Source: Lysobacterales bacterium (GTDB lineage: Bacteria > Pseudomonadota > Gammaproteobacteria > Xanthomonadales > SZUA-36). Taken from it: DNA of 52,959 nt. Location: NCBI GenBank assembly GCA_013042835.1, contig JABDPJ010000278.1, positions 1-52,959 of the forward strand, in the 5' to 3' direction. Every line of letters starts with the position of its first letter. Positions within the stretch are counted from its first letter, which is position 1. Positions 1-52,959 of the stretch are shown here, in pieces. The translations under genes and the position numbers were made by a program. The notes below the pieces were generated by a model. It was not told the DNA's origin. It worked only from the letters and a program-made list of their open reading frames with translations, and made no database searches.

Positions 1-1896
1 CTGCTTGATTTCGAGTTCAAGCTGTACACGGTTATCCGGCGTAATCAAAGGCGTGGCCCGAAGTTCGAGAACCGCTTCTTTGAACTGAACCGCCGTTGCA
101 CCGGAAGACGCAGCCTGTTCGTAAGGAATTTCCACACCCTGTTGAATGAATGCTTCCGACTGGTTGGCGGTAACAACCCGTGGCGTGGAGATGACCTCGC
201 CGTCACCTTCCGCTTCGAGAGCCGTGAGTTCAAGGTCCAGCAGGACGTTACCGGCCAGGAAAGAAACACCAATGGAGCCGGCATTCGCGTCAGCGACTGG
301 CAGGTTGACGTTATAACGCTCAGGAAAACCCGGAATATCAATTATTCCTTCATCATTCGGATCGGTTGCCGGATTCACCAGATCCGCACCCGGGCCATCA
401 CCTGCGACCGCAAGAATATTTCTCTTGTTGTGCCACCCCGTGACACCAAATCGTACGCCGATCGCGTGCGCAAAATCACTGCTGGCGATTACGATACGTG
501 ACTCGATCTGAACCTGCCGGACGGGCCGGTCAAGGTCCTGCACCAATTTTTGGATTGCTTCGATCCTGTCCGGCGTATCCGTCACCATCAGGGTGTTGGT
601 CCTGGCGTCGATAGCAATTGAGCCACGATCAGACAATAGCCCTGCATCGGCCCCGCCTTCAGAATTGGTCCGTGCGGAGTCGATCAACTCCTGCAGGTCT
701 TCGGCGGTTGCATAACTGACACTGATTAATGCAGTAGCCAATGGCTCAAGCTCCTTGCGATCCCGCATGGCCTGCAACAGTTGTTGCTCACGGGCGGCTA
801 TATCAGCCGTCGGCGCGATCCAGATGACATTGCCATTTTCACGCATATCCAGGTTACGGGCATCGAGTACGATATCAAGCGCCTGGTCCCATGGAACATT
901 GGTAAGCCTCAGGGTCAGGTTGCCACTGACGTTGTCAGCAACCACGATATTGAGTTCGGAGACATCGGCAATCAATTGCAGGACCGAACGTACCGGGATG
1001 TCCTGGAAGTTAAAGGTGACTCGCGCTCCGCTGTATTCCTTCTCGCTGTAAAACTCGACGATATCCTCGGAGGCATCAATCGTAGCCGCGGCAAGTTCTG
1101 AAACTTCGATGACCCAGTCGTTGCCGGACTGGTATGCCATGTGTTCATAAAGACCGGACACTTCCAACTCCACCCGCACAACACTGCCCATCTCCCCGGC
1201 ATCGATAATCTGCACCGGAGTGGCGAAATCAACCACGTCGAGGCGCTGGTTCAGTGCCTCCGGAAGTTTCGCGTCAAAGATGTCAACCGACAGACCACCC
1301 TCACGTGAATTGACTGAAATATTCGAGTTTTCCTGGTCGAGGCTGACGATTACCCGGCTCTGACCATCTTCTCCACGTCGAAAATCGACATTCTGCACGG
1401 TATATTTTTCTGTTCCGGTACTTTGCGGAACGGTCGAGCCTGAACCGCTGCCGGAAATTGACAGTACAACCTGGCCGTTTGCTGACTGGTAGTCATAGGC
1501 TACCGGCATGGAGAGATCCACCATGACCCGCGTCCTGCCACCTGCAGCCAGGGTCGTGAACTTCTGCACCGCCCCGACACCCACTGACACGGGCCCGGAA
1601 TCAACCTGGCTATTGGTATCTGCCAAATCCAGAATGATTCGCGCCGGACTTTCCGTCGCAAATACGCTGACATTCGGATCGTCACCAGCAGTCGACAGCG
1701 TAATGGTCACATCACCCGCGGCATTGCTGCTGTAATCCGCTGCAGTAACATCGCTTGATGCCCAGGCCGTCAATGCCGGCAATATCACTAATGCCAAACC
1801 CAGACCCAATCGAACTCCAGTCTTCCTGCTCTCCATAAACTGTCCCCAACTACCGGCCATTATCCGTTTCAATTTAAAACCTCTTATACGTTGCAT
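1..1896 (-). CDS. pilQ: Type IV pilus secretin PilQ (C-terminus truncated by window edge; alternative start at 1836)
   Basis: Open minus-strand frame from ATG at 1896 to position 1 with no stop (so missing from the ORF track). Translation contains AMIN-like N-terminal repeats and secretin segments such as VTFNFQDIPVRSVLQLIADVSELNIVVADNVSGNLTLRL and GEVISTPRVVTANQSEAFIQQGVEIPYE. Lies downstream of pilMNOP. Confidence 0.95.
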   Translation of the reverse strand, partial: MQRIRGFKLKRIMAGSWGQFMESRKTGVRLGLGLALVILPALTAWASSDVTAADYSSNAAGDVTITLSTAGDDPNVSVFATESPARIILDLADTNSQVDSGPVSVGVGAVQKFTTLAAGGRTRVMVDLSMPVAYDYQSANGQVVLSISGSGSGSTVPQSTGTEKYTVQNVDFRRGEDGQSRVIVSLDQENSNISVNSREGGLSVDIFDAKLPEALNQRLDVVDFATPVQIIDAGEMGSVVRVELEVSGLYEHMAYQSGNDWVIEVSELAAATIDASEDIVEFYSEKEYSGARVTFNFQDIPVRSVLQLIADVSELNIVVADNVSGNLTLRLTNVPWDQALDIVLDARNLDMRENGNVIWIAPTADIAAREQQLLQAMRDRKELEPLATALISVSYATAEDLQELIDSARTNSEGGADAGLLSDRGSIAIDARTNTLMVTDTPDRIEAIQKLVQDLDRPVRQVQIESRIVIASSDFAHAIGVRFGVTGWHNKRNILAVAGDGPGADLVNPATDPNDEGIIDIPGFPERYNVNLPVADANAGSIGVSFLAGNVLLDLELTALEAEGDGEVISTPRVVTANQSEAFIQQGVEIPYEQAASSGATAVQFKEAVLELRATPLITPDNRVQLELEIKQ

Positions 1897-1939
1897 GGCT
1901 TGTACCCTCAAGGTCGCGCTTTTCCATGCGCCAACCGGA

Positions 1940-2479
1940 TTATCCTTCGTCCAAGGCGATGGAGGCTTCTCTTACCAGCCAGCCACCCCCGCCATCCGAA
2001 ATTAGTTCACTTAATCCCACTTCTGTATCACGTACACTCACCACTTGCCCGTGGTTTTTACCCATGTAGTCACCCTCAGGCACCCGGTGAATAACGCCTT
2101 CCGGGTCACGTACCAGGGCCCAGTAAGATTCTCCTTTCCCAAACGTACCCACCATCGCCAGGGTATCCAGTTCATAACGTTCCAGATATTGTTTTGGCCG
2201 GTCGAAATCCGGCCTTGGCCCCGTGTTGGAAGTTGACCGTACGTCGTCACTGCCTTCGGAAATTGACTGGCGGAATGGATCCCGTCCGGTTTGCCCTTCA
2301 TATTCATAAGGCGTGTAAGTCTTGACCGGCGGAATAGGTGGGATCGGATCAGCTGGCCTCGCCTGGACTGCAGCGACGTAATTATCGAGATCTTCCATGC
2401 TCTCGCCGCAAGCTGACAACATAAGTGCTGTCAGCAGCGCTACTGCGATAAACCTTAGCTGTTTGCCAATATGTTTCAT
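1940..2479 (-). CDS. pilP: Type IV pilus assembly lipoprotein PilP
   Basis: 179 aa, lipobox-like LMLSACGES, GRDPFRQ motif, position in pilMNOPQ order. Confidence 0.93.
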   Translation of the reverse strand: MKHIGKQLRFIAVALLTALMLSACGESMEDLDNYVAAVQARPADPIPPIPPVKTYTPYEYEGQTGRDPFRQSISEGSDDVRSTSNTGPRPDFDRPKQYLERYELDTLAMVGTFGKGESYWALVRDPEGVIHRVPEGDYMGKNHGQVVSVRDTEVGLSELISDGGGGWLVREASIALDEG

Positions 2480-3120
2480 GGCGCCGCCTCCGCTGCTCTC
2501 TGAGCGACCTCTTCTTCATCAACATAACGATAAGTCTTGACCCTGCCCTCCAGGATCAAGCGACCCTCTGAGTCACCGTACCGGCTCTGGTTTGCAGCCG
2601 CGCGTTTCAGGGATATGTCATGCATGGTAAGGATCACAACGCGTGGCAGCGCGGCCACACCGCCGACAAAATCACCGAACTCATGATAATCGCCCAGCAT
2701 ACGAATGGCGATCGGTCGTTCAGCATAGAAGTCCTGAAAAGCTTCAGCCTGCGGTTCAAATAGCTGCACATCAATACCGGCGGCCAATGCTGTCTGGGAT
2801 ATATCCACCAGCAACTTGTCCATCTCGGTCTTGTTGGGCAATTGCCTGAACATGGTCTCAAGCAACTCTTCCATATCCGCCAATTGCTGCTCATAGGCCT
2901 CGAGATTGGCGGCTTTTTGCTGCTTGAACTCAAAATCGGCCATCAGGGCCAGTTCCTGCTGCCTCGACTGCTCCAGTTCAATTTTCTTGTCATCGATGAA
3001 CAGGAAGTAACCGGCAACCAGGATCAAAATCAATGCAACGCTTAAAATAAGGTATCTAACCGATCCGGGCGCACTACCAATATCTGAAAAGTCAGCAGAT
3101 CTAAGGTCGTCAATGATCAT
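2476..3120 (-). CDS. pilO: Type IV pilus inner membrane protein PilO
   Basis: 214 aa, N-terminal TM then coiled coil, LPNKTEMDKLLVDIS motif; overlaps pilP by 4 bp. Confidence 0.93.
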   Translation of the reverse strand: MIIDDLRSADFSDIGSAPGSVRYLILSVALILILVAGYFLFIDDKKIELEQSRQQELALMADFEFKQQKAANLEAYEQQLADMEELLETMFRQLPNKTEMDKLLVDISQTALAAGIDVQLFEPQAEAFQDFYAERPIAIRMLGDYHEFGDFVGGVAALPRVVILTMHDISLKRAAANQSRYGDSEGRLILEGRVKTYRYVDEEEVAQRAAEAAP

Positions 3121-3719
3121 TGCAAACCTCCCTGTTCCAGGTTGTCAAAGCCGTCTTCTTCTTCAGCTGTCTTCGGTGGCCGCAAATTAACCTTTATGTT
3201 GAATTCGTATGGCTCGGTTGCAGTGGCTGGATTTGGTGCCGAACGCACAACACTGAGCTGAGTATTAATGAAAAGATCATTCTGCGCCAGTTCCCTCAAA
3301 TAGGCCGATACCCTCGCGTTGGATTGGCTGGTGCCCACCAGGGCCAGTGTAGCCCCCTGCTGTCGAATACTGGTAAGCGTTACGCCCACCGGAATTGACT
3401 TGGCGAGATTATCCAGCAATTCCACCGTCATTGAACGACTGGCCTGCAATCTTTCGATAACTTGTTTACGTGAGAGCAGGCGGGCGCGGGTGCGCTCCAA
3501 CTCTTCGATTTTCCTGATCCTGATTTCCAGCTTGCTGATTTCTTTCTGGATAACCTCATTCCGGAATTGTTGATGCTTGATTTTCTGGTCGAACACCGAC
3601 ATTCCCAAAAATACCAGGACGATACCCATTACAGCGGTCATCAGCAACGTGGACATGAAATGCCGTTGCCGTTCCCGGCGTTGTTCCTCCCGCCAGGGGA
3701 GTAGATTGATTCTGGCCAT
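3117..3719 (-). CDS. pilN: Type IV pilus inner membrane protein PilN
   Basis: MARINLLPWREEQRRERQ N-terminus typical of PilN; operon order. Confidence 0.95.
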   Translation of the reverse strand: MARINLLPWREEQRRERQRHFMSTLLMTAVMGIVLVFLGMSVFDQKIKHQQFRNEVIQKEISKLEIRIRKIEELERTRARLLSRKQVIERLQASRSMTVELLDNLAKSIPVGVTLTSIRQQGATLALVGTSQSNARVSAYLRELAQNDLFINTQLSVVRSAPNPATATEPYEFNIKVNLRPPKTAEEEDGFDNLEQGGLQ

Positions 3720-4852
3720 TAGTCAAACCCTCTCAAAGCCAGTCCCATGGCTATCATCAGGTTATTGGCGTTACGTTTCAGCACGGTAACCGCCACATTC
3801 TGTGCTAAATCCAAACCGGTTACTGGGTCCGCAACCCGCGTTGTCATCCCCAGTTCCTGTTGAACCATGGGTGCCAGGCCTTTCAATGAAGCGCCGCCAC
3901 CAGACAGGTAAATCGTGCTGATATTCGAGTACTCGTTACTGGACGCATAGAACTGCAAGGCACGACTGATCTGGTGTACGATATTCAGTTGGAAGGGCTC
4001 CAGGACCTCTTCCTCGAAATCCTGTGGCGCCTCTTCATTACGCTCAAAAAATGCAGCCTGTTCCGCAGTCATATCATAGCGGCGTTGGATTTCTTCCTGT
4101 AACTGGTGTCCGCCAAATGGGTGATCACGGGTGTAAATGACGCGGCCACCCTTGATTACCAGCAAAGTGGTCAGATCGTAACCGATGTCAAAGAAACCGA
4201 CGGCGTCATTGCGGTTAACACCATCGCGGTTGCGTATCAACTCGAAGGCATTTGCGATCGCGAACGCCTCAACGTCCACAACCTTGGCTTTCAGGCCCGC
4301 ACTGTCAATAGCATCCTGACGGCTCTCGACATTCTCACTCTTACTCGCCGCCAGCAGGATATCCATCAAGTCCACATTGCGCGGCGAGGGTCCCAGGACT
4401 TCAAAGTCGAGACTGACTTCGTCCAGGGGGTAAGGAATGTATTGATTGGCCTCAATTTGCACCTGACTTTCAATATCGGCTTCGGCAAGATCTGCCGGCA
4501 GACTGATCGTCTTGGTGAAAACGGCCGAACCGGAAACCGCGATCGCACAGTTTTTGGCACGCGTGCCCGAAGCCCTGACCGCCCTGGAAATCGCGTTCGA
4601 TATGGCTTCTACATCCTGTACGGCCTTATCCACCACCACACCTTCGCCAAGCGGCTCAATTGCAAAGTGGTCGATCCGGTATCCGGACCCACGGCGTGAC
4701 AACTGCAACAGACGCACACTTGTCGAGCCAATATCCAGCCCTATCACTGGATCTGTTTTCTTCCCAAACAGTTTCAAGACTCCCCCATTCTTTTTCCATG
4801 CCAATGGTTTAGTGAGACTTCTTATAGCTGTTTTTAACAGAAAACTCTGCAA
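3719..4852 (-). CDS. pilM: Type IV pilus actin-like ATPase PilM (true start probably internal, near LKLFGKKTDPVIGLDIGS)
   Basis: GLDIGSTSVRLLQLS, FFDIGYDLTTLLVIKGG, LSGGGASLKGL actin-like motifs. Confidence 0.94.
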   Translation of the reverse strand: MQSFLLKTAIRSLTKPLAWKKNGGVLKLFGKKTDPVIGLDIGSTSVRLLQLSRRGSGYRIDHFAIEPLGEGVVVDKAVQDVEAISNAISRAVRASGTRAKNCAIAVSGSAVFTKTISLPADLAEADIESQVQIEANQYIPYPLDEVSLDFEVLGPSPRNVDLMDILLAASKSENVESRQDAIDSAGLKAKVVDVEAFAIANAFELIRNRDGVNRNDAVGFFDIGYDLTTLLVIKGGRVIYTRDHPFGGHQLQEEIQRRYDMTAEQAAFFERNEEAPQDFEEEVLEPFQLNIVHQISRALQFYASSNEYSNISTIYLSGGGASLKGLAPMVQQELGMTTRVADPVTGLDLAQNVAVTVLKRNANNLMIAMGLALRGFD

Positions 4853-5085
4853 TACTCAAACACCAATTTGGCATTCGGTTACAGAATCGATGGGCGCAGT
4901 AGCGAACGACCGTTTGATTAAAACAGCGGGAAACCACTGGCATGGTGAGTTGTTAACACTCGTCACAACCGGCCACTTCCCTGTCCGATGCGGTGTATCA
5001 TTTTCTGTCCCTTCCCCCGCTATCCGGAGAAGGCTATATCAACTAAAATTCCATGTTGTACACGTAAGCATAGCAGGATAAAGAT

Positions 5086-7575
5086 TTGAAAAAAGTATTT
5101 CGTTTAATTTTTCGCTTTTCAATTGTCTCAGCCATACTCGGACTGGCTACGCTTGCCGTTATCTATCTTGTTGTTTCCAAAGATCTTCCAGACGTTGAAA
5201 CACTCCGTGATGTACAACTCCAGGTACCGCTAAGAGTTTACACCTCTGATAGCCGGTTGATAAGTGTCTTCGGTGAAAAACGTCGAATTCCGGTTGGAAT
5301 CGACGAAATGCCCCATCACCTGGTCAATGCATTTATTGCCGGTGAGGACGCCCGCTTCCGCGTCCACCCCGGGGTGGATTACCAGGGTATTTCCCGGGCG
5401 GTCTGGACGCTTGCGACGACGGGTGAGAAGTCGATTGGCGGAAGCACAATCACACAGCAACTGGCAAGAAACTTTTTCCTTACGCTCGAAAAAACCTTTA
5501 CCCGCAAGTTCAAGGAAATTTTTCTCGCATTAAAAATTGAACGTGAATTGTCCAAGGATGAAATCCTTGAACTGTATCTCAACAAGATTTTATTGGGTCA
5601 TCGCGCCTACGGTGTCGGCGCAGCGGCGGATGTTTACTACGGCAAATCTGTCGGCGAATTGAGCCTGGCCCAATGCGCCATGCTGGCAGCACTCCCCAAG
5701 GCACCGTCTAGAATCAACCCGATCACTTCGCCGGAGCGCGCGATGGAGAGGCGGGACTACGTATTGGGCCGCATGCTGGAACTGGAGTACATCGACGACG
5801 TTGAGTATCAACAGGCCAAAAAAGAAAGAAACACCGCTTTTTACCATGGCGCAACGACCGAGGTTTCGGCCCCCTACCTTGCGGAAATGGTGCGCAAGGA
5901 GATGTTGGCGCGATATGGCCAATCCGCCTATACGGCAGGCTTCGAGGTTTATACCACCATCAAATCCCAGTTCCAGACAACGGCTAACCAGGCGGTCACC
6001 GACGGCCTGGAAGAATATGATCACAGGCACGGTTACCGCGGTGCAGAGGGGCATGTCGAGCTTGAAGAAAGCAAAACCATAGAGGACTGGAATGAAATAC
6101 TGCGCCCCTACAAACCGGTGGCGGGGTTGGCGCCCGGGCTGGTAACCGAGGTGGATGAAGACCTGGCACTGGTCTACCTGTACAGCGGCCAGACCATTGC
6201 CCTGACACTGGATGATTTGCGCTGGGCAAAACGGTTCATCACCCGTGACAGGGTGGGTAAGGAACCGGAAAGCGTGGCGGCGGTGCTGCAAGCCGGTGAT
6301 ATTATCCGCACCCGCCTGAGAGACAGCGGCAGCTATGAACTGGCGCAATTGCCCGAACCTGAGGCTTTGCTGATTTCTCTCAGTCCTTATGATGGATCCA
6401 TCAAGGCACTGGTTGGCGGCTATGACTACACGCGCAGTAAATTCAACCGCGTTGTACAGAGCCGGCGGCAACCGGGATCGGGATTCAAACCATTCATTTA
6501 CTCAGCCGCATTGGCAAAAGGCAAAACCACCGCAAGCATTGTCAATGATGCCCCTATTGTTTTCAGTGACGCTGAACTGGAACGGGACTGGAAACCACAG
6601 AATTTCGAAGAGAAATTTTATGGTCCAACAAGGTTGCGGGAAGCCATGGTCAACTCCCGCAATGTCGTTTCCATCAGGCTGTTGCGGGAGGTGGAAATAC
6701 CCTATGCGACTGAATACATCAGCCGCTTCGGATTCGACCCGGCTGAATTGCCGGATAACCTCTCCATGGCGCTGGGCAGTGCGTCGCTTATACCCATCAG
6801 CATCGCCAGGGGTTATGCGGTTTTCGCCAACGGCGGATACCTGGTTGATCCATACTTCATTGAACGGATAGTCGATGCAAAAGGCACCATGCTGTTTGCT
6901 GCCAGCCCCAAGGTGGCCTGTTCGGACTGTTTTACCGATGAGGGGACTGACAGTGAACCAAGCGACATTCCAGAACCAACGGAACCGAGCTTTCGCCCAT
7001 TGCAAATCGAAGCGCAAGAGGACCTGGAAGTCACCCACCAGGATTCGGCCGTTGTACAAAACGCTGTCTCGAAACCTTCACCCGCAGAGCGTGTAATCAG
7101 CGAGCAAAACGCTTTCCTTATCCGGTCCATAATGATGGATGTCGTCAGACGGGGTACCGGAAAGAAGGCCATGGAACTGGGCCGCAACGATCTCGCAGGC
7201 AAAACCGGCACGACCAATGAACAACGCGACGCATGGTTTTCGGGTTACAACGACGAAATCGTCACATCAGTTTGGGTGGGATTCGACAGTCATGAACCCA
7301 TGGGGCGCAACGAAGTTGGTGGAAAAGCAGCACTGCCTATCTGGATAGACTACATGCGTGCAGCCTTGCAGGACGTACCCGACAAAGCACCCGAAATACC
7401 CGAAGGCATCACGCGGGCCCGCATAGATCCACAAACGGGCTTGGTGGCCAGGGTTGGCAATAATGACGCGATTATGGAAGTATTCAGCTTGGGTAGTCTT
7501 CCCCCTATGGAAGATGCAGTGGAAGGAGATCAGTCTGATGCAGTCACGGAAGAGGACCCATATGACAATTTCTGA
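5086..7575 (+). CDS. mrcA: Penicillin-binding protein 1A (bifunctional glycosyltransferase/transpeptidase), TTG start
   Basis: GT51 motif EDARFRVHPGVDYQGI, GGSTITQQLARN; transpeptidase QPGSGFKPFIY, SRN, AGKTGTTNEQRDAWF; divergent from pilM as in other gammaproteobacteria. Confidence 0.95.
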   Translation: MKKVFRLIFRFSIVSAILGLATLAVIYLVVSKDLPDVETLRDVQLQVPLRVYTSDSRLISVFGEKRRIPVGIDEMPHHLVNAFIAGEDARFRVHPGVDYQGISRAVWTLATTGEKSIGGSTITQQLARNFFLTLEKTFTRKFKEIFLALKIERELSKDEILELYLNKILLGHRAYGVGAAADVYYGKSVGELSLAQCAMLAALPKAPSRINPITSPERAMERRDYVLGRMLELEYIDDVEYQQAKKERNTAFYHGATTEVSAPYLAEMVRKEMLARYGQSAYTAGFEVYTTIKSQFQTTANQAVTDGLEEYDHRHGYRGAEGHVELEESKTIEDWNEILRPYKPVAGLAPGLVTEVDEDLALVYLYSGQTIALTLDDLRWAKRFITRDRVGKEPESVAAVLQAGDIIRTRLRDSGSYELAQLPEPEALLISLSPYDGSIKALVGGYDYTRSKFNRVVQSRRQPGSGFKPFIYSAALAKGKTTASIVNDAPIVFSDAELERDWKPQNFEEKFYGPTRLREAMVNSRNVVSIRLLREVEIPYATEYISRFGFDPAELPDNLSMALGSASLIPISIARGYAVFANGGYLVDPYFIERIVDAKGTMLFAASPKVACSDCFTDEGTDSEPSDIPEPTEPSFRPLQIEAQEDLEVTHQDSAVVQNAVSKPSPAERVISEQNAFLIRSIMMDVVRRGTGKKAMELGRNDLAGKTGTTNEQRDAWFSGYNDEIVTSVWVGFDSHEPMGRNEVGGKAALPIWIDYMRAALQDVPDKAPEIPEGITRARIDPQTGLVARVGNNDAIMEVFSLGSLPPMEDAVEGDQSDAVTEEDPYDNF

Positions 7576-8191
7576 AAAGCCACACGGCAACAACCATAAA
7601 AAGTCTGCCCAGGCACGGCGCATTATTGCCGCCGAGGCCGCGCGCATCATGGCTACACAGGCACAATCCAATTTCAGAATCGCCAAGATGAAAGCAGCGG
7701 AACGACTCGGAGCCGATATGAGAATGGCGCTGCCCAGTAACGCCGAAGTCGAGCGGGCATTGCGGGCCTACCAGGGATTTTATGGCGGGCAACGACATAT
7801 CCGACACCTGAATGCCATGCGGGGCACTGCGTTACGGGTCATGCGCAGGCTGGAGTGTTTCAGCCCCAGGCTGGTGGGACCGGTACTCGAAGGGACAGCA
7901 GATGAACACTCCCGGTTAACGCTACATGTTTTTAACGACCCGCCGGATGCAGTCGTCATCCACCTGCTGGATAACGGCATTGCCTTCTATCATGAACAGC
8001 GAAAAATTCGCTGGCATGACGGTAGTTACCACCAGGTGCCGCTACTGGTGTTCGACGCGGATAACATCGATGTCGAGTTGATGCTATTCGATGGCATTGA
8101 TTTACGCCAGGCCCCGCTCAGCCCGGTAGACGGGCGCCCGCAAAAGCGGGCGTCGCTGTCAGACGTGGAGTGTCTGCTGGATCAGGCCTGA
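7562..8191 (+). CDS. Conserved hypothetical, possibly nucleotidyltransferase-like
   Basis: 210-aa ORF, ATG overlaps the PBP1a stop by 14 bp. Contains RPKLVGPVLEGTADEHS-like motif (PRLVGPVLEGTADEHSRLTLHVF) and LRQAPLSPVDGRPQKRASL tail, features I recall from unannotated gammaproteobacterial proteins. Confidence 0.7.
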   Translation: MTISEKPHGNNHKKSAQARRIIAAEAARIMATQAQSNFRIAKMKAAERLGADMRMALPSNAEVERALRAYQGFYGGQRHIRHLNAMRGTALRVMRRLECFSPRLVGPVLEGTADEHSRLTLHVFNDPPDAVVIHLLDNGIAFYHEQRKIRWHDGSYHQVPLLVFDADNIDVELMLFDGIDLRQAPLSPVDGRPQKRASLSDVECLLDQA

Positions 8192-8196
8192 AAACT

Positions 8197-9486
8197 TCAA
8201 CGCGAGCCTATTTGCTTGTAGTCCCGTTCTGCCGCCCCGGCGTAAACCTGGCGTGGACGGCCGATAGGCGTACCTACATCTTCCTGCTCCAGCCACTGGG
8301 AAACCCACCCAACCGTCCTGGCTATGGCAAACATGACCGTGAACATGCTGGTCGGAATACCGAGCGCCTTGTAAATTATTCCAGAATAGAAATCGACATT
8401 CGGATACAGCTTCTTGGATATGAAGTACTCGTCTTCGAGGGCAATGCGCTCCAACTCCATCGCCAGCGACAACAGCGGGTCATCACTACCTATCTCCTGC
8501 AAAACTTCATGTGCAGCCTGGCGAATGATGGTGGCCCTGGGATCGTAGTTCTTATAGACCCTGTGACCGAAACCCATCAACCGGAACGGATCATTCTTAT
8601 CCTTGGCGCGGTCGATGAACTCGCCAACCCGGGAAACATCACCAATCTCAGCGAGCATCGTCAACACCGCTTCATTGGCGCCACCGTGCGCGGGACCCCA
8701 CAAAGCAGATATGCCCGCGGCGACACTGGCGTAAGGGTTGGCGCCGGTCGAACCTACGAGCCTGACCGTGGAAGTACTCGCATTCTGTTCATGATCAGCA
8801 TGCAGGATAAAGAGCAGGTCAAAGGCCTTGGCGGCAACCTGGCTCACTTCGTATTTCTCCGACGGCACGGAGAACATCATATTGAGGAAGTTCTCCGTAT
8901 AACTGAGAGAGTTATCCGGGTAAACAGCAGGCCAGCCCATGTGGTGACGGTAGCAGGCCGCGGCTATTGTAGGCATCTTGGCGATCATGCGTATCGCGGC
9001 CAACCTCCGGTGCTTGGGATTATCCATGTCCATCTTGTCATGATAAAAAGCTGAAAGGGAACCCACGACCCCTGCCATCATCGCCATTGGGTGGGCGTCA
9101 TAGTGAAAACCGGAAATAAACGTTCTCAGCTTTTCATGAATCATCGTGTGATAGGTGATCTCCCTGTCGAACGCCTCGAACTCAGCAGCAGTGGGCAACT
9201 CCCCTTCAAGCAACAGGTACGCTACTTCAAGGAAATTACTGTGTTCTGCCAACTGCTCAATCGGATAACCGCGGTAACGCAATATGCCTTTGCCACCGTC
9301 GATAAACGTGATCTTGCTCGTACAACTTGCCGTGGCCGTAAAACCGGGATCGTAAGTGAAGTAACCAAGCGTCGAAGGCAATGCCTTGATCTGCAGTGTC
9401 GGCTCCCCCTCGGTACCCTTGATGACAGGCAATTCAAGACTCTGGCCAGTACTCTCGTCTGTAACGATCACGCGATTATCGGGCAT
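8197..9486 (-). CDS. gltA: Citrate synthase (type II)
   Basis: 429 aa; [65 protein letters not shown]. Confidence 0.97.
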
Positions 9487-9603
9487 GGGGCACTCCTTCA
9501 GAATTTGCAGGTTTCACGAATGAGAATCGGTTAGATCCCCTTACATTTAACGGCCTGATAGTATCGCATAAAATTTGCTTTTTTTCCTAACACCCGCCCA
9601 CAC

Positions 9604-9640
9604 GAAAAAGCCCGCTACGGCTTCACCGTGGCGGGCTCTG
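9604..9640 (-). terminator. Rho-independent terminator of rpmE2
   Basis: AGCCCGCTACGG-CTTCA-CCGTGGCGGGCT inverted repeat (one G/T wobble), A-tract on the plus strand giving a T-tract on the minus strand. Confidence 0.85.
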
Positions 9641-9655
9641 AGTAATTATTCGAAT

Positions 9656-9898
9656 TTACTTCTTGTAACGGCGCTTGAAGCGGTCCACGCGGCCGCCGGT
9701 ATCCATCAGCTTGTGTTTGCCGGTATAGAAGGGGTGAGACGCACTGGAGACTTCCACCTTGATCAGTGGATACTCATTGCCATCTTCCCACTTGATGGTT
9801 TCCTTGCTTCTAATGGTGGAGCGGGTCAGGAACGCAAAATCTGATGCAAGATCCTGGAAAACCACTTCACGGTAATCTGGGTGAGTGTCAGCTTTCAT
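9656..9898 (-). CDS. rpmE2: 50S ribosomal protein L31 type B (cysteine-free)
   Basis: [16 protein letters not shown]...[28 protein letters not shown]; no CxxC. Confidence 0.95.
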
Positions 9899-9983
9899 GA
9901 CAATTTCCGATATTCATAGGGCCTAAAGAGCCGGCTAGTTTAACGACGAGAGACGGGCAATGCAAGAGGCTTTGCTGCTTTAT

Positions 9984-11141
9984 TCATGGCAGAAAAATCT
10001 GCTGGATATCATTTACAAACCTCCAACCAAGTGAGGTAGGCCTCAACCTTCGTCTTTCCATTTCCAGCAGGCCCCTGTCAACGGCCTCCTGCACCCGCTG
10101 CCCGACCGACCGCCACGGCAGGCCGGTCCTCGCGCTGAAGTCATCGACATGGACACCCTGCTTCAGGCGCAACTGGTTCAGGAAGAACTCAAACACCAGT
10201 TCCTCATCAGACAAAATGCGTTTTTCCGCCAGCCAATCCCCATTATCGAGGCCCTGCAGGTAGCGCTTCGGGTGCCGGTGTTTCGCATAACGTATGACCG
10301 TTCCGTCCGCCGGTGCAGAAATTTTTCCATGCGCCCCGGCTCCAAGCGCCAGGAAATCGCCATAACGCCAATAGTTCATGTTGTGACGGCTTTGCAGATT
10401 CGCTTGCGCACAGGCAGATATCTCGTATTGCCGGTACCCGGCCGCTTCAAACTGAGACAGCCCGTGCTGCTGCATATCCCAGGATGTTTCGTCATCCGGT
10501 AACTGAGGTGGCCGGGCGAAAAATTCCGTGTTGGGCTCAATGGTTAACTGGTAAAAGGAAATATGTGCAGGCCCGGCTGCAAGCACCAGCTCAATGTCGC
10601 TCTTTAACTGTGCGAGCCCCTGTCCGGGCAGGGCGAACATCAGGTCGATGTTGAAATTTGAGATACCGGCAGTTTTCAGAGACTGCAGGCATTGCTCGAC
10701 TTCCAGCCGCCCATGAATGCGGCCAATGCGTTTAAGCAGCTCATTATCAAAGCTTTGTACGCCGAGAGAAATGCGGTTGATACCAGCCTCGCGATAAGCT
10801 GCAAAACTATCGCGCTCTATAGTGCCGGGGTTGGCTTCCAGCGTAATTTCAATGTCCGGCCTGAACGCCAGACGTGCTCTCGCCGCGGTTAAAATCTGCG
10901 CAATCAGGTCAGCCCCAAACAGGCTGGGCGTGCCACCGCCAAAATAGATACTCTGCAGCGGCCGCCCCCAAACCAGTGGCAAATCCGCTTCAAGATCAGC
11001 AACCAGCGCCTCGATGTATTCCTCGCCGGGGAGCTCGCCCGGCGCGGCATGCGAATTAAAGTCACAATAGGGACACTTGCGCACACACCAGGGGATGTGA
11101 ACATACAGGCTTAAAGGCGGGTTATGCAGCAGGTTCGCCAT
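9984..11141 (-). CDS. hemW: Radical SAM heme chaperone HemW
   Basis: CVRKCPYCDFNSH motif, IYFGGGTPSLF; start set at MANLLHNPPLSLYVHIPWC, inside the longer ORF. Confidence 0.94.
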   Translation of the reverse strand: MANLLHNPPLSLYVHIPWCVRKCPYCDFNSHAAPGELPGEEYIEALVADLEADLPLVWGRPLQSIYFGGGTPSLFGADLIAQILTAARARLAFRPDIEITLEANPGTIERDSFAAYREAGINRISLGVQSFDNELLKRIGRIHGRLEVEQCLQSLKTAGISNFNIDLMFALPGQGLAQLKSDIELVLAAGPAHISFYQLTIEPNTEFFARPPQLPDDETSWDMQQHGLSQFEAAGYRQYEISACAQANLQSRHNMNYWRYGDFLALGAGAHGKISAPADGTVIRYAKHRHPKRYLQGLDNGDWLAEKRILSDEELVFEFFLNQLRLKQGVHVDDFSARTGLPWRSVGQRVQEAVDRGLLEMERRRLRPTSLGWRFVNDIQQIFLP

Positions 11142-11754
11142 CCCGTTCGCGTAATTGCCTGACCAATTCGCGCAAGGCCTGCCCGCGGTGGGAAACACTG
11201 CTTTTATCCGCCGGAGAAAGTTCGGCTGCAGAACAGCGCTGTCCGGAAACCGGCAGGCCGGTGACTCCAAAAACCGGGTCATAGCCGAAACCGCCATCAC
11301 CCCGCGGAGCTTGCAAAATGTGCCCGTGCCACCGGCCAATGGCGATGAGAGGCGCCGGGTCATTTGCCGCGTTCACCAGGACCATGGCGCAATAAAAATA
11401 AGCGCGGCGCCCGGATCCTGAAACGGCAGCAAGCTCTTCCAGCAACTTTAGGATATTGGCCTGATCATCAGCCCCGTGACCTGCAAAACGGGCCGAGTAT
11501 ATACCCGGTGCGCCGTGCAAGGACGGCACGACCAGCCCGGAATCATCCGCGATGGCCGGCAAGCCCGTGTGCAGGGCTGCCTGCCGGGCCTTGATCAGGG
11601 AGTTCTCGACAAATGTTGCAGCTGTTTCGTCCGCTTCCGGCACGCCCCACTCACTCTGCGGTTTCACTACCAGGCCCAGGGGCTGCAGCATGGCGCTGAT
11701 TTCACGCAGCTTGCCCTTGTTGCCGCTGGCCAGAACGAATTCCCTGCGCATCAT
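11122..11754 (-). CDS. rdgB: dITP/XTP pyrophosphatase RdgB
   Basis: LASGNKGKLREI, ADDSGLVVPSLHGAPGIYSARFAG, GGFGYDPVF, SHRGQALREL. Confidence 0.96.
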   Translation of the reverse strand: MMRREFVLASGNKGKLREISAMLQPLGLVVKPQSEWGVPEADETAATFVENSLIKARQAALHTGLPAIADDSGLVVPSLHGAPGIYSARFAGHGADDQANILKLLEELAAVSGSGRRAYFYCAMVLVNAANDPAPLIAIGRWHGHILQAPRGDGGFGYDPVFGVTGLPVSGQRCSAAELSPADKSSVSHRGQALRELVRQLRERDGEPAA

Positions 11755-11761
11755 GAATTGA

Positions 11762-12478
11762 CTAGGCTGCCAGTGCTTCGAGTTGAGACTTCATCAGCGA
11801 CTTGATGCCCTTGTCCGCCAGCCGCAGCAATTCATCGAGTTCGTCCCTGCGAAACGCATGACCTTCGGCAGTCCCCTGTAACTCGATGAATCCGCCACCA
11901 TCATTCATGACAACATTCATATCGGTCTCTGCACGTGAGTCTTCCGGGTAATCAAGATCCAGTACCGGCATGCTTTCAAAAATTCCAACCGAGACAGCAG
12001 CAACCTGGCCATGTATCGGGTCTTTTCTGATCTTGTTTTTTTTCAACAGCCACCTGCAGGCGTCGACCAACGCTACGTAAGCACCGGTAATCGCCGCGGT
12101 GCGAGTTCCGCCATCCGCCTGTATTACATCGCAATCCAGGGTTATCGTATGTTCGCCCAGAGCCGCCCTGTCGACCACGGCGCGCAAAGACCGGCCGATC
12201 AGGCGCTGGATTTCCATCGTCCGCCCGCCCTGCTTGCCCGCTGAGGCTTCCCGCCGCATCCTCGATCCGGTTGAGCGCGGCAACATACCGTACTCGGCCG
12301 TCACCCAGCCTTCACCACTGCCGCGAAGGAAGGGTGGCACGCGGCTCTCGACCGATGCCGTGCAGAGCACCTTGGTGTTACCGCAGGCAATCAATACCGA
12401 GCCCTCGGCATGACAGGTGTAATTGCGCGTGATGCTGGTGTGGCGAAGCTCATCTGTTTGTCTTCCGCTCGGTCTCAT
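11762..12478 (-). CDS. rph: Ribonuclease PH
   Basis: [68 protein letters not shown]. Confidence 0.97.
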
Positions 12479-12637
12479 TAAAATTGTCCTGTATTCCGTT
12501 TGTGGTGATATGGAGAAAATCACAGAAGGCGCTATTTTAGTACAGCATCACATCCGCGAGAAGAAGCCGGGCAGGGGATGGTCTCCCGGCGGGCTAACCG
12601 GTAACATTGTGCCATTCCATCCAACCTGGAAACAGCA

Positions 12638-13507
12638 ATGATTAGAAGCATGACCGGTTTTGCACGGATAGAACGGCAATATGCATTTGGCCGCCTGAGC
12701 TGGGAGATGCGTTCTGTCAATCACCGCTACCTCGATTTTAGCTTGCGGCTTGCCGAGGAATTCCGGCCGTTGGAAGCGGACATCAGGGAATGCCTCGGAC
12801 AGTATTTAAGCCGTGGCAAGATTGAAGCGAGCCTGCGATTCTTCGCCGCCGCGGGTTCCGCCGGCAGCGGCCTTGAGCTAAACCTGCCATTGGCGCATGA
12901 ATTGCTAAAGGTTCACGGGGACATGGCCGGGTTGGCAGGCGCCGAGCAGCAACCTGATATTGCCCAAATGCTGAAATGGCCGGGATTGATCGAGGAGAAG
13001 CGCCCCGATCCGGCCCCCTTACAGGCTGCTGCCATGGATTTACTGGTCGAGGCCGCACAGGAACTGCAGGCTGGCCGGGCGCGCGAGGGCGAGCAAATGG
13101 CCAACGCCATTCGCGAGAGACTAAAGGGCGTTGCAGAACTGACAGAAAATGTCCGTGCCTGGCTACCGGAAATTCGCGCCGGATTGAAGCAACGCCTGCT
13201 GGATCGCATAGCTGACCTGCCATTACCGACGGACCCCGGGCGAATTGAACAGGAAGTTGCTTTTTTAATACAAAAAATTGATGTCGATGAAGAACTGGAC
13301 CGCCTCGATGCCCATGTTGAAGAGGTTTACAGGGTCCTGGAACTGAACGAACCGGTCGGCCGCAGGCTGGACTTTTTGATGCAGGAATTCAACCGCGAAT
13401 CAAACACGCTGAGTTCAAAGTCGGTGGATCAACGCACAACGCAAGCAGCCGTGGACCTGAAAGTGCTGATAGAACAGATGCGCGAGCAGGTGCAAAATGT
13501 CGAGTAG
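12638..13507 (+). CDS. yicC: YicC family endoribonuclease-like protein
   Basis: MIRSMTGFARIERQ ... MRSVNHRYLDFSLRL ... GRRLDFLMQEFNREANT-like C-terminus. Confidence 0.95.
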   Translation: MIRSMTGFARIERQYAFGRLSWEMRSVNHRYLDFSLRLAEEFRPLEADIRECLGQYLSRGKIEASLRFFAAAGSAGSGLELNLPLAHELLKVHGDMAGLAGAEQQPDIAQMLKWPGLIEEKRPDPAPLQAAAMDLLVEAAQELQAGRAREGEQMANAIRERLKGVAELTENVRAWLPEIRAGLKQRLLDRIADLPLPTDPGRIEQEVAFLIQKIDVDEELDRLDAHVEEVYRVLELNEPVGRRLDFLMQEFNRESNTLSSKSVDQRTTQAAVDLKVLIEQMREQVQNVE

Positions 13508-14132
13508 CGATCAACGCCGGGGTAACCTTTTTATCATCGCGGCACCGTCAGGAGGCGGTAAAACCAGCCTGGTGAACGCACTACTGGAAAACGATGAGCG
13601 GCTGGTATTGTCAATCTCGCACACCACCCGCCGGGCGAGACCTGGCGAGGTTGATGGCATGCACTACCACTTTGTCTCCCATGATGATTTCGAACAAATG
13701 GTCGAAAACGGCGACTTCCTCGAGCACGCGCGGGTTTTCGACAACCACTACGGCAGCAACCGGAACTCCGTTGCCCGGCAACTCGAGCAGGGCAAAGATG
13801 TCATCCTCGAGATCGACTGGCAGGGCGCGCGGCAGGTGCGTGCGGCATTTCCGGATTGCCTGATGATCTTCATCATCCCCCCGTCGCTTGAAACTTTGCG
13901 GGAAAGGCTCACCGGCCGCGGGCAGGACAGTACCGCCGTCATTCAACGCAGGATGCGGGACGCACAGGCGGAGATATCCCACTGGGCTGAATTTGACCAA
14001 CTGGTTGTCAACGATGACTTCGACGCGGCACTTGAAGAACTGCGCACAATCATCAATGATTACCGAAAGCGACAACCGCTTGATGTGAATAAACGCTACC
14101 AGCGTCTGGCACAGGAGCTCGGAAGAAGCTAA
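13497..14132 (+). CDS. gmk: Guanylate kinase
   Basis: GNLFIIAAPSGGGKTSLVNALL P-loop, SISHTTRRARPGEVDGMHYHFV. Confidence 0.97.
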   Translation: MSSSDQRRGNLFIIAAPSGGGKTSLVNALLENDERLVLSISHTTRRARPGEVDGMHYHFVSHDDFEQMVENGDFLEHARVFDNHYGSNRNSVARQLEQGKDVILEIDWQGARQVRAAFPDCLMIFIIPPSLETLRERLTGRGQDSTAVIQRRMRDAQAEISHWAEFDQLVVNDDFDAALEELRTIINDYRKRQPLDVNKRYQRLAQELGRS

Positions 14133-14167
14133 AATAGCGGGTTCCGTCTAACATTACAGGATAAACA

Positions 14168-14431
14168 ATGGCACGCATTACCGTAGAAGACTGCCTTGAG
14201 AACATTAACAACCGTTTTGAGCTGGTATTGACAGCCACTCAACGCGCTCGCCAGATCGGCCACGGCGCAGAACCGATGGTTGAAGAAGAAAACGACAAAC
14301 CCACCGTGATCGCACTGCGCGAAATTGCCGAAGGCCTGATTGATTCAGAACGTGTCGCCGTTCTGCAAGCAGAAATTGAAGCCGCCGAGGTATTCGACAT
14401 GGGAGCCGCGGAGGACGAATTAGCCCCCTGA
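14168..14431 (+). CDS. rpoZ: RNA polymerase omega subunit
   Basis: [30 protein letters not shown]; between gmk and spoT. Confidence 0.97.
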
Positions 14432-14440
14432 CGGATTTCG

Positions 14441-16576
14441 TTGATGCTGGCAACCCTCACGACCTTACCGGAGCCGGTTCTTGATCTGAGGGACCTGCTC
14501 AACACCTACCTTGAGCCGGAAAAGGTTGCCGTTGTTCTACGCGCATTCGAGGTAGGGGACAAGGCCCACGAGGGCCAGACCCGAAAAACCGGCGAACCGT
14601 ACATCCTCCATCCTGTCGCCGTCGCCCGCATATTGGCCAATTTGCGCATGGATTACAGCAGCGTCGCTGCCGCCATCCTGCACGACACCATTGAAGACAC
14701 CCCGTTAACCCGGGAGGAAATCGAGTCCCGGTTCAGCGAAGAAATCGCTGATCTGGTAGACGGCGTCACCAAGCTGGACAAAATGAAGTTCCGCACCCGT
14801 CATGAGGCGGACGCGGAGAGTTTTCGCAAGCTCATGCTGGCCATGTCGCGTGACCTGAGGGTGATCTTCATCAAGCTCGCCGACCGCATGCACAATATGC
14901 GTACGCTTGGTTCAATGGCGCCAGAATCAAGGCGCAGAATTGCGCGCGAGACCCTCGATATCTACGCACCCATCGCCGACCGGCTGGGTATGAACGGCAT
15001 CAAATCAGAGCTGCAGGATCTGGGCTTTGCCAACCTGTACCCCTGGCGGCACCGCACCATTGCTGAACACATCAGTACGGTCACCGGCGACCGCAGCGAG
15101 ATCATCGCTGACATACACAAAGCCCTGAAACGAAAAATGAACGAAGCGGGTATTCCCTGCGACATCAAGGGCAGGGAAAAAACCCCGTACAGTATTTACC
15201 GCAAGATGCTCGCCAAGGACCTGTCTTTTTCGGAAGTGAATGACGTGTATGCATTCCGCATCATCACGCATTCAGAGCCGCACTGTTACCTGGCGCTGGG
15301 AGCAGTCCATGGCCTCTATCGTCCCAGGCCGGGCAAGTTCAAAGACCATATTGCCTTGCCGAAACCCAATGGTTACCAGTCCCTTCACACCACGCTCAAC
15401 AGCCCTTTCAACCTGCCGGTGGAAATCCAGATCCGGACACAGGAAATGGATATCCTGGCAGAAAAAGGTGCAGCGGCCCACTGGCAATACAAGAGTGGGG
15501 AGACCACCTCCGGCTCCGCGCAGGTGCGCGCCCGCGAATGGTTGATGCAACTGGTGGAGGTGCAGCGGCACAGCACCGACTCGATGGAATTCCTCGATGG
15601 TGCCAAGTCCGATCTGTTCCCGGACCAGATATTCGTGTTTACACCCAAGGGCAAGATTATCGATCTGCGCCGCAGCGCGACGGCCCTCGACTTTGCCTAT
15701 GCAATTCATACCGGGGTCGGTAACAAGACAACCGCGGTGCTGGTGGACAAGGTCGAAGTGCCGCTGTCAACGCGCCTGGAAAACGGCCAGACTGTCAAGG
15801 TCATTACCAGCGAAAGCGCACACCCTATCCCGGAGTGGCTGGCATTCGTCACCACCGCGAGGGCGAGAACCGCCATACGTCATTACATCAAGAGCCTCGA
15901 ACAGGCGGATACCGTGGCGCTGGGGCTGCGCCTGCTGGAAACCGCGCTGAACAGCCGCGGCTCAAACCTTGAAGCTGTGCCGGCAAAGCGCATGGATCAG
16001 TACCTGAAAGAAAATAATTTTGAGCGCCAGGAAGACCTGCTGACAGAGCTGGCTCTCGGCAACCTGTTATCCAGTGTGGTCGCCGCCAATCTCGCGCCGA
16101 ATGTCAGCACCCTGCCGGAGGGAGGTGAAACCGAGGCGCTGTCCATCGCTGGCTCAGAAGGCAGCGCCGTTGCCTTCGCAGCCTGTTGCCGCCCGGTGCC
16201 CGGCGACAACATCATGGGTTTTCTGTCCGCCGGCAAAGGCGTGGTGGTTCATCGCGTGCAATGCAGAAACGTAAGGGAACTTCGCAAACAGCCCGATCAC
16301 TGCATCAATGTCAGCTGGGCGCCGATCAGGCGCGGAATGTTCGAGGTGGCGCTGCATATTCTGGCCAAGAATGTACCTGGCGTGCTGGCCAACATCTCGT
16401 CCAGCATCGGCGAAGTCGGCAGCAATATCGAAAAAATTGAGCAACCCGAGGCTAACCCGGAGACAGCGACATTGCTGTTCATCATAAGCGTGAAAGACCG
16501 CGATCACATGGCTCGCGTCATGCGCAGGCTCCGGCGCAATCGCAATGTGATCCGGGTCAGCCGGATCATCGCCTAG
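14441..16576 (+). CDS. spoT: Bifunctional (p)ppGpp synthetase/hydrolase SpoT
   Basis: HD domain [14 protein letters not shown]; synthetase [28 protein letters not shown] and ACT domains. Confidence 0.96.
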
Positions 16577-16601
16577 CCCCGATCAGACAGGAGTACTGCA
16601 A

Positions 16602-16991
16602 ATGAACAAGAAGACCATACACACGGATGAGGCACCGCAGGCGATCGGCACCTATTCGCAGGCGGTCGAACACCAGGGCCTGGTTTTCATATCAGGACAA
16701 ATCCCCCTCGATCCCGGCGACATGGAGATTGTACCGGGTGGCATCGAAGCACAGATCCGGCGTGTGTTCGACAACCTGTCAGCCGTCTGCAAAGCCGCCG
16801 GAGGATCGCTTGATGAGATCGTTAAGCTAACCATTTTTTTAACCGACCTGGGCGCTTTCCCACAAGTCAACACCATCATGGGTCAATACTTCAATGAACC
16901 CTATCCAGCCCGCGCAGCGTTGGAAGTCTCCGCTCTGCCCAAAGGTGTTGAGGTCGAAATGGATGCCATAATGGGAGTCCATCAGGGATAG
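16602..16991 (+). CDS. ridA: RidA family reactive intermediate deaminase
   Basis: [46 protein letters not shown]. Confidence 0.95.
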
Positions 16992-17125
16992 CATGATCCG
17001 CATGGTAACCGCCCCCGGAGCAATTCCACCCGCTCCGTTTCGCTGGTCGTTCAAACGAGCCGCGCAATCACTGACCTGGCCTTGCCCCGGGCATCATAAG
17101 TCCGCTTGAAGGAAGATTTCGAACC

Positions 17126-19207
17126 TTGACAGCCAGCCGCCCCATTCGATTGCCCGACTTGCACGGCGTCGGCCCTAAACTCGCCGACAAGATGAAAGCA
17201 CTGGGTATCAGCCAGGTTGCCGACCTGTTGTTCCACCTGCCGAACCGTTACGAGGACCGTACGCGCATCCACCCCATCGGCAGTTGCCAGCCCGGCCAGC
17301 GCGTACTGATCGAGGGGCGCGTGGAACACTCCGCAATCGTCCGCGGACGCCGCGCCATGCTGGTGGTCGTGCTGTTTGATGGAACCGGCCGTGTGACATT
17401 GCGGTTTTTCCATTTCCGCGCCTACCAGAGACAACAGCTTGCCAGCGGAACTCGCCTGCGTTGTTTCGGGGAAATCCGCGCCGGCTTCAAGGGACTGGAA
17501 ATGATACATCCCGGCTACAAGCGGTTGAGCGACCATCAAGACGAACCCGTCGCCGACCGGCTGACGCCGATTTATCCCACCGCCGAGGGACTCGGTCAGA
17601 AAATCTGGCTAAGAATGACTGACCAGGCCCTTGCACTGATGCGAAAGGGCGAACTGGAACTTGAAGAACTGCTGCCGGTGGAATTACTCAAGCAGCTAAA
17701 ACTGATGCCCCTTGCCGAAGCACTGGATTATATCCACCGTCCGCCCCCTAATGCGGATGTGGCTGCACTGGCATTGCGCGACCATCCGACGCAAAAACGC
17801 CTTGCCCTTGAAGAATTGCTGGCTCACAACCTGAGCATGCAAAAACTGCATCGCCGGCAAAGGGCTCGAAGAGCGCCGGCAATGCCGGCGGTTTCCGGTG
17901 CGGAAAATGCTTTTTTACACAGCCTGCCGTTCGAATTGACGGCGGCACAAAAGCGCGTGGCCCGGGAGATAGGCGCCGACCTGGAGCGAGCCACGCCGAT
18001 GCTGAGACTGGTCCATGGTGACGTGGGCTCAGGTAAAACAGTGATTGCCGCGCTGGCGGCTATGCGAGCGGTGGACAATGGCTTGCAAACCGCGATAACC
18101 GCACCCACGGAACTGCTGGCGGAACAACATTTCCAGGTGTTCAGCAAATGGCTGAAGCCTCTGGGACTGGACCCCGTCTGGCTGAGCGGAAAAGTAACCG
18201 GCAAGAGACGCAGCGAGGCCTTGCAGCGCATACGCGATGGCGCCGAAGTCGTGATAGGCACACACGCCTTGATGCAAAAAGGCGTTGAGTTCAAGAGCCT
18301 CGGCCTGGTCATTGTCGATGAGCAGCACCGCTTCGGCGTGGGCCAGCGCATGGACCTGCTGGAAAAAGGCGGCACCGGCGGTCAGCAGGCGCACCAGATG
18401 ATCATGACCGCCACCCCCATTCCACGCACGCTGGCAATGACCGCCTATGCCGGGATGGATGTTTCTGTGATCGACGAACTGCCACCCGGCAGGAAACCCG
18501 TAACCACCGTGGTCATGTCCAATGAGCGCCGCGGGGAGGTGATCCGGCGCGTGGCCAGCGCATGCGCTGACGACAGGCAGGCATACTGGGTGTGCACCCT
18601 GATCGAGGAAACCGATGCCATCGAAGCCCAGGCCGCCGAAGATGTCGCCAGGCACCTCAGTGATGACCTGCAGGGCCTGGCTATCGGACTGATCCACGGC
18701 CGCATGAAGCCGACGGACAAACAGCAGGTCATGGACGCATTCAAGGCCGGCGATATTCACCTGCTGGTTGCGACGACCGTTATCGAAGTCGGCGTGGACG
18801 TACCGAACGCCTCGCTGATGATCATTGAAAATGCGGAAAGGCTCGGACTGGCCCAACTCCACCAACTGCGCGGGCGGGTCGGTCGAGGTTCGAGTCAATC
18901 CAGTTGCGTGCTGATGTATAACCCGCCGCTGGGAGAGCTCGCCAGGCAACGCATGGAAATCATGCGGCAGACGGCTGATGGTTTTCAGATTGCAGAAAAA
19001 GACCTGGAGTTGCGCGGTCCGGGTGAAGTACTGGGTACCCGGCAGACGGGCATGCTGTTATTCCGCGTCGCTGACCTGGCCCGGGATGCGGGGTTGTTGA
19101 AAATTATTCCCTCCGCAGCGGATGCATTGCTGAGGGAACACCCTGGGCAGGTTGACAAGCTAATCCGTCGCTGGGTTGGCGATGCGTCCCGGTTTGCCGG
19201 TGTCTAA
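17126..19207 (+). CDS. recG: ATP-dependent DNA helicase RecG (TTG start)
   Basis: LVHGDVGSGKTVIAALAAM, VIVDEQHRFGVGQR, MTATPIPRTLAMTAYAGMDVSVIDELPPGRKPV, HQLRGRVGRG. Confidence 0.97.
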   Translation: MTASRPIRLPDLHGVGPKLADKMKALGISQVADLLFHLPNRYEDRTRIHPIGSCQPGQRVLIEGRVEHSAIVRGRRAMLVVVLFDGTGRVTLRFFHFRAYQRQQLASGTRLRCFGEIRAGFKGLEMIHPGYKRLSDHQDEPVADRLTPIYPTAEGLGQKIWLRMTDQALALMRKGELELEELLPVELLKQLKLMPLAEALDYIHRPPPNADVAALALRDHPTQKRLALEELLAHNLSMQKLHRRQRARRAPAMPAVSGAENAFLHSLPFELTAAQKRVAREIGADLERATPMLRLVHGDVGSGKTVIAALAAMRAVDNGLQTAITAPTELLAEQHFQVFSKWLKPLGLDPVWLSGKVTGKRRSEALQRIRDGAEVVIGTHALMQKGVEFKSLGLVIVDEQHRFGVGQRMDLLEKGGTGGQQAHQMIMTATPIPRTLAMTAYAGMDVSVIDELPPGRKPVTTVVMSNERRGEVIRRVASACADDRQAYWVCTLIEETDAIEAQAAEDVARHLSDDLQGLAIGLIHGRMKPTDKQQVMDAFKAGDIHLLVATTVIEVGVDVPNASLMIIENAERLGLAQLHQLRGRVGRGSSQSSCVLMYNPPLGELARQRMEIMRQTADGFQIAEKDLELRGPGEVLGTRQTGMLLFRVADLARDAGLLKIIPSAADALLREHPGQVDKLIRRWVGDASRFAGV

Positions 19208-21445
19208 GCCCCTGGTGGGTCCAAGCCTGATATCCACTGGCGCCCAATAAGATGCGACAGCAAAAGACTCCACTTCGGTGCGGGCTTCGGCGATATCTTT
19301 TGCAATCTGCTCCTTGATGGCCACGAAACCGGGCTCCTCGCGCAGGGAATCCAATCTCAGGTCGAATTCAAGGAACCATGTGTTTCTGAAACCCCGCTCA
19401 TAAGCGCCTTGCAGGCTCGCGAGTGCTGCCCGGGAATCGCCGCGCAACGCATGAATACTGGATTCCGTATAGTAGATGTCTGCATTGTCCAGGCCGTTGA
19501 TGCGGGCGCGACGCACCGCACGCTCTGCTGACGCCAGTCTTCGCTCTGCCAGTTCGGTGTTACCGAGGTGAGATTGAAGTGCGGAAGAAAGCGTCACATA
19601 GAAAATCTGCTCGCCGTACAGGCTTTGCTCATAATCCTGGACAATCGCCTGCTCGAGCAAGGCTGCCGCGGCCTCCCTGTCACCCGCCACCAGGCTGACC
19701 AGGCTTTTTTGAAAGTAATACCACCGCTGCAGCTGTTCTGGCAGGTCCGCCAGCGAGCTCCCATATTGCTCGATCAACAGGCGCTCAGCTTTTTCCAAGC
19801 GGCCCTGCTCGAGCAACAAGAAGAAATAGTCCATGCGCAGGCCTTTGTTTTCATTCGCAATTTCCAGACCATCGAGAAGCAGTCGTTCCGCTCTTTCCAT
19901 TGCCCCCAGGTTTGCCCAGGCTTTTGCCAGGACCTCTATAACTACCGGGCTTTCCGGCTCCAGTTCGTAGGACTGGCTGGCATAGCGCCATGCGGCAACC
20001 AGGTCGCCAAACTGCATTGCATGACCAGAAATTATCCTCAGCAACGTTGCCGAATCCGGGCGCAGGGAGATCAATCCCTGGAGCAGATCAATCGCTGCTT
20101 CATAGTCTCCGCGACTGGCAAGGTTGCCGGCAAAATTGATCGCGAGTAATTCATTCAGGGGGTCGATCGCCATGGCCTGCTGTAGAACTTGGTTCTGCTC
20201 CGGCAACCTGCCGAGCTCACCCAGCAAACCTCCCAGCCACAGGTAGGCTGGTATGTAATCATCGTTCAACTTGAGGGCCTGTCGCAGAGCGGATTCCGCG
20301 GCGTCTCTCTGCCCAATCTGCCAGCGTGCAAGGCCGAGTGCCGCAAACGCCTCAGACGATTCAGGATCAATTTCCAGGGCCTTTTCGATCATCGGCATGG
20401 CGCGCTCAGTAGCCTTCATATTGGTCAAATTGCCATACATGGCCAACAGCAGCCAGGAGTCCGCCAGGGCCGCATAGGCTGGCGCATAAGACGGGTCATG
20501 TTCAAGCGCGCTGGCAAACAGTGTGATGGCTTTTTGCAGTTCATCCGGTGAGCGGCGCCACCAGTGCAGGCGGCCGGTACGGTAGGCTTCAAACGCTGCC
20601 AGGTCACGGGTTCTGGATGCCGGTTTTTGCTCCAAACCTTCAAAAGAGTCCACCAGCGCAGTCGCAATTGCACTGGCAACTTCGTCCTGGATGGCGAAAA
20701 CATCATCCAGTTCGCGGTCGTAGGATTGTGACCAGATATGGTAGCCGTCTTCCACGTTGATCAGCTGCGCGGTCAGGCGGATGCGGTCACCCGCTTTGCG
20801 GATACTCCCTTCCAATACCGTGCTGACATTCAGCAATCGGCCGATCTCGCGGATATCCTTGTTCGGTTTGCGAAAGGCGAAGGAGGAGGTGCGGGCCGCT
20901 ACATGCAAACCGTCGACCATTGCCAGGACGTTCAGGATCTCCTCCGCAATTCCGTCTGAGAAATACCCCTGGCTGCCGTCCTCGGACAAATCCGAGAACG
21001 GTAACACGGCAATGGAGTTTTCCGGCGCCACGAATTCCCGCTGCTGCGAAACCAGTGGAACGGGCTCAGCGGCAGCCCCGTTGGTAAAAACATTCGAATA
21101 ATAACCGTAAAAACCATAGCCCAAACCGACCATGCCCAACATCATCAGGCTGAACAGCAGGGTGTTCTGCGTGCCCGTCAACAGGGGTGTCGTGTGGGTT
21201 TTCTTGATCCCCTCGGGCGTGATTTCAAGCACCCAGGCGAGGATGAACACCAGCGGAAAGCCCAAAATCAATACGATCACAACGAGTGTCGGCAGCCAAT
21301 CGGGTAACCTCAGCGGTTCAACGGCAGCGTCCATCAACTGCAGCACGACAAATACCGCTACCGCATATGCACCAACCGTGCGCAGAACCTTGCGACGGTT
21401 CAGTTCGGTAAGTACTGCCGATAAGAATGATTGACCCTGTTCCAT
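19160..21445 (-). CDS. Membrane-anchored TolB/FlgO-like domain plus TPR repeat protein
   Basis: LSAVLTELNRRKVLRTVGAYAVAVFVVLQLMDA; APENSIAVLPFSDLSEDGSQGYFSDGIAEEILN..LEGSIRKAGDRIRLTAQLINVEDGYHIWSQSYDREL; then TPR-like repeats. Confidence 0.85.
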   Translation of the reverse strand: MEQGQSFLSAVLTELNRRKVLRTVGAYAVAVFVVLQLMDAAVEPLRLPDWLPTLVVIVLILGFPLVFILAWVLEITPEGIKKTHTTPLLTGTQNTLLFSLMMLGMVGLGYGFYGYYSNVFTNGAAAEPVPLVSQQREFVAPENSIAVLPFSDLSEDGSQGYFSDGIAEEILNVLAMVDGLHVAARTSSFAFRKPNKDIREIGRLLNVSTVLEGSIRKAGDRIRLTAQLINVEDGYHIWSQSYDRELDDVFAIQDEVASAIATALVDSFEGLEQKPASRTRDLAAFEAYRTGRLHWWRRSPDELQKAITLFASALEHDPSYAPAYAALADSWLLLAMYGNLTNMKATERAMPMIEKALEIDPESSEAFAALGLARWQIGQRDAAESALRQALKLNDDYIPAYLWLGGLLGELGRLPEQNQVLQQAMAIDPLNELLAINFAGNLASRGDYEAAIDLLQGLISLRPDSATLLRIISGHAMQFGDLVAAWRYASQSYELEPESPVVIEVLAKAWANLGAMERAERLLLDGLEIANENKGLRMDYFFLLLEQGRLEKAERLLIEQYGSSLADLPEQLQRWYYFQKSLVSLVAGDREAAAALLEQAIVQDYEQSLYGEQIFYVTLSSALQSHLGNTELAERRLASAERAVRRARINGLDNADIYYTESSIHALRGDSRAALASLQGAYERGFRNTWFLEFDLRLDSLREEPGFVAIKEQIAKDIAEARTEVESFAVASYWAPVDIRLGPTRGLDTGKPGRIANPATD

Positions 21446-21470
21446 GTTTCTCAAATCTTTTCCAGGTCTT

Positions 21471-22343
21471 CTACTCTGCACCACGTTTCAGCCGGATCAA
21501 TCCGGAGATATCATGGTCGCCGTCACCCATGTCCACCAACCGCCGGTAATCCTCGATCGAGGCTTCCACAGTCGGCAAAAAGATATCCAATTCCTGTGCC
21601 AACTCCCGGCAAATCAGTAAATCCTTGAGCAACAGGGATATCTTGAATCCAACGTCAAAGCGATTTTCCATCATGCTTTGACCCCGGTGTTCCAGAAACC
21701 AGCTACCCGCTGCTCCCGCCCCTACTACAGATAATAGACGCTCCGAAGGCAAATTTAGTTTCTCTGAAAATGCCAGGGCCTCACATACGGCCTCGGCGAC
21801 ACCGGCGACGATAACCTGGTTCACGGCCTTGGTGGCCTGCCCCGAACCCACCGGACCCATGTGTGTAACCGTCGCGGAGATAGCTTCCAGGACTGGCATA
21901 ATCCGCGAAATATTGGCGGAATCGCCCCCGGCCATCACTGAAAGGCTGCCTTTTCTGGCACCCTCGACACCGCCGGAAACCGGCGCGTCCACGAATCCGC
22001 AACCCGCCCGAAAAAGCACGTCGGCCGCTTCTCTTGCAGTCGCCGGGCTGACCGTCGACGTATCCACCAGGACCGATCCGGTCTCGATGCCGGGAAGTAG
22101 TTGGTCGATGACGCTGAGCAAATCCTGATCGGCGGATACGCAAGTCAGGATTACATCGCAAGCGGCCGCCAGTTGTGCCGGCGTTTCAGCGATGGTGGAG
22201 TCGGTCTGCTGAACAAATGCCTCGACACGGGTCGCTGTCCTGTTCCAGACCATGGCAAGCAAGCCATGCTCTGCAAGGTTCCTCGCCATGGGTGCACCCA
22301 TGGCCCCCAGCCCAACGACCCCCGTTCTGATCTTATTATCCAT
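21471..22343 (-). CDS. NAD(P)-dependent oxidoreductase, 3-hydroxyisobutyrate dehydrogenase family
   Basis: TGVVGLGAMGAPMARNLAEHG nucleotide-binding motif, FVDAPVSGGVEGARKGSLSVMAGG, GSGQATKAVNQ. Confidence 0.92.
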   Translation of the reverse strand: MDNKIRTGVVGLGAMGAPMARNLAEHGLLAMVWNRTATRVEAFVQQTDSTIAETPAQLAAACDVILTCVSADQDLLSVIDQLLPGIETGSVLVDTSTVSPATAREAADVLFRAGCGFVDAPVSGGVEGARKGSLSVMAGGDSANISRIMPVLEAISATVTHMGPVGSGQATKAVNQVIVAGVAEAVCEALAFSEKLNLPSERLLSVVGAGAAGSWFLEHRGQSMMENRFDVGFKISLLLKDLLICRELAQELDIFLPTVEASIEDYRRLVDMGDGDHDISGLIRLKRGAE

Positions 22344-22348
22344 TGCAT

Positions 22349-22795
<447 letters not shown>

Positions 22796-22945
22796 TTACC
22801 TGGGCATCGTAAACCGACGAAGCGAGCGAAATAGAGGGTTAATTGCCTACGAACATTCCAGAATCCAGCCAAGGCTTAATTTCTCAATGCGTAGCAAACT
22901 GCCATAAGCTGAATTGCAAGTGGGCCTGAACAGGGCCGGGTCAGG

Positions 22946-24460
22946 GTGGATATGGGGTTGGCGCTGGTACATAGTCGTGGTTGCTCAGGGGTGCATGCAC
23001 CCCCTATTACAGTGGAGGTACATCTCTCGGGCGGTTTGCCGAGCATGTGCCTGGTGGGCTTACCCGAAACAGCTGTCAGGGAATCCAAGGACAGGGTCCG
23101 GGCGGCCCTTATCAACTCGGGCTTCAAGTGGCCGCAAAGCCGGATCACCATATCCCTTGCTCCTGCCGAATTGCCAAAGGAGGGTGGCGGCTTCGACCTG
23201 CCCATTGCACTGGGCATTCTGGCTGCTTCAAAACAGGTTTCCGACTCCGCCTTCGATACCTGCGAGTTTCTTGGTGAGCTCTCTCTCAATGGCGAACTGC
23301 GTTCAGTCCGCGGCGTCTTACCGGCGGCCATACGCTCAGTGGAAAGTAAACGCACACTGATCGTCCCGGCCTCCAACGCCGCCGAGGCAGCATTGGTTGA
23401 AGGTGGTGAAAAATATTGCGGGGTCTCATTGCTGGAGATTGCTGACTGGCTCGCGGGCTCTGCACAATTGCAGCAATGTGTGCCCGAATTGATTGCGGAA
23501 CTGCCCTGCCTGCCGGACCTTGCAGATGTGATCGGACTGGCCGGTCCAAAGCGCGCGCTGGAAGTCGCCGCCGCTGGCAACCATCACCTGTTGATGGCCG
23601 GTCCTCCCGGCACAGGCAAAACCCTGCTGGCGTCGAGGCTGCCTGGAATCCTGCCGCCGATGACGGAAGCGGAGTCGTTGGAAGTCGCCGCGCTGGCATC
23701 TGTCAGCCACGCCGGACTGGACCATCGCAAATGGGGCGTACGGCCGTTCCGGACACCGCACCATTCTTGCAGCAGCGTGGCGCTGGCAGGCGGTGGGGCG
23801 CGTCCCCGGCCAGGGGAAATCTCGCTGGCGCACAACGGCGTACTGTTCCTGGATGAACTCCCCGAGTTCGGCCGCCATACACTGGAAATTCTCCGTGAAC
23901 CCATCGAATCCGGCCGCATCGTCATTTCGAGAGCCGCCATGCAGGCGACCTTCCCGGCCCGTTTTCAACTGGTGGCAGCCATGAACCCCTGCCCCTGCGG
24001 TTTGTCGGGCGATGACAGCGGGCGCTGCAACTGCAGTGCAGAACAAATCCAGCGTTACCGCAACAAGGTATCGGGTCCTTTGCTCGACAGGATTGACATA
24101 CAGGTGGAAGTATTACGTCCCGAGACATCCATTCTCAGTGCTCCCACCGACGATATGGAAAGTTCGGCAAGCGTCCGTGAGCGCGTCGTCGAATCACGTC
24201 GGCTCCAGTTCGATCGTGCCGGCAAAACCAATGCACTGATGAGCAACGGTGAGCTGAAACGCTTCTGCTGCCTGAAAAACGCAACGCTACAGTTGCTGGA
24301 ACACGCCGCCGAACAACTCTACCTGTCACCGCGTGCCTGTCATCGCATTCTCAAGGTGTCGCGTACCATCGCTGACCTCGACCAGGCCGAGAACATCCGT
24401 TCCAGGCACGTCGCCGAAGCCATCGCCTACAGACGCCTGAACACCGGCCAGGACTACTAA
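22946..24460 (+). CDS. comM: YifB/ComM family Mg-chelatase-like AAA+ ATPase
   Basis: VEVHLSGGLPSMCLVGLPETAVRESKDRVRAALINSGF, MAGPPGTGKTLLASRLPGILP, FRTPHHSCSSVALAGGGARPRPGEISLAHNGVLFLDELPEF. Confidence 0.96.
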   Translation: MDMGLALVHSRGCSGVHAPPITVEVHLSGGLPSMCLVGLPETAVRESKDRVRAALINSGFKWPQSRITISLAPAELPKEGGGFDLPIALGILAASKQVSDSAFDTCEFLGELSLNGELRSVRGVLPAAIRSVESKRTLIVPASNAAEAALVEGGEKYCGVSLLEIADWLAGSAQLQQCVPELIAELPCLPDLADVIGLAGPKRALEVAAAGNHHLLMAGPPGTGKTLLASRLPGILPPMTEAESLEVAALASVSHAGLDHRKWGVRPFRTPHHSCSSVALAGGGARPRPGEISLAHNGVLFLDELPEFGRHTLEILREPIESGRIVISRAAMQATFPARFQLVAAMNPCPCGLSGDDSGRCNCSAEQIQRYRNKVSGPLLDRIDIQVEVLRPETSILSAPTDDMESSASVRERVVESRRLQFDRAGKTNALMSNGELKRFCCLKNATLQLLEHAAEQLYLSPRACHRILKVSRTIADLDQAENIRSRHVAEAIAYRRLNTGQDY

Positions 24461-24729
24461 AGGTGAGGCAAAACCCGGTCTCTCTGTGCTCAAATGATTG
24501 GACAACAGGCCATGGTACTGGCACAGAACAGGAGCGGATAATTTCAAGAATTGTTCGAATCACGGGATTGAATTCGTGGACCGAAATCGTGAATCCTGCG
24601 CTTTTTAAAGAGTAAACCCCCGAGGACTAGTGTAGAATCGTCGGGTGTTTTCGCGGTGACATGATCGCTTTTGTGACACGTGGCGACTGAAGAAGCTGTC
24701 AATTTGAGAAATTGTGCTTTCCGCGCTGC

Positions 24730-24753
24730 TCTCACGGCCATTTGTCCGTGAGA
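24730..24753 (+). repeat. Perfect hairpin in the 5' region of the IPTL-CTERM-like gene
   Basis: TCTCACGG-CCATTTGT-CCGTGAGA: 8-bp perfect stem, 8-nt loop. Confidence 0.7.
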
Positions 24754-24841
24754 AGCAAGAAAACTCTTCGCGTGCCACGCTCCGAGTCTGGCCTGGTAAT
24801 TCAAGGCTTTGCTCTAAACCTATAAATTATGGAATTTTTCA

Positions 24842-25531
24842 ATGAGTAAAAAAACGATCACAGCACTTGCCCTCGCACTGACGATGTTTGCAGGGGCAGC
24901 ACAAGCTGCCATCACCGATGTCGCCGTCAATGGTGATTTTGAGACCGGTGATTTCACCGGATGGACGCTTTTTCCGGGTTCTCTGGGACCCGCTGGCCAG
25001 ACAATTGTTGCAGGAAACCCCGGTAGCGCGGCCAGACTATTAGAGACTGCCCCAGCTGCAAACATTATTAAGCAGGCCAATCTCCTCCCAGGCGAATGGA
25101 CTGAGGGTCAACTGATCGAAATCCAGTTCGACATTAGTGGGACAGCAGGCGCCGGTGGTGTTCTGTTTGCAGAGTTATTTTCAGAATTGTCAGGTGGCGG
25201 CACATCCAAGGCTGAGATCCTGGGTGGAGGCCCGCTTTTTCCGGATGCGAATCCAGACGTTTGGACAACGTATAATTTCAGCGGCACGGTCGGACCTGAT
25301 AGTTCTGGCGGTATAACACTTCAGTTCAATTCAGCATGTGCCCCTGTTGAGGGCTGTATCGCCGATTATAGGATCGACAACGTGATAATCACCGCTGACA
25401 TCGAGGGACCGGTCGGACCACCAATCAGCCCCCGCACCTCGGCAATTCCCACCACGTCCCAATGGGCACTGATCATGTTGACAATGCTGCTTGGCCTGGT
25501 GGTGTTTACTAACAGAAAACGTCTGTTCTAA
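24842..25531 (+). CDS. Secreted protein with C-terminal IPTL-CTERM-like sorting signal; N-terminal region resembles a CBM-type beta-sandwich
   Basis: Signal peptide MSKKTITALALALTMFAGAAQAA; VNGDFETGDFTGWTLF; C-terminus AIPTTSQWALIMLTMLLGLVVFTNRKRLF = IPT motif + W + hydrophobic helix + basic tail. Confidence 0.8.
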   Translation: MSKKTITALALALTMFAGAAQAAITDVAVNGDFETGDFTGWTLFPGSLGPAGQTIVAGNPGSAARLLETAPAANIIKQANLLPGEWTEGQLIEIQFDISGTAGAGGVLFAELFSELSGGGTSKAEILGGGPLFPDANPDVWTTYNFSGTVGPDSSGGITLQFNSACAPVEGCIADYRIDNVIITADIEGPVGPPISPRTSAIPTTSQWALIMLTMLLGLVVFTNRKRLF

Positions 25532-25555
25532 AAGTTAAGCACTCACGTGAAACTG

Positions 25556-25583
25556 AAAAGGGTCACCGCGGTGACCCTTTTTT
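25556..25583 (+). terminator. Rho-independent terminator after the IPTL-CTERM-like gene
   Basis: GGGTCACCGCGGTGACCC perfect palindrome flanked by AAAA and TTTTTT. Confidence 0.88.
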
Positions 25584-25733
25584 ATTGAGCACGATATTGT
25601 CTCTTTTATAAACTGTCGACCCGCTCCTGGCATGCCAGTATCACCCCGTTACCGAAGGCGCAGTACCCGCTATTGATTGCACAAGACCTTTTTCGCCAAA
25701 GGCTAAGGGGCACTTGTCAACAGGATGCTGATC

Positions 25734-26126
25734 CTAAAGCGAGGGCCTGCCGCTGCTGGCATACATGCGCTCGTGCTCAACCTGGCACGGACGGCAACGC
25801 TTCGCGGTGGGGTAGGCTTCCAGGCGTTCGGCATCGATCGATCTGTCGCAGTCAACACAGATCCCAAAACTGCCTGTCACCATACGTGTCTGGGCGGCTT
25901 CGATATCCCTGATTTCCTGGATGTGACGGTCGACGCTTGCCAGTTGTAAATCCACCAGCAGGTCGGCCACCGACTCCTCCCCGACATCTTTCACACGGCC
26001 GGCGAGATCGCGATAGTGCTGCTCTTCAGAGTTAAGCAGTTCGGCCCGGATCTCCTGCCGCAAAGCATGCTCACGCTCGTCCAGTTGCTTCTTCAGACTG
26101 CGGACCTGATTCCCGTTGACCATCAC
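25734..26126 (-). CDS. DksA/TraR family C4 zinc finger protein
   Basis: 130 aa, N-terminal coiled coil, FGICVDCDRSIDAERLEAYPTAKRCRPCQ four-Cys zinc finger. Confidence 0.88.
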   Translation of the reverse strand: MMVNGNQVRSLKKQLDEREHALRQEIRAELLNSEEQHYRDLAGRVKDVGEESVADLLVDLQLASVDRHIQEIRDIEAAQTRMVTGSFGICVDCDRSIDAERLEAYPTAKRCRPCQVEHERMYASSGRPSL

Positions 26127-26462
26127 GTTGTCTCACGAAATGAGGGTACATCAAGAATAGAAGTTTTAAGGTGGAAAGTCCATGGCAATCGGACCCCGGC
26201 CGACCGCTGATACCCGTGGCCCAACGCCATTATTCAAGCGATTTTCTGTCATCAGCATGGCGTTGTCGTCGTTGCAATCCCGGGGTTGGCCAGGCGGATA
26301 AAAATAACTGAGCTGCGCCTTGATGCACAACCTGGATGTCGAATGCAGCTAATTGGGAGGCAGAATCCAGCATGATGATTGCAGCCTGCGCCAAGAGTGA
26401 TAAGCTGTATGTTCGGGTGATCATTTCCAGGTGACCATTTTGACGACGAAAACATCGCTACC

Positions 26463-27287
26463 TTGACCGTGAGCAAACATAAAACGCTGAAAGCACTGAT
26501 TGTCGATGACGAGTCGCTGGCACGGCGCGGCCTCGCCCATCGGCTGAAGAATATTGAAGACATCGAAATCGTGGGTGAGGCAAAGAATGGCCGCGAAGCC
26601 CTGGATTTGATTGATAGACAAAAACCCGACCTGGTGTTCCTGGATATTCAGATGCCCGGCATCAGCGGGTTCGAGGTCGTAAGGCAGCTGGATGCCGACA
26701 ATATGCCTGTCATCCTCTTTCTGACGGCCTATGACGAATACGCGGTTCAGGCTTTCGAAGTCAACGCGCTCGATTATATTCTCAAGCCCATCGACGAAGA
26801 GCGTTTAGAGCAGGTTCTGAACAAGGTAAGGTCCAACCTGGATCAACGGCGGGCCCTGGAGCATAAAAACCTGTTGTTGAAACTCGCCAGCGAGATCAGC
26901 GGCAAGAGCATCAGCAGCTTTGCAGAAATCGAAAAGCAGGATGTGGCAGAACTGGCGCAAAGGGAACCCGCGCGACTCGCCATCAGGGATAGTGGCAAGA
27001 CCACCTGGGTGGAGCAGCAGGATATCGATTGGATAGATGCCGCCGGTGATTATATGTGCGTACAGGCCCAGGGTGTCACTTACATCATGCGCAAGACCAT
27101 GAAAGCACTGGAAAAAGAGCTTGATGGAAATATTCTGCAGCGCATCCATCGCTCGACTATCGTCAATATCCATCAAGTCCGCGAAATGGAATCACACATC
27201 AACGGTGAGTATTTCCTGACGCTGGAATCAGGTCACAGGGTCAAACTGTCCCGGACTTACAAGCACAAGCTCAAACTTTTCAAATAG
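26463..27287 (+). CDS. LytTR-family response regulator (AlgR/LytR type); likely GTG start at 26469
   Basis: Receiver KALIVDDESLARRGLAHRL..PDLVFLDIQMPGISGFEVV..VNALDYILKPIDEERL; LytTR domain VEQQDIDWIDAAGDYMCVQAQGVTYIMRKTMKALEKEL..IHRSTIVNIHQVREM..LESGHRVKLSRTYK. Confidence 0.94.
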   Translation: MTVSKHKTLKALIVDDESLARRGLAHRLKNIEDIEIVGEAKNGREALDLIDRQKPDLVFLDIQMPGISGFEVVRQLDADNMPVILFLTAYDEYAVQAFEVNALDYILKPIDEERLEQVLNKVRSNLDQRRALEHKNLLLKLASEISGKSISSFAEIEKQDVAELAQREPARLAIRDSGKTTWVEQQDIDWIDAAGDYMCVQAQGVTYIMRKTMKALEKELDGNILQRIHRSTIVNIHQVREMESHINGEYFLTLESGHRVKLSRTYKHKLKLFK

Positions 27288-27545
27288 ACCCTGCCGCCGG
27301 TTTTCTACGGCTACGTTTCCGCTGTGACTTCGGGCTGCCGCATAATTCAAACCGTTTATCGCGCACCATGACTTTGGGCACAACCCTTTGTGCCGACCAT
27401 TGTTCAAAATGCATGTCACGTTGCATTGACAGTAATCAGGGTGCCGCTTTTTGTAACCAAACGGGGCCTGTCAGCGTCTTAGGTATTAACACGGTAAAGG
27501 GAGAATGGTTTAACCAGCAGGAGACGGATGCTCAACCAGGGCCGC

Positions 27546-27659
27546 AAGCCGGCTTTGAACAATTGAGCTTCCACAACTTTGAGCAAACAATGAATGATCG
27601 AATAAGCAAAGCCGGGACATTTTCTCCCTGATCATCGTCTGACCGACGCTTCCGGCTTT
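27546..27659 (+). repeat. Competing inverted repeats CCGGCTTT / AAAGCCGG / CCGGCTTT
   Basis: CCGGCTTT at 27549-27556 (inside palindrome AAGCCGGCTT 27546-27555) and at 27652-27659; single complement AAAGCCGG at 27608-27615. Confidence 0.75.
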
Positions 27660-27666
27660 ACTTACA

Positions 27667-27712
27667 CCGCCTCGCACTGTTAGCCCTCTTTCAGCGCGAG
27701 GCGGTTTTTTTT
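27667..27712 (+). terminator. Strong plus-strand rho-independent terminator
   Basis: CCGCCTCGC (27667-27675) pairs with GCGAGGCGG (27696-27704), followed by T8. The reverse orientation lacks a T-tract. Confidence 0.88.
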
Positions 27713-27720
27713 ACCCGCAT

Positions 27721-28188
27721 TCAGAGCTCCGGAGGCACGCCGGAATCAGCCCTGGAGTGTAACCAGTTTTCCAGGATTATCTGGGCCGCCATGGCGTCTT
27801 TCAATGCAGCTTCCTTCCTGCGCATGGCACCACGTTCGCGCGCCTTTACAAAGCGCTCCTCGGCGCTGAAAGACGTCAGTCGCTCATCTTCCAACATTAC
27901 GGGGATTCCGAACCGGCCTTCGAGCTGCCGCCCAAACCTCCTTGCATCCCTGGACATTTCCGTTTCACCGCCGTCAGCAGCCAATGGCAGACCCACCAGT
28001 AAGGCGACGGGCTTCCACTCGTTGATGATTGCATAGATCGCCTGCCAGTCCGGTTTGCCCGTTACCGCCACGACCGCAAGCGCGTTGGCGGAACCCGTCA
28101 GCGTTTGTCCGACCGCGACGCCGATGCGGCGGTGACCGAAATCGAAGGCCAGCAAGGTGCCGCTGGGGCCGGCTTTTTCATCAGGCAT
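27721..28188 (-). CDS. ruvX: Holliday junction resolvase-like RuvX (YqgF)
   Basis: LLAFDFGHRRIGVAVGQTLTGSANAL, LVGLPLAADGGETEMS, MLEDERLTSFSAEERF; start at MPDEKAG inside a longer ORF. Confidence 0.94.
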   Translation of the reverse strand: MPDEKAGPSGTLLAFDFGHRRIGVAVGQTLTGSANALAVVAVTGKPDWQAIYAIINEWKPVALLVGLPLAADGGETEMSRDARRFGRQLEGRFGIPVMLEDERLTSFSAEERFVKARERGAMRRKEAALKDAMAAQIILENWLHSRADSGVPPEL

Positions 28189-28762
28189 AACCACCGACAC
28201 CATGCAGGTCGTTGATATTGATACCGAGCTTGCCGACCGCTTTTTCCCAACGTTTCTGCAAGGCTGACTCAAAGACGATGTCCTGGTCCGCCGGTACTGA
28301 CAGCCAGGCGTTTTGACGCATCTCCGACTCCAACTGGCCATCACCCCAGCCCGCATAACCCAACGCAACAAGAAATTTTTGCGGACCTTTACCCTCGGCG
28401 ATGGCGGACAGCACGTCACGGGATGTGGTTACCATGATTTCATCGCTGATCATGATACTGGAGTCGAAACCTTCAACCGGTGTGTGCAAAACAAAGCCGT
28501 GATCAGGGCTGACCGGCCCGCCTTCCAGCACGGCCATTGAGGATATTTCCTCGTTTTCACAGGAAATATTCAGTTGAAAAAAAAGCTCGCCAAGCGTGAA
28601 ATCCGACTCGCGGTTGATGGTGATACCGATGGCCCCCTCCTCATTATGCTGGCACAACAGGGTTACGCTGCGGGAAAAATTCGGGTCGGCCATGGCGGGC
28701 ATGGCTATCAGCATTTGTTGCTGCAGATAGCCACTGACGACATCTTGTGATTTAAGGTTCAT
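28181..28762 (-). CDS. yqgE: YqgE/AlgH family protein
   Basis: QMLIAMPAMADPNFSRSVTLLCQHNEEGAIGITINR, LGYAGWGDGQLESEM. Confidence 0.95.
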   Translation of the reverse strand: MNLKSQDVVSGYLQQQMLIAMPAMADPNFSRSVTLLCQHNEEGAIGITINRESDFTLGELFFQLNISCENEEISSMAVLEGGPVSPDHGFVLHTPVEGFDSSIMISDEIMVTTSRDVLSAIAEGKGPQKFLVALGYAGWGDGQLESEMRQNAWLSVPADQDIVFESALQKRWEKAVGKLGININDLHGVGGYA

Positions 28763-28860
28763 ACTCCAAATATTAGTCCAGTTGCCGGTCTTTACAAGAC
28801 GGTATTTCCGGGCCAAAAACCAGGACTTTCGACCACCTTAACCATGCCTCGGTTGCAGGC

Positions 28861-29721
28861 TTAATTCAAGCCCTTGAAGTCTCGTGAAAAACGCCAGGTG
28901 CGCGTGATATGGAGGACATCGACGGATTCCCTGATATGTTCGGGTAATGGTGAGTAAGGTCCTGCCAGGCGGACGATCCGGGTTGCGGCCTGGTCAAGCT
29001 GTGGTTTGCCGGAACTGCGCCGGATATCAATACTCTCGACACTGCCATCGATGTTGATGCCCACCGTCATGACGAGGTCGCCAATCAGTTTCAGGCGCCG
29101 GACTTCCTCCGGGTAATTCAGGTTTCCCACCCGCTCAACCTTGGCCACCCAGGCCTGCATGTAGGCCGCGAACTCGTATTCACGCGTATTGGCGGATATC
29201 CACTTGCGCCTTGGCAACTTCGACTGCGAGTCGCGGTCCCGTTGGATTCCGGGCGCCAGTTTGGCCATGATCATGCTTTCCTGCATGAGCTCGGCGGCAC
29301 TGGGCAGAGGTGGTTCAGGCTGTTCTATGCTGGTGATCTGCTGGGAAAATTCAGAGTTCTGATCCTCAACCAGAACCTGTTCACGGGCCGCATCCGTGAC
29401 CGTCGAAACCTGTTCCTGCTGATCCATCGGGTCTTCACCTTCCGCCGGCCCGGGCGAAGCACCGGTATTTTCCTGCGATGGCTTGGACGCCTCGTCAGAC
29501 TCACCACCGCCCTGCTGCGAAGCCTGGGCGAGAAAATCGGCTTCATCGGGCTTGGTCTCAGACTTCCAGTTAACCAGAACCACGTCGAGCGTTTCCAGTG
29601 GATGCGTCAAAGGCTTGAAATCCAGAACAAAGCCGACGCCGAGCAAGACCATGGCATGCAAACCAAGCGCCGCCAGGAAGCTGACGGCAAACCGGTCATT
29701 GCCCGAATGAACTACCGACAT
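28861..29721 (-). CDS. TonB-family energy transducer (TonB3-like by position)
   Basis: N-terminal TM, charged/Pro linker, C-terminal NLNYPEEVRRLKLIGDLVMTVGINIDGSVESIDIRRSSGKPQLDQAATRIVRLAGPYSPLP TonB-C domain; between yqgE and gshB. Confidence 0.88.
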   Translation of the reverse strand: MSVVHSGNDRFAVSFLAALGLHAMVLLGVGFVLDFKPLTHPLETLDVVLVNWKSETKPDEADFLAQASQQGGGESDEASKPSQENTGASPGPAEGEDPMDQQEQVSTVTDAAREQVLVEDQNSEFSQQITSIEQPEPPLPSAAELMQESMIMAKLAPGIQRDRDSQSKLPRRKWISANTREYEFAAYMQAWVAKVERVGNLNYPEEVRRLKLIGDLVMTVGINIDGSVESIDIRRSSGKPQLDQAATRIVRLAGPYSPLPEHIRESVDVLHITRTWRFSRDFKGLN

Positions 29722-29723
29722 GG

Positions 29724-30704
29724 TTATTGCAATACTTCCTCTGCGGCGTCAAAAAGCTGCCCGGCGATGTTCAGGCCGAACTCCTTGTCCAGTTCGCGGA
29801 TGCAGGTGGGGCTGGTAACATTAACCTCCGACAACCAGTCGCCAATCACATCCAGCCCGGCAAACAGGATGCCCCGTTTTTTCAACTCCGGCGCAACCTG
29901 TGAAACTATCCAGCGATCGCGTTCGCTTAAAGGCACCCCTTTGCTACTGCCTCCCTTGGCGAGATTGCCGCGAAAATCTCCCTTGCCGGCAAAACGCGCC
30001 AGCGCATAGGGAACCGGTTCACCGTTAACGACCAGGATGCGTTTGTCGCCCGATGTTATCTCATCGATGTATTTTTGCGCCATGACCGCCCTGGTGTCAT
30101 GTTGCGTTATGGTCTCCAGGATGACATTCAGGTTCATGTCGCCCTCACTGACCTGGAAGACGGACTCCCCACCCATGCCGTCGAGGGGTTTCACCACGCA
30201 ATGACCGTGCTGCGAAACAAACTCACGGAGCCGGGCCGAACGGCTGCTGATTATCATCGGAACGCAACACTGGGGGAAGTTATTGATAAAGAACTTCTCA
30301 TTGGCATCACGCAGGCTTTGCGGCCTGTTAATGACCAATGTGCCGGCCTTTTCCGCCAACTCCAGCATGTAGGTCGCATAGATATAGTTCATGTCGAAGG
30401 GCGGATCCCTGCGCATCAAAACAATGTTCAGTTCATCGAGCGGCTGGCTTCCCAACGGCTCGAGGCTAAACCAATCAGTACTGTTATCGCGGACCTCGAG
30501 GCGTTGCATCCCGGCAAATACCCGTCCGTCCTTGGCAAACAGGTCGTCGGGTTCCATGTAATAGAGCTCATGACCGCGGCGCTGTGCTTCCAGCAACATT
30601 GCAAAGCTGGAATCCTTGTAGGTTTTGATCCCGGCGATAGGGTCCATTACCACGCCGGTTTTCAAACGCGCCGCAGCAGAAGTATCGATTTCGGACATAT
30701 CCAT
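29724..30704 (-). CDS. gshB: Glutathione synthetase
   Basis: MDPIAGIKTYKDSSFAMLLEAQRRGHELYYMEPDDL, MRRDPPFDMNYIYATYMLE, VVKPLDGMGGESVFQV. Confidence 0.97.
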   Translation of the reverse strand: MDMSEIDTSAAARLKTGVVMDPIAGIKTYKDSSFAMLLEAQRRGHELYYMEPDDLFAKDGRVFAGMQRLEVRDNSTDWFSLEPLGSQPLDELNIVLMRRDPPFDMNYIYATYMLELAEKAGTLVINRPQSLRDANEKFFINNFPQCCVPMIISSRSARLREFVSQHGHCVVKPLDGMGGESVFQVSEGDMNLNVILETITQHDTRAVMAQKYIDEITSGDKRILVVNGEPVPYALARFAGKGDFRGNLAKGGSSKGVPLSERDRWIVSQVAPELKKRGILFAGLDVIGDWLSEVNVTSPTCIRELDKEFGLNIAGQLFDAAEEVLQ

Positions 30705-30963
30705 ATCTCTCTCTAAGGTGCCCCATTATCATGCGCCTGCCATCCTGATTCCAGCCATTCTAAAAGTCGAAATTGTGAAATACCTTGGCACTCAATGGTA
30801 TGAACAACATTACTGTCAAAATACAACAAGCTGGAAACCACTCATTTCTAAGGGTAAACTAAGAGCAAGGCATCGAAATTGGGGGGGACAGTTTTGGCCT
30901 CATGAACGCGTGGCAGGCAATGAAAGGATTCATTCCAGAACCCGCACAACCAGGGAAGATATT

Positions 30964-31389
30964 ATGAGCCAGGAACAATTGGATACAACAACTGACAATA
31001 CCGAAAATACTGCCGAGGCAAAAAAACTCCGTATTTTAGTCATTGATGACAGCGCCACCATCCGCCGTTCAGCAGAGACCATGCTCGCCAATGAGGGCTG
31101 CGAGGTCATCACCGCTGAAAATGGATTCGAGGCATTGTCAAAAATCACCCGCCACCATCCCAACCTGATATTTGTCGACATCATGATGCCGCGTCTGGAC
31201 GGATACCAGACCTGCGCCATTATCAAGAACAACTCTGAATTCCGCAGCACACCCGTGGTGATGCTGACCAGTAAAGACGGCCTGTTTGACATGGCCCGTG
31301 GCCGCGTCGTTGGCTCTGACCAGTACCTTACCAAACCGTTTACGCGGGAAGAGTTGCTCGGCGCAGTCAAGCAACACGCGACGGTTTGA
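30964..31389 (+). CDS. pilG: Twitching motility response regulator PilG
   Basis: LRILVIDDSATIRRSAETMLANEGCEVITAENGFEALSKI..IFVDIMMPRLDGYQTCAIIKNN..VVMLTSKDGLFDMARGRVVGSDQYLTKPF; true ATG at 30964. Confidence 0.93.
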   Translation: MSQEQLDTTTDNTENTAEAKKLRILVIDDSATIRRSAETMLANEGCEVITAENGFEALSKITRHHPNLIFVDIMMPRLDGYQTCAIIKNNSEFRSTPVVMLTSKDGLFDMARGRVVGSDQYLTKPFTREELLGAVKQHATV

Positions 31390-31444
31390 GAATAAAGACC
31401 GGTAAGCCCGGGACAATGAAAAAACCACCACGGGGTCAAGACCA

Positions 31445-31987
31445 ATGAGTAGCGTAAACGCTTCGTTCGAAAAACTGCATGATTACGAACAGCGCAGCCT
31501 CGCCTTCGAACCGGGGCGAATCGACGGTCAACACCAGAGCGGCGAATGGGCCGGCGTCATATTCCGTATCGGCAAAGCACACCTGGCATGCAGTATCGAA
31601 CAGGTGCATGAATTTTTGCCCATCCCGGCATATACGCCCGTGCCGGGCACCAAGCCCTGGATTCTCGGCCTGGCCAACGTGCGTGGTGACCTGCTGACCG
31701 TTGTTGACCTGGCCTGGTTCCTCAATGGTGAGAGGTCCGCGATCTCAATGAGAACGCGCCTGCTCGCGGCCAGTTTGCGCGGCCGGCCGGTTGGGCTCCT
31801 GGTAGATGAAGTTTTCGGCCAGCGCCGATTCGTCAGCGACGAGGGTAAGGAAGCCACGTTGCCAGGCGACTCCCCGTTAAAGGAGTTCATACACAAACAA
31901 TATCGCTCCGGCAAGGATGTCTGGCAGGAACTGGACCTGGACTCCCTATTCACAACCCCGGAGTTTCTGAATGGCGCAGCAGCCTGA
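31445..31987 (+). CDS. pilI: CheW-like adaptor PilI
   Basis: GVIFRIGKAHLACSIEQVHEFLPIPAYTPVPGTKPWILGLANVRGDLLTVVDL. Confidence 0.92.
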   Translation: MSSVNASFEKLHDYEQRSLAFEPGRIDGQHQSGEWAGVIFRIGKAHLACSIEQVHEFLPIPAYTPVPGTKPWILGLANVRGDLLTVVDLAWFLNGERSAISMRTRLLAASLRGRPVGLLVDEVFGQRRFVSDEGKEATLPGDSPLKEFIHKQYRSGKDVWQELDLDSLFTTPEFLNGAAA

Positions 31988-32004
31988 ACAGCGTGGGAAG
32001 CAGG

Positions 32005-34038
32005 ATGAATAGTAACCAATCAAAATTGAAATCCCAGCGATCATGGATCGTCTACCTGGCCTCCGCCGTGCTGGTTATTTTGCTGGTATTTGTCGCGGTC
32101 ACCTTCCTGTTTCTGGCGCGCAATTCGCAACATGAACAAGAATGGATGTCATTCGTCACGGATGTGCAGGTCAGTTCCCAGCAACTTGCCAAGTCCGCCG
32201 GTGAGGCGGCATACGGTAATCTTGATGCGTTCCTCGAATTGCGCAATTCACGCGAGAGAATAGCGCAAGCCATGACCGCACTGCGCTCCGGGTCTTCGGC
32301 GACCCAACTGCCCGCTACGCCGCAGGCGGTCGAAGCCGAGATGAAACAGCTCGACCTTACCTGGAAACGCATGAGTAAAAATGCGTCCAGCATCCTGGAG
32401 CGTGAACAATTAATTCTTCAATTGGCTTCGGCACGCAACATCATCCAGGAAAACATTCCGGGGATACAAAAGGATACCGACGCCAGCATTCGCGCCCTGA
32501 CCAAAAGCGGCGCACCAACAAACCAGATTGTCTTCGCCAGCCGGCAGCTGGTGCTGGCCGACCGCATATTGCGTCGTGTCGCTGAGGTGCTGCAGGGCGG
32601 CAGTAACGCCGTTAGTGCCGCTGAAAACCTCCGCAAAGACCGGGACCTTTTCGACCAGGTTCTCACCGCGCTTCTGAATGGCAATTCGCGCCTCGGGATC
32701 ACCCGGGTGCGCAATGCCCAGGCACTGCAGTCACTGGGGTGGATCAAAACACTGTTTGAGAAAATAAAGCCGCAAATCAATACCATCCTCGATTCATCCA
32801 GTGACATGTTCGAAGTCCGCGGCGCAGCCGATGAAATTTTTCTCGACAGCCGTGACGTGTTCAATGAAGCTGCCAGCCTGAAAGCCGCCATTGCCGGGTT
32901 ACCGGAAACACGGCCCTGGCCCTCGATAACGACCGGCGCCATCGGTGTAGCCGCAATGATCTTTGTAGTCTGGATCATGGTCTACTCATTCCTGTCAGCA
33001 GAGCGGCGGCGCGCCAAAATTGCCGCGCAAAACAACCAGAGGAACCAGGAGGCCATTCTTAACCTGCTGGACGAAATGAGCTCACTTGCAGATGGCGACC
33101 TGACGGTGCAGGCAAGTGTTACGGATGAAATTACCGGGGCAATTGCGGATGCCATCAATTATGCCATTGAGCAACTCAGGGAACTCGTCAAAGGCATCAA
33201 GTACACGGCCCAGGCAGTTGCCGGTTCGGCAATGGAAACCCGTAGCTCGACATCGCAGCTGGCCATCGCGGCATCTGAACAGGCGGAACAGGTCGAAACT
33301 GCAACAGAAACCGTGCAGGAAATGTCCCGCTCCTTCGACACCATGGCGAAGCGGTCCGGCAAATCCAGCGATGTAGCACAAAAATCGGTTGACATTGCGC
33401 ATGCCGGCGGAGAGAAGGTCCGCGAAACCATCAGCGGCATGGATACCATTCGTGAGCAGATCCAGGGCACTTCCAAACGCATCAAGCGCCTGGGTGAATC
33501 TTCCCAGGAAATCGGGGACATCGTTGAGCTGATCAACGGCTTCGCAGAGCAAACCAATGTGCTGGCGCTGAATGCGGCGATACAGGCTGCGTCCGCAGGC
33601 GGTGCCGGCAAGGGCTTTGCCGTGGTCGCCGATGAGGTCCAACAGTTGGCGGAGAGCGCCACCGGTGCCACCCGCAGAATAGAGAGCCTGGTTCAAACCA
33701 TTCAGGCCGACACCTACGAGGCCGTCGTATCTATGGAGTCGACCATTTCAGAGGTCGTCAGCGGCGCCCGGTTGGCGGAGGACGCAGGCACAGCCCTGGA
33801 ACAGATCGAAACGGTATCCAAGGATCTGTCCAGCCTGATCGCCGAAATTTCAGAGGAGGCGGACACTCAATCGGTGAATGCCACCAATATCTCAATGCTG
33901 ATGAAAGGCGTACAGACCACTTCCATCCAGGCCGCCGAAGGCAGCACACAAGCCGCCAGGGCAGTGGAAGAACTGGCGGAACTTGTCATGCAGCTGAGTG
34001 ATTCCGTGACCGATTTCAAATTGCCGGAAGATGACTGA
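32005..34038 (+). CDS. pilJ: Methyl-accepting chemotaxis protein PilJ
   Basis: Two TM segments, MCP signalling hairpin ELINGFAEQTNVLALNAAIQAASAGGAGKGFAVVADEVQQLAESA. Confidence 0.94.
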   Translation: MNSNQSKLKSQRSWIVYLASAVLVILLVFVAVTFLFLARNSQHEQEWMSFVTDVQVSSQQLAKSAGEAAYGNLDAFLELRNSRERIAQAMTALRSGSSATQLPATPQAVEAEMKQLDLTWKRMSKNASSILEREQLILQLASARNIIQENIPGIQKDTDASIRALTKSGAPTNQIVFASRQLVLADRILRRVAEVLQGGSNAVSAAENLRKDRDLFDQVLTALLNGNSRLGITRVRNAQALQSLGWIKTLFEKIKPQINTILDSSSDMFEVRGAADEIFLDSRDVFNEAASLKAAIAGLPETRPWPSITTGAIGVAAMIFVVWIMVYSFLSAERRRAKIAAQNNQRNQEAILNLLDEMSSLADGDLTVQASVTDEITGAIADAINYAIEQLRELVKGIKYTAQAVAGSAMETRSSTSQLAIAASEQAEQVETATETVQEMSRSFDTMAKRSGKSSDVAQKSVDIAHAGGEKVRETISGMDTIREQIQGTSKRIKRLGESSQEIGDIVELINGFAEQTNVLALNAAIQAASAGGAGKGFAVVADEVQQLAESATGATRRIESLVQTIQADTYEAVVSMESTISEVVSGARLAEDAGTALEQIETVSKDLSSLIAEISEEADTQSVNATNISMLMKGVQTTSIQAAEGSTQAARAVEELAELVMQLSDSVTDFKLPEDD

Positions 34039-34097
34039 ATGGCCAGGAACGTAAAAAGCCCGGCTCTGCATCCCACCCAAACTGGTGTGGGGGCCAA

Positions 34098-37000
34098 GTG
34101 ATGTTGCTGGAGGGCTCAAACGCAAGCACGGTATTGATCTGGGTGCGTCCCGACCTGGACAAGCACCTCAATCAGATTCGCACCCAGATTGAGCATATTG
34201 CCAACAGCCCCTACATCGGTGACAGCGTTGAAACCACCGCCGAACACCTGATACAACTGAAATTCACGTTCGAGGCGCTGGTATTGCAGGGTGCCACCCT
34301 GGTGGTCGAAGAAATGATCACGCTCTGCAATGAGCTCAGCCGCCAAAACGTCCGTGACCTGCAACAGGCATATGGTGCAATGATGGATGCGATCGTGGTC
34401 GTGCCATCTTACCTGGACCGATTGCAGGCCGGACATCATGACCTGCCAATTTTGCTGTTGCCGGTGATCAATGAACTGCGTGCCGCCTACAACGCCAATA
34501 TTGTTTCAGAGGCTACACTGTTTGCACCCGACCTGGAGGTTCCCATACCGGAACTTGAGCAAGCGGCGGGCGAACACGAACCGGCTTTTGATGAGTCATT
34601 TGAGACCTTCACTGTGCGCATGCGGCGCCAGTGGGAAACCGCGTTACTGAGCTGGTTGCAGGACCAGGAAAAACTTGAGTTATTGTCACCGCTTCACTCG
34701 GTTTGTGAAACCTTGTACCGCCGCGTTGAGCGAAAGGACCTGCGGCGCATGTGGTGGATCGCCGCAGAAGTCATCGGCGGATTACTCGATGGCGTCACCG
34801 ATAACGACATGCACCTGCGCCGCCTGTTTGCACGACTGAACCTGATCATCAAGACGCTGTCCGAGGGCGGTGAAGATGCCGCTGAGGTTGATTCGGTCAA
34901 CTCGATAGCCCAGGCCCTGCTTTTTCACATCGCCCAGGCCAAGCCGGGCAATGCCGGCGTGGATAGCCTCCGCGAACGTTTTCAACTGCAGGAACTGGTT
35001 CCCGACCGCGACGTGCTGATACGGGCACGCGGCGCAGTTACCGGCCGCAATCGTGAACTATATACATCCCTTGGTGCCGCGGTGCGCGACGAACTGGCCC
35101 TGGTCAAGGATGCGCTTGACCTCGAACTCAGGACCGGCGAAATAGAACACGAGCGCAGGCAACAAAGCCATGATGCCTTACTCAGGCTCAGGGACACCCT
35201 GAAGATGATGGGCCTGGGTGACTCGGCCATGTCGATCGAAAAGTTGATGCCGACATTTAGCGCCAGCGAAGACCCTGAGCAAGATCCGGACCAGCGCTCG
35301 CGCGAGTCGCTCCTGATGGAACTGGCCGGCGAACTGATCCAGGTGGAATCGGTGCTGGAGGAGCAGATCATGACGCTCGGCGAACCTCTGCTGGAAGACG
35401 AGGAAGCGGGCTATATCGACCTGCCACAACATGAACAAAGGCGCATCAGAACCCACCTGCTGGACGAAACCGTCACCAGTCTCCACCTGGTACAAGACGC
35501 CGTCAGGCGTCATTTCGATGGAGACCGGCAAGCCGATTACACCACGCCAATGGAACACATTGCCGGGGCAATGGAGTTGGCCGGTGAACCTGAAACTGCC
35601 TCAATGGCGACCAAACTGCGCAATGCCCTGGGCAATCTCCTGCGCGTGACGAGGTCGGAAGCAGCCATTGATGCGAAGAAGCTTGAACTGGTCACCGACG
35701 CAGTGGCGGCCTTTGAGCTATACCTGGCCGGGTGTCGCGACCAGCAAAGTAACCGCGGCCGTTTCTTCGAGATCCTGAAAGACCGCCTGGAGCATCTGCC
35801 GGTCGGCGAGATGGAGGTGGTCGCGAGCGTGACGAGCCCACCGGAGGCAGCGGCCGGCGAGGCCCGGGAGGCCGTGACTGCAGACACCGGCGAGCCGCCC
35901 GCGGTTGACCCGGAACTGCTCGAGGTGTTCCTTGAAGAGTTCGATTCCGTCGCCGCCACGCTGGCTGAACAGATACCGCAGTGGACGCAGAAACAGTCGG
36001 ATGTGTCACTGGTAACCATCATACGCCGTGGTTTTCATACCCTTAAGGGCAGCGGCCGCATGGTGGGCGCAAACGAGATTGGGGATTTCGCCTGGCACGT
36101 CGAAGAAATGCTCAATACCCTGCTCGAAGGTAATGTCAAGGAAGCGGATGATGCCGTCCAGGTCGTGCAACTGTCGCAGGCCGTGCTGCCGGCCTTCAAA
36201 AGCCGTCTTCAGAACCAGTCCTCCTGGCTGGAATCTGCGACAATTGAAACCATCGCCCGACAGGCCAATTCGGTCACCGCGGGCGAGCAGCCCGACTGGA
36301 CCAGCCTGGACGGAATGTTACCGGCATCCGTGGCCGCCCTGCTGCCGGTTGAGCTCAGCGTAATAACCGATACCGACAGTGAACCTTTAGCTGCCATTGA
36401 AGCACCTGCAGAGCCCACGCTGAACGAGTTGGTGTGCAGGGAGCTGACCGAAAACCTGGCCGTTCTGAAAGGCCTGGTGGAGCGTATTTCAAGAGATCGC
36501 AGCACCACTGCCAGCGAAGCTGAACGCATTGCTATTCATACCGTTGCCGGAACTACTGCGCTCGATCCCGTGGGTCGTGAACCGGGCGTTGCAAAAGCGC
36601 TCGAAAGCTTCCTCGTGGCACAGCACGAGAGTGCGAAACCCTTTAGTGACAATGCCATTTGGACCGTGGCCTGCGGTATGTCGTTGCTGGAAACCTGCCT
36701 GGCCATACATGAGGGTGATGCGGAAGCGGAATTGACCGGTGATGAGGAGCAGCAGATCGAGCAACTGCTGGCGTTGGCGGTCGAATATGAGATTCCGGAA
36801 GAAATGCGCGAGGCGTCTGCCGAAATTGGCGTTGAAGAGCCGGTGGAGGAAGCCGAGGCTGAAGAGGAAGCTGCGCCCGTAGAGGAAGAAGCAGCGGCGG
36901 AAACCACGGCAGAGAGCGAAGATGCCGTCGATGCATCGGCGCTAGAGGAAGAGGCGCTGGAAGAATCCGAGCCCGAAGCTATCGATCCCGAGATACTCAA

Positions 37001-39329
37001 TATCTTTCTTGAGGAAGCCTCGGACATCCTCGAGCGGTGCGATTCGCTACTCAACGACTGGCGCGACGACCTTTCAGAGCTGCGCATCGTCCAGAACCTG
37101 CAGCGCGAAATCCATACGTTCAAAGGCGGCGCGCGCATGGCGGGAGTCACGGCTCTGGGGCAGCTCAGTCACTCGATGGAAACCTTGCTGGAGCGCATAG
37201 CAGGCCAGTTGTTACCGCCATCAGTATCGGCCATTGAAGTGCTGGAACAAGGTTGTGACCGGCTCAACAATTGGACTGAGCAGGCGACGGAAGGCATTAT
37301 CCCGCAAGCCGGCGATGTGCTGAAACTGTTTGGACAGCAAGTCGACGCATTATACGCCGTACCTCTTCAGGCCCCCGTAGCGCCACAGAAACCTGCGCCA
37401 ATAGACGTAGCACCGGAAGAGTTGCAGGAAATTCCCGATGTTTCAGTTCCGGCTCCGGAACCCGGGGTCAGCAAGGAACCAAGCGAGGATGCGGCTGCTT
37501 CGCAACATATCCGCGTCAACGCCGACCTGCTGGATTCACTGGTCAATTCCGCCGGTCAAATCAGTATCTTCCGCTCACGCCTTGAGCAGCAGGTCAGTGA
37601 TATTCGTGAAAACCTGAAAGAGTTTGATGTGACCGTAGCCCGGATCAAGGAACAGTTCCGCAAGCTCGAAATGGAGACGGAAACCCAGATTCGCTCTACC
37701 TACCAGACAGAGGCGCCGGATGGGTCCGGTGAGTTTGACCCACTGGAACTGGATCGCTTTTCTTCCATACAACAACTGTCCCGCAGCCTGAGCGAGTCGG
37801 TATCCGACCTGCTGAACCTGCAGGAACTGCTGGACAAATCTGCGCGCCAGTCCGAGGCGCTGCTGGTACAGCAATCCAGGGTCAGTACCGAATTACAGGA
37901 AGGCTTGATGCAAACCCGCATGGTCCATTTCGGCACCATCGCACCACGCCTGCGCCGGATCATCCGTAAAGCTGCCGGCGAAACGCGCAAGAATGCCAGG
38001 CTGCAGCTACGCATGACCGGCGGTGGTGACCAGCTGGACCGCAACGTTTTGGAAAGGATGACGGCGCCGCTCGAACACCTGCTCAGAAACTCCATCGTCC
38101 ACGGCATCGAGAAACCTGCAACACGCCGAAAACTCAAAAAAACCGAGGAAGGTCAACTCACTATCACGGTGGCGGCCGAAGCCACCGAGTTCGTGGTGCG
38201 TGTCGAGGATGATGGCGCAGGCATGGACCTCAATGCCATTCGCAAACGCGCCATCGATATGGGGCTGATCGACAGTAAGGCCGAACCTACAGAGCAGCAA
38301 CTTTTACAATTCATCCTCAACAGCGGCTTTACCACGTCCAAGAAAGTAACCGCCCTCGCCGGCCGCGGCGTTGGCATGGATGTGGTCAACAGCGAGATTA
38401 AGCAAATTGGCGGTTCTGTGGAGATCGCTTCCGAGACCGGCAAAGGCTCTTGCTTCACGATACGGATTCCGTTCACGCTGGCAGTCATGCAGGCTATCGG
38501 TGTGAAAGCCGGTGAGCACCGCTACCTGATTCCTGTCGCGAGCGTTGCCGGCGTGGCGCGTATGCTGCCTAACGATTACACCGGCCTGCTTGAACAGGAG
38601 CAACCGGCATATGTATTTGCCGGTGAGTCGTACCCGATACTTGATCTGGAATCATTGCTGGGCGAGCCTGCAACGCCGTTGGGTGACGACACCATTTCGA
38701 TACTGATGATCAAGTCCGGGGGTCAGCGTGCCGCCTTCCGCGTGCCGGAACTACTCGGGCACAGGGAAATTGTCATCAAGCCGGTCGGACCCCAGATCAG
38801 CAGCGTACCGGGCATCCTGGGTGGATCAATCACGGGTGACGGCAAGGTCGTTATCATCATCGATGTCGGCCCATTGGTCAGGCAGGCCCTGCTAACCGGC
38901 ACCCGTCCTGCGCCGCTGCTTGAAAACATTGATATCCGTCCGCAGAAGACCCTGGCCCTGGTTGCGGACGACTCGATTACCATGCGAAAAGTCACAACCC
39001 GCGTGCTTGAAAGCCATGACTTTGAAGTGATCACCGCCAGGGATGGAGTCGAAGCAACGGAACTGATGCAGGAGCGCGTTCCCGACTTGTTGCTGCTGGA
39101 TATTGAAATGCCACGGATGGACGGATACCAGGTCGCTGAGCACGTACGCGCCGACGCCCGCCTGCGTGGAGTTCCGATTGTCATGATCACTTCGCGCGCC
39201 GGCAAGAAACACCGTGACCGCGGCAAGAAGGCAGGCGCCAACGCCTATCTGTCCAAGCCATATAAAGAGTCGGAGCTGATCACGGAGGTCTACAAACTGT
39301 TGGACAAAGAGATGAAACCTTATGGCTGA
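34098..39329 (+). CDS. chpA: Hybrid chemotaxis kinase ChpA/PilL (Hpt domains, HATPase, CheW, C-terminal receiver)
   Basis: 1743 aa; Hpt motifs FHTLKGSGRM (His at 36036), IHTFKGGARM (His 37113), divergent IHTVAGTTAL (His 36537); HLLRNSIVHGIEKP N-box; LVADDSITMRKVTTRVLESHDFEVITARDG..LLLLDIEMPRMDGYQ receiver. Confidence 0.95.
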   Translation: MMLLEGSNASTVLIWVRPDLDKHLNQIRTQIEHIANSPYIGDSVETTAEHLIQLKFTFEALVLQGATLVVEEMITLCNELSRQNVRDLQQAYGAMMDAIVVVPSYLDRLQAGHHDLPILLLPVINELRAAYNANIVSEATLFAPDLEVPIPELEQAAGEHEPAFDESFETFTVRMRRQWETALLSWLQDQEKLELLSPLHSVCETLYRRVERKDLRRMWWIAAEVIGGLLDGVTDNDMHLRRLFARLNLIIKTLSEGGEDAAEVDSVNSIAQALLFHIAQAKPGNAGVDSLRERFQLQELVPDRDVLIRARGAVTGRNRELYTSLGAAVRDELALVKDALDLELRTGEIEHERRQQSHDALLRLRDTLKMMGLGDSAMSIEKLMPTFSASEDPEQDPDQRSRESLLMELAGELIQVESVLEEQIMTLGEPLLEDEEAGYIDLPQHEQRRIRTHLLDETVTSLHLVQDAVRRHFDGDRQADYTTPMEHIAGAMELAGEPETASMATKLRNALGNLLRVTRSEAAIDAKKLELVTDAVAAFELYLAGCRDQQSNRGRFFEILKDRLEHLPVGEMEVVASVTSPPEAAAGEAREAVTADTGEPPAVDPELLEVFLEEFDSVAATLAEQIPQWTQKQSDVSLVTIIRRGFHTLKGSGRMVGANEIGDFAWHVEEMLNTLLEGNVKEADDAVQVVQLSQAVLPAFKSRLQNQSSWLESATIETIARQANSVTAGEQPDWTSLDGMLPASVAALLPVELSVITDTDSEPLAAIEAPAEPTLNELVCRELTENLAVLKGLVERISRDRSTTASEAERIAIHTVAGTTALDPVGREPGVAKALESFLVAQHESAKPFSDNAIWTVACGMSLLETCLAIHEGDAEAELTGDEEQQIEQLLALAVEYEIPEEMREASAEIGVEEPVEEAEAEEEAAPVEEEAAAETTAESEDAVDASALEEEALEESEPEAIDPEILNIFLEEASDILERCDSLLNDWRDDLSELRIVQNLQREIHTFKGGARMAGVTALGQLSHSMETLLERIAGQLLPPSVSAIEVLEQGCDRLNNWTEQATEGIIPQAGDVLKLFGQQVDALYAVPLQAPVAPQKPAPIDVAPEELQEIPDVSVPAPEPGVSKEPSEDAAASQHIRVNADLLDSLVNSAGQISIFRSRLEQQVSDIRENLKEFDVTVARIKEQFRKLEMETETQIRSTYQTEAPDGSGEFDPLELDRFSSIQQLSRSLSESVSDLLNLQELLDKSARQSEALLVQQSRVSTELQEGLMQTRMVHFGTIAPRLRRIIRKAAGETRKNARLQLRMTGGGDQLDRNVLERMTAPLEHLLRNSIVHGIEKPATRRKLKKTEEGQLTITVAAEATEFVVRVEDDGAGMDLNAIRKRAIDMGLIDSKAEPTEQQLLQFILNSGFTTSKKVTALAGRGVGMDVVNSEIKQIGGSVEIASETGKGSCFTIRIPFTLAVMQAIGVKAGEHRYLIPVASVAGVARMLPNDYTGLLEQEQPAYVFAGESYPILDLESLLGEPATPLGDDTISILMIKSGGQRAAFRVPELLGHREIVIKPVGPQISSVPGILGGSITGDGKVVIIIDVGPLVRQALLTGTRPAPLLENIDIRPQKTLALVADDSITMRKVTTRVLESHDFEVITARDGVEATELMQERVPDLLLLDIEMPRMDGYQVAEHVRADARLRGVPIVMITSRAGKKHRDRGKKAGANAYLSKPYKESELITEVYKLLDKEMKPYG

Positions 39330-39783
39330 AAAGGAAATTCGCACCATCGTTGCACCATTGCAGGAAGGTTATATTCTGTTGCCCAACGGTGCTGTCGCTG
39401 AATTGCTTGGGTATGCGTTGCCAGAGCCGCTCAAGAAAGCTCCGACATGGGTACTGGGCGAGACAGCCTGGAACGGTTGGCAGGTACCCATCATCAACTA
39501 CGACCAGCTGATCAATGAGCGCAGCAGCAGTAAAACCACGTCAAAATCGCGAATCCTGATCATCAAAACACTCGGCGAATCGACGCAGGTCAATTACATC
39601 GGTATTGTTATTCAGGGTTTGCCGAGGCTCAAGAAGATCAGCGCAGATTCCTTGCAGGAAATCCAGATGGAAGAACTGCCAAGAACCATATTCAGCGCCG
39701 TCCGTATTGATGACTTACAAGCTTACATACCTGAACTCGGCAGCCTTACGCGGACCGTTGAACAGGCCGCTTACGACAACTGA
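39322..39783 (+). CDS. Second CheW-like protein of the Chp cluster (ChpC-like)
   Basis: 153 aa; YILLPNGAVAELLGYALPEPLKKAPTWVLGETAWNGWQVPIINYDQLI; overlaps the chpA stop by 8 bp. Confidence 0.83.
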   Translation: MAEKEIRTIVAPLQEGYILLPNGAVAELLGYALPEPLKKAPTWVLGETAWNGWQVPIINYDQLINERSSSKTTSKSRILIIKTLGESTQVNYIGIVIQGLPRLKKISADSLQEIQMEELPRTIFSAVRIDDLQAYIPELGSLTRTVEQAAYDN

Positions 39784-39822
39784 CCTGCTTGCATTCACGC
39801 ACTGTCACCGTGTAAGAGCGCG

Positions 39823-40554
39823 CTAGAAATCCCCTGCGATCGCCTGCAAAACCGCGATGGCAGCTGGCCCTGCCGTCTCTGTGCGCAAGATCCTCGGTCC
39901 CAGGGACACTGATGTTACGCCGCCGGCTTTGAGTGCCTTCGCTTCTTCCTGACCAATGCCGCCCTCGGGGCCGACCAGGATGGACACCGCGCTGGCCGTG
40001 ATGGGAAATGAAGACATCTGAACCTCTGCCGATGGCTCCAGCATCAACCTGGGAGACTCGTCCGTCTCCGCAAGCCAATCAAGCAGGGGTAAGGGCGCTT
40101 TTACTGCCGGAACCACGGCCCTGCCGCTCTGTTCACAGGCAGAAACTACGATACCTTGCCAATGAGACAACCGCTTCGCCCGTCTTTTTTCATCCAGGCG
40201 AACCTCGACACGCCGGCTGATAACCGGCTGGATGCAAGAAACACCCAGTTCCGTGGCTTTCTGCAGGGAATAATCCATGCGTTCACCGCGGGATATAGCC
40301 TGCACCAGGGTGATTTTCAAAGCAGACTCATTTTGCGCTGAACGGCCGTCGGACAGCTTTACGGAAACCCGCTGGCGGTGCATTTCAGTTACCTGCCCGG
40401 CATAGTCTTTTCCATCTCCATTGAACAGAACCAAGGGGTCACCTGCCGACAACCTCAACACACGAGCCAGGTAGTGAACGACAGAGCCCGTCAACTCGAC
40501 ATTGCCGGTTGGTGACAAAGGTTGCGGCGTGTATATCCTCGAGCGGCGCATCAA
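39823..40554 (-). CDS. rsmE: 16S rRNA (uracil1498-N3)-methyltransferase
   Basis: SILVGPEGGIGQEEAKALKAGGVTSVSLGPRILRTETAGPAAIAVLQ. Confidence 0.96.
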   Translation of the reverse strand: MMRRSRIYTPQPLSPTGNVELTGSVVHYLARVLRLSAGDPLVLFNGDGKDYAGQVTEMHRQRVSVKLSDGRSAQNESALKITLVQAISRGERMDYSLQKATELGVSCIQPVISRRVEVRLDEKRRAKRLSHWQGIVVSACEQSGRAVVPAVKAPLPLLDWLAETDESPRLMLEPSAEVQMSSFPITASAVSILVGPEGGIGQEEAKALKAGGVTSVSLGPRILRTETAGPAAIAVLQAIAGDF

Positions 40555-41900
40555 TCTGCCGTTGCCAGCCTGATACCGTCGATGGCAGCCGACGCTATCA
40601 GCCCGATTTCATCCGGATTGATAACATAAGGCGGCATAAAATAGACCGTGTTGCCAATCGGTCGTAACAACACGCCCTGCTGCAAAGCGTGCTGGTAAAC
40701 CTTCATACCCCTTCGCTCTTTCCAGTCGTACTGGATCATGGGCTCGCGCTGCGCCACCATTTCAACCGCCAGGATCATACCCGTCTGGCGTATATCACCG
40801 ATATGCTCATCGTCCTGCAACTCTGACACGGATTCCAGCATCAGCCGCGCCAGCCTGCGATTGTCGGCCAACACGTCACGCTGTTCAAACAGCTCCAGGG
40901 TCGCCAGCGCCGCGGCGCAGGCCAGCGCATTACCGGTGTAGCTGTGCGAATGCAGAAACCCTCTTAGCGTTGTGTATTCTGCGTAGAACGCGGTATAGAC
41001 CTGCTCGGAAGTCAGCACTGCGGACATCGGCAGGTATCCACCGGTCAGGCCTTTCGAAACACACATGAAATCGGGTGAAATGCCGCCCTGCTCACAAGCG
41101 AACATGCTGCCTGTCCTGGCGAAACCAACGGCGATCTCATCGGCGATCAGGTGGATGTTGTATTCATCACACAGCGAACGCAGGCCGGAGAGATAGGACG
41201 CTGGATACATGCGCATACCACCGGCACATTGCACCAGTGGTTCTATGATCACGGCACAGATCTCTCCTTCGTGCCGGGCAAATATTTCACGCATATCGGC
41301 AAGTTTATTTTCGGCGTGCCTGTCCCATTCACTGCGCGGCAGTGCAAAACAATCCGGACTGGGTGCAACCAGCGGCTCCATCAACAGGGGTTCATAGGCG
41401 GACTTGAAAAGGCCCGCGTCGCCGACGCTTAGCGCACCCAGCGTATCGCCGTGGTAGCTGTTGGAGAGCGTGACGAAACGCGTACGGCCCTCGTCACCGG
41501 TGTTGCGCCAGTAATGAAAACTCATTTTCAGGGATATCTCGACAGCGGAGGCACCGCTATCGGCAAAAAATACCCGTTCCAGCCCCGGCGGTGTAATGTC
41601 GACCAGTTTCTCCGCCAGGCGCACGGCCGGTTCGTGGGTGACCCCGGCGAGGATGACATGCTCCAGGCACTGCGCCTGCTCTGCCACAGCTCCGCTGATA
41701 TGCGGGTTGGCGTGGCCGAACAGGTTGACCCACCATGAGCTGATAGCGTCTATGTAACGCTTGCCCTGCATATCCTTCAGCCACACGCCATTGCCACTGC
41801 TGACCGGCAGCAGGGGTAACCATTCGTGGTCTTTCATTTGCGTCGTGGGATGCCAGAGCACAGCCAGGTCGCGTTGGCGTAGCGCTTCATTCTTATCCAA
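40551..41900 (-). CDS. bioA: Adenosylmethionine-8-amino-7-oxononanoate aminotransferase
   Basis: LWHPTTQMKDHEWLPLLPV, DAISSWWVNLFGHANP, SNSYHGDTLGALSVGD, DEIAVGFARTGSMFACEQ, SKGLTGGYLPMSAV. Confidence 0.97.
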   Translation of the reverse strand: MDKNEALRQRDLAVLWHPTTQMKDHEWLPLLPVSSGNGVWLKDMQGKRYIDAISSWWVNLFGHANPHISGAVAEQAQCLEHVILAGVTHEPAVRLAEKLVDITPPGLERVFFADSGASAVEISLKMSFHYWRNTGDEGRTRFVTLSNSYHGDTLGALSVGDAGLFKSAYEPLLMEPLVAPSPDCFALPRSEWDRHAENKLADMREIFARHEGEICAVIIEPLVQCAGGMRMYPASYLSGLRSLCDEYNIHLIADEIAVGFARTGSMFACEQGGISPDFMCVSKGLTGGYLPMSAVLTSEQVYTAFYAEYTTLRGFLHSHSYTGNALACAAALATLELFEQRDVLADNRRLARLMLESVSELQDDEHIGDIRQTGMILAVEMVAQREPMIQYDWKERRGMKVYQHALQQGVLLRPIGNTVYFMPPYVINPDEIGLIASAAIDGIRLATAD

Positions 41901-42045
41901 GCTTACCGTCCTTCCATAGTCTCTTTAAGTACTGCGAGTCTGGTATCATGGAGAGTCACGGTTCGCCTTGCAAGCCGGGCCGTACAACACGACAAATTTT
42001 TACTAACAGCCACTCACCGGCTAAACAATTCATACAACAATCATC

Positions 42046-42825
42046 ATGACCGAAACCAAGCTGCCAGAATTTCTCGCCACCGCACTCACCGCCGCAAAAT
42101 CCGCCCGCGAACTGATCATGTCCTACTACAACGGCGATTTTGCTATCGAGATCAAGGCCGACCAGACACCGGTTACCGTCGCTGACCGCGGAGCAGAGCG
42201 TTTGATCCGCGAGACCATCGGTAACGCTTTTCCTGAGCATGGCATATTCGGTGAAGAGTTCGGGGCTGAAAACAAGGAGACAGAATACCTTTGGCTGGTC
42301 GATCCGATCGATGGCACCAAGAGCTTTGTGAAGCGCTACGGCATGTTTTCCACCCAGATTGCGTTAATGCACAGGGGTGACCTTATCCTCGGGGTTTCCT
42401 GTGCCCCCGCCATGAATGAGCTGGTCTGGGCAACTCGTGGCGGCGGTGCATTCGACGCCGAAGGTCCATTACACATCAGCGGCATTGATGACATCCGTGA
42501 AGCCAGTATTTCAACCGGCAACATTCAAAGCCTGGCCGCCAGCGAACGCTGGACGGCGCTCGGCAAGGTGCTGGCAAAGACCAACCGCACACGCGGTTAC
42601 GGTGATTATTATCATTACCACCGGCTTGCTGCGGGCCAACTGGATGCGGTGATCGAATCCGACGTGAACATTCTTGATATCGCTGCCTTATCAGTCATAG
42701 TCACCGAGGCTGGCGGCGTATTCACAGATCTTGACGGGCGGGCGCCGGACCTCGATACGCGCTCTGTCCTGGCCGCGAATCCATCGCTTCATGCAACGCT
42801 CAAAAACCAGCTGAACGGGGCCTGA
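42046..42825 (+). CDS. hisN: Inositol monophosphatase family protein, probable histidinol-phosphatase
   Basis: HGIFGEEFG, LWLVDPIDGTKSFVKRYGMFSTQIALMHRGDLILGV, GDYYHYHRLAAGQLDAVIES. Confidence 0.85.
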   Translation: MTETKLPEFLATALTAAKSARELIMSYYNGDFAIEIKADQTPVTVADRGAERLIRETIGNAFPEHGIFGEEFGAENKETEYLWLVDPIDGTKSFVKRYGMFSTQIALMHRGDLILGVSCAPAMNELVWATRGGGAFDAEGPLHISGIDDIREASISTGNIQSLAASERWTALGKVLAKTNRTRGYGDYYHYHRLAAGQLDAVIESDVNILDIAALSVIVTEAGGVFTDLDGRAPDLDTRSVLAANPSLHATLKNQLNGA

Positions 42826-42830
42826 GCAGC

Positions 42831-43391
42831 ATGCCCACACTGCCCAAAATACATGCCAGGCTTAAACGGGATGCCGGCAAGCGCTTCAAGGTCGAAAGAC
42901 TGGACCTGGAATTCAGCAACGGTGAAAAACGCACCTACGAGCGCCTTTTGACGCACGGCCTCGGCGCGGTGATCGTGGTCGCAATGCGCGATGATGAGAC
43001 CGTTCTGCTGGTCAGGGAATATGCCGCCGGCCTGCACCACTACGAACTTGGACTGGTCAAGGGCCGCCTTGAGCCCGGAGAGTCTGTGCTTGAGGGCGCG
43101 CAAAGAGAACTCAAGGAAGAAATCGGCCTCGGGGCGAAAAGACTGATGCAGCTGACTTCACTCAGCCTGGCACCCGGTTACATGACACATGTCACGCATG
43201 TCGTTCTCGCCCGCGACCTTTACCCGGAAAAACTCCAGGGCGACGAGCCCGAAGAGCTCGAAATCGTACCTTGGCCGCTCGACGATTTACATTCACTTGT
43301 ACAACGGCCGGATTGCACTGAAGGGCGCAGCATAGCGGCCCTTTACATTGCCCGCGATCACCTGCAACAGGAAACAACCGATGTTGAATGA
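42831..43391 (+). CDS. nudE: ADP compounds hydrolase NudE (Nudix)
   Basis: Nudix box GRLEPGESVLEGAQRELKEEIGLGA; adjacent to cysQ. Confidence 0.92.
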   Translation: MPTLPKIHARLKRDAGKRFKVERLDLEFSNGEKRTYERLLTHGLGAVIVVAMRDDETVLLVREYAAGLHHYELGLVKGRLEPGESVLEGAQRELKEEIGLGAKRLMQLTSLSLAPGYMTHVTHVVLARDLYPEKLQGDEPEELEIVPWPLDDLHSLVQRPDCTEGRSIAALYIARDHLQQETTDVE

Positions 43392-44193
43392 AAGCCATGA
43401 AAAAACCCTGGCAGCCCTCGTTGATATCAGTCAACGTGCCGGTCTCGCTATCCTCGAATGGTACGACGGCGACATGGGTATCACCCGCAAAGCGGATGAC
43501 TCGCCGCTTACCAGGGCTGACCTCGCAAGCCATGAGTTGATTGCCGCCGAGCTGGCCAGGCTGTGGCCAGAGATTCCGGTTTTATCCGAGGAGTCCGCCG
43601 ACATCCCCTGGGAAACGCGCCAGACCTGGAAAAAATACTGGCTGGTTGACCCGCTGGACGGTACCAAGGAGTTCATCAACAGGAATGGTGAATTCACTGT
43701 CAATATCGCCTTGATAAGCAACCATCGGGCCGTCATGGGTGTGGTTCACGTCCCGGTCAAGAACGTCAGCTATTTCGGCGCCAGCGATGCCGGTGCATGG
43801 CGCCAGCAAACCAACTCACCCGCGCAGGCTATCAGGGTCAGGCAACCCGCCGCCGAGCCCGCGATCATTGTCGGCAGCCGATCACATGCCAATCCGGAAC
43901 TCGCCGGCCAGCTCGAACAACTGGGGCCTCATGAACTCATCAGCATGGGCCGTTCTTTGAAGTTCTGCAGAATCGCGGAAGGCCTGGCAGATTTCTATCC
44001 GCGCACGGGACCAACCTGTGAATGGGACACCGCCGCTGCCCAGGCAGTTCTCGAGGCAGCTGGAGGAAAGGTCGTTAAAATCGACGGTACACCGCTGAAC
44101 TATAACAGCAAGGAGGTTTACCTGAATCCCCATTTCTTCGTGTTCGGTGATTCTCAGAGGGACTGGTTACTGCCATTTCAGAATATCGCCTAG
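43381..44193 (+). CDS. cysQ: 3'(2'),5'-bisphosphate nucleotidase CysQ
   Basis: VLSEESADIPWETRQTWKKYWLVDPLDGTKEFINRNGEFTVNIALI, GPTCEWDTAAAQAVLEAAGG. Confidence 0.96.
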   Translation: MLNESHEKTLAALVDISQRAGLAILEWYDGDMGITRKADDSPLTRADLASHELIAAELARLWPEIPVLSEESADIPWETRQTWKKYWLVDPLDGTKEFINRNGEFTVNIALISNHRAVMGVVHVPVKNVSYFGASDAGAWRQQTNSPAQAIRVRQPAAEPAIIVGSRSHANPELAGQLEQLGPHELISMGRSLKFCRIAEGLADFYPRTGPTCEWDTAAAQAVLEAAGGKVVKIDGTPLNYNSKEVYLNPHFFVFGDSQRDWLLPFQNIA

Positions 44194-44251
44194 AAGCGGG
44201 TTTCAGCGCCGGTCTCCAGCTATCATGCAGGCAATAATACGCAAATTAGCG

Positions 44252-44270
44252 CTGCGTCAACTTGACGCAG
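44252..44270. promoter_or_regulatory. Perfect 9-1-9 operator-like palindrome overlapping a -35 element
   Basis: CTGCGTCAA-C-TTGACGCAG. Confidence 0.7.
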
Positions 44271-44290
44271 AGCGGTTCAAGGAGTATAAA
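44262..44290 (+). promoter_or_regulatory. Near-consensus sigma70 promoter
   Basis: TTGACG (44262-44267), 17-nt spacer, TATAAA (44285-44290). Confidence 0.7.
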
Positions 44291-44296
44291 CTTCTC

Positions 44297-44390
44297 AACC
44301 ATCCTGTTGGGGCTTGCCAAACAACAACAACAATTGACAAAACCAATAATAGAATACAGGAATGTAAGCGGCTTCGGCCGCTTTTTCTTT
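44297..44390 (+). ncRNA. Candidate small RNA or attenuated 5' leader (~94 nt)
   Basis: Predicted start 7 nt after the -10; AACAACAACAACAA tract at 44319-44332; ends at a UUCG terminator. Confidence 0.45.
44366..44390 (+). terminator. Rho-independent terminator with UUCG tetraloop
   Basis: AAGCGGC-TTCG-GCCGCTT then TTTCTTT (44366-44390). Confidence 0.88.
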
Positions 44391-44413
44391 GGCCGAGGAA
44401 TAATTGACTCCAG

Positions 44414-45151
44414 ATGAACTTTCCCGAGCTTCCAAAATGGCAACGCATTGCCCTGCCGGCCATGGTCATCATCCTGGGCACTTTTTTTTTCAATAAGTAT
44501 TTTATTGCCAACGAACTGATTCATGCCCATTACCAGGTCGAAGCCCTGGAACAGGACCTGCAGACAGCGCTTGACCAACTCGAGGCAGAAAAATCCCGCG
44601 CGGCGGTTGCAGAGCGTGAGGCCGGTGTGATGCGCCAGGCCAACAACATCTTGCGGGCATCCGAACGCGAACGACAGGATGAGATTGCCGGATTACGGGC
44701 CGACCTGGCGTTTTACCGCCGCCTCGGTGGCGCCAATGGTTCCCAGGCCCCGTTGGCCGTTCACTACCTTGAACTGCAGGCGACGCAATCACCAAGGGTC
44801 TACCGGATCATATTCACGCTGACGCAGAACTTGCGCTGGGCCGCAGTCATTTCGGGCAGCATCCAATTGGGCGTCGACGGCATCAACAACGGGGTAGCAC
44901 AACACCTGACGGAAGAACAGCTGCTGGCCGAAACGGCCGGGGCGCTGCGCTTCAAGTTTAAGTACTTCCAGCAATTTGAACGACTGATCACGCTACCGGA
45001 AGGCTTTGAGGCAAGCCAACTGACGGTTCGTCTCAGGTCGGGAAGTCTGCGCACACCCATTGAACAGTCGGTGACCTGGCAGAGCCTATTCAACCAGTCG
45101 GCGGAAACCGCGTCTGAAGACGAAGCGGTTTTATCCACAACCGACAATTGA
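44414..45151 (+). CDS. DUF6776-like membrane-anchored coiled-coil protein
   Basis: 245 aa; N-terminal [22 protein letters not shown], coiled coil, C-terminal domain FYRRLGG...[26 protein letters not shown]; upstream of erpA. Confidence 0.75.
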
Positions 45152-45206
45152 AAAAAATGCCCTGAAGCGCCATATTAGAGAGTCTCTCGGACGGATAGCA
45201 AACCGG

Positions 45207-45554
45207 ATGCAAAACGAAATACCCACAGACGCCATCAAGTTCACCAATGCCGCGGCCAGAAAAGTGATGGAACTGATCATGGAAGAACACAACCCGGAGC
45301 TGAAGCTGCGGGTATATATTTCGGGCGGTGGCTGCTCGGGTTTTCAGTATGGCTTTACGTTTGATGAGACCAGTGCGGAAGACGACATCGCCATCACCAA
45401 CGAAGGTGTGACCCTGCTGGTTGACCCGCTCAGCTTTCAATACCTGATGGGTGCTGAAGTTGACTATAGTGAAAACCTGCAGGGTGCGCAGTTTGTTATT
45501 CGCAACCCCAATGCCGCGACTACTTGCGGTTGCGGGTCTTCTTTCTCGGTCTGA
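45207..45554 (+). CDS. erpA: Iron-sulfur cluster insertion protein ErpA
   Basis: [37 protein letters not shown]. Confidence 0.96.
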
Positions 45555-45559
45555 GTGCA

Positions 45560-46564
45560 ATGAGCCCGTCCGGCACGGACCATCTGGCCCGTTCACGGCG
45601 CAACCGGTTCACCGCTGTCCGCCTCAACCGTGAAGTGGAATTGCGTGATGATGCCAATTGGGTGGCCCGCATGTTGCGCAACCCGGACACCCGACTGGTG
45701 CCACTTTGGCGCAGTCGCAGCCTGCTGGAAAGGCATGCGGACGGCACGCTCGCCATATACCTGTCACCAGCTGAATTGGCCGAGCCGGATCGCATCCAGC
45801 CTCCCACATTGCTGGGCAGTGACGGCGAACGCGAGTACTTCGCCGTATCGGTGACGGACAGTCAGAAAGATTCAATCCTCGAATATCACCTGCAAGCGCG
45901 TTTTGCCGACCTGCGCAGGGCATCCATTGATATGGCTGCCAAGCATGCCGGTATCCTGGCCTATGCAAGGGCTTTGCACTACTGGCAGCACCGCCATGCA
46001 TTTTGCGGTGTATGCGGCGAGCCGAACCTGTTACGTTCAGCCGGTCACCGGATGGTATGCAGCAACGAGGAGTGCGCCCGGCAGTCATTTCCACGCATTG
46101 ACCCGGCCATCATCGTGCTGGTCACGCACAAGGATGCCTGCCTGCTGGGTCGTAACGCCAAGTGGCCTCCAGGACAATTCTCGACACTGGCCGGGTTCGT
46201 TGAGCCGGGCGAAAGCCTCGAAGATGCGGTCGTTCGCGAAGTCTATGAAGAGGTCAGGGTGCAGTTACATGAAATCCGGTATGTTTCGTCTCAGCCCTGG
46301 CCATTTCCGGCATCCGCCATGTGTGGTTTTTACGCCGAAGCCCTCGACATGAATAATGGTCTTAGCGAAGAGGTAGAAGAGGCACGATGGTTCACCGTGG
46401 AGTCTTTGAAGCAGGCGGTGCTCGGGGGTGAAGTGCGATTATCACCACCTGTTTCGATAGCCTTCAGGCTGCTGGCAGACTGGTTTCGAAACAACGGCGG
46501 CGGCGACCTCGAAGATCTGGTCCGCAAGCAGCGGGCAATGAATGTTACCGCGCCAACCTGTTAA
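45560..46564 (+). CDS. nudC: NAD(+) diphosphatase NudC
   Basis: Zn motif FCGVCGEPNLLRSAGHRMVCSNEECARQSFPRIDPAIIVLV, Nudix box GFVEPGESLEDAVVREVYEEVRVQ, SQPWPFPASAMCGF. Confidence 0.95.
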   Translation: MSPSGTDHLARSRRNRFTAVRLNREVELRDDANWVARMLRNPDTRLVPLWRSRSLLERHADGTLAIYLSPAELAEPDRIQPPTLLGSDGEREYFAVSVTDSQKDSILEYHLQARFADLRRASIDMAAKHAGILAYARALHYWQHRHAFCGVCGEPNLLRSAGHRMVCSNEECARQSFPRIDPAIIVLVTHKDACLLGRNAKWPPGQFSTLAGFVEPGESLEDAVVREVYEEVRVQLHEIRYVSSQPWPFPASAMCGFYAEALDMNNGLSEEVEEARWFTVESLKQAVLGGEVRLSPPVSIAFRLLADWFRNNGGGDLEDLVRKQRAMNVTAPTC

Positions 46565-46621
46565 AATAGGTTCTGGCCTGTAAACCCTTAGCTGCAACAT
46601 GGAACGGAAGGCACCCTCACA

Positions 46622-47503
46622 ATGACCATTATCTCGATCCTGATCGCATTTGCACTTTGCCATTTTGTGCGTGATTTGCGCCATCTGCGCCGTTTTGAAT
46701 GGGTCAGCTGGTACACCGGCCGGTGCAATGACACGCTCAACAAGTTACCGGGCTGGGCAGGCGCGACGGGGTTCCTGGTTCTGATTGCCCTGCCGCTGGT
46801 CGCGGCTTACTTCCTTAACCAGTTGCTGTATGAACTCCTGGGGCATTTGGGTGAGTTCCTGCTGGCCATCGCCGTGCTGATCTATACCTTCGGGCCGCGA
46901 GACCTCGATATCGACGTCCGCAAGGTCATCCACGCAGAAGATGACGAACAGCAGACCGAAGCGCTGGAGGCCTTACTGGATGGTCCCGTGCCGCCGGATA
47001 AAACGGACTGCGAAAATGCCGCTATCAACGCGGTTTTCAGAAAGGCTCTGAAACGCTGGTTCGGAATTATTTTCTGGTTCGCCGTGCTTGGAATCTACGG
47101 CGCATTGCTCTACCGCCTGGCTGTCTGGTTATCCAGTGACGACTTCCAGCTAAATGATGAACAGAAGGACCTTTTTACCCGGTTGTGCAGAATTATGGAG
47201 TGGCCAGTCGCCCAGTTAATGACCCTGTCTCTCGCCATAGCCACGGATTTCGACTCGGTATACCGTGCATGGAAGAAATATCATGACGAGCGCGGGCGGG
47301 ATCTTTTCGAGGCCAACAACGAATTCATGCTGACCAGTGCGCGCACTATCGTCAAAACAGGTCACGCTGAAAACGACGGTTACGCTGACCAGTTGCAAGG
47401 GCCAATGGCCACCATCAAGCTTTCGATGGATCTGGTCTGGCGTTCCCTGGGTGTATGGGCAACGGTGCTGGCTATCTTGCTGTTGGTGAACGTGATCGCA
47501 TGA
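46622..47503 (+). CDS. AmpE-like regulatory membrane protein
   Basis: 293 aa, several TM segments, IYTFGPRDLDIDVRKVI, NAAINAVFRKALKRWFGIIFWFAVLGIYGALLYRL. Confidence 0.8.
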   Translation: MTIISILIAFALCHFVRDLRHLRRFEWVSWYTGRCNDTLNKLPGWAGATGFLVLIALPLVAAYFLNQLLYELLGHLGEFLLAIAVLIYTFGPRDLDIDVRKVIHAEDDEQQTEALEALLDGPVPPDKTDCENAAINAVFRKALKRWFGIIFWFAVLGIYGALLYRLAVWLSSDDFQLNDEQKDLFTRLCRIMEWPVAQLMTLSLAIATDFDSVYRAWKKYHDERGRDLFEANNEFMLTSARTIVKTGHAENDGYADQLQGPMATIKLSMDLVWRSLGVWATVLAILLLVNVIA

Positions 47504-48423
47504 CCCGGCATCCGGTCCGGATGATTCCACGCCGGTTTTTGATCCTGTTTTTTGTCCTGCTGGTTATGCCGGCAACTCCCATGGTATTCGCCGATTTGAG
47601 CCTGCCGCAGGCAGACGGCGGCAGCCTGGCGCTTGCTGCGCCTGCAAAACGCATTATCACGCTGGCACCCAACCTCACCGAGCTGGTTTTTGCAGCAGGC
47701 GCCGGAGATCGCCTGGTCGCAGTTGTCGAATACAGTAATTACCCGCCGGAGGCCAGGCAAATTCCACGCATCGGCGATGCGTTCAGAGTCGACCTCGAGC
47801 GCATCGCAGAGCTTGAACCTGACCTGGTAATCGCCTGGAAATCGGGTAATCCCCAGGCTGCGCTGCAAAAGCTGACGCAATTGGACATCAGCGTCTGGCA
47901 AATTGAAATTACCCGGCCGCAGGAGATTCCAGCCGCAGTTGAAAACATCTCCCGGGCCGCCGGATCCGAAACCATCGGCCGGCCGGCCGCCAGGCAAATG
48001 CGCCAGCGGCTTGAAACCCTCAAACACCGGAACGCCGGCAAGACACCGGTGGACTATTTTTACCAGGTCGCAGCCAGGCCACTCTATACCGTCAGTGGTA
48101 ACCACATCATTAGCCGTAGCCTGGCAATATGCGGTGGTGTCAACGTTTTTTCAGGGCTGCCTGCCCTGGCGCCCCAGGTCACCGTTGAGTCGGTTATCGT
48201 TGCAAACCCTCAAACCATGATCGCACCGGACACCAAGGGCGAAACCCCGGCACTTGCAAGCTGGTCCGGCTGGCCAAGGCTGCAAGCGACGCAGAACAAC
48301 AATTTCATTTACCTCCCTGCAGATGAAATCAGCCAGGCCACACCGCGTTTGCTGGACAGCATGGAACTGGCCTGCGAGCTTCTGGACCGGGTGCGCGCCA
48401 GGAAATTCCGCGGTCGCGATTGA
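47500..48423 (+). CDS. btuF: Helical-backbone metal/cobalamin substrate-binding protein (BtuF-like)
   Basis: KRIITLAPNLTELVFAAGAGDRLVAVVEYSNYPPEARQIPRIGD, ELEPDLVIAWKSGNP; ATG overlaps the ampE-like stop. Confidence 0.85.
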   Translation: MTRHPVRMIPRRFLILFFVLLVMPATPMVFADLSLPQADGGSLALAAPAKRIITLAPNLTELVFAAGAGDRLVAVVEYSNYPPEARQIPRIGDAFRVDLERIAELEPDLVIAWKSGNPQAALQKLTQLDISVWQIEITRPQEIPAAVENISRAAGSETIGRPAARQMRQRLETLKHRNAGKTPVDYFYQVAARPLYTVSGNHIISRSLAICGGVNVFSGLPALAPQVTVESVIVANPQTMIAPDTKGETPALASWSGWPRLQATQNNNFIYLPADEISQATPRLLDSMELACELLDRVRARKFRGRD

Positions 48424-48476
48424 CAAAGTTACATTGCGTGATGTCTTCCAGGCGCTCTCCTGGTACTTTTACCGGC

Positions 48477-48950
48477 CTAGATTCCCCCGCCGTTGAGGCG
48501 CCACTGGACAAAACCCAGGACCCAGCAGAACAGTAACCAGATGGCCACCGGCCCCACCAGGCGGGATGCCGCCGTTTTGACTGACCTGAAAGTCCTGATG
48601 ACGACCAGTACAACAAGCCACCAGGCAGCGAGAACGACCAGCGCCCAGCCCGGGCGGTGCATACCAAAAAAAACCCATGACCAACCGATACCGAGTAGCA
48701 ATTGCAGGACCCACCAGGCCAGGGCAACCCGGGCCAGGCCGCGCCTGGTATCCCAAACCATCCATGCAGCTACTGCCATCATTACATATGCCAACGCCCA
48801 CACCAAAGCCATGACCACGGCCGGTGGACTCCAGGGTGGTTGCCGCATCGCCTGGTACCACTCGCCCCCGGTGAACTGTCCACCAACTGCCGCTGCGATC
48901 ATCGCCAGTAGCAGAAACAGTGACAGGGAGGTCAGTCTGTGCATGGTCAA
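48477..48950 (-). CDS. tspO: TspO/MBR family protein
   Basis: GEWYQAMRQPPWSPPAVVMALVWALAYVMMAVAAWMVW, QLLLGIGWSWVFFGMHRPGWA; 5 TM segments. Confidence 0.92.
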   Translation of the reverse strand: MTMHRLTSLSLFLLLAMIAAAVGGQFTGGEWYQAMRQPPWSPPAVVMALVWALAYVMMAVAAWMVWDTRRGLARVALAWWVLQLLLGIGWSWVFFGMHRPGWALVVLAAWWLVVLVVIRTFRSVKTAASRLVGPVAIWLLFCWVLGFVQWRLNGGGI

Positions 48951-49165
48951 GCCTTTCTATGCTCTGATCCAACCATGCTATCGCATAGCTACCTTGAGCA
49001 CCACGCTCTGACAGCGGCAAGCTTTTTCAGCGCTGTTTATCTGACCCGTAACATTGGTTTCTCCTATGGAAATGATTGCAAAAAACAATTTCAACTATCG
49101 TCAAAACAGGACTATGCTTGTATGTTCACAATTCCCTTTTCTGAAGAAAACAGGAGGACGTAACC

Positions 49166-49582
49166 ATGTCACTGAAAGGCAGCAAGACTGAACAGAATTT
49201 GAAGGACGCATTTGCCGGCGAATCTCAAGCCAACAGGCGTTATCTCTATTTCGCTCAAAAAGCAGACATTGAAGGTTATAACGACGTGGCTGCCGTGTTC
49301 CGCTCCACAGCAGAAGGGGAAACCGGTCACGCACACGGCCACCTCGAATATCTCGAAGAATCGGGTGATCCGGCAACCGGCCTGCCCATTGGCAGCACTG
49401 CGGACAATCTCCGTGCAGCGGTCGCGGGTGAAACCCATGAATACACGGACATGTACCCGGGAATGGCAAGCGCCGCGCGTGACGAGGGTTTTGACGAAAT
49501 TGCCGACTGGTTTGAAACACTGGGCAAGGCGGAACGCTCGCATGCCAATCGCTTCCAAAAAGCGCTCGACGAACTGGACTAA
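49166..49582 (+). CDS. Rubrerythrin family protein lacking a rubredoxin domain
   Basis: [99 protein letters not shown]; no C-terminal CxxC. Confidence 0.93.
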
Positions 49583-49621
49583 ACCGACCAGCCGCAAAAG
49601 CCCCAAAATGATCTGAACCGG

Positions 49622-49648
49622 AAAGGGGCGTGTTTACGCCCCTTTTTT
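49622..49648 (+). terminator. Rho-independent terminator after rubrerythrin gene
   Basis: GGGGCG-TGTTTA-CGCCCC-TTTTTT. Confidence 0.85.
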
Positions 49649-49670
49649 GCATGCAACAGGGAGTCCGGTA

Positions 49671-51017
49671 ATGAACGAGTCAACCACCCCCAAGCGCGAA
49701 GGCAGTCTCGAGGCGCCGACACGCCACCCATTGAACTGGAAAGATTCTGAATTCTACGAAGAGGCACCGCTTTTCGAGGAACTCGAAAGGGTCTATGACA
49801 TATGCCACGGCTGCCGCCGCTGCGTTTCCCTGTGTGATGCGTTCCCCACGCTGTTTGATCTGGTGGATGAGTCTGAGACCTTCGAGCTTGATGGCGTTGA
49901 TAAAGACGACTACTGGAAAGTCGTTGATGAGTGCTATCTCTGCGATCTGTGCTACCAGGTCAAATGTCCTTACGTGCCGCCACATGAGTGGAATATTGAT
50001 TTCCCCCACCTGATGCTGCGCGCCAAGGCGATCCAGTTCAAAAAGGGTGAGAGAAAACTCAGTCACCGGCTGATCAGCAGTACGGACATGACAGGCAAAA
50101 TTGCCAGCATTCCGATCATTAACCAGACGGTCAATGCGGCCAAGGGTAATCCGGCCTTGCGTAAAGTGGCCTCGAAGATGCTAGATATTCATCCCGCGGC
50201 GGAACTGCCCGATTTCCACAGCAAAACGCTGCGCAAGCGCCACAAGAACCGCCAGCCCAACGGCATCAACGCTGTCGAGGCCGGGCCGACGCGTGGTCGC
50301 GCTGCGCTGTTCGCCACCTGTTACTGTAATTTCAACGCTCCGGGCATCGGTGATGATCTGATCGCCGTGTTTGAACATAACGGTATTCCCGTCAGGCTGA
50401 CAGACAAGGAGTCATGCTGCGGCATGCCCAAGCTGGAGCAGGGCGACCTGGAAACGGTGGATAAGCTGCGGCAGGAAAACATACCGCAACTGCTTGGCTT
50501 AATCGAGCGCGGCTGGGACATCGTCGCCGCAATTCCGTCCTGCGTATTGATGTTCAAACAGGAATTGCCATTGATGTTCCCTGACGACGCGGACGTGATG
50601 AAAGTCAAGGAGCATATTTTTGATCCGTTTGAATACCTCTTACACCGTCACAAGGCAGGCTTGTTGAAAACAGAGTTTCACGCCGGCCTGGGAACTGTTG
50701 CCTGGCATGTGCCGTGTCACCAGCGGGTTCAGAACATCGGGCCAAAAACCAGGCAGGTCCTGGAGCTGATCCAGGATACGAAAATCAATGCGATTGAGCG
50801 TTGCTCCGGCCATGACGGCACCTATGGTGTGCGTAATTCAAGCTATGCCAAGTCGCAGAAAATAGCCCGTCCGGTTATCAACCGTGTGAAGAAAATGGAA
50901 GCGGACTACCTCGTCTCTGATTGTCCGATGGCCGCCACGCAGATTGCCGCCGGCCTGGAACTGAAGCACGGCGAAACCAGCCCCTTGTCACTGCTCAGGA
51001 AAGCATACGGAGTTTGA
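49671..51017 (+). CDS. Heterodisulfide-reductase/GlpC-like Fe-S protein with CCG domains
   Basis: Two ferredoxin-type motifs CHGCRRCVSLCDAFP and CYLCDLCYQVKCPYVPP; CCG-domain motif ESCCGMPKLEQGD; degenerate second CSGHDGTYGVR. Confidence 0.92.
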   Translation: MNESTTPKREGSLEAPTRHPLNWKDSEFYEEAPLFEELERVYDICHGCRRCVSLCDAFPTLFDLVDESETFELDGVDKDDYWKVVDECYLCDLCYQVKCPYVPPHEWNIDFPHLMLRAKAIQFKKGERKLSHRLISSTDMTGKIASIPIINQTVNAAKGNPALRKVASKMLDIHPAAELPDFHSKTLRKRHKNRQPNGINAVEAGPTRGRAALFATCYCNFNAPGIGDDLIAVFEHNGIPVRLTDKESCCGMPKLEQGDLETVDKLRQENIPQLLGLIERGWDIVAAIPSCVLMFKQELPLMFPDDADVMKVKEHIFDPFEYLLHRHKAGLLKTEFHAGLGTVAWHVPCHQRVQNIGPKTRQVLELIQDTKINAIERCSGHDGTYGVRNSSYAKSQKIARPVINRVKKMEADYLVSDCPMAATQIAAGLELKHGETSPLSLLRKAYGV

Positions 51018-51019
51018 TT

Positions 51020-51607
51020 ATGACTCAACACCTATCACGTTCGGACCTGATGAGCCTCGAGCAGTATGCTGAGCAGCGCGACGAGTTCCGCCACCGGGTC
51101 ATTGCCCATAAGAAACACCGGCGCGTGGGTATCGGGCCCCACCTTTTCCTGTATTTTGAAGACCGGTTGACGATCCAGTACCAGGTACAGGAAATGCTGC
51201 GAATCGAAAGAATTTTCGAAGCCGACGGCATCCGGGAGGAACTGGATGCCTATAACCCCCTGATTCCCGACGGCAGTAACCTGAAAGCAACGGCAATGCT
51301 GGAATACCAGGCTGTTGACGAGCGCAAACGGCAACTCGCGCTGCTCAGGGGTATCGAAGACCTGGTGTGGGTGCGGGTTGATGAATTTGCCCCCGTCTAC
51401 GCCATTTCCAATGAAGACCTGGAGCGCAGCAATGAGGAAAAGACCTCCGCTGTACATTTCATGCGCTTTGAACTGGACGCAGATATGATTACCGCCTTGC
51501 GCAACGGCGCCGGGCTGACCATGGGTTCCAGCCATGAGTTCTATGCGCACCAGGCTCCGGTAGAAACTGCAACAAGGAATGCCCTGCTGGCCGATTTGAC
51601 GGCCTGA
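51020..51607 (+). CDS. DUF3501-like protein
   Basis: 196 aa, starts 2 bp after the Fe-S gene stop; LSRSDLMSLEQYAEQRDEFRHRVIAHKKHRRVGIGPHLFLYFEDRLTIQYQVQEMLRIERIFE. Confidence 0.85.
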   Translation: MTQHLSRSDLMSLEQYAEQRDEFRHRVIAHKKHRRVGIGPHLFLYFEDRLTIQYQVQEMLRIERIFEADGIREELDAYNPLIPDGSNLKATAMLEYQAVDERKRQLALLRGIEDLVWVRVDEFAPVYAISNEDLERSNEEKTSAVHFMRFELDADMITALRNGAGLTMGSSHEFYAHQAPVETATRNALLADLTA

Positions 51608-51688
51608 CCGGCGGCGCTCCAATACCCGGCCCGCCGGGATGGAGCAATGCAGGCACGGCGAGTAAAATACCATTCCAGCAAGGTGCGC

Positions 51689-51704
51689 GGCCCTGCGCAG
51701 GGCC
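51689..51704. repeat. 16-bp perfect palindrome upstream of acyl-CoA dehydrogenase
   Basis: GGCCCTGC|GCAGGGCC. Confidence 0.7.
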
Positions 51705-51741
51705 ATGCAAGTGACACTTTTCCGTAGAGAGGAACGCCCTT

Positions 51742-52902
51742 ATGCAACGCTTGATATTCGATGAAGACCATGACATGTTTCGCGACGGCGTGCGCCGTTT
51801 CATGCAGGCGGAAATTCAACCCCATATCGAAGCGTGGCGGGAAGCCGGCGGGTGTGACCCGGAGGCTTTTTTAAAAGCCGGCGAACAGGGCCTCCTGTGT
51901 ATGTGGGCCGATGAGAAGTATGGCGGCCTCGGCATCGAGGATTTCCGTTTTGAGCAGGTAGTCATCGAGGAAACAATCCGCCATGGTGACATTGGCCTGT
52001 TCCTGTCCCTGCACAGCCGCCTCGTCGCACCTTACCTGGGTCATTTGGGCAGCGAAGCCCTGCAAGAACGCCTGCTGCCAAAATGCATCAGCGGCGAGAC
52101 CATCCTTGGCATCGCGATGACCGAACCCGGCGCCGGCAGCGACCTGGCGGGCATGAAATCCCGCGCGGTACGCGATGGCGACGACTGGCTGCTGAGCGGC
52201 TCAAAGACCTATATTTCCAATGGTATCAACGGCGGCGCCTTCGTGGTTGCCGCCAGGACCGTGGCGGACAAACCGCATGGCATCGGCCTGTTTGTCGTCG
52301 AGAGCGACATGCCGGGATTCAGCCGCGGACGCAACCTGAAAAAGATGGGGCTCAAGACGCAGGACACCGCAGAGCTGTTTTTTGAAAATGTCCGCATACC
52401 CGCTGATAACGTGCTGGGTGATCCGGAAAGAGGCTTCTACAGCCTGATGCATTTTCTGGCCGAAGAGCGCCTGATCAGTGCCTGCCAGGAAGTCGCCCAT
52501 GCTCAGGTCGCCTTTGACCTGACAATGGACTATATCCTCGAACGCAAGGCATTTGGAAAGCCGATAGGCGCGTTTCAGAACAGCCGCTTCATGATGGCTG
52601 ATATGCGTACTTCGCTGGATGTACTGCAAACATTTATTGACCAGTGTGTCCTGTTGCACAACCGCGGAGAGCTCACCGCGGAACTGGCCGCCGAGGCCAA
52701 GTTATATGCCAGTGAACTGGAATCCAGGGTGATGGACAACTGTGTTCAGTTGCATGGTGGCGCCGGCTACATGGATGAATACCGTATCTCGCACATGTTC
52801 ACCGACGCTCGTGTTTCCCGCATTTACGCCGGCAGTTCTGAAATAATGAAAGAGATCATTGCCCGCAGCATCGGGCTGGATGAGCGCAAACTGAGCAGCT
52901 GA
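51742..52902 (+). CDS. Acyl-CoA dehydrogenase
   Basis: AMTEPGAGSDLAGMKSRAVRDGDDWLLSGSKTYISNG, ERKAFGKPIGAFQNSRFMMADM, QLHGGAGYMDEYRISHMFTDARVSRIYAGSSEIMKEIIAR. Confidence 0.95.
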   Translation: MQRLIFDEDHDMFRDGVRRFMQAEIQPHIEAWREAGGCDPEAFLKAGEQGLLCMWADEKYGGLGIEDFRFEQVVIEETIRHGDIGLFLSLHSRLVAPYLGHLGSEALQERLLPKCISGETILGIAMTEPGAGSDLAGMKSRAVRDGDDWLLSGSKTYISNGINGGAFVVAARTVADKPHGIGLFVVESDMPGFSRGRNLKKMGLKTQDTAELFFENVRIPADNVLGDPERGFYSLMHFLAEERLISACQEVAHAQVAFDLTMDYILERKAFGKPIGAFQNSRFMMADMRTSLDVLQTFIDQCVLLHNRGELTAELAAEAKLYASELESRVMDNCVQLHGGAGYMDEYRISHMFTDARVSRIYAGSSEIMKEIIARSIGLDERKLSS

Positions 52903-52906
52903 ACGC

Positions 52907-52955
52907 AAAAAAGGGGCCCAAAAAAGGGGCCGGGTACCTTTCGCAGGGTACCTTT
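52907..52955. repeat. Two short direct repeat pairs at window end
   Basis: AAAAAAGGGGCC at 52907-52918 and 52920-52931; GGGTACCTTT at 52932-52941 and 52946-52955. Confidence 0.8.
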
Positions 52956-52959
52956 AATT

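Follow-up and report, generated by a model that had tools for sequence, protein, structure and literature searches.

In the 52,959-nt stretch of DNA analysed (the window), the upstream gene cysQ, of the inositol-phosphatase family, ends at 44193 and is followed in the same orientation by a compact unit with a predicted promoter and terminator of its own. The near-consensus sigma-70-type promoter (44262-44290, + strand) consists of a -35 box TTGACG (44262-44267), a 17-nt spacer (44268-44284) and a -10 box TATAAA (44285-44290), each read directly in the sequence. A 9-1-9 palindrome, CTGCGTCAA-C-TTGACGCAG (44252-44270, strandless), overlaps the -35 box. The predicted sRNA, of ~93 nt, extends from 44297 to 44388 on the + strand, its 5′ end being placed from the promoter and its 3′ end from the terminator. 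Within it GGGGCTTGCC (44309-44318, + strand) is the conserved block GGGGCUUGCC, which is GGGGUCUUGCC in sister genera, and is a candidate pairing region. Directly 3′ of the block is an A-rich tract of ARN/AAN repeats (44319-44357, + strand), with AACAACAACAACAA at 44320-44333 on the same strand, a candidate site for the distal face of Hfq. The intrinsic terminator (44366-44390, + strand) is AAGCGGC-UUCG-GCCGCUU with a U-rich tail, the DNA having stem AAGCGGC at 44366-44372, loop TTCG, stem GCCGCTT at 44377-44383 and tail TTTCTTT at 44384-44390.

The gene 3′ of the terminator encodes a DUF6776 protein (PF20567, 44414-45151, + strand; Pfam 120.9 bits), and beyond it is an erpA-like gene for an Fe-S carrier (PF01521, 45207-45554, + strand), which by synteny is a constant neighbour in the family. 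Between the two, a pattern scan revealed a separate promoter-like element upstream of erpA, TTGAAA-17-CATATT (45148-45176, + strand). About half of the erpA-bearing family loci, some of which lack the sRNA, have an element of the form TTGAA...CATA(G/T) ~36-80 nt ahead of erpA.

Re-reading of the DNA found all the motifs of the sequence-only reading in their places on the + strand. The terminator was independently detected by the pattern scanner, which skips the promoter at 44262-44290 as its rule demands T as the last -10 base. A model termed R1 matches 44296-44388 with an E value of 2.5e-14.

Conservation of the unit and its neighbours

The DNA similarity search covered 61 genomes, 37 of them of the same family (own genome counted), and detected the unit in 25 of these 37, plus a single genome from a different family. 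With four added by later searches and inspection, at least 29 of the 37 family genomes have it, as do all nine sampled members of the genus in which the erpA locus was found (own genome again counted). The eight family genomes without a detected unit include one (G005) that also lacks an erpA match. From one genus of the family (g11) the unit appears to have been lost, and in another genome (G014) cysQ is followed directly by DUF6776 with no sRNA between. An exact-pattern scan of named genomes gave records labelled Lysobacterales, Xanthomonadales, Chromatiales, Gammaproteobacteria and Proteobacteria metagenome-assembled genomes, and one unrelated-looking record.

As the sequence-only reading had wished to see, promoter, RNA interior and terminator are all kept in relatives. 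TTGAC-N-TATAA at 17-18-nt spacing is present in 25 of the 26 loci obtained by nucleotide similarity, and its retention while spacer sequences differ shows that the promoter is more than chance. Inside the RNA the strongest constraint is on GGGG(U)CUUGCC and the terminator; in the block at 44309-44318, eight positions (GGG-CU-GCC) are invariant across 23 sequences. The terminator barely varies, and no covariation of it was found within the family; in one member located by synteny (L090) the stem sequence is different and the pairing the same. Later members were gathered with patterns and models favouring this terminator and promoter, so that the identity is partly ascertainment. No reading frame, small ORF or leader peptide is conserved on the RNA strand, frames and starts varying across relatives.

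In every family carrier the unit is followed by DUF6776-erpA or, if DUF6776 is missing, by erpA. On its other side most family members have cysQ, immediately adjacent and co-oriented, and other carriers have a divergent membrane gene, Fur/bacterioferritin or ClcA there. This variety of upstream genes means that the unit is not a cysQ tail. In the family, 5-55 nt separate the terminator U run from the start of DUF6776 (24-27 nt, or 5 nt in related genera). This gap leaves no room for a promoter of its own, and so read-through probably supplies DUF6776. [In L010, L015-L017, L024, L025 and relatives, DUF6776 apparently starts ~5 nt past the U run with no Shine-Dalgarno sequence between.] L011, L012, L018, L042 and L080 retain the RNA despite having no DUF6776, while G014 has DUF6776 without the RNA and G024, a member of the same genus, has only the RNA. 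As each occurs without the other, the RNA is not merely a DUF6776 leader. The downstream gene also changes between lineages, being argC, DUF6776, erpA or a convergent argA, and no alternative (antiterminator) fold is conserved.

The palindrome and the modules of the RNA

The palindrome is present as it had been described, but as a signal it is unconvincing. Arm length falls from 9 through 8, 7 and 5 to 4 bp across five members of the genus and is 0-1 in every other testable relative, and by our own arithmetic ~0.2 arms of 9 bp at one fixed spacing are expected per window of such size. A search across the own genome for a second perfect copy found none, the only copy elsewhere having two mismatches. 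The dedicated repressor that had been proposed from it is not supported, with the palindrome limited to part of one genus and lacking a second perfect copy in the genome. It may be due to chance or be a recent, genus-level operator; judged by comparison among relatives, it is outside the conserved unit.

The A-rich tract turns over fast in sequence among relatives (AAACAACAACAACAA, AAATAACTATAACGA, GAATAATAATAATCA etc.), and its ARN character is greater than expected. In 32 sequences the longest ARN run has a mean of 3.78 compared with 2.78 in dinucleotide-preserving shuffles, and ARN coverage is 0.33 compared with 0.15, neither value being reached in any of 500 shuffles; the sequences are mutually related and their effective number is below 32. 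The own genome encodes an intact Hfq with the standard SIYLVNGIKLQGQ segment bearing the distal-face Tyr. The enrichment and the presence of the hfq gene bear out the Hfq-type tract suggested by the sequence-only reading, which remains a candidate site. In the genus the linker is predicted to be mostly unpaired (mean 0.73) and the 5′ region forms no stable hairpin (z about +0.4). The RNA of the own genome folds slightly better than shuffled counterparts (z = -1.5), and so the earlier description of the segment as having little evident structure needs correcting, as it is not conspicuously unstructured there. At the level of sequence the unit has several features of class II sRNAs: its own promoter, a U-tailed intrinsic terminator and ARN repeats predicted to be accessible.

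When the complement of UUGGGGCUUGCCAA was sought in 10 genomes of the genus, no recurrent target gene was found and counts were near background. GGGG(U)CUUGCC is lost in deeper members (L026, L044, L055, L049 and the argC group described below), and such loss would be unusual for a base-pairing seed.

Matches upstream of argC beyond the family

R2, a model covering promoter, RNA and terminator jointly, was run over 370 genomes of the class and gave 15 matches outside the family, with E values of 2.7e-6 to 1e-3. Nine of the 15 are just upstream of argC, most then followed by DUF6776 (argC itself was read for eight, and for L118 its placement was deduced from the position of DUF6776). Since R2 holds no neighbour information, the argC placement is independent support for homology. 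All four genomes of one small order have R2 matches, as do 13 of 34 of another; for seven of these 13 an argC could be recognised further down the retrieved stretch.

In the RNAs outside the family a clear 5′ stem-loop, its sequence specific to the lineage, is combined with an (AAU)n linker and the same terminator. Near-identity of the terminators is partly ascertainment, since a sequence gains R2 score by having the promoter and a terminator of this kind. The 5′ stem of one order covaries modestly: at two pairs both partners have changed, and 13 of 500 shuffles attain the observed score, which is above that of every slid version.

Some R2-matching promoter-hairpin-terminator units are away from argC (L111, L113, L116 and L120), each present in two genomes of a family; their loci are upstream of an unidentified ORF and between lipB-like and DedA-like genes. 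They may represent this RNA at a new location, or sRNAs unrelated to it. In one gammaproteobacterial order (L153-L162) a 5′ hairpin GAATT..ACTG/CAGT..AATTC is followed by a GAATT repeat before the terminator, and the repeat might offer alternative pairing.

Interpretation and relation to known systems

The unit is probably a self-contained gene for an independently transcribed, Hfq-dependent, class II-like sRNA of ~93 nt. A strong promoter of housekeeping type at 44262-44290 would start this non-coding RNA near 44297, and the UUCG-capped intrinsic terminator would end it near 44388. The A-R-N repeat tract would then sit on the distal face of Hfq and the U-rich 3′ tail on its proximal face, leaving GGGG(U)CUUGCC near the 5′ end to pair with target mRNAs. 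Part of the transcription would probably pass the terminator and supply the adjoining DUF6776. What had been called a regulated sRNA unit is upheld in its conserved promoter, terminator and ARN tract, though not in its dedicated regulator. The earlier failure to recognise a described RNA family also proved right, no Rfam family reaching threshold here or in relatives. The sRNA family is apparently undescribed, and its general type is familiar; our literature search found no report tying an sRNA to erpA in Xanthomonas and no description of the argC-upstream RNA.

An unlikely alternative, though one with real weight given the loss of the block in deeper lineages and the lack of a recurrent target of its complement in the 10 genus genomes, is that the RNA is a decoy which titrates Hfq through its A-rich tract, as CrcZ does, and has no pairing targets of its own. 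The ARN tract and U-tailed terminator are constant across distant lineages while the 5′ part changes completely, as a decoy would lead one to expect, and CrcZ is the nearest Rfam model, its A-rich motifs aligning to the ARN tract. Against this, there is a single ARN tract of about one hexamer in place of the six A-rich stretches of the 407-nt CrcZ (PMC4063720), and within the family it is the non-ARN block GGGG(U)CUUGCC that is best conserved beside the terminator. The genome also has no clear Crc. Its Crc-like protein scores 327 bits against exonuclease 2jc5 and 257 bits against Crc 4jg3, with catalytic residues and the GDWN motif kept (the assembly is 89% complete), and so the best Crc candidate looks like a catalytic exonuclease. 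[This Crc/exonuclease III-like gene, at L103:1384-2160 of the own genome, adjoins pyrE, as crc does in Pseudomonas, and retains its catalytic residues.]

Somewhat less probable again is that the unit is the 5′ UTR of a DUF6776(-erpA) operon whose terminator acts as a regulated stop, with the short RNA as a by-product or a 5′-UTR-derived sRNA. The sequence-only reading had offered an attenuated DUF6776 leader as its alternative, and the part of it that stands is the short gap and likely read-through. In other families argC is 55-362 nt downstream, also compatible with a leader, and E. coli has precedents in ChiZ and IspZ (PMC7815308). However, RNA and DUF6776 occur separately, the gene downstream varies by lineage, neither an antiterminator fold nor a leader peptide is conserved, and erpA has a promoter-like element of its own. 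It is highly improbable that the terminator serves only to end transcription of cysQ and that the promoter-like sequence arose by chance. Such a reading would suit the position and orientation of cysQ in most family members, but promoter and RNA interior are conserved besides the terminator, and the unit also occurs behind other upstream genes, divergent ones included; the terminator is thus not only that of a cysQ read-through transcript.

If the unit is placed in its wider setting, a speculative and rather doubtful extension is that it belongs to an ancient, undescribed gammaproteobacterial RNA family tied to argC-DUF6776-erpA, whose constant role would be Hfq occupancy and not base pairing to a fixed set of targets, i.e. 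a general decoy outside the Crc/Cbr system. The modules shared under that proposal would be a variable 5′ hairpin, the ARN tract and the near-invariant UUCG terminator. The unit adds an sRNA family missing from Rfam that is present across many uncultured Xanthomonadales-like genomes and probably in several other gammaproteobacterial families. Its constant Hfq-type tract and terminator, combined with a 5′ part that varies by lineage, make it well suited for testing whether the main role of some abundant sRNAs is to occupy Hfq. With read-through into DUF6776 or argC, the sRNA gene may also serve, in some of the lineages but not all, as leader of a housekeeping operon.

The enterobacterial class II Hfq sRNAs ChiX, MgrR, McaS and CyaR are short and have their own promoter, an ARN tract and a U-tailed terminator. 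The unit here appears by sequence to share all of these; it has no Rfam match to any of the four. The best-scoring Rfam model is CrcZ (RF01675), with 22.6 and 19.5 bits against a gathering threshold of 95 (E 0.0016), and it is the A-rich motifs, together with the UUCG terminator, that give this weak match. Both are resemblances to the Hfq-titrating CrcZ/CrcY/CrcX of Pseudomonadaceae, whose A-rich AAN motifs are fit for the Hfq distal face, and a similar way of working by Hfq titration is possible. Membership is rejected on score, length, promoter type and locus: ~93 nt against 407, one A-rich tract against six, a sigma-70-type promoter against the RpoN/CbrB control of CrcZ (PMC4063720), and a cysQ-DUF6776-erpA locus. 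[A genome search with the CrcZ model gave no match anywhere, controls included, and hence is no evidence of absence.] Aar of Acinetobacter was set aside, its seed being CUCC.

E. coli ChiZ and IspZ are short RNAs that arise where a terminator stands between a promoter and the gene close behind it (PMC7815308). This locus has the same order of promoter, terminator and close gene, but its RNA persists in genomes that lack the downstream gene, and that gene varies by lineage. A further comparison is with sX13 of Xanthomonas, which is Hfq-independent and has three C-rich stem-loops (PMC3771888). Like it, the RNA here is a conserved, predicted sRNA of ~100 nt in Xanthomonas relatives, but it is built instead of a G-rich block near the 5′ end and a single ARN tract.
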